Shown here: piece after piece, positions 1 to 64,000 of the stretch
Layout of the letters: each line of letters begins with the position of its first letter
How positions within the stretch are numbered: the stretch's first letter is position 1
Origin: Pontederia crassipes
Lineage: Eukaryota; Streptophyta; Magnoliopsida; Commelinales; Pontederiaceae
Assembly (NCBI GenBank): GCA_030549335.1
Contig: CM060187.1
Coordinates: 53,526,203 to 53,590,202, forward strand
Direction: 5' to 3'
Length of the DNA stretch: 64,000 nt
Position numbers and translations under genes: made by a program
Notes under the pieces: generated by a model
Told to the model about the DNA's origin: nothing
The model's database searches: none
The model's input: the letters and a program-made list of their open reading frames with translations, nothing else

Positions 1-802
1 TCTCCTTCCGACAAGTCAGGATTGTTGATTACATGATGGAATCGTGGAGAGTGGTTCATTATCAAGGTCAGGTGGAGCTTGTGGAGGTTGATGAAGCGAT
101 GGAGGAGATTGTGGTTGTTGTGGCGGTAGATCCTGTGATGGATCAGGAATTGGAATTAGATGACTCATGATTATTCGCAGGGTTCGGAAAATAAGGTTTG
201 TCTTCGAAAAAGGTATCATCAGCGCTAATCCTATGAGAAGTAGGATCATAGCACCTGTAACCTTTTTGAGTTCGCGAGTACCCCAAAAAGATGCACTTGA
301 TTGCTCTAGGAGCTAACTTATCAGTTTGAAAGAGGTGAACAAAACATTGACATCCGAAAACACGAGGTGGGACAGGAAACAAAGACTTTCCTGAAAATAG
401 GAGATGGAATGGAATTTGTCCCTTGAGAACCGATGATAAAACTCAGTTAATGAGATAACCAAAATGACATTTGGCTAATAGGTGGAAAATACTTTCGTAT
501 GGAAGAGGGGGGTGCGAGCAACATCCAGCAAGAGGCGAAGTTTTCGTTCAGCAACAAATGTTTTTACATAGGAAGTTTGATGAATTACACCAACAGATTT
601 AAAAAATGATAAAAGATCAAAATTTACAAACTCAAGTCCATTGTCGCTACGAAAGATTTTAATTGAGGTAGAGAACTGGTTTTTGTTTATGAAAAAAATT
701 CTCGAACAATACGAGGAGTTTCTGTATTCTTTTGCAACATATAAACCCAAGTGACTCTAGAAAAGTCATCTATTAAAACCAAAGAATATTTGAAATGTCT
801 AT

Positions 803-2945
803 TGACGCAGCGAGGGATCGTAAAGTGGAGGAGATTACAACTCTCGGACAAATCATGAAAGAGGTTGATGGTTCAAAGCATCATCAATAACTTTAATCTC
901 AGAATCCACCGAGGCTCGGAATCGTTTATAAAATATTTGGATAATAATTGAATTATAAAAAATAAAAGAGTTCATGCCTATTTATAGGCATTTTACAATC
1001 AAATCTAAACTAATTTAAAAGATAACAATACTAACTACTAAATTCTAGCTAATCTAAAAAGATAAATATAACAACAATAATTACTGAAATGTTATCTTAT
1101 TTCTCCTACATCAATCTCCCTTTCTTCAAAAGAGTTCGACCTCGAACTTTGAAAAATGGAATCGGGAGGTTCACGCTTAATATCCCGCAACGGTCTAATC
1201 TTCTTTCTTAACTCATCAGATAAGTCATTTAAGCCAAGTATATTGTATAGTAGTACCAAATATATTATTATCAAAACTTGGTGTGAAAATACACAACAAC
1301 AACAACAAAGCCTTATCCCACTAGGTGAGGTCGGCTACATGGATCATACGACGCCATATTCGTTGATCCATGTTCATAAGATTCGACATGATTTTATGTT
1401 GGCTGTCGGGGCCTAACACAACCCTCCTCCTTTATCCGGGCTTGGGACCGGCTATAAAATATAGGCGGAGTTTAGTGTGAAAATACAATCTGCAAAAATT
1501 TAAATCTTTGGTGCTGACAAAAACTTTGAGATGCATATCAACTTGAAGAATTTGAAGCAAATCTTTCTTGTTAGTTGATGAATTTAATTCCAACTTTTCA
1601 TCCACCTCTTCTTTTGCCTCAGAAAGAAAATCCAAAATAACTATCTCTTCGGTATTTGTATAGATTTTGATATCTTGAGTAGTTTTTTGTAATTCTTCAA
1701 TTGGATCATAGACAACTTCCAAAGATAATTAATCTTCACAAGATTGCACAGATTCTGCAAGAAAGTCTAAAATAACCAACTCTTCCGTATTTGAATAAAT
1801 TTTAATATCTTGAATAGTTTCTTGTAATACTTCAATTGGAGCATATATAACTTCCAAAGATACTTGACCTTCACAAGATTGCATAGAATCTGATGGAGTT
1901 TGAGAACTTTATTGATTATGTTATCCAATCGTTGCTGAAGCTTCTCAATTGAATTCTTGATATTCTCTAAATGAATTTGAACTTCTTGCATTAAATTTTT
2001 CTTATCTTGTTGAGACTTGTTTGACTGTTGAAAAATAAGATAATGATACGATGAAGGCAAAAAGTGTTGGATAAATAATTTTTTCAACTTTTGCCATGTC
2101 TGGATAGGTGGTTTTTCATGGTAAGCTCGAAGGCGCTTATTATCTTTTCACCATGATAAAGCCCTATTTGAAAATTTGATGACCACTAAATTGACTTGTT
2201 GAGATTCTAGAATATCCCAATAATCAAAGAAGTGATCAACTTTATAAATCCAGTGTAAAAATTCATCAACATGAAAATAACCATTAAATGATGGTGGTTC
2301 TATCCTCATGTTGTTAGTTAAAATAACAAAATAAAATAAAATAAAAAGAATATAAACTAACAAATCATGGGAGACAAAGAAAAATAATGATAAGGATGTA
2401 ACGAATTGGAGATAAGAAAATGGAGAAAAAAAAATCTTTTAAAAGGATGAATCATTTATAAATGATAAGAACAAAAATAAAACAAAAATAATAATAAATG
2501 GACGATGGGGGAGAAGATGAGCACCAAAATGAAGAGGTATATCTCCTCGAAGGCTTTGATACCACTTGACGCAGCGGGGGATCGTAAAGTGGAAGAGACT
2601 ACAACTTTCGGACGAATCACGAAAGAGGTTGATGGTTCAAAGCACCATCAATAACTTTAATCTCGGAATCTATCGAGGCTCGGAATCCACCGAAAAAACA
2701 AAATCACACAGGTTTATGAAATATTTGGATAATAATTGAACTATCAATAATAAAAGAGTTCATGCCTATTTATAGGCATTTTACAATCAAATCTAAACTA
2801 TTTTTTTTTCTGTATCAACCTACCGGTGTCCAGGGTTACTAGCACCTGACTAATTTAAAAGATAACAATACATATTCTAGCTAATCTAAAAAGATAAATA
2901 TAACAATAATAACTACTAAAATATTATCTTATTTCTCCTACATCA
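803..2945 (-). mobile_element. Short Gypsy-type LTR element nested in Copia relic
   Basis: Two similar LTRs flank about 1.45 kb of internal DNA. The left LTR is 803-1112 and the right is 2569-2945; both start TGACGCAGCG and end CTACATCA. The sequence next to the right LTR reads, on the minus strand, as a tRNA-Met primer-binding site (TGGTATCAAAGC), so the element runs on the minus strand. The only recognisable coding relic (about 2363-2148) resembles a Ty3/Gypsy gag, with the motif PPSFNGYFHVDEFLHW. No reverse transcriptase or integrase is visible, so this is a non-autonomous or internally deleted element. Flanks TCTAT and CCTAT look like a 5-bp target duplication with one change. It splits the Copia integrase region and is therefore younger than that element. 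It is broken. The right LTR also carries an extra segment of about 55 bp near 2809-2860. Confidence 0.85.
1294..1474 (-). mobile_element. SINE-like retroposon, head to TTG tail (copy 1)
   Basis: A 181-bp non-coding retroposon. The (TTG)n tail is at its left end, so it runs on the minus strand. It has the family head (starting near AACTCCGCC on its own strand) and the family tail ending GTGGGATAAGGCTTTG. Direct repeats GTGTGAAAATACA at 1281-1293 and 1475-1487 are a clean target-site duplication. It lies inside the Gypsy-type element. The name Au-SINE/Angio-domain is my best guess at the family. Confidence 0.85.
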
Positions 2946-2991
2946 AGCCGACCCTACCTAGTGGGATAAGGCTTTGTTGTTGTTGTTGTTG
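2946..2991 (+). mobile_element. 46-bp tail-only retroposon stub (copy 2)
   Basis: Only the last 46 bases of the SINE/LINE tail are present, from AGCCGACC to (TTG)n. The flanking 16-bp direct repeats at 2930-2945 and 2992-3007 (TATTTCTCCTACATCA) are identical, so this is a real insertion, strongly 5'-truncated. It landed at the very end of the Gypsy-type LTR and so duplicated the LTR terminus. Confidence 0.85.
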
Positions 2992-4818
2992 TATTTCTCC
3001 TACATCACCTATTGTTGGAAACTCGACAAGGACCCCATAAATCAGCATTCACCAGTGAAAATGAACTTTTCTCTCGTTTGTCAAGGCGATGTGGAAAAGG
3101 AGTATGATGATGCATTCCTATTTGATAAGCCTCACACTCAAGAATCTCAGTACTTGAAATTTTGGGAAATTGTCGATGAGGAATAGTCAAACTGAGATGA
3201 CCTAGGCGGCAATTGAGTGGTAGGGAAATGCTGGTAGTGTAGGCTATGTGATTTTGGATTGATGGTTGGAGATAATAGAGTCCATCACGTTCAAATCCTC
3301 CACCAATCTGCTTGATCGTTTGGAGATATTGCAGAATGAAGAAAGAGTCATAAAAAAGTGCTCGACAATTTAAGAATTTTGTCAGATTGACTGATCGAAA
3401 GAAGGCTAAGAGCAAACTTTGGAGCATACATAACATTATCAAAGGAGAGGTCACAAATAACAAAAACTGTGCCAAGGCCGATGACCGGAGAGAGAACCAT
3501 CAGCAACTTTAACATTAAGAGGATTCAATAGAGATTTGAGGGATGAGAAGAATGAGGCATCACCTTTTATGTGTGAGGAGGCACCTGAATATGCAATCCA
3601 GTCAAATAGAGAGAGCAAGAGTACTTGCATGATGCATCAGTTGACGAAGATGCAGGCTCAGTTATAGAAAGAGAGAGAAGACCATCATATTCTTGTTTTG
3701 ATATTAGAATATCCGACTCATTGGTAGTGACAGCATGAACCTTTGGGTGATCAGCAGGATATCCAAACTTTTTCCAGCAACGGTCGGAAGGATGATTGGA
3801 TCGATGACAGTGGTCACAAAAGAATTTACCACGCCCTTTAGAGTCGTTTTATTGTCCACATCCGCGGCCTTTGCCTTTGTCAGGAAAAATTCCTCTTCCA
3901 TGTGTAGCAAGTGTAGATGCATCCGTATGAGGAGAGAAATCATCAATAAGGGAGAGCCGAGCTTAGATTTCTTCAGGGGTCGGAATAGTTCCTTGAGTCA
4001 TCAATTGATCCTTGACTGATTTATATTCATGACCAAGACTGGAGAGAAACTGAACGGATTTAATTTGATCACGTTGTTCTGCCATATTAGGAGAAAGTGG
4101 TGATATTCTGCTCATTCCAAAGGTTAGTCAATATCCCAAAATAATTTTCTAAGGGTTGATCATTTTTCTTGCATGATTGGATTTCTTCAAGGACCTTGTA
4201 AAGGCGAGATATATTGCTTCTATGAGAGTGAAGTTTTTGAAGTACCTCCCATATAGTCTTGGTTAACTTATAAGCCACGACATGTGTAACAACAGATTCG
4301 GCCATGCTATTGAGCATGCTAGAGGCGACCTCATCATTGTCAGTATGTCAGCATCCCAATCTTCTGTACGTTCTTCAGATTTGGTGATGATATGCTTCTT
4401 CCTGTGGAACTCTACATAGCGCTCAAATGTCGTAGACCAGAGGAGATAATTGGTACTATCAAGTTTGATATTGATACTGAGTGAGTGCTGAGGGTGCATT
4501 TAACACCAGAGTTGCTAGATTCAGCTTTTTGATTGGTCATGGTTGAGCACGACGGGTTCCACGGAGAAATAAAGTCAAGCACCGATCTTGAGAACTATGG
4601 ATCTAGGTCGGAATAGACCTATCATCCATCTAGATTGAGGAGAGAAGAAGGATGAGGAGGAAAGGGAGAAGAATGGTAATCAGATCATTACTGTTCTGAT
4701 ACCATATTGAGAAACATGTTTTCTTTTATTATTCATCAAACACTAGCGCCTCCTTATTTATAATAAAGGTAGGAAATACAAGAAGGGAGAATATGCTGAA
4801 ATATTACTCCAGAAAATT

Positions 4819-4854
4819 GCCGACCCCACCTAGTGGGATAAGGCTTTGTTGTTG
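4819..4854 (+). mobile_element. 36-bp tail-only retroposon stub (copy 3)
   Basis: The tail sequence from GCCGACCC to a short TTG run is flanked by near-identical repeats of about 17 bp (TATTACTCCAGAAAATT at 4802-4818 and TATTACTCCAAAAAAATT from 4855). It is a second extreme 5' truncation, in the Copia LTR. Confidence 0.8.
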
Positions 4855-4928
4855 TATTACTCCAAAAAAATTAGGGATATTATCCCACAATATCTGGGAT
4901 ATTATCTCAGGAAATCTGGGATACTAAT

Positions 4929-5126
4929 ACTACAACAACAACAACAACAAAGCCTTATCCCACTAGGTGGGGTCGGCTACATGGATCATACGACGTCATT
5001 CCGCTCTATATTCGTTGATCCATGTTCATGAGATTCGACAGGGTTTTACGTTGGCTGTCGGGTCCTAACACAACCCTCCTCCTTTATTCGGGCTTGGGAC
5101 CGGCTATAAAACATAGGCGGAGTTAT
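4929..5126 (-). mobile_element. SINE-like retroposon, full length (copy 4)
   Basis: About 198 bp, with head and tail both present, tail at the left. The possible target duplication is short (TACTAAT at 4922-4928 and 5127-5133). It lies in the Copia LTR. Confidence 0.8.
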
Positions 5127-5180
5127 TACTAATCCTGAATAATATTGCAAAGATATGAAAAGATATGCAAATCTCAACAT

Positions 5181-6804
5181 TTCCTAAAATTGAAGAGTTA
5201 TTACTTATTTTTGTTATGTTGTTTTGTGAATAATAGATTTTGTATAAAATATCATATCAAACAAGACTACAAGAAAAATGTAGCACATACATAGTATATT
5301 CCTCTCAAAAAATGTACATAATATATAGAAGGAACTTGTCAATGGTAATGGATGACTTCAGTTTCCCTAATTTTATGTTAATTTGTTTTCTTAGAAGCAT
5401 ATTCACAAAAGTACATCAGCTTTTACAAATTTTGCACTGTGGTTGTCTTTAAATTGTAAAGCACATTGTTCTTTCTTGGATATAAACAACTTTTTGAGTT
5501 CTTATGCAACTTGTTACGAAAACTTTATGCGACAAATAATACCATCTCCATGTATGTATTTTCGCTCGTGTTTTTTTAAGACATTTTGTTGTCATTTGAT
5601 GTTCATTCTAGATACACATATCTGAACCCACTTTGAAAAAGCTATTGTTAGATGGAACCTTCAAGTTCTCAGAAAGTTCCTCTATAAATCTTGAAGTATT
5701 TCACACACAAGTTTATAGTTATAATCTTGAAAAGGCTATAGTTATAATTTCTTTATACATAAGTTTTTATTATAATTTCAATTGAGTTCACTCTTCTTAT
5801 CTCCATCATTCCCCTACAGAAAATCTAGCATAAGATCCATAATCTTCTCCCGAAGGTGGGATTATCCCAATGCATTGAGATTTTGAGTCTCGAGAAAGTC
5901 TTATTCTTATTGTTGAGTAGCCTATGTGAAAGTCTAACTTGCATCTTAACTAGTTATTTTGCTCGCAACCAAATATCTTGCATCTAACTTGCATCTTAAC
6001 TATCATTCTTGACATTCACATTGACTAGAAGGGCGGTGTCCATTCATATGGCCACTTGAGTAACAATATGATTTTATCTCCTTTCCATTTCTTCCCTTTC
6101 CAATCTTAGACAAATAAGACATGAAATAATACAAGACCATATAACAACAACAAAAAAATTATTACCATTATTATTATCATAATTAATAATATTAATTTAT
6201 TTAAATTATTACGAATTGCATATTATTATTAATCACTATTTTTGAATATTACATATATTTATTACCAATATTTTCATTTAAAAATATTTATTAGTCTCCT
6301 CAAAAAAGATATTTATTAGTTTATTACCATTACTATATTTGCTTAATTTATTAATTTTTTTTAAAACTCCGCCTATGTTTTATAGCCGGTCCCAAGCCCG
6401 GATAAAGGAGGAGGGTTGTGTTAGGCTCCGACAGCTAGCGTAAAACTCTGTCGAATCTCATGAACATGGATCAACGAATATAGAGCGGAATGACGTCGTA
6501 TGATCTATGTAGCCGACCCCACCTAGTGGGATAAGGCTTTGTTGTTGTTGTTGTTATTAATTTTTAGTTTTTTGTTCAAGTTTTTAGCTGGATTAAATAA
6601 CTTTAATTGGACATTAGTGATAAGGATATTTTAGTAAAATATGTGCATTACCTAGTAATCTTTTATTATAAGTAAACAATGTCATTTGAATTTCTGGAGA
6701 GATATCCTCAAGTTCCTAATTATATTTCCTGCTTCATTCATGTACAAGTCTATTTCCATCTGGGTAATTATCCAATTGCACTTACAGTTCATTCACTTTT
6801 ACAG
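5181..6804. other. Probable intronic DNA between Copia relic and first visible exon
   Basis: AT-rich DNA with no coding region I can support. It holds retroposon copy 5 and ends in a pyrimidine-rich tract and an AG acceptor at 6803-6804, so at least its right part is intron. Upstream exons of the gene ending at 9841 may be hidden here or lie left of the window. Confidence 0.5.
6360..6553 (+). mobile_element. SINE-like retroposon, full length (copy 5)
   Basis: About 194 bp, starting near AAAACTCCGCC and ending in TTG repeats. Target duplication TTATTAATTTTT lies at 6348-6359 and 6554-6565. It sits upstream of the first exon I can see of the host gene ending at 9841, probably within one of its introns. 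Confidence 0.85.
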
Positions 6805-9800
6805 GAGATGCTGAATCTATTTGGAAAATTGAGAAGTTAAGAGCTAAATGTGTGAAACAGCAAACTCTGGCATGTGGCTTTTCATGTGCTAAGGTAATTT
6901 GTTGAATCACTATTAATAACGGTTCTTGATATAAAAAAAATTCTCTTTAAAAAACTCTGGCATGTTGTAATCGCATTATTGAATCACTATTTAATAATGG
7001 GTCTTGATATAAAAAATTCAAGTGTACCTTGATGATATCATCTTGAATCATCAAAACACTTCTATTAAACCGTTGGATTTTCATTTAATGCAGGATTTAC
7101 ATGTGCAATTCCTATCTGTGTCTAGATCACCACTTAACCCTTCTTCAAATTATCCTTCTCAGAATTAGCCCATCACTCCAAACTCAGGATAAAGATTTCC
7201 ACATTTGCCTGAATCTGTATTTGTCAAATGGGTCACGTCAAGAAATAAATTTCTGTTACTTTCATTTATAGAGTATACCAAGATTTAAATGTTGGTGCTC
7301 TTCTGTTTGCAGGGTTATTTACTGGAGCACAATCCAGAAACTGCTGCCGCTACCATTCATTTGCTGCACCAGGTTAGAACTCATTCATACTATCATTACA
7401 CTGTAAACAGATCAATGATTGATATTATTTAGCTTATGCTATATGGACTTAGCTGAGTGCAAGCCCTGTTTGTGTTCTTGAGCAGTAGACTCGGGTTGTA
7501 GGAAATATTTGGAGAATTTCCCCACTGATTTGAAGTGTCCAAGTATCTTGCTGTTTTTAAGTGCTCCATAGACCATTGCTATGTGGCAGCAAAGTGGAGA
7601 ATTGGACTATTAGAGGGGCAAGTTGTAGCACGTGCTGTCTTGCAATTCCTTTTTGGTAGTTAGAAAGAGAATTGTTATTTTTTTAGAAGAAAATAGTTAA
7701 TTGCTCCAAGTATGGCTATTTGAAGAACAGTAACACATCTGGAAAAAAGTCAAAAAGGGGAATGCCCCTTCCAGAACAATCTAATGGCTCATGTTATGCC
7801 ATTTATGGCTAATTCAATGATTTATGTCTCACGTGTTCTAGAACTATTGAGCCAACAACTGCAGGTATTCCAACCACTTTCAGATATCTTTATTTTCGTT
7901 ACCACCATATGCGGTAAACAGTGGCATGTGAACCAAGGTTATGCACAAACACTGTTTCTTTCTTCCTTGTTTGTCTATTAGACCTTCCTGCATTTCAGGT
8001 CCAAGATTTGAATGCTCTCAACCCATAAGTCCTCCAAACGATACCAGATTTTGTGAGAAAAAGAACATTGAATTCAGAGGATCTTTATTTTATGACACAG
8101 ATCACTGCAGTCGGTTGGCAACACACAGATGAGTGCTTAAGAATATTTGTGGACAAAGGCTTTTGGCTAGCTGCTTAGTTCTCTTTGGCCTAAGGAACTC
8201 TGCAATCGGAGAGACTACTGCTAGTCTGCAACTCTAGAGTCCCTTTCAAGAGAAAAAAGGCCAACTGCAACTCAAAATTTCTCCTCAAGACAAGTGCATT
8301 TTCGTTGTGTAAAAATACTACAAAAACTGTCATGCTTGAAAGTAATAAGAAATTCTTGCAAACTCATGATGGTATCAAGAGACTTGGTTGTATAAACAAT
8401 GTTTTTCTTCTATGTAAGACTTGTCTGGACAGTCATTAAGTTTACTGGCCAAAGAAACTACTGTTATTTCTTACCATTCCCTTTAACTCGATGAGCTGTT
8501 AACCTTTCCTTTACATTCAATGCAACAGAACCTACCAGACTCTAAGAAGTCAAAAATCCCAGAGGAGCTACAGGAATTGATCAGCGAATGGCCACTCCAG
8601 GTAGTAAAGAGGCAGAATAAAGAAGACAAAAAGGTAATAGGGCAAACTCTTTGTATGAAATCCACAATCATGAACCACAACTTCTATGACTAAAATTATT
8701 TTAAATATTTTTTTCCTTTGAGTAAGTTATTCCAAATACCTCTCTTGATTTCATTGGAAAAAAAATACCTGCAAAAACTTGTTGAGTTGGTCAATCCTAA
8801 AGACGAATTTTTTTGTCCACATTTACAAGTATTTTGTGAAAAACCACTACAACTTGTATGCAACCTCTGTCTAGTTGCTCTGTCCTCTTTCTGAGGTTTG
8901 TGTATTTTTACCTTGAACTGTATTATGTTACAGGCCTTTTTTAGGTGTTACATGCCTTTTATGTAAATGAATTCGGGTTAATCATCCACTTTTCCTCGGA
9001 GAAAAACTTGTATGCAATCCTCATGAAACATGCCTCAGTTTTTCAAAACTATGATTCTTGCTATCTATTATAAAAGTGTTGATAAATATTACATTCCTGG
9101 ATGCCTATCGGAATGCCTCTACTAAAAAATATGATATGTATATCGATAATATTATATATATATATATATGTACATATGGTGCCTTCCTGAGACAGTTGCC
9201 AAGGACGAGGATATTCAAGGTGCATACGGCCTAGAAGATTCGTTCAATTTGAAAAAAAAACATGTTTTTGGAACAACAATTTACTATTATTAAAAAAATT
9301 GTGAATTTCCATCTTTGCTTTCAAGTGTGATATATCTTTTTTTTGGAGATTCTTTACTTCAGTAAGATGTCAATATTTTATGACTTACATTTTGCTTACT
9401 CTAAGAGAATCAGTATGGTATTTAAGTATGTTTCCACATATTGAGTAATTATATGAGAAGTCAAGAGACGGATAGCTGATAGTTTGTAATAAAGTTCTTT
9501 AATTGTCAATGGTTTCTATTCGACATTCTTGTTGAGTCATTTTCATCTTCCAAGTTGTTTCTTTTTTCAAAGTCCATTTCCCAAGCTTGCTGATCCATGT
9601 AGCCGACACTACCTAGTGGGATAAGGCTTTTTTGTTGTTGTTGTTGTTGTTGCTCTCCTGTCTACATAATATTTCCTTTTCCTGTCTAATATTTTCTAAT
9701 TTATATGTAAACTAGGCATTATCCGAGTCCTTGAGAAGTGATATTCCAGCAATGGTGTCTTCCTTGTTAAACATGGGACTGAATGTTTCTGTGGATCTAG

Positions 9801-9841
9801 AAGAACTTGAGAAACAAGAAGTGAAACAGAAATACGGGTGA
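6805..9841 (+). CDS. 3' part of a multi-exon host gene, unrecognised (possibly PPR-like)
   Basis: Four coding exons join in frame with GT-AG introns: 6805-6893, 7313-7372, 8529-8633 and 9716-9841 (TGA at 9839-9841). The last three begin and end on codon boundaries; the first starts inside a codon, so earlier exons exist but are not seen. The 126 visible residues are hydrophilic and predicted helical, with stretches such as AESIWKIEKLRAKC, ETAAATIHLLHQ, ELQELISEWPLQVVKRQ and AMVSSLLNMGLNV. The pattern recalls the C-terminal end of a mitochondrial PPR or helical-repeat protein, but I do not recognise a specific family. The last intron carries a truncated retroposon. If the gene's upstream intron spans the left edge, it also holds the nested Copia/Gypsy block in antisense orientation. 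Exon structure is well supported; function is not. Confidence 0.65.
9592..9652 (+). mobile_element. Truncated retroposon tail (copy 6)
   Basis: The last 61 bases of the family, starting at GATCCATGTAGCC and ending in (TTG)n. It sits in the last intron of the host gene, 64 bp before the acceptor. No clear target duplication is seen. Confidence 0.75.
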
Positions 9842-12016
9842 ACTCTGGGAATAAACGAGGGGACCGAGTGGGCGAGCCACTTAAAGTTTAATGGATGGAC
9901 ATCAACCTGTCCTCCATCTTTGATTAGGTAATGGTAAAGTCATTCATATTTCTCAGAGATTTGTGTGAAAAGTCCATCTCATTGATGTTGAGACTCGTCC
10001 TTAACCATTGCCTCAGCAAATTATGTTAGTTCATAAGTTCCAAGTGAACCGTGCATTTGTAGAATGTAAACTCTGCAGGCTCAAACAATTTGTTAATAGG
10101 TCTGGAAGGATTGTATCCCCACGAAAGCCAGATTTGATTTGTGCCAAAACCTTCCAAAGGTACGGGCAGATTTGCTTTCTGAATAGAAGTTCTACCGTCA
10201 AACCTGCAATGATGGTCTTTGCTTCACAGCCTCCAAGAGCACATGATCCTATTATTTTTTTTCTATAATTAATGATGATATCTATGCCTACAGTTTAGAG
10301 TTTCTTTTTATCCTAAATATTACACCTAATAATTAAGTGGTAAAATTGAAAAGGGTGTGCTCCTTGAGAAAGAAGTTAGCACTAAGGACACTCTTATGAG
10401 TATTAAATTTATTAGAAAACATGTATCTGCATTTATGACAATCGTACTCTTTCTACCTTCATTATTGGTTTACCTTTGATTTGCATATTTTTATTCTTCC
10501 ACCGTATTGCTTTCGTCATACTACATTGCTCCTATCACGTTCACTTCATTGTCTCTTTCTCGCTTGCCGTTGTGGCTTGTCTCCCTCACATAATTGTTGC
10601 CATTTTCTCTCTTGTCGATCATGATCTTACCATCCAGTTTGGGCAATTAAATTGGATTACCAAGATTTCTAGTCGTCTAAATCCTCTGCCCATCTAAGTT
10701 GATCAAAATCTTCTGCTTCTAATTCTGTAAATTCTTGTTGTGCCGCGGCGACCATATGTGATTTAGTTTTGCGAATGGAAGTTGCAAAAGATGGTGTTTT
10801 CATCCACTATGGGCGCTTGAGAAAGCTTCAATTTGAAGGAAATATGACGAGAAATAAGTTATAGTTTGTGTTCATTATGGTAGCTAAAATTTCATTATAA
10901 CGTTAAAAATACATATTCCAACTTTCCATATAATACAATTTTTTTGTCCCGAGTCAACTAGATGGAAAGAGTATATAATTTTAACGAGGTACTTCGCAGA
11001 TAAGTAATTTTTTGACGAAGTCATCGGTTTGGAACTCTGACTTCTCAGTATTGAGTCCCTGCAAGTTGCTAGTGTTTAGCCATATCTTTATTTGATACAA
11101 ATATCCAAAAGGTAAATTTGTTCACAGAAATGTATATTTTTAAAATTGGATCTCGCCCCTTATAATTTGATGTTTTCAAGTTAATTCGTCCTTGTCCATG
11201 TATTAACGTTGTTTGAAAAGAAAAAGAAAAAAAAAAAAAAAAGGAAACGGGGTCGACGGCAAAGAGACGACAAAGGAAAAAAAGATATGTTTGCATGATT
11301 GAGTTAAAAAAGTTGTCTTTTTTTTTCGTCTTTTAAAACTTTGGCACCGACTCATGGTTTCATGAAGTTGTTGTGGTTTAGTGGAGGCCGCGGAGGCCTG
11401 AGGGCGGCTGATCTCCACTGTTCCATGTTCCATGCACTTCCAAGTTTCAATAAACAAAGAAGGCACAATATCGCCTACGAAAAAGGATAAACTACATATT
11501 TATGGCATAATATTCGATATTTGCAACTAAATTAATTACGATTTTATTTTACGACAGTCCTAAAATTTTGTTCAATTTTTTTTAGCTTATTTCAGTACTT
11601 ACATAAATGTGAGAGTAATACGGTTTATCTTTCTAAGTATAAAAGTTTTTATTAATTTTTTCAAATGATTTTCAAAGGTCTATTTTTTTATTTTATTTTA
11701 TTTTTTGATACGACATATTCATTGTATAAATTAACATAAACCAAATAACTTTATCATCTATGACTTGTGCATGTTTTTTGGTTACTATGATTGTGCATGT
11801 TTTTGGTTAATATAAATTTATGTTAACCAAATAAATTTAATTGTTTCATATAGGGTTCCTGAATGGTGATATCAGATGGAGCCGATTTTTTTTCTCAGAC
11901 TAAATATATTATCAGGAAAAATAAATAATCACTCTTCATTTTTAATATATTGTTAACAGAGCAAAAGTCAGTAAAAAAAAAAAGAGCATGCATGATGGCG
12001 ACCTTCCATCTGCAAG
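9842..12016. other. 3' UTR then AT-rich intergenic DNA
   Basis: The first few hundred bases are probably the 3' UTR of the preceding gene. The rest has short open frames without recognisable domains. I see no gene or clear transposon end. Confidence 0.5.
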
Positions 12017-12024
12017 TATAATAA
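12017..12024 (+). promoter_or_regulatory. Possible TATA box of small membrane-peptide gene
   Basis: TATAATAA lies about 200 bp upstream of the start codon at 12218, which would give a 5' UTR of about 170 bases containing a CT tract. Placement rests on motif and distance only. Confidence 0.35.
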
Positions 12025-12159
12025 ACCCGGCAAAGTCCCCGTCTTTTTTAGAAGGAAATCACAGAAGAGACGTCTAGTTCTAACGAGGGTCGATTCGATT
12101 TGTTGTGGCTGCTACTGCCATCGTGCTCTCCATTGTTCCATCCCAATCCATCTGCCTTC

Positions 12160-12160
<1 letters not shown>

Positions 12161-12196
<36 letters not shown>

Positions 12197-12213
12197 CCTC
12201 CCTCCCTCCTCGT
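12161..12213 (+). repeat. CT microsatellite and pyrimidine tract in 5' UTR
   Basis: Thirty bases of pure (TC)n are followed by CCCTCCCTCCCT-type pyrimidines, ending CGTCCAG directly before the ATG. CT tracts are common in plant 5' UTRs. The ending also looks like a splice acceptor, so a 5'-UTR intron ending at 12217 is possible. Confidence 0.7.
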
Positions 12214-12217
12214 CCAG

Positions 12218-12370
12218 ATGGGATCGATGTGCTGCTTCCAGCAAGAAGAGCAGCAGGGCGTCAACCTCATGGGCGTCCTCCTTGTGATCATCATCGCAAT
12301 GACGCTGATGGTCGTCTGCACACCTCCCCGCCGCCGGCGGGTGATTGCCGTCCACCCGAGATGCTGCTGA
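12218..12370 (+). CDS. 50-residue single-pass membrane peptide
   Basis: A 51-codon frame starting ATGGGATCGATG and ending TGA encodes a short N terminus with a Cys pair (MGSMCCFQQEEQQG), a hydrophobic segment of about 18-19 residues (residues 17-34, LMGVLLVIIIAMTLMVVC), then a proline and arginine cluster (PPRRRR) and a C-terminal Cys pair. This is the layout of a small membrane peptide with a basic cytosolic tail. Gly2 could be myristoylated and the Cys residues near both ends could be palmitoylated, but neither is shown. I believe similar unnamed short plant proteins exist but cannot cite one. The start follows a CT-rich leader, and downstream DNA turns AT-rich at once, as in a compact gene. 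A longer overlapping frame on the same strand (12100-12486) reads the CT repeat as Ser-Leu and looks artificial. Confidence 0.6.
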   Translation: MGSMCCFQQEEQQGVNLMGVLLVIIIAMTLMVVCTPPRRRRVIAVHPRCC

Positions 12371-14488
12371 GGCCTGATCGGAGGAGCTGCACGCGTCTTC
12401 CATCTGAGAGCAACTCCATCAGAGGCGACGCGGGAGCATCTCTGCGTGTATCTAATTCTCTTCCTTTTGCGATGTATGTAGTTTAAAACGAAAAAGGAAA
12501 AAAGAAAAAAAAATGATTTTTTTTCTTCTCTCCTCATGTCGTTATATTGTTTCATGTTCCCTCTGAAATAATCTTGTAATATTCTTCCACAGAGGAGAAA
12601 ATCTTTGGTGTTGTGCGGGTGCATTAATGTGATTAGAACTAAGAAATTTCTTGGCGATGTTCATTCGCTAATTGATGAAATAAGAGTACCAATTAGCCTT
12701 CTTTTTCTAGTATATATTTCGGAGGTTGAAGCACTATGATTGCTTCTTTTTCTTATTGGACGCCTTTGCTGGAAAAGATTGTCTTTGATTTGTTCTTATC
12801 ATTTAATCAATCGCCCAGATGTCAATCTAGGTGCGATTTTAAAGGTACAACCTGTCATCCGACATTTAGACGATCTTCTCATAATTTGCAGGTCGGGCCT
12901 GTCTGCTTGTCTCCTCTTTCTTACGGATGCCCCTTGTTCATGACAACTGTTCAACAACCACAAAGAAACATTCAATTATGCAACAGGATATCAAACCATT
13001 GTTGCTGCCAGTTCTCTGATCGGAGGACTGCAACACAGAAAATTGTAGTCATTAACAGACTTTAGTAAGATCCCTTGAGAAAGGTGTGCATGCTTCACAA
13101 GTTCGCTGCTAGTTTACTGAGAAACCTTTGAATACAGAGGTCTTCACAAAAACACATTTCTAATCTGTTGATAACGAAGGACTGAAATGTTCAATATTTT
13201 CTCGTCAATTAAAAAGTATTAAGTTCTTCAGCACATCCAATAAGGAGTCGTCTTATGACATCTTGATGAAGACCTAGTAAAACTAAAGCTCTCGTCATGA
13301 TCACGATTTCTTTGAAGAAATAGAAAATTCCTCAAGAGCTGATCGAAGACTTCAAATGATGCATAAGTGAAGCTTTTCTACATTTTACCAACAACTCCCC
13401 ATGTTTGCTACTGCAAGAAGAAGATTCTGAGAAAGACTGGCCATCTAAGTGTCCCACATGAAATCATGGTTTCCTCAGTATCACAAGCACACTATCCATG
13501 AAAAGTTCAACACCACAAAGGTGCCGCCTGCCTCTAATTGTGCTCATGTGAACTCTTGAGATGGCAGTTGATCAATTCATTTTGCATACTTAATTAGTCA
13601 AACCTGATATGCAGGGCTGTTAAAGCACATAAACTTTTGCAATGGGCACTCCTGGGATCTGCATAATGTTCCTAATTGAATCTTGAATCAAAAGTCAGAC
13701 CCGCTTATCTTTTATTACTGGGTACCAAAAAGAAAAAAAAGATTTCAGAAACTGCAGCCCCTTGCAGACAACTACAGATGATCGGATTCCATCAAATATG
13801 ATTAGGGGACTTGTCCAAATCAAAACTGTGACTGAGGGCAATATGTGAAGGCATGCATAATTAAGTAGAGCTCCATTCATTTCCATGGACTACGATTAAG
13901 GGACTTGATCGAAGGAAAGCGCCTCTGGTCAAAGAAACATACTGATCTTTCAGATCTTTCACACAAAAATAAGGTGTAAAGTCAGATGTCAAAGTGTGAA
14001 TATTTAAGACTCAGACCATGTCACACTCCACCGAGTAGACCAAAGATATATGCTACACAATACACATGCCATAAGTGCGAGGACTTTGAACCACTATGAT
14101 TAAGAGGAAGATCGTTCACACAGAAACTGAGTCAAAATTCCAAAGTTCTCGATGATGTGGTGGAAGCAAGGAAGAAACTACTTTGAGCAATTAGTAGAAT
14201 TCATTAAATTTGTGCACAAGTAGTCAGCAATTAACTAAATTTGATTTCTTTGCTTATGACATTTCTACATCAATAGAACAGAAGCATGAAGTATACTTTT
14301 CATTGAATTTGCTATTGATAGCATTTCATATATATAACATGTTGCGCCATAACTAAGCATAATTCATATATATTATAAACACACATAGGAATTGGGATTG
14401 AGACATTTTTTTTATAAAATGCACACTACTCAAGTAACTCCTCATGTATTCTCTATTGATAAAAAAAAATAAATGTGCCTTATCTTTA

Positions 14489-14519
<31 letters not shown>

Positions 14520-15199
14520 CTGTCCCGATTAATTGAATCGTTTTAGATTAGTAACCTGAGACGAATGAAAATATTTTAAACATTCATGAATAATAGTTCG
14601 TGTGGTTATTTTGTTCTTGAATGTGATGGAATATGTAGTGAATTATGAGAATAATATTCGTACATATTATATGATCCATTAGAATAGAAAACCGTGCTAT
14701 TATCAGTAAAAAAACCATGATATTTCATTTGACCATAGGCCGACTTCATTACCTATAATTTTTTCTTTGTCGTTTATTATGTATTCCATATATATGAACA
14801 ATAACCTCAAGATGGTTGTTTTGACTTCACTCGATCTCGGTTAGCCAACTATTGTCTTTATTATAATATTATTCGAGGTCATTATCGTTATGACTCATCT
14901 TGCATTTGGATCCACTGTTTCTGCACGTTCAACATCCACCACTCATTTCTAATATCATGATGCCAATTGCCAATCCTCAATAAAAAAAAAATATCATGAA
15001 GCACGTTGAGGGCTATCTTTCAAGTGCATATTAATTAATATATAGAATAAGAACATATGGGGGCAGTTAGTTTTGGCGAGCAATGTCAAAATGTTATCTT
15101 AATTTCTGCATGGTCAAAATGTTTTGCTTTTCAGGTTGCCTTAAGATTTGAATAGTCACACTTTTGTGAATACTTCGATGTGCGCGGAAAGAAAATGTA

Positions 15200-15249
<50 letters not shown>

Positions 15250-15355
15250 CAAATTCAATAAGTTATTTTTTTTCTATTAGAAAGAAAGGTTCATATATTA
15301 AAAATAAATGAACAAGTATGTCTTGTTAGTGAAATTTTAGCTCGTGACTTTTTTT
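12371..15355. other. Intergenic DNA, AT-rich, with microsatellites
   Basis: About 3 kb with only weak open frames. It holds (AT)n at 14490-14514 and 15204-15246. No gene or transposon ends are recognised. Confidence 0.6.
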
Positions 15356-18300
15356 TGTTGATGTGTGTGGAATTATATACCTTGTACTTAAAATTATGAA
15401 AGAAAATAAATGAGAAAAAGGAAGAATGAAAATCTGTGATAGAAGCGGAGGGCTTAGGTCGTTAGGGTTAGGGTTTTATATGATGTACACTTTTTTTCTC
15501 ATAGTGAATTTTTCTGACGGCGACCTTCTTTGCCCGTGGATGTTTCTCTCTTGTTCACATTGATCAAGAGAGTTTTATCACGTTATATTCCTGTGTTCAT
15601 CTTCTTTTTCTTTCGTTATTTTAATTATTTATCGATCATCGGTGTTCTATTCCTAACAAACTAGTATCAAAGTCGAGTTTCTTTCCGCGAAGATGACTAC
15701 AACGAAGTTCGACATCGAGAAGTTCGACGGGAATACAAATTTCAATCTGTGGCAAGTTCGGATGCTTGCCATCCTAGTTTAGAATGAATTGAAGAAGACA
15801 CTATCGGGTCAAAGGCCTGATGCCATGGAGGCGTCCATCTGGAAGGAACTTGACGAGAAGGCCATGTATGCGATTCAGCTGTGCTTGACGAATGATGTTC
15901 TTTAGAAAATTCTTACAGAAAAAATGACGGCCGGTCTCTGGACGAAGTTGGAAACTCTGTGTCTAACAAAAATCCTACCGAATCGACTTGTGTTGAAGCA
16001 GCGGATGTACACCCTTCATATGGTTGAAGGTACGTCGATCAAATCGCACATCAATGAGTTCATCGCCCTAATCAATTATTTGAAGAACATAAATACGAAG
16101 GTTGATGATGAAGATCAGGCCCTATTACTTTTTTGTTTTTTGTCATCTTCATATAAAACTTTTATAGAGACGATGATCTACGGTAGGGACAAACTCACGT
16201 TTGAAGATATTAAGGACAAACTGCTGAGCAAAGAAAAGTTGGATAACAAATTGGGATCCAGTAGCAAATCTGATGATCAAGCCCCAGATCTGATTGCAAG
16301 AGACAAACATCAGACAAGAAATTAAAATCAAGATAGATTCAGATCCAAGTCGAAGAACAGAGATAAAGTCTGCAATTATTTTAAGAAGAAGAGTCATATC
16401 AAAGCAGAGTGTTACAAATTACATAATAAGAATAAAAGAATAAACGAGAGCAACGAGAAAGGAAATCTGAAGGTTAATGTTGCAGATGTCAGTGTAGCAA
16501 AAAGTGAGAATGAAGATGTTCTATTGGTAACGACATCAAACAAATCTAGATCATCAAGTGAATGAATTCTCGAATCTGTATGCTCATATCATATGTGTCC
16601 CAATCGAGATTGGTTCTCCATGTACAAATCTGTTGAAGGGAGTCACTCTTATGAGTAATAATGCTGCCTGTAAGACAAGTTGGTATTGGGTCCATCCATA
16701 TTAAGATGCACGATGGGATTGTTAGAACATTATCTGAATTTAGAAATGTTCTAATATGAAGAAGAATCTCATTTCGTTCGATGTTTTAGACTCAAATGGT
16801 TGCAAAGTTATTGAGTCTAATGGAATGAAAATTTTTCGTGGTGCTCTTGTGTTGATGAAAAACCTCAAAATCGATAGCTTGTATGTTCTCCAAGGTTCGA
16901 TTGTAATGGGTTCAACAGTAGTCTCATCTACCTCAGAGGAAGATTACATAAAATTATGACATATACGTTTGGGCCATATGAGTGAGAAGGGCATGCAATT
17001 TCTCAGCAATAAATGTCTTCTTCCTAATGCAAAAGTTGAAAAATTAGAGCTGTGTGAGCATTGTATCTTCGAAAAATAGAAGAGAGTTAGTTTCGGTTCA
17101 GCCATTCATAAGACGAAGGGAACCCTTGATTACATTCATTCAGATTTATGGGTTCCTTCTCAGGTTCCTTCAAAAGGAGAAAATAGGTATTTGCTGACAT
17201 TTATTGATGATTTCTCTAGAAAAGTTTGGGTCTATTTTCTGAAGCATAAATATGATGTATTTGAAACATTCAAGTCATGGAAGACTCTGCTAGAGAAGCA
17301 ATCTAAAAAAGTTGTGAAGAGGTTGATGACTAATAATGGACTAGAATTTTGTAATTCTAGATTCAATGAATTTTGTGAGAAAGAAGGTATTGCAAGGCAT
17401 CATACAATTGTGAGAACTCCACAGCAGAATGAAGTCGCAGAGGGAATGAACAAAACTCTATTAGAGAGAGCTCGATATATGTTGTCAAATGCAGAACTTA
17501 GCAAGGAGTTTTGGGCAGAGGCCGTCAATCTGACATGTCACTTAGTGAATCGATTTCCTCACCGATCCTTAGACTTAAAAATTTCTGAAGAAGTGTGGTC
17601 AGGTAATTCTCCTAATTACTCACATTTAAGAGTTTTTGGTTGCACTGCATATGCATATGTTAATGATGGAAAGCTTGAACCTAGAGTTAGGAAGTGTATA
17701 TTTTTTTTGTTATAAATCTGGTGTTAAATGTTATACATTATGGTGTCTTGAAACAAAAAAATTCATAATCAGTAGAGATGTTACTTTTGATGAATCTGTG
17801 ATGCTTCACTCGAGAAAAGATTTGTCTATTATTGATGATACAGAAAAATAGAGGACTTTGGAGAAGGTGGAGTTAGAACTTTCAAGTTCTTCTAATAAAA
17901 AGAATGATGCTCCTTATACTCTTGAAATTCGTTCATCACCTCAAGTTCAGCAGTAATACATGATAGCTCGTGATAGACCGACGAGGGAAATAAAAACACC
18001 TCAAAGGCTCGGGTTTGATGATCTGGTGGCTTATGCATTAAGTGTTGCTGAAGATACTGAGTTACCTGATCCTTCCTCTTATTCTGAAGCTATTCAAAGT
18101 TCTGATTGTAATAAGTGGTTAATAGCAATATAAGAGAAAATAAAATCTTTATAGAAGAATGACACTTGGGATCTTATAAAATAATCAGTGAATAAGAAAA
18201 TTGTTGGCTGCAAATGGGTGTTCAAGAAGAAAGAATGAATCAATAATGAAGAGACAAAGTACAAAGCAAGATTGGTGACAAAAGGTTATAGTCAAATGGC

Positions 18301-19986
18301 GGGTGTTGATTTTCATGATGTGTTCTCTTCAGTTATGAAATATACTTCTATTCGTACTTCGTTTGCTATTGTTGCTTTGCAGAATATTAAATTTGAGCAG
18401 TTAGATGTTAAAACTGCATTCTTACATAACGATTTAGAAGAATATATATATATATATATGGACAAGTCAGAGGATTTTCATGTTGAAGGTAGAGAAGATC
18501 AAGTTTACCATTTGAAAAAGTCCTTGTATGGACTTAAACAATCATCTCGGCAGCAGTATAAAATGTTTGATTCATTCATACTGAGTATTGGTTTTGCTAG
18601 AAGCAAGTATGATAATTGTGTCTATTTGAATCAACTTGCCGATGGTTTATTCATCTATTTGTTGCTCTATGTTGATATGTTAATTGCAGTGAAAGACATA
18701 TCTGAAATTAAATTTTGAAAAATAAGTTAAGTTCTGAATTTGAGACGAAGGATTTTGAAGTAACAAAGAAGATTTTGGGTTTCTAGAGATAGAAGTGCAA
18801 GAAGGCTTTTTCTGTCTCAGCAAAAGTATATTGAAAAAGTCTTGAAGCGTTTTGGAATGCAGAATGTTAAGACTGTCAGTACACCGATTGTTGCACATTT
18901 TAAACTCTCAACTTCATGTTCACCACAATCTGATGAAGACAAAAGGTATATGTCAAAATTCCTTACGGTAGTGCAGTTGGTAGAATTATGTATGCAATGG
19001 TTTGCACTCGTCCAGATATATCTCATGTTGTCAGTGTTATTAGTAGATATATGTCTAATTTAGGAAAGAAGCATCGGAAAGCTGTTAAGTGGATATTGAG
19101 GTATTTAAGAGGTACTTCTGATGTATGCTTAAAATTTGGTAGAAATTCACCTGAACTGGTTAGCTATGTTGATTTAGATTTGAAAAAGATCTTGATAAAA
19201 GAATGTCCCTAATTGGTTATGTCTTTACTATTACTGATTGTGCTGTGAGTTGGAAAGCTATTTTGCAGGATACAGTAGCATTATTCATCACTGAAGCTGA
19301 ATACACGACCGTCGCTGAAATTGTAAAGGAAGCTATCTGATTGAGAGAATTAGTTGAGGAACTCACTATGAAGCCGGAAGCTACTGTTATATATTGTGAT
19401 AGTCAGAGTGCAATACATCTTATAAAAGATCAAATGCATCATGAAATGACAAAGCATATTGATGTGAGATATCATTTTGTTCGTGATATTATGGAAAGAC
19501 AAGATGTTCAAGTTCAAAAGAATAGCACTCATAACAATCCAACAGATATGATGACAAAGAGCTTACCTGTCGTCAAGTTTGATTATTGTTTAGACTTGGT
19601 GGACATTCTGCAAAGATCAAGCTAGGCCCACGTGGGCCTTTCGGTTGAGCATTTTTTTAGAGTTTTATAAAATTCAAGTCAAGGTGGAGATTTGTTAATG
19701 TGTTTTGAATTAATACACTATACCCAAAATTATAAAAGAAAAAAATGAGAAAAAGGAAAAATGAGGATATGTGGCGAAAGCGAAGGGCTTGGGCCATTAG
19801 GGTCTTATATGATGTACTCTTTTTTTTGCTTATAGTGAAATTTTTCTGACGGTGTTTTCCTTCGTGGATGTTTCTCTCTTGTTCACATTGATCAAGAAAA
19901 TTTTATCATATTAAATTCCTGTGTTTATTTTCTTTTTCTTTCGTTGTTTTGATTGTTCATCGATCATCGGTGTTCTATTCCCAATA
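15356..19986 (+). mobile_element. TNT1-like Copia LTR retrotransposon relic with both LTRs
   Basis: The left LTR is 15356-15658 and the right LTR is 19693-19986; both begin TGTT(A/G)ATGTGT. A primer-binding-like site follows the left LTR, and a purine-rich AAGGTGGAGATT precedes the right one. Internal order is that of Copia/TNT1-94: gag (about 15.7-16.3 kb), CCHC knuckle (near 16.37-16.43 kb), GAG-pre-integrase (near 16.97-17.09 kb), integrase (about 17.1-17.7 kb), reverse transcriptase (about 18.1-18.7 kb) and RNase H (about 19.0-19.6 kb, with DSQSAIHLIKDQ). It is nearly complete in layout but broken many times. The LTRs differ clearly by eye, roughly 10-15 percent with small gaps, so the insertion is old. 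Flanks are T-rich, so the target duplication (TTTT plus one base) is not informative. Confidence 0.92.
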
Positions 19987-20547
19987 TTTTCAATGATGTG
20001 CGTCACTACTCTTCTACACCTTTATTTTCAATTTTATGAGGTTCCTAGTTGTTTGATTCTTAATTTTATATGTAATCGGGCAAGTTTTTGAATTTTAATT
20101 TTTTACACATTTTGGCTAAACTGGAGACATCCATCAAAATTAAATAGACAATTAGAGTCGACCTGTGATCTGTTGCCGACTGAGGGGTTTTGGAGCAGCC
20201 TATTTTTTTATTATTAAGAAATTTAATAAAAAAATAATATAATATAATATAATATAATATAATATATGGGCCCTCTTAAAGTAAAAGATTCCTATTTTTT
20301 ATTTTTCTTACATGGTCTGTACAATATATTGTATGTTCAAGTTTACACAAACACCAGATACATATCTATCTACATTGAGGAATGCAACCATGCAAGAACA
20401 AAAATTTACCTTAGAAATACACCGGAAACCATAGAACCCACACGCCAACGTTGAAGAACGAGGGCGACCCATGGAAACACATCGATTTCTAACTCTTGCG
20501 AAGGGCAAACACGACGCGGAGACATGCTTTTGGTTGAACTTTTTCTT
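19987..20547. other. Spacer and probable 3' UTR of the F-box gene
   Basis: AT-rich DNA with an (ATAAT)n-like tract at about 20235-20266. The part next to 20548 is likely 3' UTR of the minus-strand F-box gene. The short frame at 20266-20454 on the plus strand has no recognisable domain. Confidence 0.5.
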
Positions 20548-23145
20548 TCATCTGGAACTCGCAGCTGATGTGATGTGGACTCGCAGGACTCCATGAACTG
20601 ATCCTCGATTGAGCAGATTCATGACATCTTCCTCCTTGCCCATGGCAAGATCGCCTAGAGACAATGTGCGAGAGTGATGCTCATCATGCAAGCGGAAACC
20701 ATAGAACCACCTGCCGACCTTAAACCAGCTCACGCACACATGACGCTCTGCAACCTTGCTGCCTCGAAGAACACTCATCAAATCATCGCGCTGCATAACC
20801 AGAATTGAACTGGTTAATGGAGGAGAAGATATATGATCTGGAGCGTGCCGTAAAGATTACGACTTGTGATGCATAAACAGCGTACTAAAGTTGGGGTTAA
20901 TATTTACTCATGACATACTCAAACCACAACTAAACTTGCCTTCATATGATGCATAATTTTCATCAGAGCATTGCAGACTCTGAACGAATGATGGTAAGTA
21001 CAGTGGAGGAAAAAGTTGCCTTGTGATGTTTTAGGCACAATTCGTTGGTTTTGTTCTTGACTTCTGTGACCTCTGAATATAGGAATTTTGCAATTCGCCC
21101 AATTTTACATTGGAATTAAATTCTACTTGCCACATCGCAGTCGCACAAAGGTTTTCGAGGAGAAATGTTTATCTGAAACACTTCAAATGTTGTGCTCCTG
21201 TGTTGATCTTGTGTGTGGTGTGCCTATTTTACATACTACTAAATATAAACATACAACCAGACATCAGTTTTATTGAGGGTGCACGATAATAGTTAGTCTT
21301 TTGGAGGAGTTTTGAGAGAGTTCCTTTTTTCAGATTTACGGAGTTACTGGATCCAAAGACCACCTATGCACTCGTCAAAAAAGAGCTTGATCACTGTACA
21401 GTTGGAAATTCAGATATAGTGCATGAAGATTGTTTATGGATGTGATTTGATATGAAAATGACAGTCTAAAGTTAGTTCACAAGTGAGAATTCTTGTAAAC
21501 TTTACTATCAATGGTATCGCTTTTTATCCAATCTAACATATCAGTTACAAATGTATAAAACAGAGCTTGTCTTTAGTAATTAAGAACTAGGATTGGCCTG
21601 AAGGCATCTTGCAAACAATTTTCTTTGGAAACTAATTAGCTTCAATGTTGTGGCGACAACTCAGCTTTATGCACAAATCTGTGGCATGTGTGGTATGTTG
21701 TTCTAAGTTCTATGGTTCACAATGGCCTCATAACTAGAGATACGAATCTCAAAACAAGAAAGTGCTCCCAAAGCGCCCATGGCAGCAGTAAGAATTACAG
21801 GAAGATAAGTATTATACATGTAAAGACTTGTTACCTCAAAAAAAAAAAAAGGGGGGGGGGGGGGGGGGGGGGGGGAGGTTTTACCTGTATATTCAGCTGA
21901 AACAAGCAAAAATGGATTCCAATGAGATTCAATAGAACGTCATGCCTGTTTCTTAGTAAGAAAAATTGTACATCTTCAAAACCAAGTCCAATGGTTCCCA
22001 AATCATTAACTGATTTTAAATAACAATCAACTTCAAGAGATCCTTCCTGTGCTAACTGCTTCACAAACTCAATTATAGCAGAGATGGCGACAGCCATTTT
22101 CTGGTGCTTGCTAATGTAGACAGACCTGGGTCCCTAAATAATTGAAATGCTAATCAATAATTCTTCAATAATAAACGATTAACTATTGTCCATGGGAAAA
22201 GAATACGAAAAACACTGAAAAATATTAGCATTAAGATAAGGAACAAACATTAAAGACACCCAAGGCATAGATCCAGTTTCAGAAGATAAATTAGATTGTT
22301 TTCTTCTCAGAACTTTCGTTCAGCTTGAAGCTCTAAGTTTCTATGCTTCCATGGACTTTGAATCCCCGCCTTTTAAAGAGTCACAAAACGTTAATTCTTT
22401 TAAATAGATAGCTATAAAAAGATCACTATGTTCAGTAAAGGTCGAAACAACAGGCAGTAGACAAATTGGAATACTGAACTACTTGTCCTGTTAATTACCG
22501 ATCCTGTTTAGCTATCAAAATTCCTCATTTTACAGCAAGCTTTTCCACATCTAATCCCAGTTGTAGAAATCCAGTAATTAGATATGCTTAGCTGATCCAG
22601 AAGACATGAAAATGAATCCAATAACTTCTTGGTTCCTTCGTGCGCTCAAAAGAGACGGTTAAAAAAATTCTGCTTTCCTATTAAATCTTCCATCTCACAT
22701 CCAATCAACAAAAAACCTGATTTTTTGTAACGCCAAACAAGTGTTCTCGGAAGTGAAAAACAAACGCAGTTCATGTAAGAAGAAGAAACATCCATTCGTT
22801 GTAAACCTGCTGGAGAGACGACAAGAGACCGCGGTCGTCGGAGGGCCAACGCCGTTCGTAGAGCGCGGTCCAGACGCAGTCCGAGGCGCAGAGGTCTCTC
22901 CAGAAGCGCGAACAGCATCCCAAAGAGCAGACATCCCTGGCCTTCTCTCATTTTCCATCACCATCACCATGAGAGACAAGACAAACAAGATCGCACGCAA
23001 CCGTTTTGAGCAGCGCGAATCGCAAGATAGGCGGCTGTAGTTAAGGAAGAAGGAATGCGCTACATGTGTATACCTCGAGGAAGGAGACGGTGAGGAGGGC
23101 GACGTCGTAGGGAAGGAGAGAAGAGCTCGAGCTCGAGCTCTCCAT
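20548..23145 (-). CDS. F-box protein, four exons
   Basis: Exons on the minus strand are 23145-23074, 22941-22807, 22133-21885 and 20790-20548 (TGA at 20550-20548). All introns are GT-AG and all exons are whole codons, giving 232 residues. Residues 11-60 form an F-box: LPYDVALLTVSFLE, then DVCSLGCCSRFWRDLC and VWTALYERRWP. This fold binds SKP1, which suggests a subunit of an SCF ubiquitin ligase. The C-terminal half (from about residue 70) has conserved-looking helices (EFVKQLAQEGSLEV, DVLLNLIGIHFCLF) and a block CVSWFKVGRWFYGFRL. It holds no Kelch, LRR or WD repeats, so the target is unknown. The start is chosen because the F-box begins within a few residues of it, after a run of seven serines. 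Splitting the F-box between exons 1 and 2 is unusual but the join is clean. I do not assign a gene name. Confidence 0.85.
21838..21875. repeat. A13-G25 homopolymer tract next to splice donor
   Basis: Thirteen A followed by 25 G on the plus strand, in intron 3 of the F-box gene. On the gene's own strand this is C25-T13, beginning about ten bases after exon 3 ends at 21885. Long G runs are often mis-sized in assemblies. Confidence 0.85.
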
Positions 23146-24924
23146 TTTTTTTTTTCTTCTAGTTCGAAAAGAAAGGACGCAGTTTTCCTTCTCCGCCCAA
23201 ACTCTGAAAATAGAATACAATAAATAATGAGGTCATGGAATCCTTTTACAACTCAGTCCCTGTCGGTTCGAGCAAATTACAATAATACTTCACTTTGTGT
23301 GATTGATTGATTTTTAGATTACTAGTCCTAAATCACGTGGGACGCACGAATGACAGACATTATAAAAATATATAATATATAATTAAGATATTATAATTTA
23401 TAATAATTATTAAAACTAATTTATTAGTAATTAAATGTCATAAAATAGGTCATTTTATTTTGAAAAGTTTAAATTTCAATTTAAAATTAGCAAGACCCAA
23501 CTTCTAATTAATTTATTGTCTTCTTAAATAATTAATTATTTTCAACTCAAATTGAATTCTTTAGTTTAAATTACTTTGGACACAATTGAATTCATTGCTT
23601 TAATTTTTCTAAGATAAAAGACAATACATTTATTTTTTAATAATGATTTTTTATTGTACTTGTTCATTGCCTTTTAGAAATAACATATTGTTGATTTATT
23701 TTTGAAACATTATTCATTTTAAATTAATTTTTATTATGAAAAAAATTATTTTAAAAGAAATTATTATTGCTTCTACATTATATTTTAGAAAGAAAAATAT
23801 TATTTATTTTAATCATACTAAAAAATCTGTTTGTATAAATATGCTTATAAAGTTAATCCTATTTCATTTTTGTTACCTTATATAACAAAGTTATAAGATA
23901 AATTTTATTTTCTTTTAATCATAATTAAATTAATAAAAAGTAAATATTAACCTTATTTTGATTCAAAATATGTTATTTATTTTAAATTATTTTTTAATTC
24001 CGAAAATGATAAATTATCTTTTAAATAGGAATTATTATTTACTTGCATATTTTATTTTAATCATACTCAAATTTAAAAGGAAAGATTAATCTTAATTTGA
24101 ATCAAATTGAACTAGTTATGTTAAATTGTTTTTAATTCTAAAAATAACAAATTATCTTTTGAAAAGGAATTGTTTTTATTGTAATCATAATCAAATTGAT
24201 AAAAATGAAAGACTAATTTTTATTTGACTCAAATTGAATCATTTATTTTAAATTGAATCAAACTGAATAATACGATATGTCTTCAGATGATCAGATCTTA
24301 CTTACTATGCCTTTACAACAAAACTTTTATTATGCATTATTTTTATTAATTCCGAAAATACAGTGTTATATATATATTAATAATGACTTCAGATATTATT
24401 AATACATTAGTAGTAGTTATAGTTAACAAATAATTATGCATACAATAACTCTAAGAGATAGATTGAGTTTTAAATCATATGTGCTAGGAATAAGAGAAAT
24501 ATTATTGTTATAAAACATTAGGATAAAAGTAACGTATGAATTACCTTACATATATATTTGGATTAGGATTTGAAATAAATTAGGATTGTAACAAATTTTT
24601 ATTATACATTTTTTAATTTCGAATTAAGTAATTATTATTACATATTAGGATTAGGATTTGAAATAAATTAGGATTATTTTTTAAATTCCAAATAAAATAA
24701 TTATTATAAGTATTAAATATTAGAATATGCCTACAGGATTATATATATATATAAATATATAAATATATATAATGAAATTTAAAAGAATTATAAATATATA
24801 TATTTATAATTTAAATTAAATTAATATTATTATCTTAAATATTAATACTCTATTATTAAATGACATGTATCATCTTATTGTGAGGCCACTTATCATATTC
24901 TCATACTCCATGCTTTTATCTTTT

Positions 24925-24982
<58 letters not shown>

Positions 24983-26948
24983 AGGTCAGGTCATTATTGT
25001 AGCAAATTAAAATATTTCATTAGTTAAATTTAAATATCTAATTAGATTTAATGTGTCACGGTGATTTGTATCTTTTGTGGAGAGAGTTTATTGTGCTTAC
25101 TTTTTATGACAAATTTATATTTTGTATAAAAAAATAAAGTGATTTTTAAATGTAAATTTTTAAAAATTGATCTGCTCCAAATATTTTTCATTTTTATGAA
25201 TAAAAAAATATAACCTTTTTCACAATTTTATAATTTTATTTAATCGTATGTAATGAATAATAAATTTCGAAGTAAACCACGATATAGATGAGAATCGTGA
25301 CAATTACGATAGAAGAGACAAGATTGGATCTGAGTGGTGACAGTGAAGTGAATAGTTACACATCATTTTCCTACAAATATTAGATTTTGGGGGTACCTCG
25401 TTTAAATCATTAAATGGAAATATAAAAGATAAAAGTACATGTATCTCGGAAATTTAAATATTCACTGAAAATGATATTATTTGTATTCTAATTATTGTCG
25501 AATTAAATTAATCTGTATAAAATGAATTATTGTCCTAATTCTACTTTCTGGAGACTGACAGCAAAATTATCTCTATTTATAATGTTGTTATTCACACTAT
25601 AATTTTTCTTATTTATATCTTTCTCTATATTTCTTCCCTCTTTATCATTTTGACAATTTTTTTTCTAAAACTTTCTCGATATATTTTCATTCACAGTTAT
25701 CTTAGTGTGAGTTTTCTTTATCTCCTCTTTCATCTGTATGATGTAATTTCAATTTTTGTCTTGTTTATTTAGAAATAATCATTCTATATGAACATTGTTA
25801 TTTCATCAGATACTATATAGAATAAGAATATTTTTTTAATGCATAAATATGTTTTTAATAATAAATAATATTCAAAATAGAACATCATATTTCTTATGTT
25901 GTATGTATTCTTATATTCTTCTAATCTATATTCCAATGACAAAGAGTCCCTAAAAACATTGAAAATGAAGTTTGGGTGTAAAAACCCTTCAACTATTGGT
26001 TTTAAGATTTTATCAACTACACGATTTTGATCATTAAAACCCTTTTCATTTAGTACAAATCGATATGTTTTCTCTTACTACTACATTATTTCTATTTTTT
26101 CTATTAGTTATGAAACAAATGAAATTTTGTAATGCATATTCTAAATTTTAAACAAATGCACTGTGCTGAAAATAATAATATGAATTCTTAAGCATGATTT
26201 GGCTGTTGGAACCTAATGGAACTAGGAGTGGAGTAACGTTTGGCAAAACTTTTGCAGAAAGTGATCTTGATGCCCACCACTTGGTTCAACTAGGAAGATT
26301 CTTCTTTTTTTTTTCAATTTTTTTATGGACGTGTTTGTTACTTTTTTTAATTTCATTTTTCTTTCCATATTTTTTCTCTCACATTTCTCTTATAAAATAA
26401 TTTATTTATTTTATCATTTCTATAAAAAAATTATATAATATTATTTATTACTTGTCATTTCATTAAAATTTTTTATATTTATTAAATATATCTTATCTAA
26501 AATGGTTTTTATATTTAAATAATATTTTTAATAATATACTTTTATTTGTACTAACTAGTAATTTTATATTTTATAATTATAAAATCTGATTTTTATTTAA
26601 ATACTCATTAAAATTAATCTATCATATCAATTATTTGATTCCTCATAATTAAGTTTTACTTCACGCAGTCTTAGTTAATAGCATGAATAAGAACAACTTG
26701 TTCTTTCTCATCTCAAATAAGCTCTTAACGAACCCAGAGTCCAAATTCAAGGGGGGCCAGGTAAAAAAAGCTAAAAAATGTTGGTAACATGATTTAATCC
26801 CCCTCAAGCACTACGTGGGTCCGTCCCTACTTAACAGAAAATAAGAGGTAAATTCTTTATTTTATACATCATGAAATGTTGACTTTACATGCTTCTTTCA
26901 TTTTATTATACATTACATACATACATATATATATATATATATACACAT

Positions 26949-26987
<39 letters not shown>

Positions 26988-27336
26988 GATCCTTCGGTCT
27001 CGACGATAAATTTAACTTATGGTCCATGTTTCATATTATACAATGTAAAATTCGTTCCAACATATTGTGCCATGTCTTGCAATTTTACTATTTTATTTTG
27101 GAAAATAAGGATTGTGTGGGGAAAAAAGTGACAAATATATATGGGCCACCGTGGATCGTAATCTGACAGTTTACAAATAAGCACAGATCATGATCACGAT
27201 CTGACCCATATATATGAGTAATTTTTTTCTTCACATAGTCCTTATCCCCTTTGTTTTAATAGTTTGAGAATACAAAATCAATTTGTCCCTAACTGATAAT
27301 TAATTTTGATAAATAAATGGTCTTCCTTTATCAAAG
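23146..27336. other. AT-rich intergenic DNA
   Basis: The first 100 bases are probably promoter and 5' UTR of the F-box gene. The rest is very AT-rich with TA microsatellites (24929-24976 and 26913-26982). No coding region or transposon ends can be supported. Confidence 0.6.
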
Positions 27337-28275
27337 GATTTAACATATATCATACACCTTCCATGCGTATCACCACCGTACGCACATTTTTTGTGCGTCC
27401 GATCTAATCGGGCTGATGACGTTGGTGCGCGTGTGAAACAAACGGGCTCCTCCATCCTCATCGATGATGGGATCAAGATGCGAGGCCATCACTGGTGCCG
27501 CCGACTACTCCGAAGATAAGGGTGGCGCAGATCACGGAAGACGGCACAACAGGCAGTGGATCGAGGATAGGGGTGGAGGAAGGGGAGAAAGAGGACATAG
27601 GGGTCGCAGATTGGGCATGTCAGTGGCACTCGGAGACAAGGACGAGGCGATCGACGATCGTCCTTCGGGTGCGCAGAGGACGAGAGGATGGAGGCGCAAT
27701 GGATTGATGGATCAGAGACGCAGCGCGAAGGAAGAGGGAGAAAGAGGGGGGAGAGAGGATGCAGGGGGATGCAGATCAGGTGCGTTAGCAGTGCTCGGAG
27801 AGGAGGACGAGGCGATCGACGATGGCAACATGCGAGAAAAGCAAGAATGGCATGGGAGTAAGCAAGGATGGTTGTAGTGCAGATCGGGGACGGGCGATGG
27901 TCGGCACGGAGCTCGCAGATCTGTGGCGGCAGTGATGGGAGTAAGCAAGGATGGTTGTAGTGCAGATCGGGGACGGGCGGTGGTCGGCACGGAGCTCGCA
28001 GATCTGTGGCGGCAGTGATGGGAGGAAGCAAGGACGGCGGCGGCGCAAATCGAGGACGGGCGGTGGTGGAAGGAGAGAAGAGAGAGCAGAGGGAGACGAG
28101 AGAGAAGAGAGAGCGCAAGAGGGGAGAGGAGAGAGAGCGCGTCGGAGGGGACAAAGAAGAGAGAGAGTGTGATCTACGCATGCACGAACACCATTCATCC
28201 AATTAGATCGGACGCACAAAAATCGTGCTTATTATGGTGATACACATGGAAGACGTATGATATACATTAAATTCC
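27337..28275. mobile_element. Mutator-like (MULE) element with GC-rich cargo
   Basis: Terminal inverted repeats of about 75-80 bp run inward from 27337 and 28275, sharing TTTTTGTGCGTCCGATCTAAT and CTTCCATG.GTATCACCA. Nine-bp flanks TTATCAAAG (27328-27336) and TTATCAAAA (28276-28284) are a target duplication with one change; 9 bp is the MULE size. There is no transposase, so it is non-autonomous. The interior is GC- and purine-rich and holds about 2.5 tandem copies of an 82-83 bp unit (about 27854-28060). It could be a Pack-MULE with captured gene DNA, but I recognise no source gene. Open frames on both strands are long mainly because stop codons are rare in such sequence. Confidence 0.82.
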
Positions 28276-28319
28276 TTATCAAAAGTATCAATTTTATCTT
28301 ATTATAAATCATACATTAC

Positions 28320-29060
28320 CAACATCTGAGATGAGATGGAGGGCTATGATGTGCGCGCGCAGGTTCGCGGGATGGGTTCGAGTGGTTCAACGAGCAAGGG
28401 TTGGAGGGATCGGGCGGTTCAGTGTGCAGGGGTTGGCTTGCACAACGTCAGTGTGCGGGGCTTCTTGTGCAGGGGTTGGAGGGATCGATCGGCGTCGACC
28501 GTTCCAATGTGTGCATGCGACGGCTCGGCGACAAGCAAAGGAATGCGATGGATCAGCAGCGAGCGACGAGCGAATCTAGATCTGCGTGATGGAGAGTGGC
28601 AGCACAATGCGAGCGAATCTAGATCTGCCGCTGCCGCTGATGGAGGGGAAATCAGAGACACGATCTACTGCTGCTGGAGGGGAGATCGGAGACGCGAGGC
28701 ATTCGTGCAAAATCGTTGATCGCCGCGCAGCCATCCGCCCTCTGTGCAAGATCGCCGCCCTTCGCTCGTAAGATCTCTGCCCTTCGCCCGATGCCAGAGA
28801 CGATGAGGGAGGGATGATCGACGAGGGGATGCTGAAAGTTCAATGGAGAGACGAGAGGATGCCGACGAGCATCTCACGAGCATCTAAGAAGGTCAGCGAA
28901 GTACCCTGAGCGACGAACCAAGTTTAGCAGACACCAAATGAACCGGACCCCTACGAATCGGCGCTTGCGAACGGAGCTGAACTCGTGTGCACGCATCTGA
29001 TCCATCTATCTTAGATCAATCTAAATCTTAGGTCCGACGAATCTAAATTCATGAATGCAA
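28320..29060. other. GC-rich block of unknown origin
   Basis: A GC-rich island of about 740 bp in AT-rich DNA, between two MULE-type elements. It has short direct repeats (GGTTGGAGGGATCG twice, GAGCGAATCTAGATCTGC twice). No inverted termini were found. It is probably decayed transposon cargo. No credible coding region was found. Confidence 0.5.
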
Positions 29061-29062
29061 AG

Positions 29063-29100
29063 TGCTGCTACACTATGTCACACAATAGTGTAGTAGCACA
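29063..29100. repeat. Near-perfect 15-bp-stem hairpin
   Basis: GTGCTGCTACACTAT and ATAGTGTAGTAGCAC face each other with one mismatch around a short loop. It may be the end of a decayed element. Confidence 0.7.
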
Positions 29101-29239
29101 CTAATATTACTATATATATATTTTTTTCCATCCCAATTTTAGTTTGAGGTCAGGATGGGGACCGAAACATTGAAACTTGACAGTCTCGATTTGCCTGAAT
29201 TATAATACATAAAGAATTTAAAAATGAAATAAACATAAT

Positions 29240-30102
29240 ATTGTAAACTTAAGTTGGGAGGAATGTCCATCCATTTTTTCATCGTCCGATGGACGATCAA
29301 TGATTCAGGATGCAACGACAGCAATAGCCAGCATGGGAGAGGCGGCGTGGGACTGGGCAGCGGCAACAGAGTGATCGGAGAGGTTGTCGGCATCGTTGGT
29401 GAGGAGGTTGGAGCCACGAGGTGGTGATGGGAGCAACCATGGGGGAGGCGGCGGGGGACTCGGCGCCGACGATGGAGGGCGCGATGAGGAGGAGCGTCGT
29501 CGACGTCGATTCACCAGTGGCATCGAGCAGCGACAACAGCAGCGGCAATGGCAGTGACGACAATAGGTCCGTTGATCAAGATCTATGTGACGTCTATCCG
29601 ATCGACGATCGTGGAGCGGCGACAAGATCTGTGCACGTCGATCGGAGCCTTCACATCCTATGTTCCAACTTCCTCCTAGCCTTCACATCGTTTGTCCTCC
29701 TCTACCTCCTCACCATCCCTATCGTTGGTGGCATCGAAGTTCATGGAGTGGAGATCCGCCCTCTCACAAGGTCGCGCGACATTGTCGTCTCCAAGCAAGC
29801 GACGGTAGGAGACATCCAAGATGATGAGGAGGGGCGAGAAGTAGGAAAGTCGTTGCCGGGAGCCCAGTGACGTTGGAGTGATTGGAGAGGCCGCCGACGT
29901 CGATGGTGAGGATGTTGGAGCAGCGGAGAGGACAATGGAAGCGACCATGGGAGAGGCAGCAGGGGACTGGGCACCAACGATGGAGGACTCGACGAGGAGG
30001 AGGGCGTTGAGCCATCGCGAGTCGTCAATCGTCCATGGAACGACGAAAAAATGGGAGGACAGTCCTCCCAACTTAAGTCTGGAGGACGTGCATTATACCC
30101 TC
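29240..30102. mobile_element. MULE-type element, family A copy 1
   Basis: Inverted termini of about 60 bp share ACTTAAGTTGGGAGGA and CATTTTTTC.TCG. The right end reads inward GAGGGTATAATGCACGTCCT, nearly identical to the ends of the element at 34016-34738. The left end seems to lack the outermost 20-25 bp, so its boundary is approximate. The interior is GC-rich and holds a direct duplication of about 135 bp (near 29350-29490 and 29870-30010). There is no transposase. Open frames inside do not resemble known proteins. Confidence 0.7.
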
Positions 30103-30300
30103 ATAATAATATGACATAATGAATGTTTAAGATATATAATAAGATAGAAAATATAATCAGGTCAGGACATGGAGTATCGATAAGTAATTTATGAATTATT
30201 TTTAAAATAAGTAATTATATATTTAAATAAAAAATACTAAAATTAATAATAAGTAATTAGTTACGACTAAATTAATTAACTATTTTTTAAGAAAAATAGG

Positions 30301-31144
30301 ATTATTTTCATAAACCTCTCCTAAACTATCATAATTTTTTGCATCTAACTTCAAACTACAAACTTATATTTTCATATCCTAAACTATCGCGACTTTTTCA
30401 CTTTAATTCTTCCGTCCACTTTTGTTATATTTTCTGTTAATTTTGCTTTTTCTCATTTATGAAAAGACTAAATTACCTCTCCTTCATAACACATCAAATA
30501 GCAAATATGAAAAAGAAAAATAATGGAAAAAATCAGGAAAGCTTTCCCTTCTCTCTTACTCGTGATGCAAATTGACCATTGCTGGAAATTTTTTCTTCTT
30601 TTCTTCTTTTTATATTTATTATTTTTTCTTCTTTTCTTTTTTTATATTTATTATTTGGTGTATTATGTGACGAGGGTAATAAAAAATATAAAAAAGAAAA
30701 AAATGGAAAAAAGTCGGGAAAGTTTTCCCTTCTCTCTTGCTCGCGATTTTGATCGACCTTTGGTGAATTTTTTCCTTCTTTTTTATTTTTTATATTTATT
30801 ATTTGGTGTATTACATGATGAGGGATAATAGCAAATATAAAAAAGAAAAAAATGAAAAAAGGTCGGGGAAGCTTTCCCTTCTTTCTTGCCCGCATGCAGA
30901 TCGACCTTTACTGAAATTTTTTCTTCCTTTTTATATTTATATTTATTATTTGGTGTATTAAGTGACAATGGATAATTTAGTTTTTTACAAATAAAAAAAT
31001 AAAAGTAATAGAAAATATAACAGAACTGAATATAATGATTAAAGTGTAAAAATCGTGATGGTTTAAAAATTCAAAAAAATAACTTCGTATGTTGACATTA
31101 AATACGAAAAATCGTAATAGTTTAAGAAAGTTTATAAAAATAAC
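30301..31144. mobile_element. Foldback element with triplicated core, family B copy 1
   Basis: Long imperfect inverted repeats (about 30301-30480 and 30975-31144) share AAACTAT.A.GATTTTT-like and TGTTATATTTTCT blocks. Between them lie three tandem copies of a 145-180 bp unit. A related but shorter element lies at 49180-49520. The lack of coding capacity and the hairpin form suggest a MITE or foldback element. Confidence 0.65.
30500..30965. repeat. Three-copy tandem repeat, unit about 145-180 bp
   Basis: Units start near 30500, 30678 and 30825. Each has an A-rich start, then CTTTCCCTTCT, GATCGACCTTT-like and TTATTATTTGGTGTATTA blocks. The units have diverged, so the array is not recent. Confidence 0.8.
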
Positions 31145-33252
31145 TCAAAAAATAAGCAATTCCTCTCCTATTTTCTGACTTATAAATAGATTTTACATTT
31201 TCTTTCCAGTTATATTCCAACAATTACCAAAGAAAATTTAAACTTATTCATATACTTATCATCTTAGTCAATTCAAGCTTATAAATAGCGCTACAAATAA
31301 ATTTTTAATTATTTTTTCCTTGGAGGAACAAGTGACATAACAAATATGATCCAAATTCCAAATGGAGATAAGGTGAAGACTTTGGATGCCAACTGATGGC
31401 ACCCAAAAGAACAAGACTGCGAGCATCCAAACGAGCCAGGCACATGATTACTTCTATTTATCATTCCACTAAATTATAACGTTTTTTTTTAAAATAATCT
31501 CTAAATTTATTATTCATCAATTTATCTCTCCCTAAATTAACTTATTGGATATTTCTACTTAATATCAAATTGCGTGCAAGTTCTATGTTCTTCTTAATTA
31601 AATAACGTTTTCATTCCTTAAATAATAAACTATGGAAAAATAGGGGTTCTCTTTATCTTTATATATCGTTGTTATGTTTTTTTCTTGTCTCATTGCATAA
31701 AGGATATAAAAATAATATATATTAAGGTTATACAAAAGTTAATTTTTAGATTTGGGGTTGAAAGAAGTCACTCCAAAAGTATCTTTTGAAAATTAAAATA
31801 AAGAAGTGAACGGTCGTGGTTGAATGATCATGGGAGCAAGAGAATCATGACCGTCCATCCACGATCGTACTACACACTCTTTTGCATGAGCTAATAAAAC
31901 ACTTGCATTTATTTAGAAAGTGGCCAAAAACGTGTACAAATTGACGCTACTTCCGGAAGGTTTTTACTTTTTAGTGGAACCGCAGCAGCAAAATGACGCA
32001 TCTGGACACGTGGCGTCGTTCTGTCCGCATACACAATTTTGGGTTTTTTTTGACAAAGACATTTCATTATTATTTTGTTGGCATCACTATCACTCTAAAC
32101 AATGAAAATAATATATTTTACCTAATATATTCAAGAATATATATTTAGAATGATAATATTGTCATCCTTATTCTTTTATTTCCTTTTAGTTATAATTAGA
32201 ATTATTTATTTATTCTCACACCATCATACATCACTTTCAAATTTTATTTAATTTTAGAAAGTAAGTAGGAATAAAGTAAATTACACATATGATTCCCTTA
32301 TTTTGAATTAATATCTCAATAATTTTTAACTTTAATTTATAATTAAATTGTTCTCAAATTTTATTTTTTTATATGTTTCATCCTTCCGATCATCAATAGT
32401 CAATTTTTTATTATACCAACGATGCGATGAAAAAATTAATATATAAAAAAGAAACTGTGAATGAGAATTTTCATCTCTTTTATATTTTTATTTTTTATTA
32501 TGTCATGTCAAAGGTGGCACATACAACGAAACAAAAGACTAATGATATTTTAATTATAAATTAAAATTAAGAGATCGAATATAATTTATCATATAAGAAT
32601 AGGAAAGAATTCTCTATTCATTTTATTTTATTTTTGCATGAGAAATAAGAATCTGCTCTGAATGAGCTAATATTTGTGTTTCTTTTCCATTTTAGATGTC
32701 GAAAAAGTTGAGCAAAATTAGTCATAACTCCATAATAACGAATTGGAACCCACGTGATGTCACACTTGGTCATATTTATAAGATGAGACCTTGATTTCTT
32801 GGCCAAAGGTAATAGTGGTATATTCTAAGTATCATTCTTTTCCATATGAAAAGCGGACTAATTTTGAGTTGCCACAAGTTTCTTTTTAGGAAATTGAATC
32901 AGTCATAAAATAATAGGCCTTGTGAAGTTAACATAAAAATAAAACAATTCATTTCGACGTTTTTTCACATAATTATAGCTCAATAATTGTGTTTAAACAA
33001 GACAAACACATTTAATGCTACATAGATTCATATTTAATAATCGGTTCTTGTGTCCTGTCTACACTTGTAGACGATGGCGTCATGTCACCATTCCAAAATA
33101 TTTATTCCCTTTTTTCAATTCGTGCAATTATGATAAATAAGATAAACCCTCGAATAATTATGTTTTCTAGGCATTAACTAACGTGCAATCTTTTGCTGCC
33201 AAACATGCTCAAATTCTCGTCGACCACAATGTTAGAAATTCTGATATAAATG
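31145..33252. other. AT-rich intergenic DNA
   Basis: About 2.1 kb without a supported gene, RNA or transposon boundary. Only short frames without recognisable domains are present. Confidence 0.6.
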
Positions 33253-33882
33253 GGTAAATTACACCCAATGGTCTCCAACTTTCGACTTTGCTCAGTGATG
33301 TCTTCCAACTTCACTTTGTAATTGCGATGCCCTCCAACTTTTAACTTGTTTCACTCGATGCACTCCTTATCTATAATAGACAGTTTTTCGGTCACAGCGC
33401 TGATGTGGCGCTGACGTGATCCTCTGCTCCTCTCCACGTTCACGTTACAATATTAAAAAAAATAAAAAAAATGCCACGTGAACCTGTGCAGTGAGAGCAG
33501 AATCGCCCCCTCACCTCTCCTGCGCTCGCCGGCACGAGGGGTTGGGGGGGTCGCCCCCCTCACCGGAGGTCGCAGGGAGGGGGGCGACCACCCCACCTCC
33601 CGAGCACAGGGGGGTCGCCCCCAGGGAGGGGGGCGATCCCCCTCTCGCTGCACAGGCTCACGTGGCATTTATTTATTTATTTATTAATATTGTAACGTGA
33701 ATGTGGAGAGGAGAGGAGAGGAGAAGAGGGCCACGCAGCGCTGTGATCGGAAAACTGCCTATTATAGGCAAGGAGGGCATCGAGTGAAACAAGTCAAAAG
33801 TTGGAAGGCATCGCGGTTACAAAGTGAAGTTGGAGGGCATCGCTGAGCAAAGTCGAAAGTTGGAGGGCATTGGGTGTAAATA
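33253..33882. mobile_element. Foldback/MITE-like element with about 230-bp inverted ends
   Basis: The two ends are inverted copies for about 200-230 bp, sharing TTACACCCAATG, CTCCAACTTTCGACTTTG and TTGTTTCACTCGATGC. The centre (about 33520-33650) is G/C-rich with GGGGGTCGCCCCC-type palindromes and is itself partly inverted, so one strand could fold along nearly its whole length. No clear target duplication was found and it has no coding capacity. Confidence 0.75.
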
Positions 33883-34015
33883 ATATGATACGGTTGCATT
33901 AAAAAAATATATCGTATTATGGGTACTTGATAGATATAAATAAAAATAGAAAATATTACAAAGTGAATAAGTTCTTATAGTTGCCGTCAATGAAATCGTT
34001 GCTTAAATAAATAAA

Positions 34016-34738
34016 GGGAATAATGCACGTCCTCCCGATGTTCTTTCGATGGAAGCGACGATGATGAATTGGGGCATCGATTTCGAAGAGCAGACGTGGT
34101 TCGCGCATTTCTTGATGATTCTCTAAGCACCGGTTCGGTCGGTCAACCCTAGGGGAATCCTCGTTCGAGTCGGTCATCATGTGGAGTCGCCGCCTGTTCA
34201 GCGTCACCATCGAGTCACCCGACGATGAAGCGAGGCAGTGACGCGGATGACACAATGAGTTGATCAGATGGAGAGGGAGAACGAAGTGAGTCGAGGGCGA
34301 TGACGAAGTGAGGCGGCGACATGAATGCCACGAGTCGACCAGGCATTGAGGACGAGGGCAAAGAGAGTAGAAGGCGATGACGAAGCGAGGCGAGTGACTT
34401 GGCTGCAACATACGAGAGAGGTGAGGCGGTGCTTGTCTCCCCGACATCGCCATTCGACTGTGTTCCTGTCTCCCCCGACACTACCATATGACCGTGTTCC
34501 TGTCTCCCTAACGTCACTCATTCATAGAGGTCATTCCGAAGATAAATGAAGTTCAGTTCGACGAGTTCCCTAGGGCAAGAAACCAAACCGGTGCTCACCA
34601 ATCCATCGCGAACCACTCATGTTCGTCTGAGCCAGTGCTGTGAATCAGCAAGTAAAGCACAACGACAAATCTTTCATTGGTTGGTGGAGAACATTGGGAG
34701 GACACTCCTCCTAAGTTGGGAGGACACACATTATTCTC
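34016..34738. mobile_element. MULE-type element, family A copy 2
   Basis: It begins GGGAATAATGCACGTCCTCC and ends with the inverted GAGAATAATGTGTGTCCTCC. It is flanked by a perfect 9-bp target duplication, ATAAATAAA (34007-34015 and 34739-34747). The interior is GC-rich without a recognisable protein. The ends match the element at 29240-30102. It is non-autonomous. Confidence 0.82.
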
Positions 34739-35089
34739 ATAAATAAATCAAATAAACTAACGTGCAACAAACGATTCGAGGTTCAACAATCAAGAATATC
34801 AATGCACATTGATAAAAAAATATCAATTCATGACCATTAATGATCCAAAGTAAATAATATTTTTATGAGGGCGCTGAGCGTGCAGCGCTATATGGGTTGT
34901 TGCATGCTAAGTGCTGTCCAATCTGTACGAGCACAAGATATGCACATGCAAATCTTGTGCGTGCACAGATCGGAACGTGGGCGTGCAGCGCTGTACACTC
35001 CTTTTCCTCTTATTTTTATTGGACTCAAAGGGGCATTACAAACATAAGCCATACAAAAAATTATGTGCCATGAGTTACACTGAGCGAGG

Positions 35090-35825
35090 ACGTTGAATTC
35101 GTAAAGATGTAAGATTATAATGATCCGAGATTTAAAAATCAAGACTATCATTGCATTTCACATGAATAAAATTGGACTAATATGCAGCTATTTCTTTTCG
35201 CTATGAAAAGATGCTAGTATGATTTATTAAATTGGACTAATATGGAGTTATCTCTTTCCTTCTTAATTGCATGATCTAAAATGAATAATATCTTAATTAA
35301 TATTACATAATAATTTATTTATAATATATACTACTAATTTATTTTTTTTCCTTTTTTTAAGATCATTTGGGAATATTTGATTCCTAGACTTATTAGTATG
35401 TACAACGTTAAATATTAACAATAACTCTTATCACATAAAAGCTTTTTTTTATTATAAAGAGGTCTACAGAAATCCAATTTTCATAATCCTCCTCCAACAA
35501 CGTCAACATTGAATCCAAGAGGTAAAGATTGTAACGACTATATGTTTAAAGAATGTATTTCACATGAATAAAATATATAATATGCAATGATATCTTTCAC
35601 CTACGAAGGACGTTAGTATGATGCAAAATGAATAACATCTCATATTAGTAGTGCATGATGATTTATTTATAACATATGGTACTATTTTGTTTTTTTTTCT
35701 TTTAAGATCATTTGAGATTGTTTGATTCCTAGAATTCTTAGTACGTAGAATGTTAAATATTAACAATAACTCTTATCACATAAAATCTTTTATATAGAGG
35801 TCTCAGCGACATCTAATTTCCATAA
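35090..35825. repeat. Diverged tandem duplication, period about 410 bp
   Basis: Two direct copies start near 35090 and 35508. They share TTTCACATGAATAAAA, TAAGATCATTTG, TTGATTCCTAGA, GTTAAATATTAACAATAACT and CTTATCACATAAAA. No function is evident. Confidence 0.8.
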
Positions 35826-35832
35826 CAAAGAC

Positions 35833-35833
35833 A

Positions 35834-35893
<60 letters not shown>
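35833..35893. repeat. (AAT)n microsatellite
   Basis: About twenty perfect ATA/AAT units in a row. Confidence 0.95.
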
Positions 35894-35894
<1 letters not shown>

Positions 35895-36777
35895 GGAAAT
35901 TTTTATCTCATGTGCATATTAAGCGACCTCAATATATTTATTTATTAATAATTTAAAAGAACATTGATGATAAAAAATATGATTACAAGTAATTAATAAT
36001 AATATATTATTATTATTAAAATTGTATAAACTCTTAATTCGTAATAAATATGATCACTTTTATGAATTTTTTTATAATATAAAGCTATTTTTAACATCTT
36101 TAGTGATCCTCTAAATTATTAATAAAATAAATGTATAAAAAAATATGCGTAAGCAAGGTCACTAAAAGAATTTAATTTAATATTTTAAATAATAAAAAAT
36201 AAATTTATTATCAATAGAAATAAATTTGCAAAAAAAAAGCTTGTGATAAATTTGCAAAATAATTTACTGGGGTATACATGTAAAATGGAAGATGGTCCAT
36301 TAAGACAAAAAAAGGGCCCATGGGGGCCCTCAATAATTAATAAATTGCAATCTCCATCAGGGGAAGAAATGGGGCATTTTCGGAAACACAGAAAAGTTTC
36401 ATTTTATTAATTTATAAATAAATAAATAAATGTGTCCTGCTACGATCTCCATTTCTTCGCAACGATTTCTTTCTATTCTTTATTTTTTTTTCTCTCTCGT
36501 CTCGTTGCCTTGCCGTCTGTCTCTCTTCATCCAAATCCCAAAACGGAGTCCAAGCTCCTTCGGTTGATTTCGAACTCCGTTCCCAATCGCGAGAACGAGC
36601 GAACAGTCGCCGCGGGGTTTGCTGCAGAAAAGTATGAATTTTGCTCCAATCTATGACGAATTCGGGTTGCAAAGACGCAAATTTTTTTGTTCCGTTCTTT
36701 TTTGTTATCCCCCTTCTCCGTTCCATGCGAATGGAGTTAGTCTTCTGCAGCAAATTATCTCTTTTATTTTGTAGGCT

Positions 36778-39700
36778 ATGGAGCGGCCGCGGTTGCTGCT
36801 GCCGCTGCTGCTGGTGTCAAGTTGTTTGTTCTCAGTAGGCGAAGGGAGAGGTAATACGCGTGTCTCATCCTATTTGAGCTCACCAAGAAGTTTTAATTCT
36901 GAAATACTTAGCGAAATTCTTTTGCGGATTGCACAAAATACATTTTTTTATCTCATTCATGGAGTAAATGTGGAAATGAGGTAGTTTTGTTTGTATGTTC
37001 TTAGTTTCCTCCTCTGGCTGAGCTTTCACATCCAAGTTTAGTCTTTTTAGTTGTGAAACAGGGAGGGGAAATAAAATATTATTTGCTTACTGGCATTTTG
37101 GTTCTAACCATTAGCCAAGTTCCTTATTTTCTGTAAGCCAATGTTGTCCGAGCAAGTTTGAGAAAGGCGACATCTTGTTGTGTTTTGCTTTTCCTTTCCT
37201 GTCAAAACTTCATTATTAAGAAATTGTAAATTTCTGATAGCTGTGTAACATGAGGACGCAACTACTTTTTTGATATTGCATTTCTATTTAATCATTTTTT
37301 TTATCTTCTTCGTTGTTGTTGTTGTACAGGTCTTAGGATCAAAGACAAGGATTACAGTGGTATATATAATCACACACTTGCCAAGATGCTTGTTGAATAT
37401 GCATCTGCTGTAAGTTTGATCTGCCAAATTTATTTATCATCTTAGAACTATACAACTATGCTACGAGGATACACTCAAAATTTCGCATTCTGGGTGTAGC
37501 TATAAGAATTAGGTTTCTTTTTGTTCTATAAATATGCTCTTTCCTCTCATGCATCAAACTTACCATTTTAAAACATTGCCTCTGCCCTACCTTGTTCTTG
37601 TAGGTATATGTATCTGATCTAACTGCACTATTTACTTGGACGTGTTCTAGGTGTAATGACATGACAATGGTTTGTATAATTCACCTTGTTTTATGATTCA
37701 TGTTAAACAGACAATGTCATCTTGATCTTTTAATGATCTTTCTTATTCTTTCATAAATTACCTAACTCCTTGTATATCAGGGCTTTGAGATGATAGAAGT
37801 GATTGTTGATGTACAGCACTGCTTACAGGTAAAAAGAGTAGATACACATTTTGCTTTCTTGGTAAAACTTTGTTCTTAGTCAGAGTTGCTATTTGTGTAG
37901 GCATATGTTGGTGTTGCACACGATTTGAATGCTGTCATTGTAGTGTTCAGAGGGACTCAAGAGCATAGGTAATGTCCATCATCTCATATGCTTAGAAAGT
38001 AACTTCATTCTGAATGTATGTTAAGTTTTTTCTATCAAATATGTGAATTGGAGAGTTCAGCACTGCTACGCAAATGACATTCATGTGCTAATTTTTTGAA
38101 TTGGAGCAAATTTGTTGAAATCTATTACTCATGTTAAGAATTGTTACCTGAGAAGATTGAGAGAAGTATTAAGGATATGAAGAAACTTTTTGGTAGATGC
38201 ATGCCGTTTGTGTCCAACTTTAGAATTTTTAATTGTTACTATTTTTATACAATCTCGTGTTGATGGGTTTTCAATTTTCCAGCTTAGTGAATTGGATTTC
38301 AGACTTGTTCTGGCAACAGCTTGATTTGAACTACCCAGACATGCCTGATGCAATGGTCAGTAATACTAATAAAGCTGGTTGTCAATGATAAAGTGCATAT
38401 TAATTAATAATAACATGCCTCCTTACATGCTCTTAAAACATGCCTCCTTACATGGTAAAGGTGCACCATGGATTTTATTCTGCTTATCATAATACAACGC
38501 TCCGTCCGTCTGTTGTAAATGCTGTCGAGAGGAGTAGAGAGCTATACGGGAACATTCAAGTCATTGTTGTCGGACATTCAATGGGAGGTGCCATGGCGAC
38601 GTTTTGTGCACTTGATCTTAGTGTAAGTATTGCTCTTCCTCGTTTGTACTCATTATGTATAAATTTCCAGGGATTTCAAGGACATCATTATACTATAGGT
38701 CTTAAAGAACTAGCGCAGATCGCTTCTTCTTGGATGCTTTAGTCAGTTGATCCATGATTACAATATTTCTTAGCATCGCTGCTCATTTCATGTTAACTGA
38801 TATCATATGAGGTTCCTTTTTTAGATAAGCAATTGAATATGATTTTTATGCCATCAAAATGAAATTAATGTTTTTCACATTTCTCTCTCTAAAAAAAGAT
38901 TTAAGGGGCATGCTACCCACAGCATGAAGCTCGGTAGATTAAAAAAGGTCAGTTTACTGTAGCAAGCCGACCGTTCACTGTAGCAAAATCACAGTTCGGG
39001 GCGGGTTCAGGTCGCGATGATGAGGCGGCCAGGTGATTGTGCGGCAATGTTGTTCAGGCGAAGCGTACGAGGTGATCGTGCAACACGGTGGCAAGGGCAG
39101 CGCGTGGCGTGGTGGCGAGGCGAATGTGCGGCTTGGCGGCAAGGCAAGGTGAGATGGCAGTGACGAGGCAATGCGACATGGAAACGGCAAGATGGCAATG
39201 GCGAGACGGCAAGATGGCAACAGCTAGGCGATGAGATGGCAGCGGCGACTTCACCAGCGATTTCAACGGTGATGCGATGTGAGACTAGGGCAGAGAAAAC
39301 TGACCCTGGACAGAGAAAGCACGCTAAACCGGTCCTAAACCGCGCATCTTGCTACAGTGAACCACGTCTTTTTAATCTGCCATAGACGGATGTAGGGAGC
39401 ATCATGCTACCCATTTAAGTGGGCCCATTAAATCCCTAAAAAGAATATAATTTCTCATTTCTAAACTGTGAGTGTACAAAAATGCCCTAATTCTTATAAG
39501 CTTTTAATGATCTTGTCAAGTGTTAGCTGCTGTGATGCCTTTTTGATGGTATACAAGTTAAAACTTCTTCTTTGTAGGTCAACTATGGAATCCACAAAGT
39601 TCAGCTTATGACATTTGGGCAACCTCGAGTTGGCAATGCTGCTTTTGCCTCATACTTCCACAAGCATGTACCTCATGCAATCCGTGTTACCAACGGCCAT

Positions 39701-40758
39701 GACATAGTTCCGCATCTGCCTCCGTACTATTATTATTTTCCTCATAAAACATACCATCACTTCCCAAGAGAGGTAACGTAATACTAATAAAAACAATTAC
39801 GATTTTGCATTATGATGGATGTTCGATTACTAACCATTATATCGGGAATTTTAAACATATGGTAGTTTATTTCTCCATTTGCATTTATCTTGCATTCATT
39901 ATTTTCCTAATTCTTTCATACCATTATCATTAGAACATAATCATCATTAATCTGCATATTTTTTGCATCAAATTCGCTGGTATTGTCTCTCTTATTGTTT
40001 AAGAATGATGCTCTGTGTTTCGCCATTTCTACATGATCTGATCAGTCATTCTATATTTCTATGTATATATGAAATTTAAATAGTTTATATTTTCAACATT
40101 AGCCTCTCCTTTTATGCATTGACTTTATTATGCGTCTTCTTTCTTCATATGCCCCTTATTCCAGCTTTTTTTTCCTTTGTTTTTCCCTTTTTGTTAAAGG
40201 AAAACCTGGTCCACTGACTTGTACTTTTGTACATCTGTGTTTCATAGCACCAAGGCCCTATATATGCCTAGCTTTGGGTCATGTATTCTTGCAACCAAAC
40301 TCCTTGATATTGCTGTAAACTTGATCTCATTCTTGTGAATTCTCTACAGGTGTGGCTTCACAATATTGGATTTGGAAGCCTTGTTTACACAGTTGAGACA
40401 ATTTGCGACGGTTCTGGTGAGGACCCTTCTTGCAGCAGGTAATGTTGAATATACCCATATGTTTTCTGTTTTTTTTTTCCTTCTTTGATAGTGATTGATG
40501 CACTACTTTGATGTTTTCCCCCTCTCCAAAAGGTCAGTAAGCGGGAACAGTGTATCGGACCACCTCGTATACCTAGGTGTTAATATGCAGGCTGATGACT
40601 GGGGCTCTTGTACAATTGTCTTTCATGGAAATTCTGCACAATATCAAGTTGACCCGGCTGGCAACTTTGTCTTCTCAAAGCTCCCAACTGTTGTCTCAGT
40701 TCTACAAACGAGTACAGATGTAAATAATCATGCAGCTATGTCGGATAGTGTTGCTTGA
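36778..40758 (+). CDS. Class 3 lipase (alpha/beta hydrolase), 10 coding exons
   Basis: Coding exons are 36778-36850, 37330-37409, 37604-37669, 37781-37828, 37901-37968, 38283-38355, 38461-38622, 39578-39772, 40350-40438 and 40533-40758. All splice at GT-AG and all phases agree, giving 359 residues. The start gives a signal peptide (MERPRLLLPLLLVSSCLFSV), so the enzyme is likely secreted or vacuolar. The fungal lipase-like domain has the nucleophile elbow VVGHSMGGAM, the strand VVFRGTQEH before it, TFGQPRVGNAAF after it, an Asp in TNGHDIVPHLPP, and a His in SVSDHLVYLG. These complete the Ser-Asp-His triad expected of a triacylglycerol or ester hydrolase. It resembles Arabidopsis At5g18630/At5g18640 as I recall them. 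Intron 7 holds a transposon (38906-39412). It converges on the kinase gene, with about 1.2 kb between stop codons. The natural substrate cannot be told. Confidence 0.93.
38906..39412. mobile_element. TIR element in lipase intron 7
   Basis: The ends face each other: GGGCATGCTACCCAC on the left and, reversed, GGGTAGCATGATGCTCCC on the right. Inner inverted blocks AGATTAAAAA and ACTGTAGCAAG are shared. ATTTAAG lies directly outside both ends, as a 7-bp or longer target duplication. The interior is GC-rich with GGCAAGGC/GGCGA-type repeats and no protein. It is probably a non-autonomous MULE or similar DNA element. Confidence 0.7.
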
Positions 40759-41974
40759 AAATCATCAAGCATATCCTCTTCTATGAGGATCTCCTTAATG
40801 GATCCAATGATGAATCACTCTGTAGTCTGTACATAGCACGATTCCTCTATGGGCATGTGCTGCCAAAGCTATGTATATATCCTATGGTACAATGTTCATC
40901 AGCATCTGATGGCTCCAATTACGAAAGAAAGATTTAATTTTTAAAAACTCCAAACGCATAAAAGATTCTATAAATAAAAGCTGTTTATTTCCCATAGGAT
41001 TCCAAGTTATTCATTCATCTGCTGTCAATTTCCAGAATTGAACTCCCACAAATATGCTGTGAGATGAACTGATGATCTTAAATTCAAATGCCGGGAACTA
41101 TTTTTTAAAGTTGAAAAGTTCTGTAAGTAATTACGGTAAACTGTTAGGCGCCAAAACTTAATTTTGTTCAAAATGTTCATCTGGTCCGGAATCTGAGTTT
41201 TGAAAAGAATATGAAATGAATCACTGAAACTCATGGATTTTCGAAAATCACTGAAACTCATGGATTTTCGAATGGAAAATGAACCACTGAAACTTGCAGT
41301 GTGGTTTTGATAACTCCAATGGACATAATAGCCAACTTCTTCGCATCTACCAAATGCAAATTTCGGAATCAACTACCAACTCAGGCAGAGAACAAGTGCA
41401 GTAGAGCAAGAAAAAATGTAATGAGCAATGAAGTGACAAACTCAGGCAATGTTCGACGGCAATGAAACATACAACTTAATGTAAAATAGTAACAGGAAAT
41501 ATTTTTTTTTTTTGAGAGTAACAGGAAATATACCATTGGTATACCAATGAGATGACTAAAGCAAACTCCAAAGTCAGATGTATAGACAAAAATCTAGTTG
41601 CCATTTGTTTCTGCATCAAGACACATGAAGAGACCTACAAATAATGTGCATCAAGTTGCACAGACAGATTACCTTCTGCTCAGAGGCATGTACACAATGG
41701 AAGACAACTAACTCCCTTTGGCATGTGTCTGTTTTTCCTATTCCAGGTGAATATTCTTCCAAAAGACACTTTCACAAGATTCCAGAAGATTAGATAACTG
41801 GTATAGGATTATTTTTCACCACAGGGAATGATGGCCACAAAGAGCAACATTTATCCAGGAAATAAAGTTGAGACCATGAGGGAAATCGTTGCTTTCAGTG
41901 AGTTCTCCAGCCGAGCTCTCAACTATATCTGCATTCTTCCGCGTTCCATGTTTTTATGTCCGAAACTTTTCCTT
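40759..41974. other. Convergent 3' UTR/spacer
   Basis: Holds the 3' ends of the lipase and kinase genes. A short tandem duplication at 41221-41272 repeats TCACTGAAACTCATGGATTT. No other gene is supported. Confidence 0.6.
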
Positions 41975-44900
41975 CTACTCATTTGTACTGTCAAAGCTAC
42001 CTGCTGCATTTGTGCGCCTTCTCTCTCTCCAATTTTCGCCCCATACTTTGGCCTCTGCAATGGCACGCTCTCGAATGAGATCACGGTTGACGTTCCTTGG
42101 AGAGTCTCTAGCCCTGCCCGCATGGATTGGGCTATCCAATTGAGATTCAGTCTCCAAATCCAATCCCCACTTACGACCGGAGCCACCACCAGAACCACCT
42201 CTGCTTATATCTGCACCTGAGCCTGCACCCTTCATCGGATCCCTGTGCCTGAAGTCAGGAGAATTTCTGTGCGGTGAGCTGACAGCATATTGATGGTCAG
42301 AGACACTCCTAGTCCTTGGTGTGGATGGTCCAACCCTGTTACTCCTTTCAGCAGCTGCATTTGGATCATAAATTTGTGAAGCCAAATATGAAAGTGCTGT
42401 TACAACGTCTCCTATGAGAGGCCTGGTTGCTGCTTGTTCCTGCAAACACATTGCTGCAACCGCTAGAGCTTGATATAGACCTCTCATTGGGTAATGACCC
42501 TGCAGTAACGGATCAGCCATTTTGGGGAACTTCCTTCGGTCTTTAAACAATGGCCGAGCCTGTAAAGGAGATCAACGAGAGAGCATGTGTATTCAGAACA
42601 TGATACATTTGGAATGTGAGGATAACAAACTGTAGATTTAGCTTGGCCCGACTTCTTACTTCTGGAATATAATAAAAAAACTAGTTTCCGAGGGGCATAT
42701 TGAGACCTACGAAATTACACATTTGGAATGTGAAGTTTAGAAAAGTTGAGCTTCAGTTTTGCACAACTTACTTCTACATCTAGAATATAATAAAAAAAGT
42801 GGAATTTCTGAAGATCATATCGAGACCCATGATGAGTATAGCAAATTTGTATTTAAATCGTTTCCTACATAATTTGAGAACTACAATTGAAGAAAAGAAT
42901 AAAATTATAAAATCTATAACTTCTCGAACTAATAATAATAATAATAATAATCCTTGCCTTTGTTGTATTAGAAAGCAACTCAAACATGCTAAGTCATAAA
43001 CCAGTGTAAAGTAGATTAACTTGTTAAGGGCTATGAGGCAATATACCCATGCAACGAGATTTTGTTCCCCGGCAGGCCTGGTGTTGTCAATGGCTTTACG
43101 TCCAGTAATTAATTCAAGAAAGACTACACCAAAACTGTAAACATCCGATTTCACAGTTAGCTGCCCAGTCATAGCATATTCAGGAGCGCAGTAACCATAT
43201 GTTCCCATCACTCTTGTTGATACATGAGTCTTGTCACCAACAGGACCAAGCTTTGCAAGCCCAAAGTCTGACAACTTTGGATGGTAGCCGTCGCCAAGTA
43301 AGATATTTGATGATTTGAAATCTCGGTAAATAACCGGAGGGTTTGCCTCATCATGAAGATATTCCAAGCCTTTTGCAGCACCAGCTGCTATTTTCATTCG
43401 CGTGTTCCAGTCCAAGGGTTCTTTATCAGGAGGTACATCTGGTATTAATGGAAAACAAACCACTTATCAGTGGACTACACTTATATACTTCAACATAATC
43501 CAAGAGAAGCTTAAAGTTAATAAAAATGGGGCAACACAGTTTGTTTATTTTGGAAAAAAATGAAGCAAAAAGGATCCTAGCACAAAGACCAATTGACATC
43601 TCATCCTTGTCCAAAAAGGAAGCTAAAAGTTTTCAGTTTCACAACATGCACAACAACAACAACAAAGCCTTATCCCACTAGGTGGGGTCGGCTACATGGA
43701 TCATACGACGCCATTCCGCTCTATTAGTAACATTCGTTGATCCATGTTCATAAGATTCGACATGATTTTATGTTGGCTGTCGGGGCCTAACACAACCCTC
43801 CTCCTTTATCCGGGCTTGGGACCGGCTATAAAATATAGGCGGAGTTACCGGCTATAAAATATAGGCGGAGTTTTTCACAGCATGCACACTTAGCTTAAAA
43901 GGATTGGCATCAATAAAAGGAACCAATTCAAAATAGATGGCCATAGAACATCAGGCAAAAAGCAATTTCAGGAAGCTTGCAAAACCAATGTGAAGCATGC
44001 AATGTGAATAGGGGACAACAGATAACATGCCAAAAACAAAAAGGTTTTCAACAGAAGATTAGCACGCAAAATGTACTATGAAAATGGAAGCCCTTAAAAA
44101 ATTATGAGAATTTGATGTATTGAAATGATAAATGTGCAAAAAATATTCTAAGATGGTTGCATAATGAATACACAGTTTATGCCATTTTCATCAACAAGAT
44201 ATTAATTGTTATATGGGATAAAACAACGTGATAGTCTATACTATGATATTTTGTTGTTTCTTTTAGGAGACTGATATTTTGTTATGATACTTTTTTCATC
44301 TTCCATCAAGAAAATATATTATTAAGATGAAAAAATATCATAACAAGCAATTGGGAGAACTTGTATTGCCTGAACAATATAATTAATGAACTTAAGTGAG
44401 CATAAGACATATACCATGGCTTGAACAAATTAGAGTACAAAGATTCCTGAACATATAAATTGAAATGACTTTCATATCCACTTAAAATGTAGAAATAAAT
44501 ACACATTTTTTTATTTAATCCTTTTTCAAGTCACCCTAATGTAGTTAGCAAATCCATTACAATGTAATGATTCAAGCATGTAAAGAAAGCTAGGCTATAA
44601 CCAAATTTGTATATCAGGGTAAACTGAGATGCCAAGATTAGTCAATTTGGAAGTCTCCTGTCCCTTACTTCTAACTGCGATATCAAATGAAAGGAGAATC
44701 CAAATACCTATCCATATTAAAAAAATGAAAGAGAGGATGCACATGTGCCAAAAATGAATAAGCTATTTGCATATGCAAATTAAATGTGTTGACATGAGAT
44801 AATTCAAGGACAAGTATAACCAAGGTAGTCAAAAACGCGAGTCAACTCGTAGAATCGTACGATTCTACGAGTTCACCCCGGCAAAACGTGTTCGTTTCCA

Positions 44901-47617
44901 GCTGGAATCGCATTCTGGCGAATCGCAATAGAATCACGTTCTGACGCATAAAAACGGTGGAATCACGTTCCGTTTTTTCCCCCTCCCGCTCATTCGCCCA
45001 CGTGAGAACGCCACTGCCTTTTTTTCTCCCAAATCGCAAAGCCCTAAAATCCTTTTTCGTCCGCTTGTCTCTCTCGCCACCACGACATCGCTGCTGGCGT
45101 TCGCTTCCGCAGCCCCCCTTTCTTACACTGTTCGCCGCCTACAGCCCCGCCCCTGCCCGTGTTGCTGCTGCTCGTCATTGTTCACCCCTGCTCGTGCTGC
45201 TGCTTTCTCCTTTCTATGTGCAACCTCACTCTTCGCCGCCTAAGAATGCCCTGCTCGTGCTATTCATCCCTGCAGCCACCGCTGATCTCCTGCAGCCGTC
45301 CACCCTCTCTTTCTACTGCTGCTGGTACGCCCTTCCTCCCTCTTTCTCTACATGTTTATGATGCGCACCTGTTTGCATCCTCCCTCCCTCTTTGACCATG
45401 TCTTTGCGAACAGAGGCACTCCCTCGGTTCCTCCCTCTTTCTTTGTCTTTGCGAACAGCAAAGCCTCCCTCGGATCCTTCCTCTTTCTCTATGTGTTTGC
45501 AAACAGAGGACCGAGGTGTGTGTTTGTGATTAGATGAACCATGGGGGTTGGAACTCAGAATGTTATATTTACTCTAGTTGCTTCATTTTAAAAAAAATGA
45601 TATATATTATTTCGATCTGTGCTAGTTAATATATAAATATTTTTCTGGTAGAATCGGCCGTGTCGAGTTACGTGTATACGATTTCGTGTTTTCCCGACTG
45701 CTCCGTGTCGTGTCCATTTTATGTGTTTGACAACATTGAGTATAACCCTTTTTCCAATGGAGGATATGCATAATTCTTGCAACTAATGGCATTGCCATGA
45801 AAAGTATATTCAATCATTTACCCAAAACAAACAAATGTATTCAATCAACAAACTAACAGAATTGATAAGGAATTGAAACTTGTGGTTAACAATGCAAGGA
45901 AGAAACTAGAGAAACTGCACTTCTTATAGAATATGACTTTGTAACATAAAACCATTACAGTCATTCTAGCATGCCAACTATGTCATTTTACTGTAAAAGG
46001 AGACTACGTGCATATTTATTTTTTTTCATTCTTTTAAAGGTAAAATATGAAAGCCAAGAAATAAATGCATTCTGAAACTGAATCACTTCCAAAAAAATTA
46101 ACAGTACTACTTTCCACATTTGCAAATTTCTTCTGATATAGAATAAAACAAAAAAAATAGAGGTTAAATGTAAGCTAGTCAGATATTCAGTGCACGAAAG
46201 GACTGAAATCTAACCATGTAAATGGTCTTCCAATGACCCCAAAGGCATAAACTCATAGACAAGGAGGCGCTGATCACCATCAGCACAATAACCTATCAGA
46301 TTAACAAGGTTTGTGTGATGTAGAAGACTTAGCATGAGAACCTCAACCAGAAACTCTCTGTTTCCTTGAAGGCCATTCCTGTCTAGTTGCTTAACAGCAA
46401 CAACCTGTAAAAAGAATAGTCATTCATCAGTATGTATAAGTAAACATCGTACAGTATGATGCAGAGAACAATCCAATTATATGTTAATATCATAAACATT
46501 GGTAGCTATCTAAGAAGATAGTCAAGGATGAAATCTTGTTCATTTTCTGATTCATTTTAGTGGATAAACTTCATGAAAGGATTTGCAGATAGACAACTAT
46601 GTTTGTTAATAAATACAACAAGACAAAAAGAAGCAAACCTGTCCGTTATCCAGACGTCCTTTATATACACGGCCAAAGCCACCTTCACCCAAAAGACAAT
46701 CTTGTCTAAAGTTCTTCGTGGCAGCAGCAAGCTCACGGAAAGTAAATGTCTGTGCAGCTATATGGCCACCATTGCCTTCCTTTGGCATGGATCCTTCCTT
46801 TTTGGAGTCAGAGCCATTTTTAGACTTTGATTTATCTTGCACAACAAGTAAGTGCAGATGATAAACAAAAGTTCACTTGAACGAGGAAAAATACAGGTTT
46901 ATAGAATCAATTTTTCCGCTTCAAGTATAAAGAACTTGTAAAATTAATTTCAACTGTAAATTGTTTATCAGTAACAAGGGAATGAGATAGAAGATACATA
47001 ATATTCTTAGGTACCACGATGTTACCCCTTGGAAAGAGCATCACAATATTGGGTGATACATATTACTGGCAATGCCCCTATGCAGAACACACAATAACAA
47101 GTAAAATAGATTGCTTAGCATCAATTTGTTTCAATTGTATTAATCAGCTAAATGCATTTATAGTGTAAATTTTGATCCGGGTCTCCGATAGTCATCCAGA
47201 CACAACTTTTCTGAAATAATTTCTTACAAAAGGGCAATCTAAAGAAAACCAATCTTTCCCAATTCGCGTTATACCATGACAGCGATTGACAAATTATTTC
47301 CGAAGAGACAATGAATGCCTTCAGAGAATAAAACATCTGCAGATCCGACTGCAATACAGAAGATCGACAGAGGAGGAATGCATAGTTGTAAAACTGGAAT
47401 GCAACAAAAGTAGATTGGCGAATTCTCATACAGAACTGTTTTTTTTTCCAACAAAATCCGAACTAGTCAAATCCATACCAGAGGCATCCTTCGCGCCGTG
47501 ATGCGACGACGGCAACGCCTCCTTCTTGAAATCCCCTCCGCCCTTCGCCTCATTCCTCCGGTTCTTTTTCTCCCCATCCGCGTCCTTCCGGGATCCGAAA
47601 CAAGAGAAACATCCCAT
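41975..47617 (-). CDS. PBL27: Receptor-like cytoplasmic kinase, PBL27/RLCK185 type
   Basis: Minus-strand exons are 47617-47479, 46835-46639, 46404-46215, 43438-43047 and 42559-41975 (TAG at 41977-41975). All are GT-AG and in phase, giving 500 residues. MGCFSCF at the start offers Gly2 for myristoylation and Cys3/Cys6 for palmitoylation, so it should sit at the plasma membrane. Kinase motifs are present: [11 protein letters not shown] (about 96-106), VAVK (Lys117), YRDFKSSN (catalytic Asp215), DFG (Asp233) and an activation loop with [16 protein letters not shown]. The long tail after residue 370 ends [19 protein letters not shown] and GSFDSTNE, which I associate with PBL27/OsRLCK185. Those kinases relay chitin-receptor (CERK1) signals to MAPK cascades in known plants; this role is inferred here. 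Intron 3 is about 2.8 kb and holds a SINE and a hAT-type element. The name is by family resemblance, since paralogues exist. Confidence 0.93.
43653..43872 (-). mobile_element. SINE-like retroposon with repeated head (copy 7)
   Basis: Full head and tail, tail at left. Target duplication TTTCACAACATGCACA (43637-43652) and TTTCACAGCATGCACA (43873-43888) differ at one base. The head end is present twice in tandem (ACCGGCTATAAAATATAGGC), giving about 25 extra bp. It lies in intron 3 of the kinase gene, on the same strand as the gene. Confidence 0.88.
44821..45738. mobile_element. hAT-type non-autonomous element in kinase intron 3
   Basis: It begins CAAGGTAGTCAAA and ends TTTGACAACATTG, inverted to each other with few changes. 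The 8-bp flanks AGTATAAC (44813-44820 and 45739-45746) are identical; 8 bp is the hAT size. Just inside the left end lies a perfect 30-bp palindrome (44844-44873, half-site AACTCGTAGAATCGT). The interior (about 44960-45520) is C-rich and encodes nothing I recognise. It includes about three copies of a roughly 55-bp unit with CTCCCTC and TTTGCGAACAG (near 45370-45515). No transposase domain is seen. Confidence 0.82.
44844..44873. repeat. Perfect 30-bp palindrome near hAT end
   Basis: The two 15-bp halves are exact reverse complements, centred between 44858 and 44859. It is a candidate subterminal transposase binding site or hairpin. Confidence 0.9.
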
Positions 47618-49179
47618 CTTAGATCACATGAAACAGCTGGCGAAACTGCGAAACCCGCCGAAAAAATCCAACGATTCCAGTAAGAAAGGCAGCGCCTTTC
47701 CTCCGATTATCAGATCGATAGCGGCACCGCTCGCCAGGTGACCAGATCAGGAGCAAGAAGATCCCATTTTTGGGCACTGCAAGTGGAGAAGATTGGAGGA
47801 GCACACCAGCGGCAGGTCGCCGAGGGGGAGAGAGAAAGAAGAAGAGATAAAAATCAGCAAAGTAACAAAGAGGAAGATGGGGAGAGAAATGAGGAAAAAG
47901 TCAGCACAGTGTAAGAAAATAAAATGGGCAGTCCGACAGGAGGAAGATGAAGCGGAAGGTGAAGAGGGGAGAGAGAGTGAGAGGAGAGAGAGAGAGAGAG
48001 AAATTTGGGGTAATTTGAAAAAAGGTAGATGCTATTCTGAATACTGCCATAACATCTTTTATTGCTCAAATTAAAGGCGGATTCTTTTTTTTTCTCTTTC
48101 CACAAAAAATCATTTCAATATTGTGATCACAAAGATAACGGCTTTATTAGGCAATCAATTCCATCCGTTTATTTTAATTTGATGTTTAAAAAGAGCCTTA
48201 AGACAACTAAATAAAAGGATAATAATATTCGAATTTTAAATAAGAGAAAATGACGTGTTAAATATCTGCGTTATAATTTTTTACACAAATTATTCTATGC
48301 ACAAAGACGGTTTTTTTAGTACCCAAATGATGCCAATAAACATGGACCACTCAAATTAACATATTAAAAAAAGTTGTTAAAGATTTTTTTCTCAATAAAT
48401 TTCATGAATTAAATTAATGTAATTGGTCAAACCCGGAATTTTTTTTAAAAAACGTATTAAAAATGTTATTCAATATTAAATTGTTTGTGAAAGTAGGAAA
48501 CTCAAAATTTCCCATCTTTCGGAGTCAATTAATTATAGTTTAGTCGATGGAATTGTTGAGTGAGTCAGATAAAAGAAAATAAATAATATTCGTACAATTT
48601 GAAGGGTTCTTAGGTAAAAGTAAACACTGGTTTAGTCTATTTAATTATTTTTTAACAATGTTTAATGCATATATGACTATATATTAGGAAGTAGATTAGA
48701 TAAATTAGGATGTGACGAAAACTTGTGATTGAATAAAATTTATTTAAGGAAGGATCTCATCGTTTTACCCATCAAGTCAAATTTGAGAAACTTTGTGCTA
48801 CAGGAAAAAAATGATAGGATGCAAAAATAGAGAACATGGTTTTGGTGAAAAAAAACTTATACTGATTATTAAATGCTAAATGCAATTGATAATTTTCAAT
48901 ATTTCGAAAATATTCCCTCGTTAAAGAGAATTAACAGTATAGTGGGATCAATTTTCATACTCGTTGAAATAATTAGGGGCATCAATTATAAGTTTAATTT
49001 TTTTATTTGTATCATAATTAATAGGCTTAAACATGGTTTGATTAGTCTTGGGTCATTTTTTATGAATCCTTTAAGTCGTACGACAAATTTGTCCCCCTTC
49101 ACATGACGTTGCCAAGTAGAACTTGTTACATTTTTTGTGAAATAATAATAATGATAATAATAATATTATTATTATTGAA
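47618..49179. other. Kinase promoter/5' UTR and AT-rich spacer
   Basis: The first 450 bases are moderately GC- and purine-rich (GAGAGA tract near 47983-48001) and are probably leader and promoter of the kinase gene. Beyond that the DNA is AT-rich with no supported gene. Confidence 0.5.
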
Positions 49180-49520
49180 TTATTTATATAAATTATCGTA
49201 ATTTTTTATATCTAACTTTAAACTATAAATTTATTTTTAAGATCTTCCTATTCATTTTTATTAATTTTAATTTTTTATTTATAAAAAAATTAAATTATCT
49301 CTTTCATTCATAACATATCAAATAATAAAAGAAAAATATTTTTTTGAGGAAAACTTTGGATAATTTATTTTTTTATAAATGAAAAAAATAATAGTAATAG
49401 AAAATATAATAAAAGTCGACCAAAGAATTAAAATAGAAAAGTCGCAATAATTTAATGACACAAAAAAATAACTTCATAATTAAAAATCACGATAATTTAG
49501 AAGAGACTTACGAAAATAAT
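49180..49520. mobile_element. Foldback element, family B copy 2
   Basis: Inverted ends of about 140 bp share AATTATCGTAATTTTT- and ATAATTT-type blocks. The sequence matches the outer arms of the element at 30301-31144 but lacks its tandem core. No coding capacity. Boundaries are approximate. Confidence 0.6.
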
Positions 49521-49865
49521 CTATTATTATTTTGTACTAATTTATTGGATGATAAGGCGTGGCCGGTAGATTTTTGGACCAAAATCAGACACGTGTAAAT
49601 TTGTTTGTGTTCGTTATAGTAAAAAAAAAAAGAGAACAACTTAAACATTCTAATTTCCAAAGACAAAGTTCGGTCAGTGTTTCAGACGGCAAGTTGTGGG
49701 AAAATGTGTTTGTATTAGGGCAGTTAATCAACGATGCGTCATTAGGTGTAAGACAGACATCATGCTATTAGATACCACATATAAAAATAATGATGGCACA
49801 ATAAAATATTCCATGAAATTAATTAATATTTTGGCAAACTTAATTTGACTCCTTCGAAAAGGGGA

Positions 49866-50200
49866 CAATTTTTTTCGTTATTCTTTTAAATTATCGATAT
49901 TTTTTTCCGGAATCCGTAAATTTTCAAACATTATTAGTATTAATATTATTATTATTATCTTTTACACTTAATAAGTAAACATTAAAAAATAAAAATTTAT
50001 AGTTTTACTGTCTCATTATTAAAGAGTAAGAAAGTAATTGAATAAATGAAAAATTAAAAAAAAATAACTGAAAAACGGATTGGGTTTAAGTGAAAAACAT
50101 CAGGGAAATTTTTACTTCTTTAGTACGAAAATTTAAGGATTATTCCGAAAAAAAATATTGATAATTTTGAGGTAAGCAGAAAGAAAAAATGTAAGAGTTA
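49866..50200. mobile_element. Possible small foldback/MITE
   Basis: Inverted blocks (about 49866-49940 and 50105-50200) share AAATTATC.ATATTTTTTT, CGGAAT and TAAATTTTC. AT-rich, no coding capacity, boundaries uncertain. Confidence 0.5.
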
Positions 50201-51726
50201 AAAATTTCACGGAAGTAATTTACTTAGTATTTTTGTGTGTTGGCCTTTCAATTAACGTAAGAAAAACAACAAAGATATAAAAAAATCAGATATTTACTAT
50301 GACATATTAGGAAATATAAATTAATTAAATTCGGTTGCCACAAGTGATTAGCTAAATTCTATTTTTTTTAAATGGTTTCATTGTCGACTTAAATACTAAT
50401 AACCCCTGGCCCATCAATGATTCCCAATCCTAATGACGATAAATAAATAAATAATTTTGTTTTCTTGCTTGGTGTGCATTTAATATGATGCATTAAGTTG
50501 TAAAATAACGTTTTTATTATTATCATGTAAGCTTGACTCGGGTCACGGCGAATCTTGGTCGGCTGGTGTATGGCTCATTAAACATTATTTCTTCTTTATA
50601 CTAATGGATTATATGATTTCCTCTCCTTATTTATACAAAATTTGAACAAAGATTTTTTAAAAAATATTAATCATATATTTTATGTTTTATGTGCGATAGC
50701 TTTTTATACTTTTTTTCCTTTTGCTTACAAAAGAAATTGACAATAAAAAATGTAGATATTGATTATTTTATTATTTAAAAAAATTTAAAAACAGTGAAAG
50801 ATCTATAGTGAAGATGCAGAATTTTAAAGACCGTATTAATGTAAATTAGATTAGCGAGGCCTGATCATATTTGTTAGCATAAATTGGAATATAAAATAAA
50901 GATGTAACAAAATTTAAATTGAAATTTTAAAAAAAGAATATAATTTTTGTCCCGTCCATGGGAGATGAGTGCATGCGAAAGAAGAAGGGTGATGGGCCCT
51001 TTTTTTTCGTTATCATTTTATTATATTAATGAAGTTTTAGAAAAGTATGGACTTAATTATTTGTTGAATAAGTTTATTTTTTAAGGAAGCAGCTAATTAC
51101 GGGTAATTAAAAGGACAACATAGACCGTCCATGAAGAAATCAATGATTCGAGTTGATCAATAATGAGTTAATTAAGTAGAGCCTAATGAGAAAAATTCAC
51201 GTAGATGATGGGCAAACGTGTTGTGCCCCATCTTCCTATCCATATATGGCCCATATCAAAGTTCAAATTAATTAGGATGATATTGAGGAATTGGCGACAC
51301 TATACTCAATTGTGTCGTTATGTTTTTTACTAGCATAATGATGTTATATATATGCACAAAGTTGTATTTAATTTCTTAGACGAATTCAAGAGAGAGAAGA
51401 GAGTGCGATATATAGAAGTTGACTAAATTTTCATTGATGTAGAGATTCGATATGCGTTGATATTTTTAGTCTTACTTAATTTTGCAACTTAATTATTATA
51501 TATATGCTTCTTCCCGGTAGTGTAGACTCTAGAATTTTTATATATGATAATTTATAAGTAAGAACGACATGTGACATGTAATAGGCTAAGAATTATTATT
51601 ATTATTTATTATTATTATTAGCAGCATCATCATCATCATCATCTTTGCATATATTCGCAACAGTGGCAATGATCATAAGAGTATATTAATAATTGTAGGG
51701 TAATTAATTGAACAAGTAAATATACG

Positions 51727-51811
<85 letters not shown>

Positions 51812-52330
51812 TCAGAAGCTTGAACGGGCCTCTAGCCGTTCTCGTCGTATGGGAATTTTACGAGTGCGGGGTGGGTGGGAATAATGTGATTCATGTATTA
51901 TATATTCTTTTCCACGTCTCTATATTTCTTATTTCTTATCGCATGGAATGGAATAATGTGATTAATGTATAAGAAGGATAGCAGTGATCGACTTTTATGT
52001 ATATATTAGGGCTATGTTTATCATCATATATTTCTTTTGCTCGTAGTAACTTTTTCTTTTTCAAACATAAATATTGTTTCGCCGTTCGTCCAACAAATTA
52101 GTTTGGATCTTTAAGCTCATTTCTCCATAATCCATATGTAAACTATGCATATCTTTAGCTCAACAATGAAAAGTCTCCTCATGGTTCATGATCACAGATC
52201 GACGACAGACAATTTAGAAGTGGTCAAAATTGATCTCTCCTTGATGAATATGTTGCATGCATACGGATCATACGCATGAGATGATAAAAACTAAGTGATA
52301 GCTAGGCACGTAACGTAAGTACGTACGTAA
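50201..52330. other. AT-rich intergenic DNA with long (AT)n
   Basis: No gene is supported. It holds (TA)n at 51730-51809 and short ATT/ATC repeats near 51590-51640. The last 100-200 bases are probably 3' UTR of the glutaredoxin gene. Confidence 0.6.
51730..51809. repeat. (AT)n microsatellite, 80 bp
   Basis: Uninterrupted TA dinucleotides. Confidence 0.95.
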
Positions 52331-52687
52331 TTAATTATATAACCGGCGCCGGCAATGCATGCACGCACGGCCGTCAGAGCCAGAGAGCGCCGCCGTCCGG
52401 AGCAGCGGGACGAGCTTGCCGCCGATGTGGAGGGCCATGACCTTGTCGGTCGGCCCGACCAGCGCGCCGCCGACGAAGACGGCGGGGAGGGCTGCCGTGG
52501 GGCGGGCGAGCAGCTTGGCCAGCGCCCCCTCCATCTCCTTGCCGCCGGGGTCCTCGTCCAGCTCGTGGACGGCCGGGCTCACCCCGAGGTCGCTGAAGAG
52601 CCTCTTCACGGCGTGGCACATGCAGAACGAGCTCACGCTGAACACCACCACCGCCCTCTGCGACGCCAACCTCATCACTCTTTCCAT
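52331..52687 (-). CDS. CC-type (ROXY-like) glutaredoxin, altered active site and C terminus
   Basis: A single exon of 118 codons, very GC-rich. The fold is that of plant CC-type glutaredoxins: [19 protein letters not shown] (residues 13-31), [15 protein letters not shown] and [22 protein letters not shown]. Family members usually carry CC(M/L)(C/S) at the active site; here residues 21-24 read Phe-Cys-Met-Cys, so the first, catalytic Cys is Phe. They also usually stop with ALWL, which binds TGA transcription factors. Here the frame reads on past Arg97 as [14 protein letters not shown] to a stop at 52331. The sequence GALWL-stop is present in another frame at 52391-52374, so a one-base loss (or equivalent change) near 52395-52405 would explain the odd tail. 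This could be a real lesion or a sequencing error in a GC-rich run. The expected length is about 104 residues. Confidence 0.88.
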
Positions 52688-55260
<2,573 letters not shown>

Positions 55261-55730
55261 TAGGGGTGTTCATGGGTCGGGTTCGACCCGACCCGTGAAC
55301 AAACCCGACCCGACCCGACCAAATCTGGTCGGGTCGGGTCGGGTCGGGTCAAGCTGCCCATGGGGGCGAAATCCGACCCAACCCGACCCGGTTCGGGTCG
55401 GGTGGTCGGGCACCCAATTTTCCTTTTTTTACTATTTTTATATTTTTAAAATATAAAAATATTATTAAATATTAATTTTAAAGCACAAAATAAGTTTTAT
55501 AATATTAAAATATTATTTCTATATTTAAAACATTTTATTTTATTTTTTAAATTTTTTTAAAGCATATATAAACCTAGATCTAAATAAAAAATAGAAAAAA
55601 TAAAAAATCGGGTCATCGGGTCGGGTCGGGGCGTCTCGGGTTGAAATTTTCCAACCCGTACCCGACCCGACCCGACCCAAATTGGGTCGGGTCGGGTCGG
55701 ATCACCGGGTTCACCGGGTCGACACCCCTA
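55261..55730. mobile_element. hAT-type element with CGGGT pentamer arrays
   Basis: It starts TAGGGGTG and ends CACCCCTA. Flanks ATGAAATC (55253-55260) and ATCAAATC (55731-55738) form an 8-bp target duplication with one change. Both ends carry runs of GGGTC/GACCC in opposite orientations (for example near 55300-55350 and 55610-55715), around an AT-rich centre. No coding capacity. Confidence 0.82.
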
Positions 55731-56339
55731 ATCAAATCGATTAATTCTTAAACACAACGAAAAAAAGACTTATCTATTCTACCTCACTCCTCCTAACTAA
55801 TATAAAATTATTATCCCAACAAAATTTACACTCCATATGCCATCTCATCTTCTCAAACCCTCAATCGAAACAAGACATGAGAAGGAACCATTTACCCCTC
55901 ATAAAAAAAACTTATTGGTAATTAATGCATAAAATTAAAGAGATGAAAGGAAGGAGAGAGAAAAGGACAAGATTTAAAAAATGAAGAGTAGAGAGATGAT
56001 GATCGTGGACATGAACTTGCAATCCACAAGATTATATAATCTTCACTTTAATTATTAAATTGGCATTACTTTTTTAAATCCGATAATATCCCTCGTGCAT
56101 GCCAATGTTCTCAAGGTAGATTCTTAATTAGGTGATTGATGACGACAAATTAATATGACATATTAATTAGTTAATAACTCAATTAACAACCTGCGCTTGA
56201 ACATAAATTAGGGAGTAAACATGTGGTCGATTTTGGGAGTACGATGTGGGAGTTCCCCATATTTTTTTTTATTTTATCTATTTATTTGTTACAAAACAAA
56301 TAAAATATGTGAAACGAATTATTTTTTAATGAAAGCTTA
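55731..56339. other. AT-rich intergenic DNA
   Basis: Nothing supported apart from the flanks of the two insertions. Confidence 0.6.
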
Positions 56340-56571
56340 CAACAACAACAACAACAACAACAACAAAGCCTTATCCCACTAGGTGGGGTCGGCTACATGG
56401 ATCATACGACGCCATTCCGCTCTATTAGTAATCAAACCTTTCGGTATATTATTCACCAATAGATCTTGCTCTATTAGTTCGTCAAGTGTCCGCCTTGACC
56501 TCCCTCTTCCTCTTTTAATCGGACTCCAGATTATTTGATCTACTCTTCTTACTGGCGCATCTAATTCCCTC
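56340..56571 (-). mobile_element. 5'-truncated LINE 3' end sharing the SINE tail (copy 8)
   Basis: A 232-bp insertion with its (TTG)n tail at the left and perfect 17-bp target repeats TTTTTAATGAAAGCTTA (56323-56339 and 56572-56588). Read from the right on the minus strand it encodes the C-terminal end of a LINE ORF2: RGRGRSRRTLDELIEQDL, then [17 protein letters not shown] and a TAG stop. The stop lies inside the conserved CACCTAGTGGG hairpin. From about 56433 leftward the sequence is nearly identical to the tails of the SINE-like copies in this window. It is probably an RTE-like clade by its TTG tail, but the clade is not certain. It is inactive because nearly all of the element is missing. 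Confidence 0.85.
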
Positions 56572-56588
56572 TTTTTAATGAAAGCTTA

Positions 56589-59500
56589 ATGAAATCAAAT
56601 GAGGTGGAATTGTAAGTAAGATCTCGAGTTATTTTACTAATCTCAGAGTTTGAGTTTTTTAAAATATAAAATTTTTTGTTGAGAGCTTTTTCTGTCAAGT
56701 GATTAAGTACGCATAAATTGGCTCTAATTGAATCAATTAAGATTATTAATAAATCGATATTCAATTTATGGATAATATGCTTTTTAACGCTGCATGAATT
56801 AATTGCGCGGGTCCTTGAGAATAATTTGTTCTTTTATTTTTGTTATGGGGAGGATTCAGAATTATTTTATTGTGGAATAACTTTCAACACGGTTGAACTA
56901 ATTAGTTTGTTGCCGTTGACCGTTAATAACATATTAACATGCATGTTTTAATATATATATATATTTATATTTATATTTATATTTATATACCTACCCGGGA
57001 TAAATTGTTGACTTTACTCATTTACTGTAAGTTCTTGAAACATATATAGTACAATACAAAACATGCTAAAGAATTGAATTAGATTAATAACATCAATACA
57101 TAATTTTGAATAAATAAAATCTTATGAATAATTATACTTAAAGCGGAAGATAGAGTCATAATATTTAATAAATTGATTTTTTCCTATTTACTTCTTTTCT
57201 AACACAATGGAAGATTTTTTTTTGTCTCTTTAGTGGGTAGAAAGGGAACCAATTTATAATAAATTTAATTTAATATGATAGGTCCATCAAATACCAAATC
57301 AATGATTAAGATTGGTATGATAACGTGATTCAATTCATAAATAAATAATTTTATATTACTTTTTAATATAATTAATAGATTATTAGTACAATATTCATAT
57401 ACTATATAATATAACTTATATTATATCTTTATAATTATTATAAATAATATTATTTTAATAAAATTTGGTTCAATCCGATCAAACCTAATTGGATCGGTCC
57501 AATTGCGATTTGATAAGGAGTCCAACGTCGGTTCGATTATGAAAACAGTAAAGATGATCAACTACCTATGATATGGATTCATAACAGCTGAAATTTATCT
57601 TTATGCATTTAAATAATAGAACTTGTGACAAAATTCTTACAAAGGAGCTGTCATACATATGTTGGATAAAAAAAAGGTGTCATATTTAACTAGGAAAATG
57701 CGTGATAAAACATAAAACAACTTGTTGTCTATATATAATATTCATCTTGCATCACTTGTTGGCGTTGGTTCTCTTATCATTAAAAAAATATGAACAATAA
57801 AGTCACACATAATAGACGATAAAAACAATTGTTTGGAGAAAAAATACATTTAACAAATGACAATTTTTGTTATTCCACGCTTACCATAACTCATCTTCTT
57901 CGATCATTTTGTTTCATGGAGATTCAAACGCTTGACTTATTCCTTCCTACTCGATTTAGTCTACCTTTAGACTCTTAACAAGTATGATCAAGTATAAGAA
58001 AACAAGATTATTGTAAGTTGCTAAAAGTTGAAAGAACATTAGTCAAACCTTATTGGAAAAACAATTATGAAAACAACAAGTTTACTGACAACTTCTTCTA
58101 CAAGTGTTGCTCCAAAATATTTTAAATTCCAAGGTTATTTTTTATGGGACTTACAATATGTTGAACATCTTGAGAAGTGAATGCTTTATGCAAAAATATA
58201 TGTACTAACTAACTGTCCTAATAGCTTAAATTGGTAAGAAGAGCAACTTATTTATAAAACTTGACACTCTTTTGATATAAATTTTATGTCTTTATATATC
58301 TTGCATGATTGTCCAATGGTGAAAAATATATTGCTCAAGCATAGATGTTGCATTCCTTTTTAAGAATATGTAAACATGAAAACAAGAATACTTTCTTGTC
58401 CAGTTATTTTCTTTGCACAAGCATATTATGGACATGTTTTGATGGTAATTATATTTCACAATGTTCTTTTTTATCTTCAAATTTTTTTTATATGATTTAA
58501 AACATTTTGTGATCGCAATGTTATAAAATGAAGTTGCGTGACTATATTAGGAATATTATTTAAGTTAGATGATCGTTATTGAAATTTACTTAGAAAGAAG
58601 AAAAATGTAAGCAATTAATAAATAAAGATAAAAATAAATGCAATTTTAGTTTAGAACATTTAACAAGCGCGATCCATTGATCTAGTTGCAAAGATATGAC
58701 TCGACGGCTCACAGAGATTGGGCGCCAAAGCACACCCAAACATATGAGTACCAACCAACATTAAACCCATTGTTATGTCATATTGATTAAATTTCAGTTC
58801 GTATTATTCGTTTCTAGCAAAGTATGAAATTCTTCTTATTATTCTATCTAATAGTTACATTCTTTTTTTTCAAGTTCAAACTTTTTTTTCCACCCCATTA
58901 TTTTTTATTTATCCCTTTCACATTCTAAGTCATTTAATTGGCTAACGAACAAACTGAACAAGCTCGTTAATTTCTTTTAAAAGAATAACTTATTCTTTTA
59001 ATTTATTTTTAAATTCGATATTTGCCTTTCCAAAACTTCTTATATTTTTTTCTGGATGCATTAATAAATAATATAATGATTAATTATCTTTATTTTTTCC
59101 TTTAATTTTCTTTAATATTTATGTTTTATTTAGGGAAGTAAGAAAAACTCAACTGACCCAAAACCTATTTGACCCAAAAAACTCAAAATTAGGAAACATA
59201 ATACTAATTTAGAACGGTTTTTTAATAGAGCGAAATGAATGCGCTTAAACTAGGGCCTCACATGAAAAAATAATAGGGGCCCGTGAAATTCGTTTTAATT
59301 TATTAATTTTTATTTATATAATTAATAGTTTTTTTATTATTGGTATAATAGTTTTTTTATATAGTTTAATATGTTCCTATCACTTTAATTTAATAGTTCT
59401 AATACTATATCCTATAGTTAGCTGTAAAATTAAATATGTTGATATTAATATTAACTTATTTATATTTTTTAAAAAGATTATTCTACTAAAATAGAGATCC

Positions 59501-59960
59501 AAAAAAATTATTCGAAAAAATCGACCCAAGGGTGATTATTCTTTTTTTTCTAAATGATTTTAAAGATGATTTTTGTAATTTAAAAATCAATTCAGAAAGT
59601 AACAAATGGATTTTTCTTAAAAAAAATCGACTCGATCTAAATCATTTTCACACTTGTTTTTATTCATTTGTTCACTTAAAATGTTTCATTAATAAAAACA
59701 AATTAATAATAAATAAAGTATTCATATTATATTATTAGATAAATATTATTATATAATCTGATTAGCTATTATTGGTAGAAACTAAATAACCAATAATTAA
59801 TTATATTTAAATACTTAATATTATTAATGATCGACCTATTGTGCCAATGCATTAAAAGTTAAAATTATATATTATTTTAGCTCATGGTTATAGATTATAG
59901 CTTATTTTATATATTGTTTTACTAGTTTCCTTTTTTTAAGTTTTGTGTTGTTACCCGCCA
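56589..59960. other. AT-rich intergenic DNA upstream of LRR-extensin
   Basis: About 3.4 kb with only short frames lacking domains. The right-hand few hundred bases must include the LRR-extensin promoter. Confidence 0.6.
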
Positions 59961-59968
59961 TTTATAAG
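59961..59968 (+). promoter_or_regulatory. Possible TATA box of LRR-extensin gene
   Basis: TTTATAAG lies 170 bp upstream of the start codon. It would place transcription start near 59990-60000 and give a C-rich leader of about 130-140 bases. Confidence 0.45.
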
Positions 59969-60131
59969 AGGGCCAACGTTCCTAAGAAGCCATGAAAGCA
60001 GGAGAGCCGTCCACCACCACCCTCCTCCTCCTACCTAAAAAAAGAACGATAACACGAACCAGCCACCCCCTCGCTCTCTATTCCTTCCACCTTCGAGGCC
60101 TCGGCCACCTGCCCCTTCCTCACGCGCGCTC

Positions 60132-62480
60132 ATGGCCGGAGCCATGGAGGCATTTGGCCGCGCCAACTTCCTCCCCTTCGTCTTCATCTTCCTCCTCTCC
60201 GGCTCTTCCCTCGTCCTTCCTTCCGCCGGCCAGAACAACGTCGCAGACTTAATGGCCTTCCTCTCTTGGGGCTTTAGCGAGTTCAATGGAACCGGACGGC
60301 CAGTGCCCTCCGTGGGCGCCCCAGCGCCGGCTCCGGCGCCCAATAGCGGAGGCGATGGAATGAGGGCCGCCGGCAAGGGGCCCAACGACGGCACCAAGAA
60401 TGCATCCATAACCCACAACAACGGAACAAAGACCGCCTTTGCCAACAATGGAACCAGTGCGACGCCAGCAACCCACAACAACGGAACAAAGGTCGTCGTT
60501 GCCAACAATGGAACCAATGCGATGCCAGCATCCCACAACAACGAAACAAAGGACGTCGTTGCCGACAATGGAACCAGTGCGACGCCTGCGGCACACAACA
60601 ACGGAACGAAGGGCGCCGATGATTGCGAGCCCCACAATGGAACCACATTGACCCACAACGATGGGACGAAGGTCGCAGTCGCCAATGATGGAACCGATAC
60701 GGCAGTCACCCACAGCAACGGAACAAAGGTCGCCGAGCTCAAGAATGGAACCATTACAGCAATAACTTACAAGAACGGAACGAAGGTCACGATCGTCGAG
60801 CTTCACAATGGAACGAAGGTTACATTTGTTAAGGACCTAACCAATACAATAGCTTCCCCCACGCATGCAGCGCCGCCCGGCAATGAGACCGTCCTCAACT
60901 CAACTGCGACCGCCATTAATGCTCATGACGACAAATCAAACAAGACTGCGGCGCCCCCGGGCGAACTCGTCTTCAAGAACCCCTTGCTCAAGCCCGCGTA
61001 CCACGCCATCCAGTCGTGGAAGAGCGGCATCGTGTCCGACCCCCACAACTTCACGGGGAACTGGGTGGGCAGCGACGTCTGCGCCTACAACGGTATCGTT
61101 TGTGCTGAGTTGCCCGATGACCCGACCAACGGAACGGCCGTGGCCGGCATCGACTTCAATGGCGCCGACCTGCACGGCGAGTTCCCTATCGACCTCGGCC
61201 TCATGGAGAACATAACCATGATCCACATAAACTCAAATCGATTCACCGGAGCCATCCCCAAAAGCATCCTGAAGCTCAAGAACCTGCACGAGCTAGACCT
61301 GAGCAACAACCACTTCTCCGGGGCCTTCCCCAAGGAGCTACTGGACCTGCCAAAGCTCAAGTATCTTGACCTCCGGTTCAACGATTTCGAGGGGCCGCTG
61401 CCGCCAGAGCTCTTTGACAAAGACCTGGACGCCTTGTTCCTAAACAACAACCGTTTCAACTCGAGCTTGCCGGACAACATCGGCAACTCTAAGGTGTCCG
61501 TCATGGTCTTGGCCAACAACAACTTCCACGGATGCGTGCCGCGAAGCATCGGCAAGATGGCGGCAACGTTGGACGAGATCATTCTGACCAACAACAGCCT
61601 CAACGGGTGCTTGCCGCTGGAGCTCGAGCTACTAGAAAACGTGACTGTCTTGGATCTCAGCAACAACTCCCTCACAGGGGTGCTCCCAAAGGACGCTTTC
61701 AAGAAGCTGGCGAGCTTGGAGGTCCTCAACATAGCGAACAATTCGCTCACCGGCGTCCTGCCCGATAGCGTGTGCAAGCTGAAAAGTCTCACCAACTTCA
61801 CGTACTCGAACAATTACTTCAAGGGCGAGGAGTCGAGTTGCAAAAAGTTGAGGGGAGAACAAGACGTCTTCATTGGTGACATGAACAACTGCTTTCCTGA
61901 CAGACAAGACCAGAGGACCGCAGAGGAGTGCAAGAAGGTGGTGAACCGCCCCATCGATTGCGGTGCATCCAAATGTGGGCATTCGAGCAAGCCATCCTCC
62001 AGTCAGAAGGCTTCTCCAATGCCACCACCTCCTCCTCCATCACCACCTCCTCCGCATGTCAAGGCACCACGTCCCCCGGCCGTATCGCCGCCGCCGCCAC
62101 CACCAAAAGTTCAGTCACACTCGTCCTCTATCAAGACACATCGACCACCGCCACCTCCACCTCCATCCATCTTTCCACCGTCGCCACCGGTGCTCGTCTC
62201 CGAAGTAGAGGCTCCAGTATCGCCACCGGTGCACTCACCACCGCCGCCGCCGATGCATTCGCCACCACCTCCACCTGTTCCATCCGTTTTCTCGCCTCCG
62301 GCACCAGCGCATTCATCGCCACCTCCGGTGATGAGTTCACCATTGTCAGCGCCTCCCCCTCCACCATCAACGGAGCGTTCGTCACCACTTCCCCCACCGC
62401 CTCCAAGTGTGGATGATATCCCAGATGCTGTTGTGTATAGATACGCGTCGCCGCCGCCGCCACAATATCCTGGTTACTAA
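60132..62480 (+). CDS. LRR-extensin (LRX/PEX-like) with N-glycosylation-rich domain
   Basis: One uninterrupted exon of 782 codons, GC-rich. Order of parts: signal peptide (about 1-33); a tract rich in Asn-Gly-Thr (52-272) holding 17 N-X-S/T sequons; the LRX N-terminal cap (NFTGNWVGSDVCAYNGIVC, 306-324); about nine to ten leucine-rich repeats (345-565, for example LHELDLSNNHFSGAFP); a Cys-rich hinge (570-615); and an extensin tail (about 627-782) of SPPPP and related motifs with Tyr residues near the end. LRX proteins sit in the cell wall, where the LRR part binds RALF peptides and the extensin part anchors to the wall. PEX forms act in pollen tubes. These roles are from the family. The Asn-Gly-Thr tract between signal peptide and LRR is not part of a usual LRX. 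Single-exon structure fits the family. The start is chosen because it directly gives the signal peptide. Confidence 0.93.
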   Translation: MAGAMEAFGRANFLPFVFIFLLSGSSLVLPSAGQNNVADLMAFLSWGFSEFNGTGRPVPSVGAPAPAPAPNSGGDGMRAAGKGPNDGTKNASITHNNGTKTAFANNGTSATPATHNNGTKVVVANNGTNAMPASHNNETKDVVADNGTSATPAAHNNGTKGADDCEPHNGTTLTHNDGTKVAVANDGTDTAVTHSNGTKVAELKNGTITAITYKNGTKVTIVELHNGTKVTFVKDLTNTIASPTHAAPPGNETVLNSTATAINAHDDKSNKTAAPPGELVFKNPLLKPAYHAIQSWKSGIVSDPHNFTGNWVGSDVCAYNGIVCAELPDDPTNGTAVAGIDFNGADLHGEFPIDLGLMENITMIHINSNRFTGAIPKSILKLKNLHELDLSNNHFSGAFPKELLDLPKLKYLDLRFNDFEGPLPPELFDKDLDALFLNNNRFNSSLPDNIGNSKVSVMVLANNNFHGCVPRSIGKMAATLDEIILTNNSLNGCLPLELELLENVTVLDLSNNSLTGVLPKDAFKKLASLEVLNIANNSLTGVLPDSVCKLKSLTNFTYSNNYFKGEESSCKKLRGEQDVFIGDMNNCFPDRQDQRTAEECKKVVNRPIDCGASKCGHSSKPSSSQKASPMPPPPPPSPPPPHVKAPRPPAVSPPPPPPKVQSHSSSIKTHRPPPPPPPSIFPPSPPVLVSEVEAPVSPPVHSPPPPPMHSPPPPPVPSVFSPPAPAHSSPPPVMSSPLSAPPPPPSTERSSPLPPPPPSVDDIPDAVVYRYASPPPPQYPGY
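60384..60815 (+). repeat. Imperfect 60-bp repeat coding for NGT-rich units
   Basis: The DNA repeats roughly every 60 bp (two 10-residue half units, such as THNNGTK and ANNGTSA) inside the LRR-extensin gene. Early units are closer to each other than later ones. Confidence 0.8.
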
Positions 62481-63116
62481 CATGAATAGTCTGCCAACAA
62501 TTGTAACGAAATGATTTCCAAAAAAAATATATTTGCAAACAGAAGGAATTTTCTCTCATTTGTACAAATCAATGTTCAATTTTGCACATAATTTGCTGTT
62601 TATATAAATTCAAATGTGTCCCTGATGCTTTAGTTATGTACAGTGTTATGAAACAAATTTTTTTTTATAGTTTTGATTTTTAACATATGCGAAGTTAATT
62701 TATAGTCTAAAATGTTTGCAAGTTTCCGATGACAATTACAATTGAAATTGAGTTACACAAAATAGAAATGTTCTTTTTTGGCTGTCTCGCATATGTAGAC
62801 AGGAGGAATTTAGCAGGAAAGCATGGTGAATTGGTCAAATATTTTTTAATTTGGGCACATTTTCAATGTTATCCTCAAATTTTATTTTGTAACAAGATTG
62901 CTCGACTTATTTCACCGAATACTCTTTTCACTTGCAATAGGCCATTTCTCGATTGATGTATCGACATGACGCTCACATGATAATTTTTTCTCTCATCCAC
63001 ACAGGTAACATTTCTACGTGGAATTTTTCTCTTCTCCACATGTCTAATACATGTTAAAATAATAATAAAGTTTTTTTAAAAAAATGAGGGGTTGCCACCC
63101 CTTTTCACATCGCCGA
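62481..63116. other. 3' UTR and spacer
   Basis: Probable 3' UTR of the LRR-extensin gene and AT-rich spacer; no other gene is seen. Confidence 0.6.
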
Positions 63117-63983
63117 TAGGGCTGAGCAAACTCGGTATCGGGTCCGGGTCTAAGCGGATCCGGTCCCGACCCGGATTATGCCGGGTCAAAAATTTTTCGA
63201 CCCGGTACCAGACCCGAACTCGGCCAGATCCGGTTCCGGGTCAGGCCCGATAATCCGGGAATGTCATCGGGTTTGAAACTGAGAATTGTAGGGCGGACGC
63301 CGAAGATCCGGCGCCTGCAACTGGATCGGCTCACCTGGGGGCCATTCCGACGTCGAATCTGGCCACTGGCGACCGATCCGGCCGCCAATGGCCAAATTCG
63401 ACCGTCGGATCCGGCGTAAGGCGAATCAGGCACCCCGATCTGGCCGGCTAGTCGCTAAATCCAGCGCCTGACGGTCGGATCGACCGCCAAGCCCAGATCC
63501 AGCGCCTGGCGGCCGGATCAGGCCGGCCAGGCGCCTGACGGTCGGATCGGCCGCCAGGTGCCAGATCCGACGCCTGGCAACTGGATCCGGCCGGTCCCGG
63601 CTGCCAGGGGCCGGATCACAAAGCTTGTGGCGATCGAGTAGAGAGAGAGAGGTCGGTCGGAGTGGCGGAGTCATCGTCGTTGGCTCGCTGTCGCTGTCGC
63701 CATCGCCGGGAGAGAGAGAGGGAGAGGGCGAGAGACGAAGAGAGAGATGGGAGGGAGAGGGCGTGAGAGTCTGAGAGTGAGACGGAGAGAGAGATGGGAG
63801 AGAGAAAATGAGAGGATGAAATGAAAAAATAACGTGGAATGAGTTTATATATTGAACAAGTAACCCGAGTCGGGTCCGGGTCGGGTATTGTGATGGCAAA
63901 CCCGGTCCTGACCCGAGACCCGCCGAGTTTTCTCTCATTTGGACCCGATTCCGGTCCGGATCTGACCGCCGTGCTCAGCCCTA
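63117..63983. mobile_element. hAT-type element, GC-rich, near right edge
   Basis: It starts TAGGGCTGAGCA and ends with the inverse TGCTCAGCCCTA. Flanks ATCGCCGA (63109-63116) and GTCGCCGA (63984-63991) are an 8-bp target duplication with one change. The ends carry GGGTCCGGGTC-type motifs in opposite orientation. The middle has repeated CGGATC and GCCAGGCGCC-like blocks (63430-63610) and a GAGAGA region. No transposase is seen. Its termini resemble those of the element at 55261-55730. Confidence 0.82.
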
Positions 63984-64000
63984 GTCGCCGACGTGCGATG

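Follow-up and report, generated by a model that had tools for sequence, protein, structure and literature searches.

An LRX gene whose enlarged N-terminal domain carries a repeated, sequon-rich tract

Introduction

Can the N terminus of an LRX protein be enlarged into a densely N-glycosylated arm? The question is raised by one gene in a 64,000-nucleotide stretch of DNA (the whole stretch that was analysed, hereafter the window), in which a sequence-only reading had noticed a tract crowded with N-X-S/T sites (sequons) ahead of a leucine-rich repeat (LRR) domain, at a place where, on that reading, the usual LRX protein has only a short N terminus. As described in PMC7357788, LRX proteins consist of a signal peptide, an N-terminal (NT) domain of unknown function, the LRR domain, a Cys-rich hinge and an extensin tail, and LRX1 without its NT domain did not rescue lrx1 lrx2 and rescued lrx1 inconsistently. 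According to PMC12759080, RALF peptides are bound by the LRR and the resulting complexes compact de-esterified pectin, with the extensin tail serving as the anchor of the protein. Since an NT domain is already described in LRX proteins, the arm is to be seen as an enlarged known region and not as a wholly new part.

Results

Gene layout and assignment to LRX

The open reading frame at 60132-62480 (+) encodes 782 amino acids plus a stop codon in one frame without interruption, and its product ends in YRYASPPPPQYPGY. Its layout is as follows.

60132..62480, + strand: LRX gene, a single open reading frame (open frame; LRR_8 E 1.7e-21)
60132..60230, + strand: signal-peptide-like start, residues 1-33 (hydropathy; hydrophobic core at about residues 11-30)
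60231..60962, + strand: enlarged NT domain, residues 34-277, 17 sequons (without significant Pfam or PDB match)
60963..61991, + strand: LRX-type LRR and Cys-rich linker, residues 278-620, 9 sequons (Pfam and PDB matches)
61992..62477, + strand: extensin tail, residues 621-782 (composition and motif scan)

The placement of the tract ahead of the LRR held, in that it lies between the signal-peptide-like start and the LRR, within an NT domain of 244 residues. The extensin tail has 70 Pro among its 162 residues, six Ser-Pro3+ runs, and one Tyr-X-Tyr motif, YRY at 769-771. LRR_8, LRR_1 and LRRNT_2 exceeded their Pfam cut-offs. In phmmer searches against the PDB the best match was LRX2 (6qxp, E 9e-115), with LRX8 (6qwn and 6tme) at E ~1e-109, each in one stretch, which agrees with the LRX-type identity claimed from the sequence alone. 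The next chain, the receptor kinase GSO1, reached E 1.4e-109 as the sum of four stretches; because the LRX match runs in one stretch and the linker cysteines are shared with LRX2 and LRX8, LRX was preferred over GSO1. The domain order and the LRX-type sequence match together led us to assign the gene to LRX, an assignment judged on architecture and sequence. A tblastn search of the window for a second LRX copy recovered the gene itself only.

The window protein was compared with the two solved relatives. Arabidopsis LRX2, the root-hair LRX of the LRX1/LRX2 pair, has the same domain order as the window protein, and its LRR and Cys-rich linker align with residues 266-621 at 51.6% identity over 353 residues. 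For Arabidopsis LRX8/PEX1, a pollen LRX, the LRR and linker show 49.9% identity over 337 residues. The two identities are nearly equal and do not assign the window gene to the pollen PEX clade or to a vegetative class. The LRX LRR domain is given as 11 repeats in PMC7357788. The aligned part has 6 sequons in LRX2 and 10 in the window protein, with 11 and 10 Cys, respectively; LRX8 has 3 sequons in the 337 amino acids of its aligned part, so that the LRR of the window protein is the richer. Ahead of the point aligned with residue 278, the solved chains hold only 16 (LRX2) and 35 (LRX8) residues, and neither has a comparable tract. When a tract-deleted construct was compared with the solved LRX proteins, the alignment started at residue 278 and residues 34-60 were unmatched.

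The aligned part holds 11 Cys common to LRX2 and LRX8, and the window protein keeps 10 of them, including all six of the linker (Cys 548, 570, 587, 600, 610 and 615), each of which aligns with a Cys in both relatives. The Cys of the NRFCG motif, common to both solved proteins and not known as a defining feature of LRX, is absent, and one Cys lies in the NT domain.

61245..61247, + strand: Thr372, in place of the NRFCG Cys of LRX2 and LRX8 (alignment)
60624..60626, + strand: Cys165, the sole Cys of the NT domain (residue scan)

With Cys165 added to the 10 kept Cys, the count is 11, as in the aligned part of either relative. LRX dimers are reportedly disulfide-linked. PMC12759080 states that the LRR domain forms dimers.

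The tract might have been intronic, part of a broken gene, or a mis-assembled repeat, and mobile-element remains are indeed present in the window. However, the frame is unbroken from the leader through the tract and the LRR to the extensin tail, the listed repeat spacings are all multiples of three, and the LRR shares about 50% identity with LRX2 and LRX8 along its length and keeps 10 of 11 Cys. We therefore regard an artefact of this kind as very improbable. The frame of the tract itself has no stop in 195 codons, and the remaining five frames have 3 to 8 each.

Sequon enrichment in the NT domain

The figure of 17 N-X-S/T sites (X not P) in residues 52-272 (60285-60947) proved exact: 16 are N-x-T and one is N-x-S. 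For N-glycosylation, N-x-T is better used than N-x-S. Sequon density was judged against composition, the other frames of the window, and the two solved relatives. In 20000 shuffles of residues 52-272 with the same composition, the mean was 5.84 and the maximum 16; none reached 17, which rules out a chance origin of the excess. The densest 100-residue stretch of the tract held 9 sequons and the runner-up elsewhere in the window held 3, in a comparison of 63 stop-to-stop stretches of at least 100 amino acids from all six frames, those of equal strand, frame and length being counted once.

The enrichment was not uniform along the protein. The repeat part (residues 83-233) has 13 sequons against 4.84 expected (P 0.0001), and when one unit was taken together with the non-repeat C-terminal part, 6 were present against 2.46 expected (P 0.013). 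Ahead of the array, residues 34-82 have 1 sequon against 0.36 expected (P 0.32) and thus no enrichment. Residues 234-277 have 3 against 0.97 expected (P 0.046).

60882..60947, + strand: three sequons beyond the repeat array, NET 251, NST 256 and NKT 270 (sequon scan)

The LRR (residues 278-620) has 9 sequons against 3.97 expected by composition (P 0.0096). Neither residues 234-277 nor the LRR belongs to the array, and their sequon excess favours real glycosylation. The whole LRX protein has 26 sequons. The predicted sites given for N-glycosylated plant wall and membrane proteins in PMC9738366 are 8 for AtXYL1, 8 for KOR1 and 10 for EFR; 26 in one LRX would be high beside these surveyed plant examples.

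The tract is hydrophilic and nearly neutral in charge, with 14 K+R and 16 D+E among 195 residues. A further feature lies shortly after the leader.

60318..60341, + strand: APAPAPAP run, residues 63-70 (AP at 63, 65, 67 and 69)

We take this run to resemble an arabinogalactan-type glycomodule, and given its presence the arm might bear O-glycans as well.

Growth of the array by duplication

Growth of the domain by 60-bp duplication, as had been proposed, was evident in the DNA. Tandem Repeats Finder reported period 60, 3.4 copies and 87% matches at 60410-60612, and a repeat search found a 29-nt core seven times at spacings of 60, 60, 60, 60, 57 and 57. Since the DNA repeats at 60 and then 57 bp through seven units, we conclude that the tract expanded by duplication.

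60410..60612, + strand: 60-bp tandem repeat where the array is most uniform (Tandem Repeats Finder, 3.4 copies)
60414..60830, + strand: units U1-U7, 19-21 residues each, residues 95-233 (repeat search and unit alignment)

Each of U1-U7 has two [N/D]-[G/E]-T motifs, and 12 of the 17 sequons lie inside the units. The 15 array motifs are spaced 8-12 residues apart, mostly 9 to 11. Pairwise identity is 83-88% among U1-U3 and 58-76% for every other unit pair (58-71% among U4-U7). Part of the sequon total is owed to copy number.

The same array could have grown neutrally. Slippage or unequal crossing over would then have enlarged a weakly constrained linker containing NGT, and the number of sequons would be a by-product; some sites may be glycosylated, with no selection for a dense arm. 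The sequons of U1-U3 fit such growth, since at 83-88% identity they are recent copies. The rest of the array fits less well, for U4, U6 and U7 keep all six of their sequons although U4-U7 are so diverged from one another, and the sequon excess extends beyond the array into residues 234-277 and the LRR.

An antisense open reading frame of 239 amino acids, 60035-60754 (-), runs over the repeat tract and is itself repetitive. It was rejected as a gene, no Pfam family being listed for it, and is probably an incidental product of the repeats.

Conservation of the motif within the array

Comparison of the units with one another gave a means of asking what in the motif has been kept. The Thr is invariant in 15/15 array motifs. 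In the Thr codon of the 14 half-unit motifs, 64 of the 91 pairs differ synonymously and none (0/91) non-synonymously, which argues against neutral growth. The sequon, in comparison, is kept in 12 of the 15 motifs and lost in three, each time by Asp for Asn. Three DGT motifs were located by the motif scan.

60387..60395, + strand: DGT at residue 86, array-like, not a sequon
60660..60668, + strand: DGT at residue 177, array motif, not a sequon
60687..60695, + strand: DGT at residue 186, array motif, not a sequon

U5 is without either sequon, having lost them or never had them. DGT, rather than NGT, may be the ancestral state. The motif Gly is retained in 14/15 and the Lys after the first motif in 7/7, although neither residue is required for a sequon; the Lys column and the second Gly column show no amino-acid changes, fewer than the sequon Asn columns. 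In NET at residue 137 the sequon is intact and the NG/DG turn is broken. Residues between the array motifs vary freely in the unit alignment. What these results show to be conserved is [N/D]-G-T, plus a K following the first motif of each unit, and not the sequon alone. Drift of NGT away from the sequon had been named in advance as evidence against the arm; within the array it is seen as the Asp of 3/15 motifs, and it stops short of the Thr.

Tests specific for the sequon gave borderline results, with P from 0.016 to 0.21. As the cleanest internal control, the sequon Asn, changed in 2/14, was set beside the adjacent non-sequon Asn, changed in 6/14; the difference is not significant (Fisher P 0.21). 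Of the 19 usable columns, the four sequon columns were among those with the fewest changes, as only 61 of 3876 four-column sets equalled them (P 0.016). The alignment behind this value was a manual one fixed on the motifs, a design that itself brings the second halves of U4 and U7 into register, and the repeats are not independent. The first ten codons, free of gaps in 7/7 units, were simulated under a simple neutral model with transitions and transversions in equal shares; sequons are kept in 6/7 against a simulated mean of 3.6 (P 0.054) and Thr in 7/7 against 5.1 (P 0.093). These values, the DGT motifs, the state of U5 and the free variation between motifs are all in keeping with neutral growth, which, set against the points raised above, we consider a serious possibility, if a doubtful one.

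Searches for a fold of the arm

The NT domain gave no significant match to a known domain in Pfam or the PDB. The sole Pfam match listed at E <= 10 was Tcp10_C (E 0.94; 9.6 bits, cut-off 36), in a listing where few matches with E above about 0.1 survive the HMMER filters. The NT domain, the repeat part, the C-terminal units and a unit profile were each compared with the PDB; the best E values were 1.1, 0.28 and, for the unit profile, 1.3, and one search gave no match. With Tcp10_C far under its cut-off and nothing in the PDB below E 0.28, the match is a lead only. In a search for relatives, the collections of prokaryote and viral contigs gave 17 and 1 pattern matches, none of which was confirmed, as expected of such collections.

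The lead nevertheless suggests another view of the motif. NG and DG both favour turns, and [N/D]-G-T-K-V could form a hairpin turn and a short strand every 9-11 residues, giving an open beta-meander, above all in U5-U7, similar to the TCP domain of CPAP; the turn would then be what is conserved, and the sequons would be secondary. The better retention of NG/DG (14/15) than of the sequon (12/15) and the Lys after Thr in all seven units accord with this view. So do U5-U7: their mean beta propensity (1.042) is the top value among five segments, and the charge-hydropathy line puts them with folded sequences. According to PMC3776556, Tcp10_C forms a meander that stands free, with PDG often making its hairpin turns, and the CPAP TCP domain (Tcp10_C, G-box) resembles the tract in its Asp/Asn-Gly turn motifs at regular short spacing. 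It differs from the tract in belonging to a centriole protein that is not secreted, and the tract has no significant profile match to it. Moreover, beta propensity is low in U1-U4, which the line puts with disordered sequences; the line deserves little weight, because the extensin tail also falls on its folded side and it thus discriminates poorly. NET at 137 retains the sequon at the expense of the turn. Considering also the search results, we judge a turn-based beta repeat unlikely.

A bolder extension of the same analogy can be drawn, although it is scarcely credible at present. The arm would be a free-standing Asn-Gly-turn beta-meander with most turns glycosylated, fused to the RALF-binding LRR; as the CPAP TCP domain recognises a proline-rich motif, the arm might pair with extensin tails and so couple LRX molecules. 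The loss of the shared Cys at position 372, together with the lone Cys165, would then shift a possible intermolecular disulfide into the arm.

Other features of the window

The window has a G+C content of 35.7% and looks like plant nuclear DNA. Located 3' of the gene, at 63117-63983, is an 867-bp element with perfect 12-bp inverted ends (TAGGGCTGAGCA / TGCTCAGCCCTA), flanked by 8 bp matching at 7/8 positions (ATCGCCGA / GTCGCCGA); its interior has a 68-bp repeat (63464-63594) and is rich in GA at 63710-63805. We take it to be a non-autonomous hAT-type element. At 17080-18718 (+), an integrase core (E 1.4e-13) and RVT_2 (E 2.5e-36) were found in separate stretches, presumably remains of Ty1-copia type, judging by these families. 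An exon-like stop-to-stop stretch at 42783-43463 (-) matches Pkinase (E 4.1e-23), is followed by AT-rich intron-like sequence, and seems to us reminiscent of a receptor-like cytoplasmic kinase. An Rfam scan of the window gave no match at gathering scores.

Discussion

We favour, with about even confidence, the reading that the gene encodes an LRX whose NT domain has expanded into a probably N-glycosylated spacer. The N-glycan arm put forward in the sequence-only reading is supported in part by the sequon excess, by the three sequons just outside the repeats and by the excess in the LRR; what did not stand is the sequon as the unit of conservation, since Asp replaces Asn in 3/15 motifs and Gly and Lys are equally kept. 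Glycosylation of the arm is thus plausible and partly supported by sequence statistics.

On the preferred reading, the protein would enter the ER, where oligosaccharyltransferase would glycosylate many of the 17 sequons, nearly all being of the N-x-T type. For a secreted, hydrophilic and near-neutral tract with closely placed N-x-T, many occupied sites and a spacer role would be expected. At the N-terminal edge of the predicted RALF-binding LRR the tract would form a spacer, bulky and soluble, and the extensin tail would anchor the protein in the wall. The most likely effect would be on how far the LRX-RALF-pectin assembly reaches and on how hydrated and crowded it is, with no new binding activity.

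No title or abstract opening among the matches listed from an open-access library described an LRX with such an arm. According to PMC7357788 the NT domain is needed for full LRX1 function, in a role given as unknown, and the window gene would be a natural test case. Should glycans occupy its sequons, the protein would be densely N-glycosylated at one end and have an O-glycosylated extensin at the other, and an arm of this length, full of sequons, could show what the NT domain contributes to RALF binding and wall compaction.
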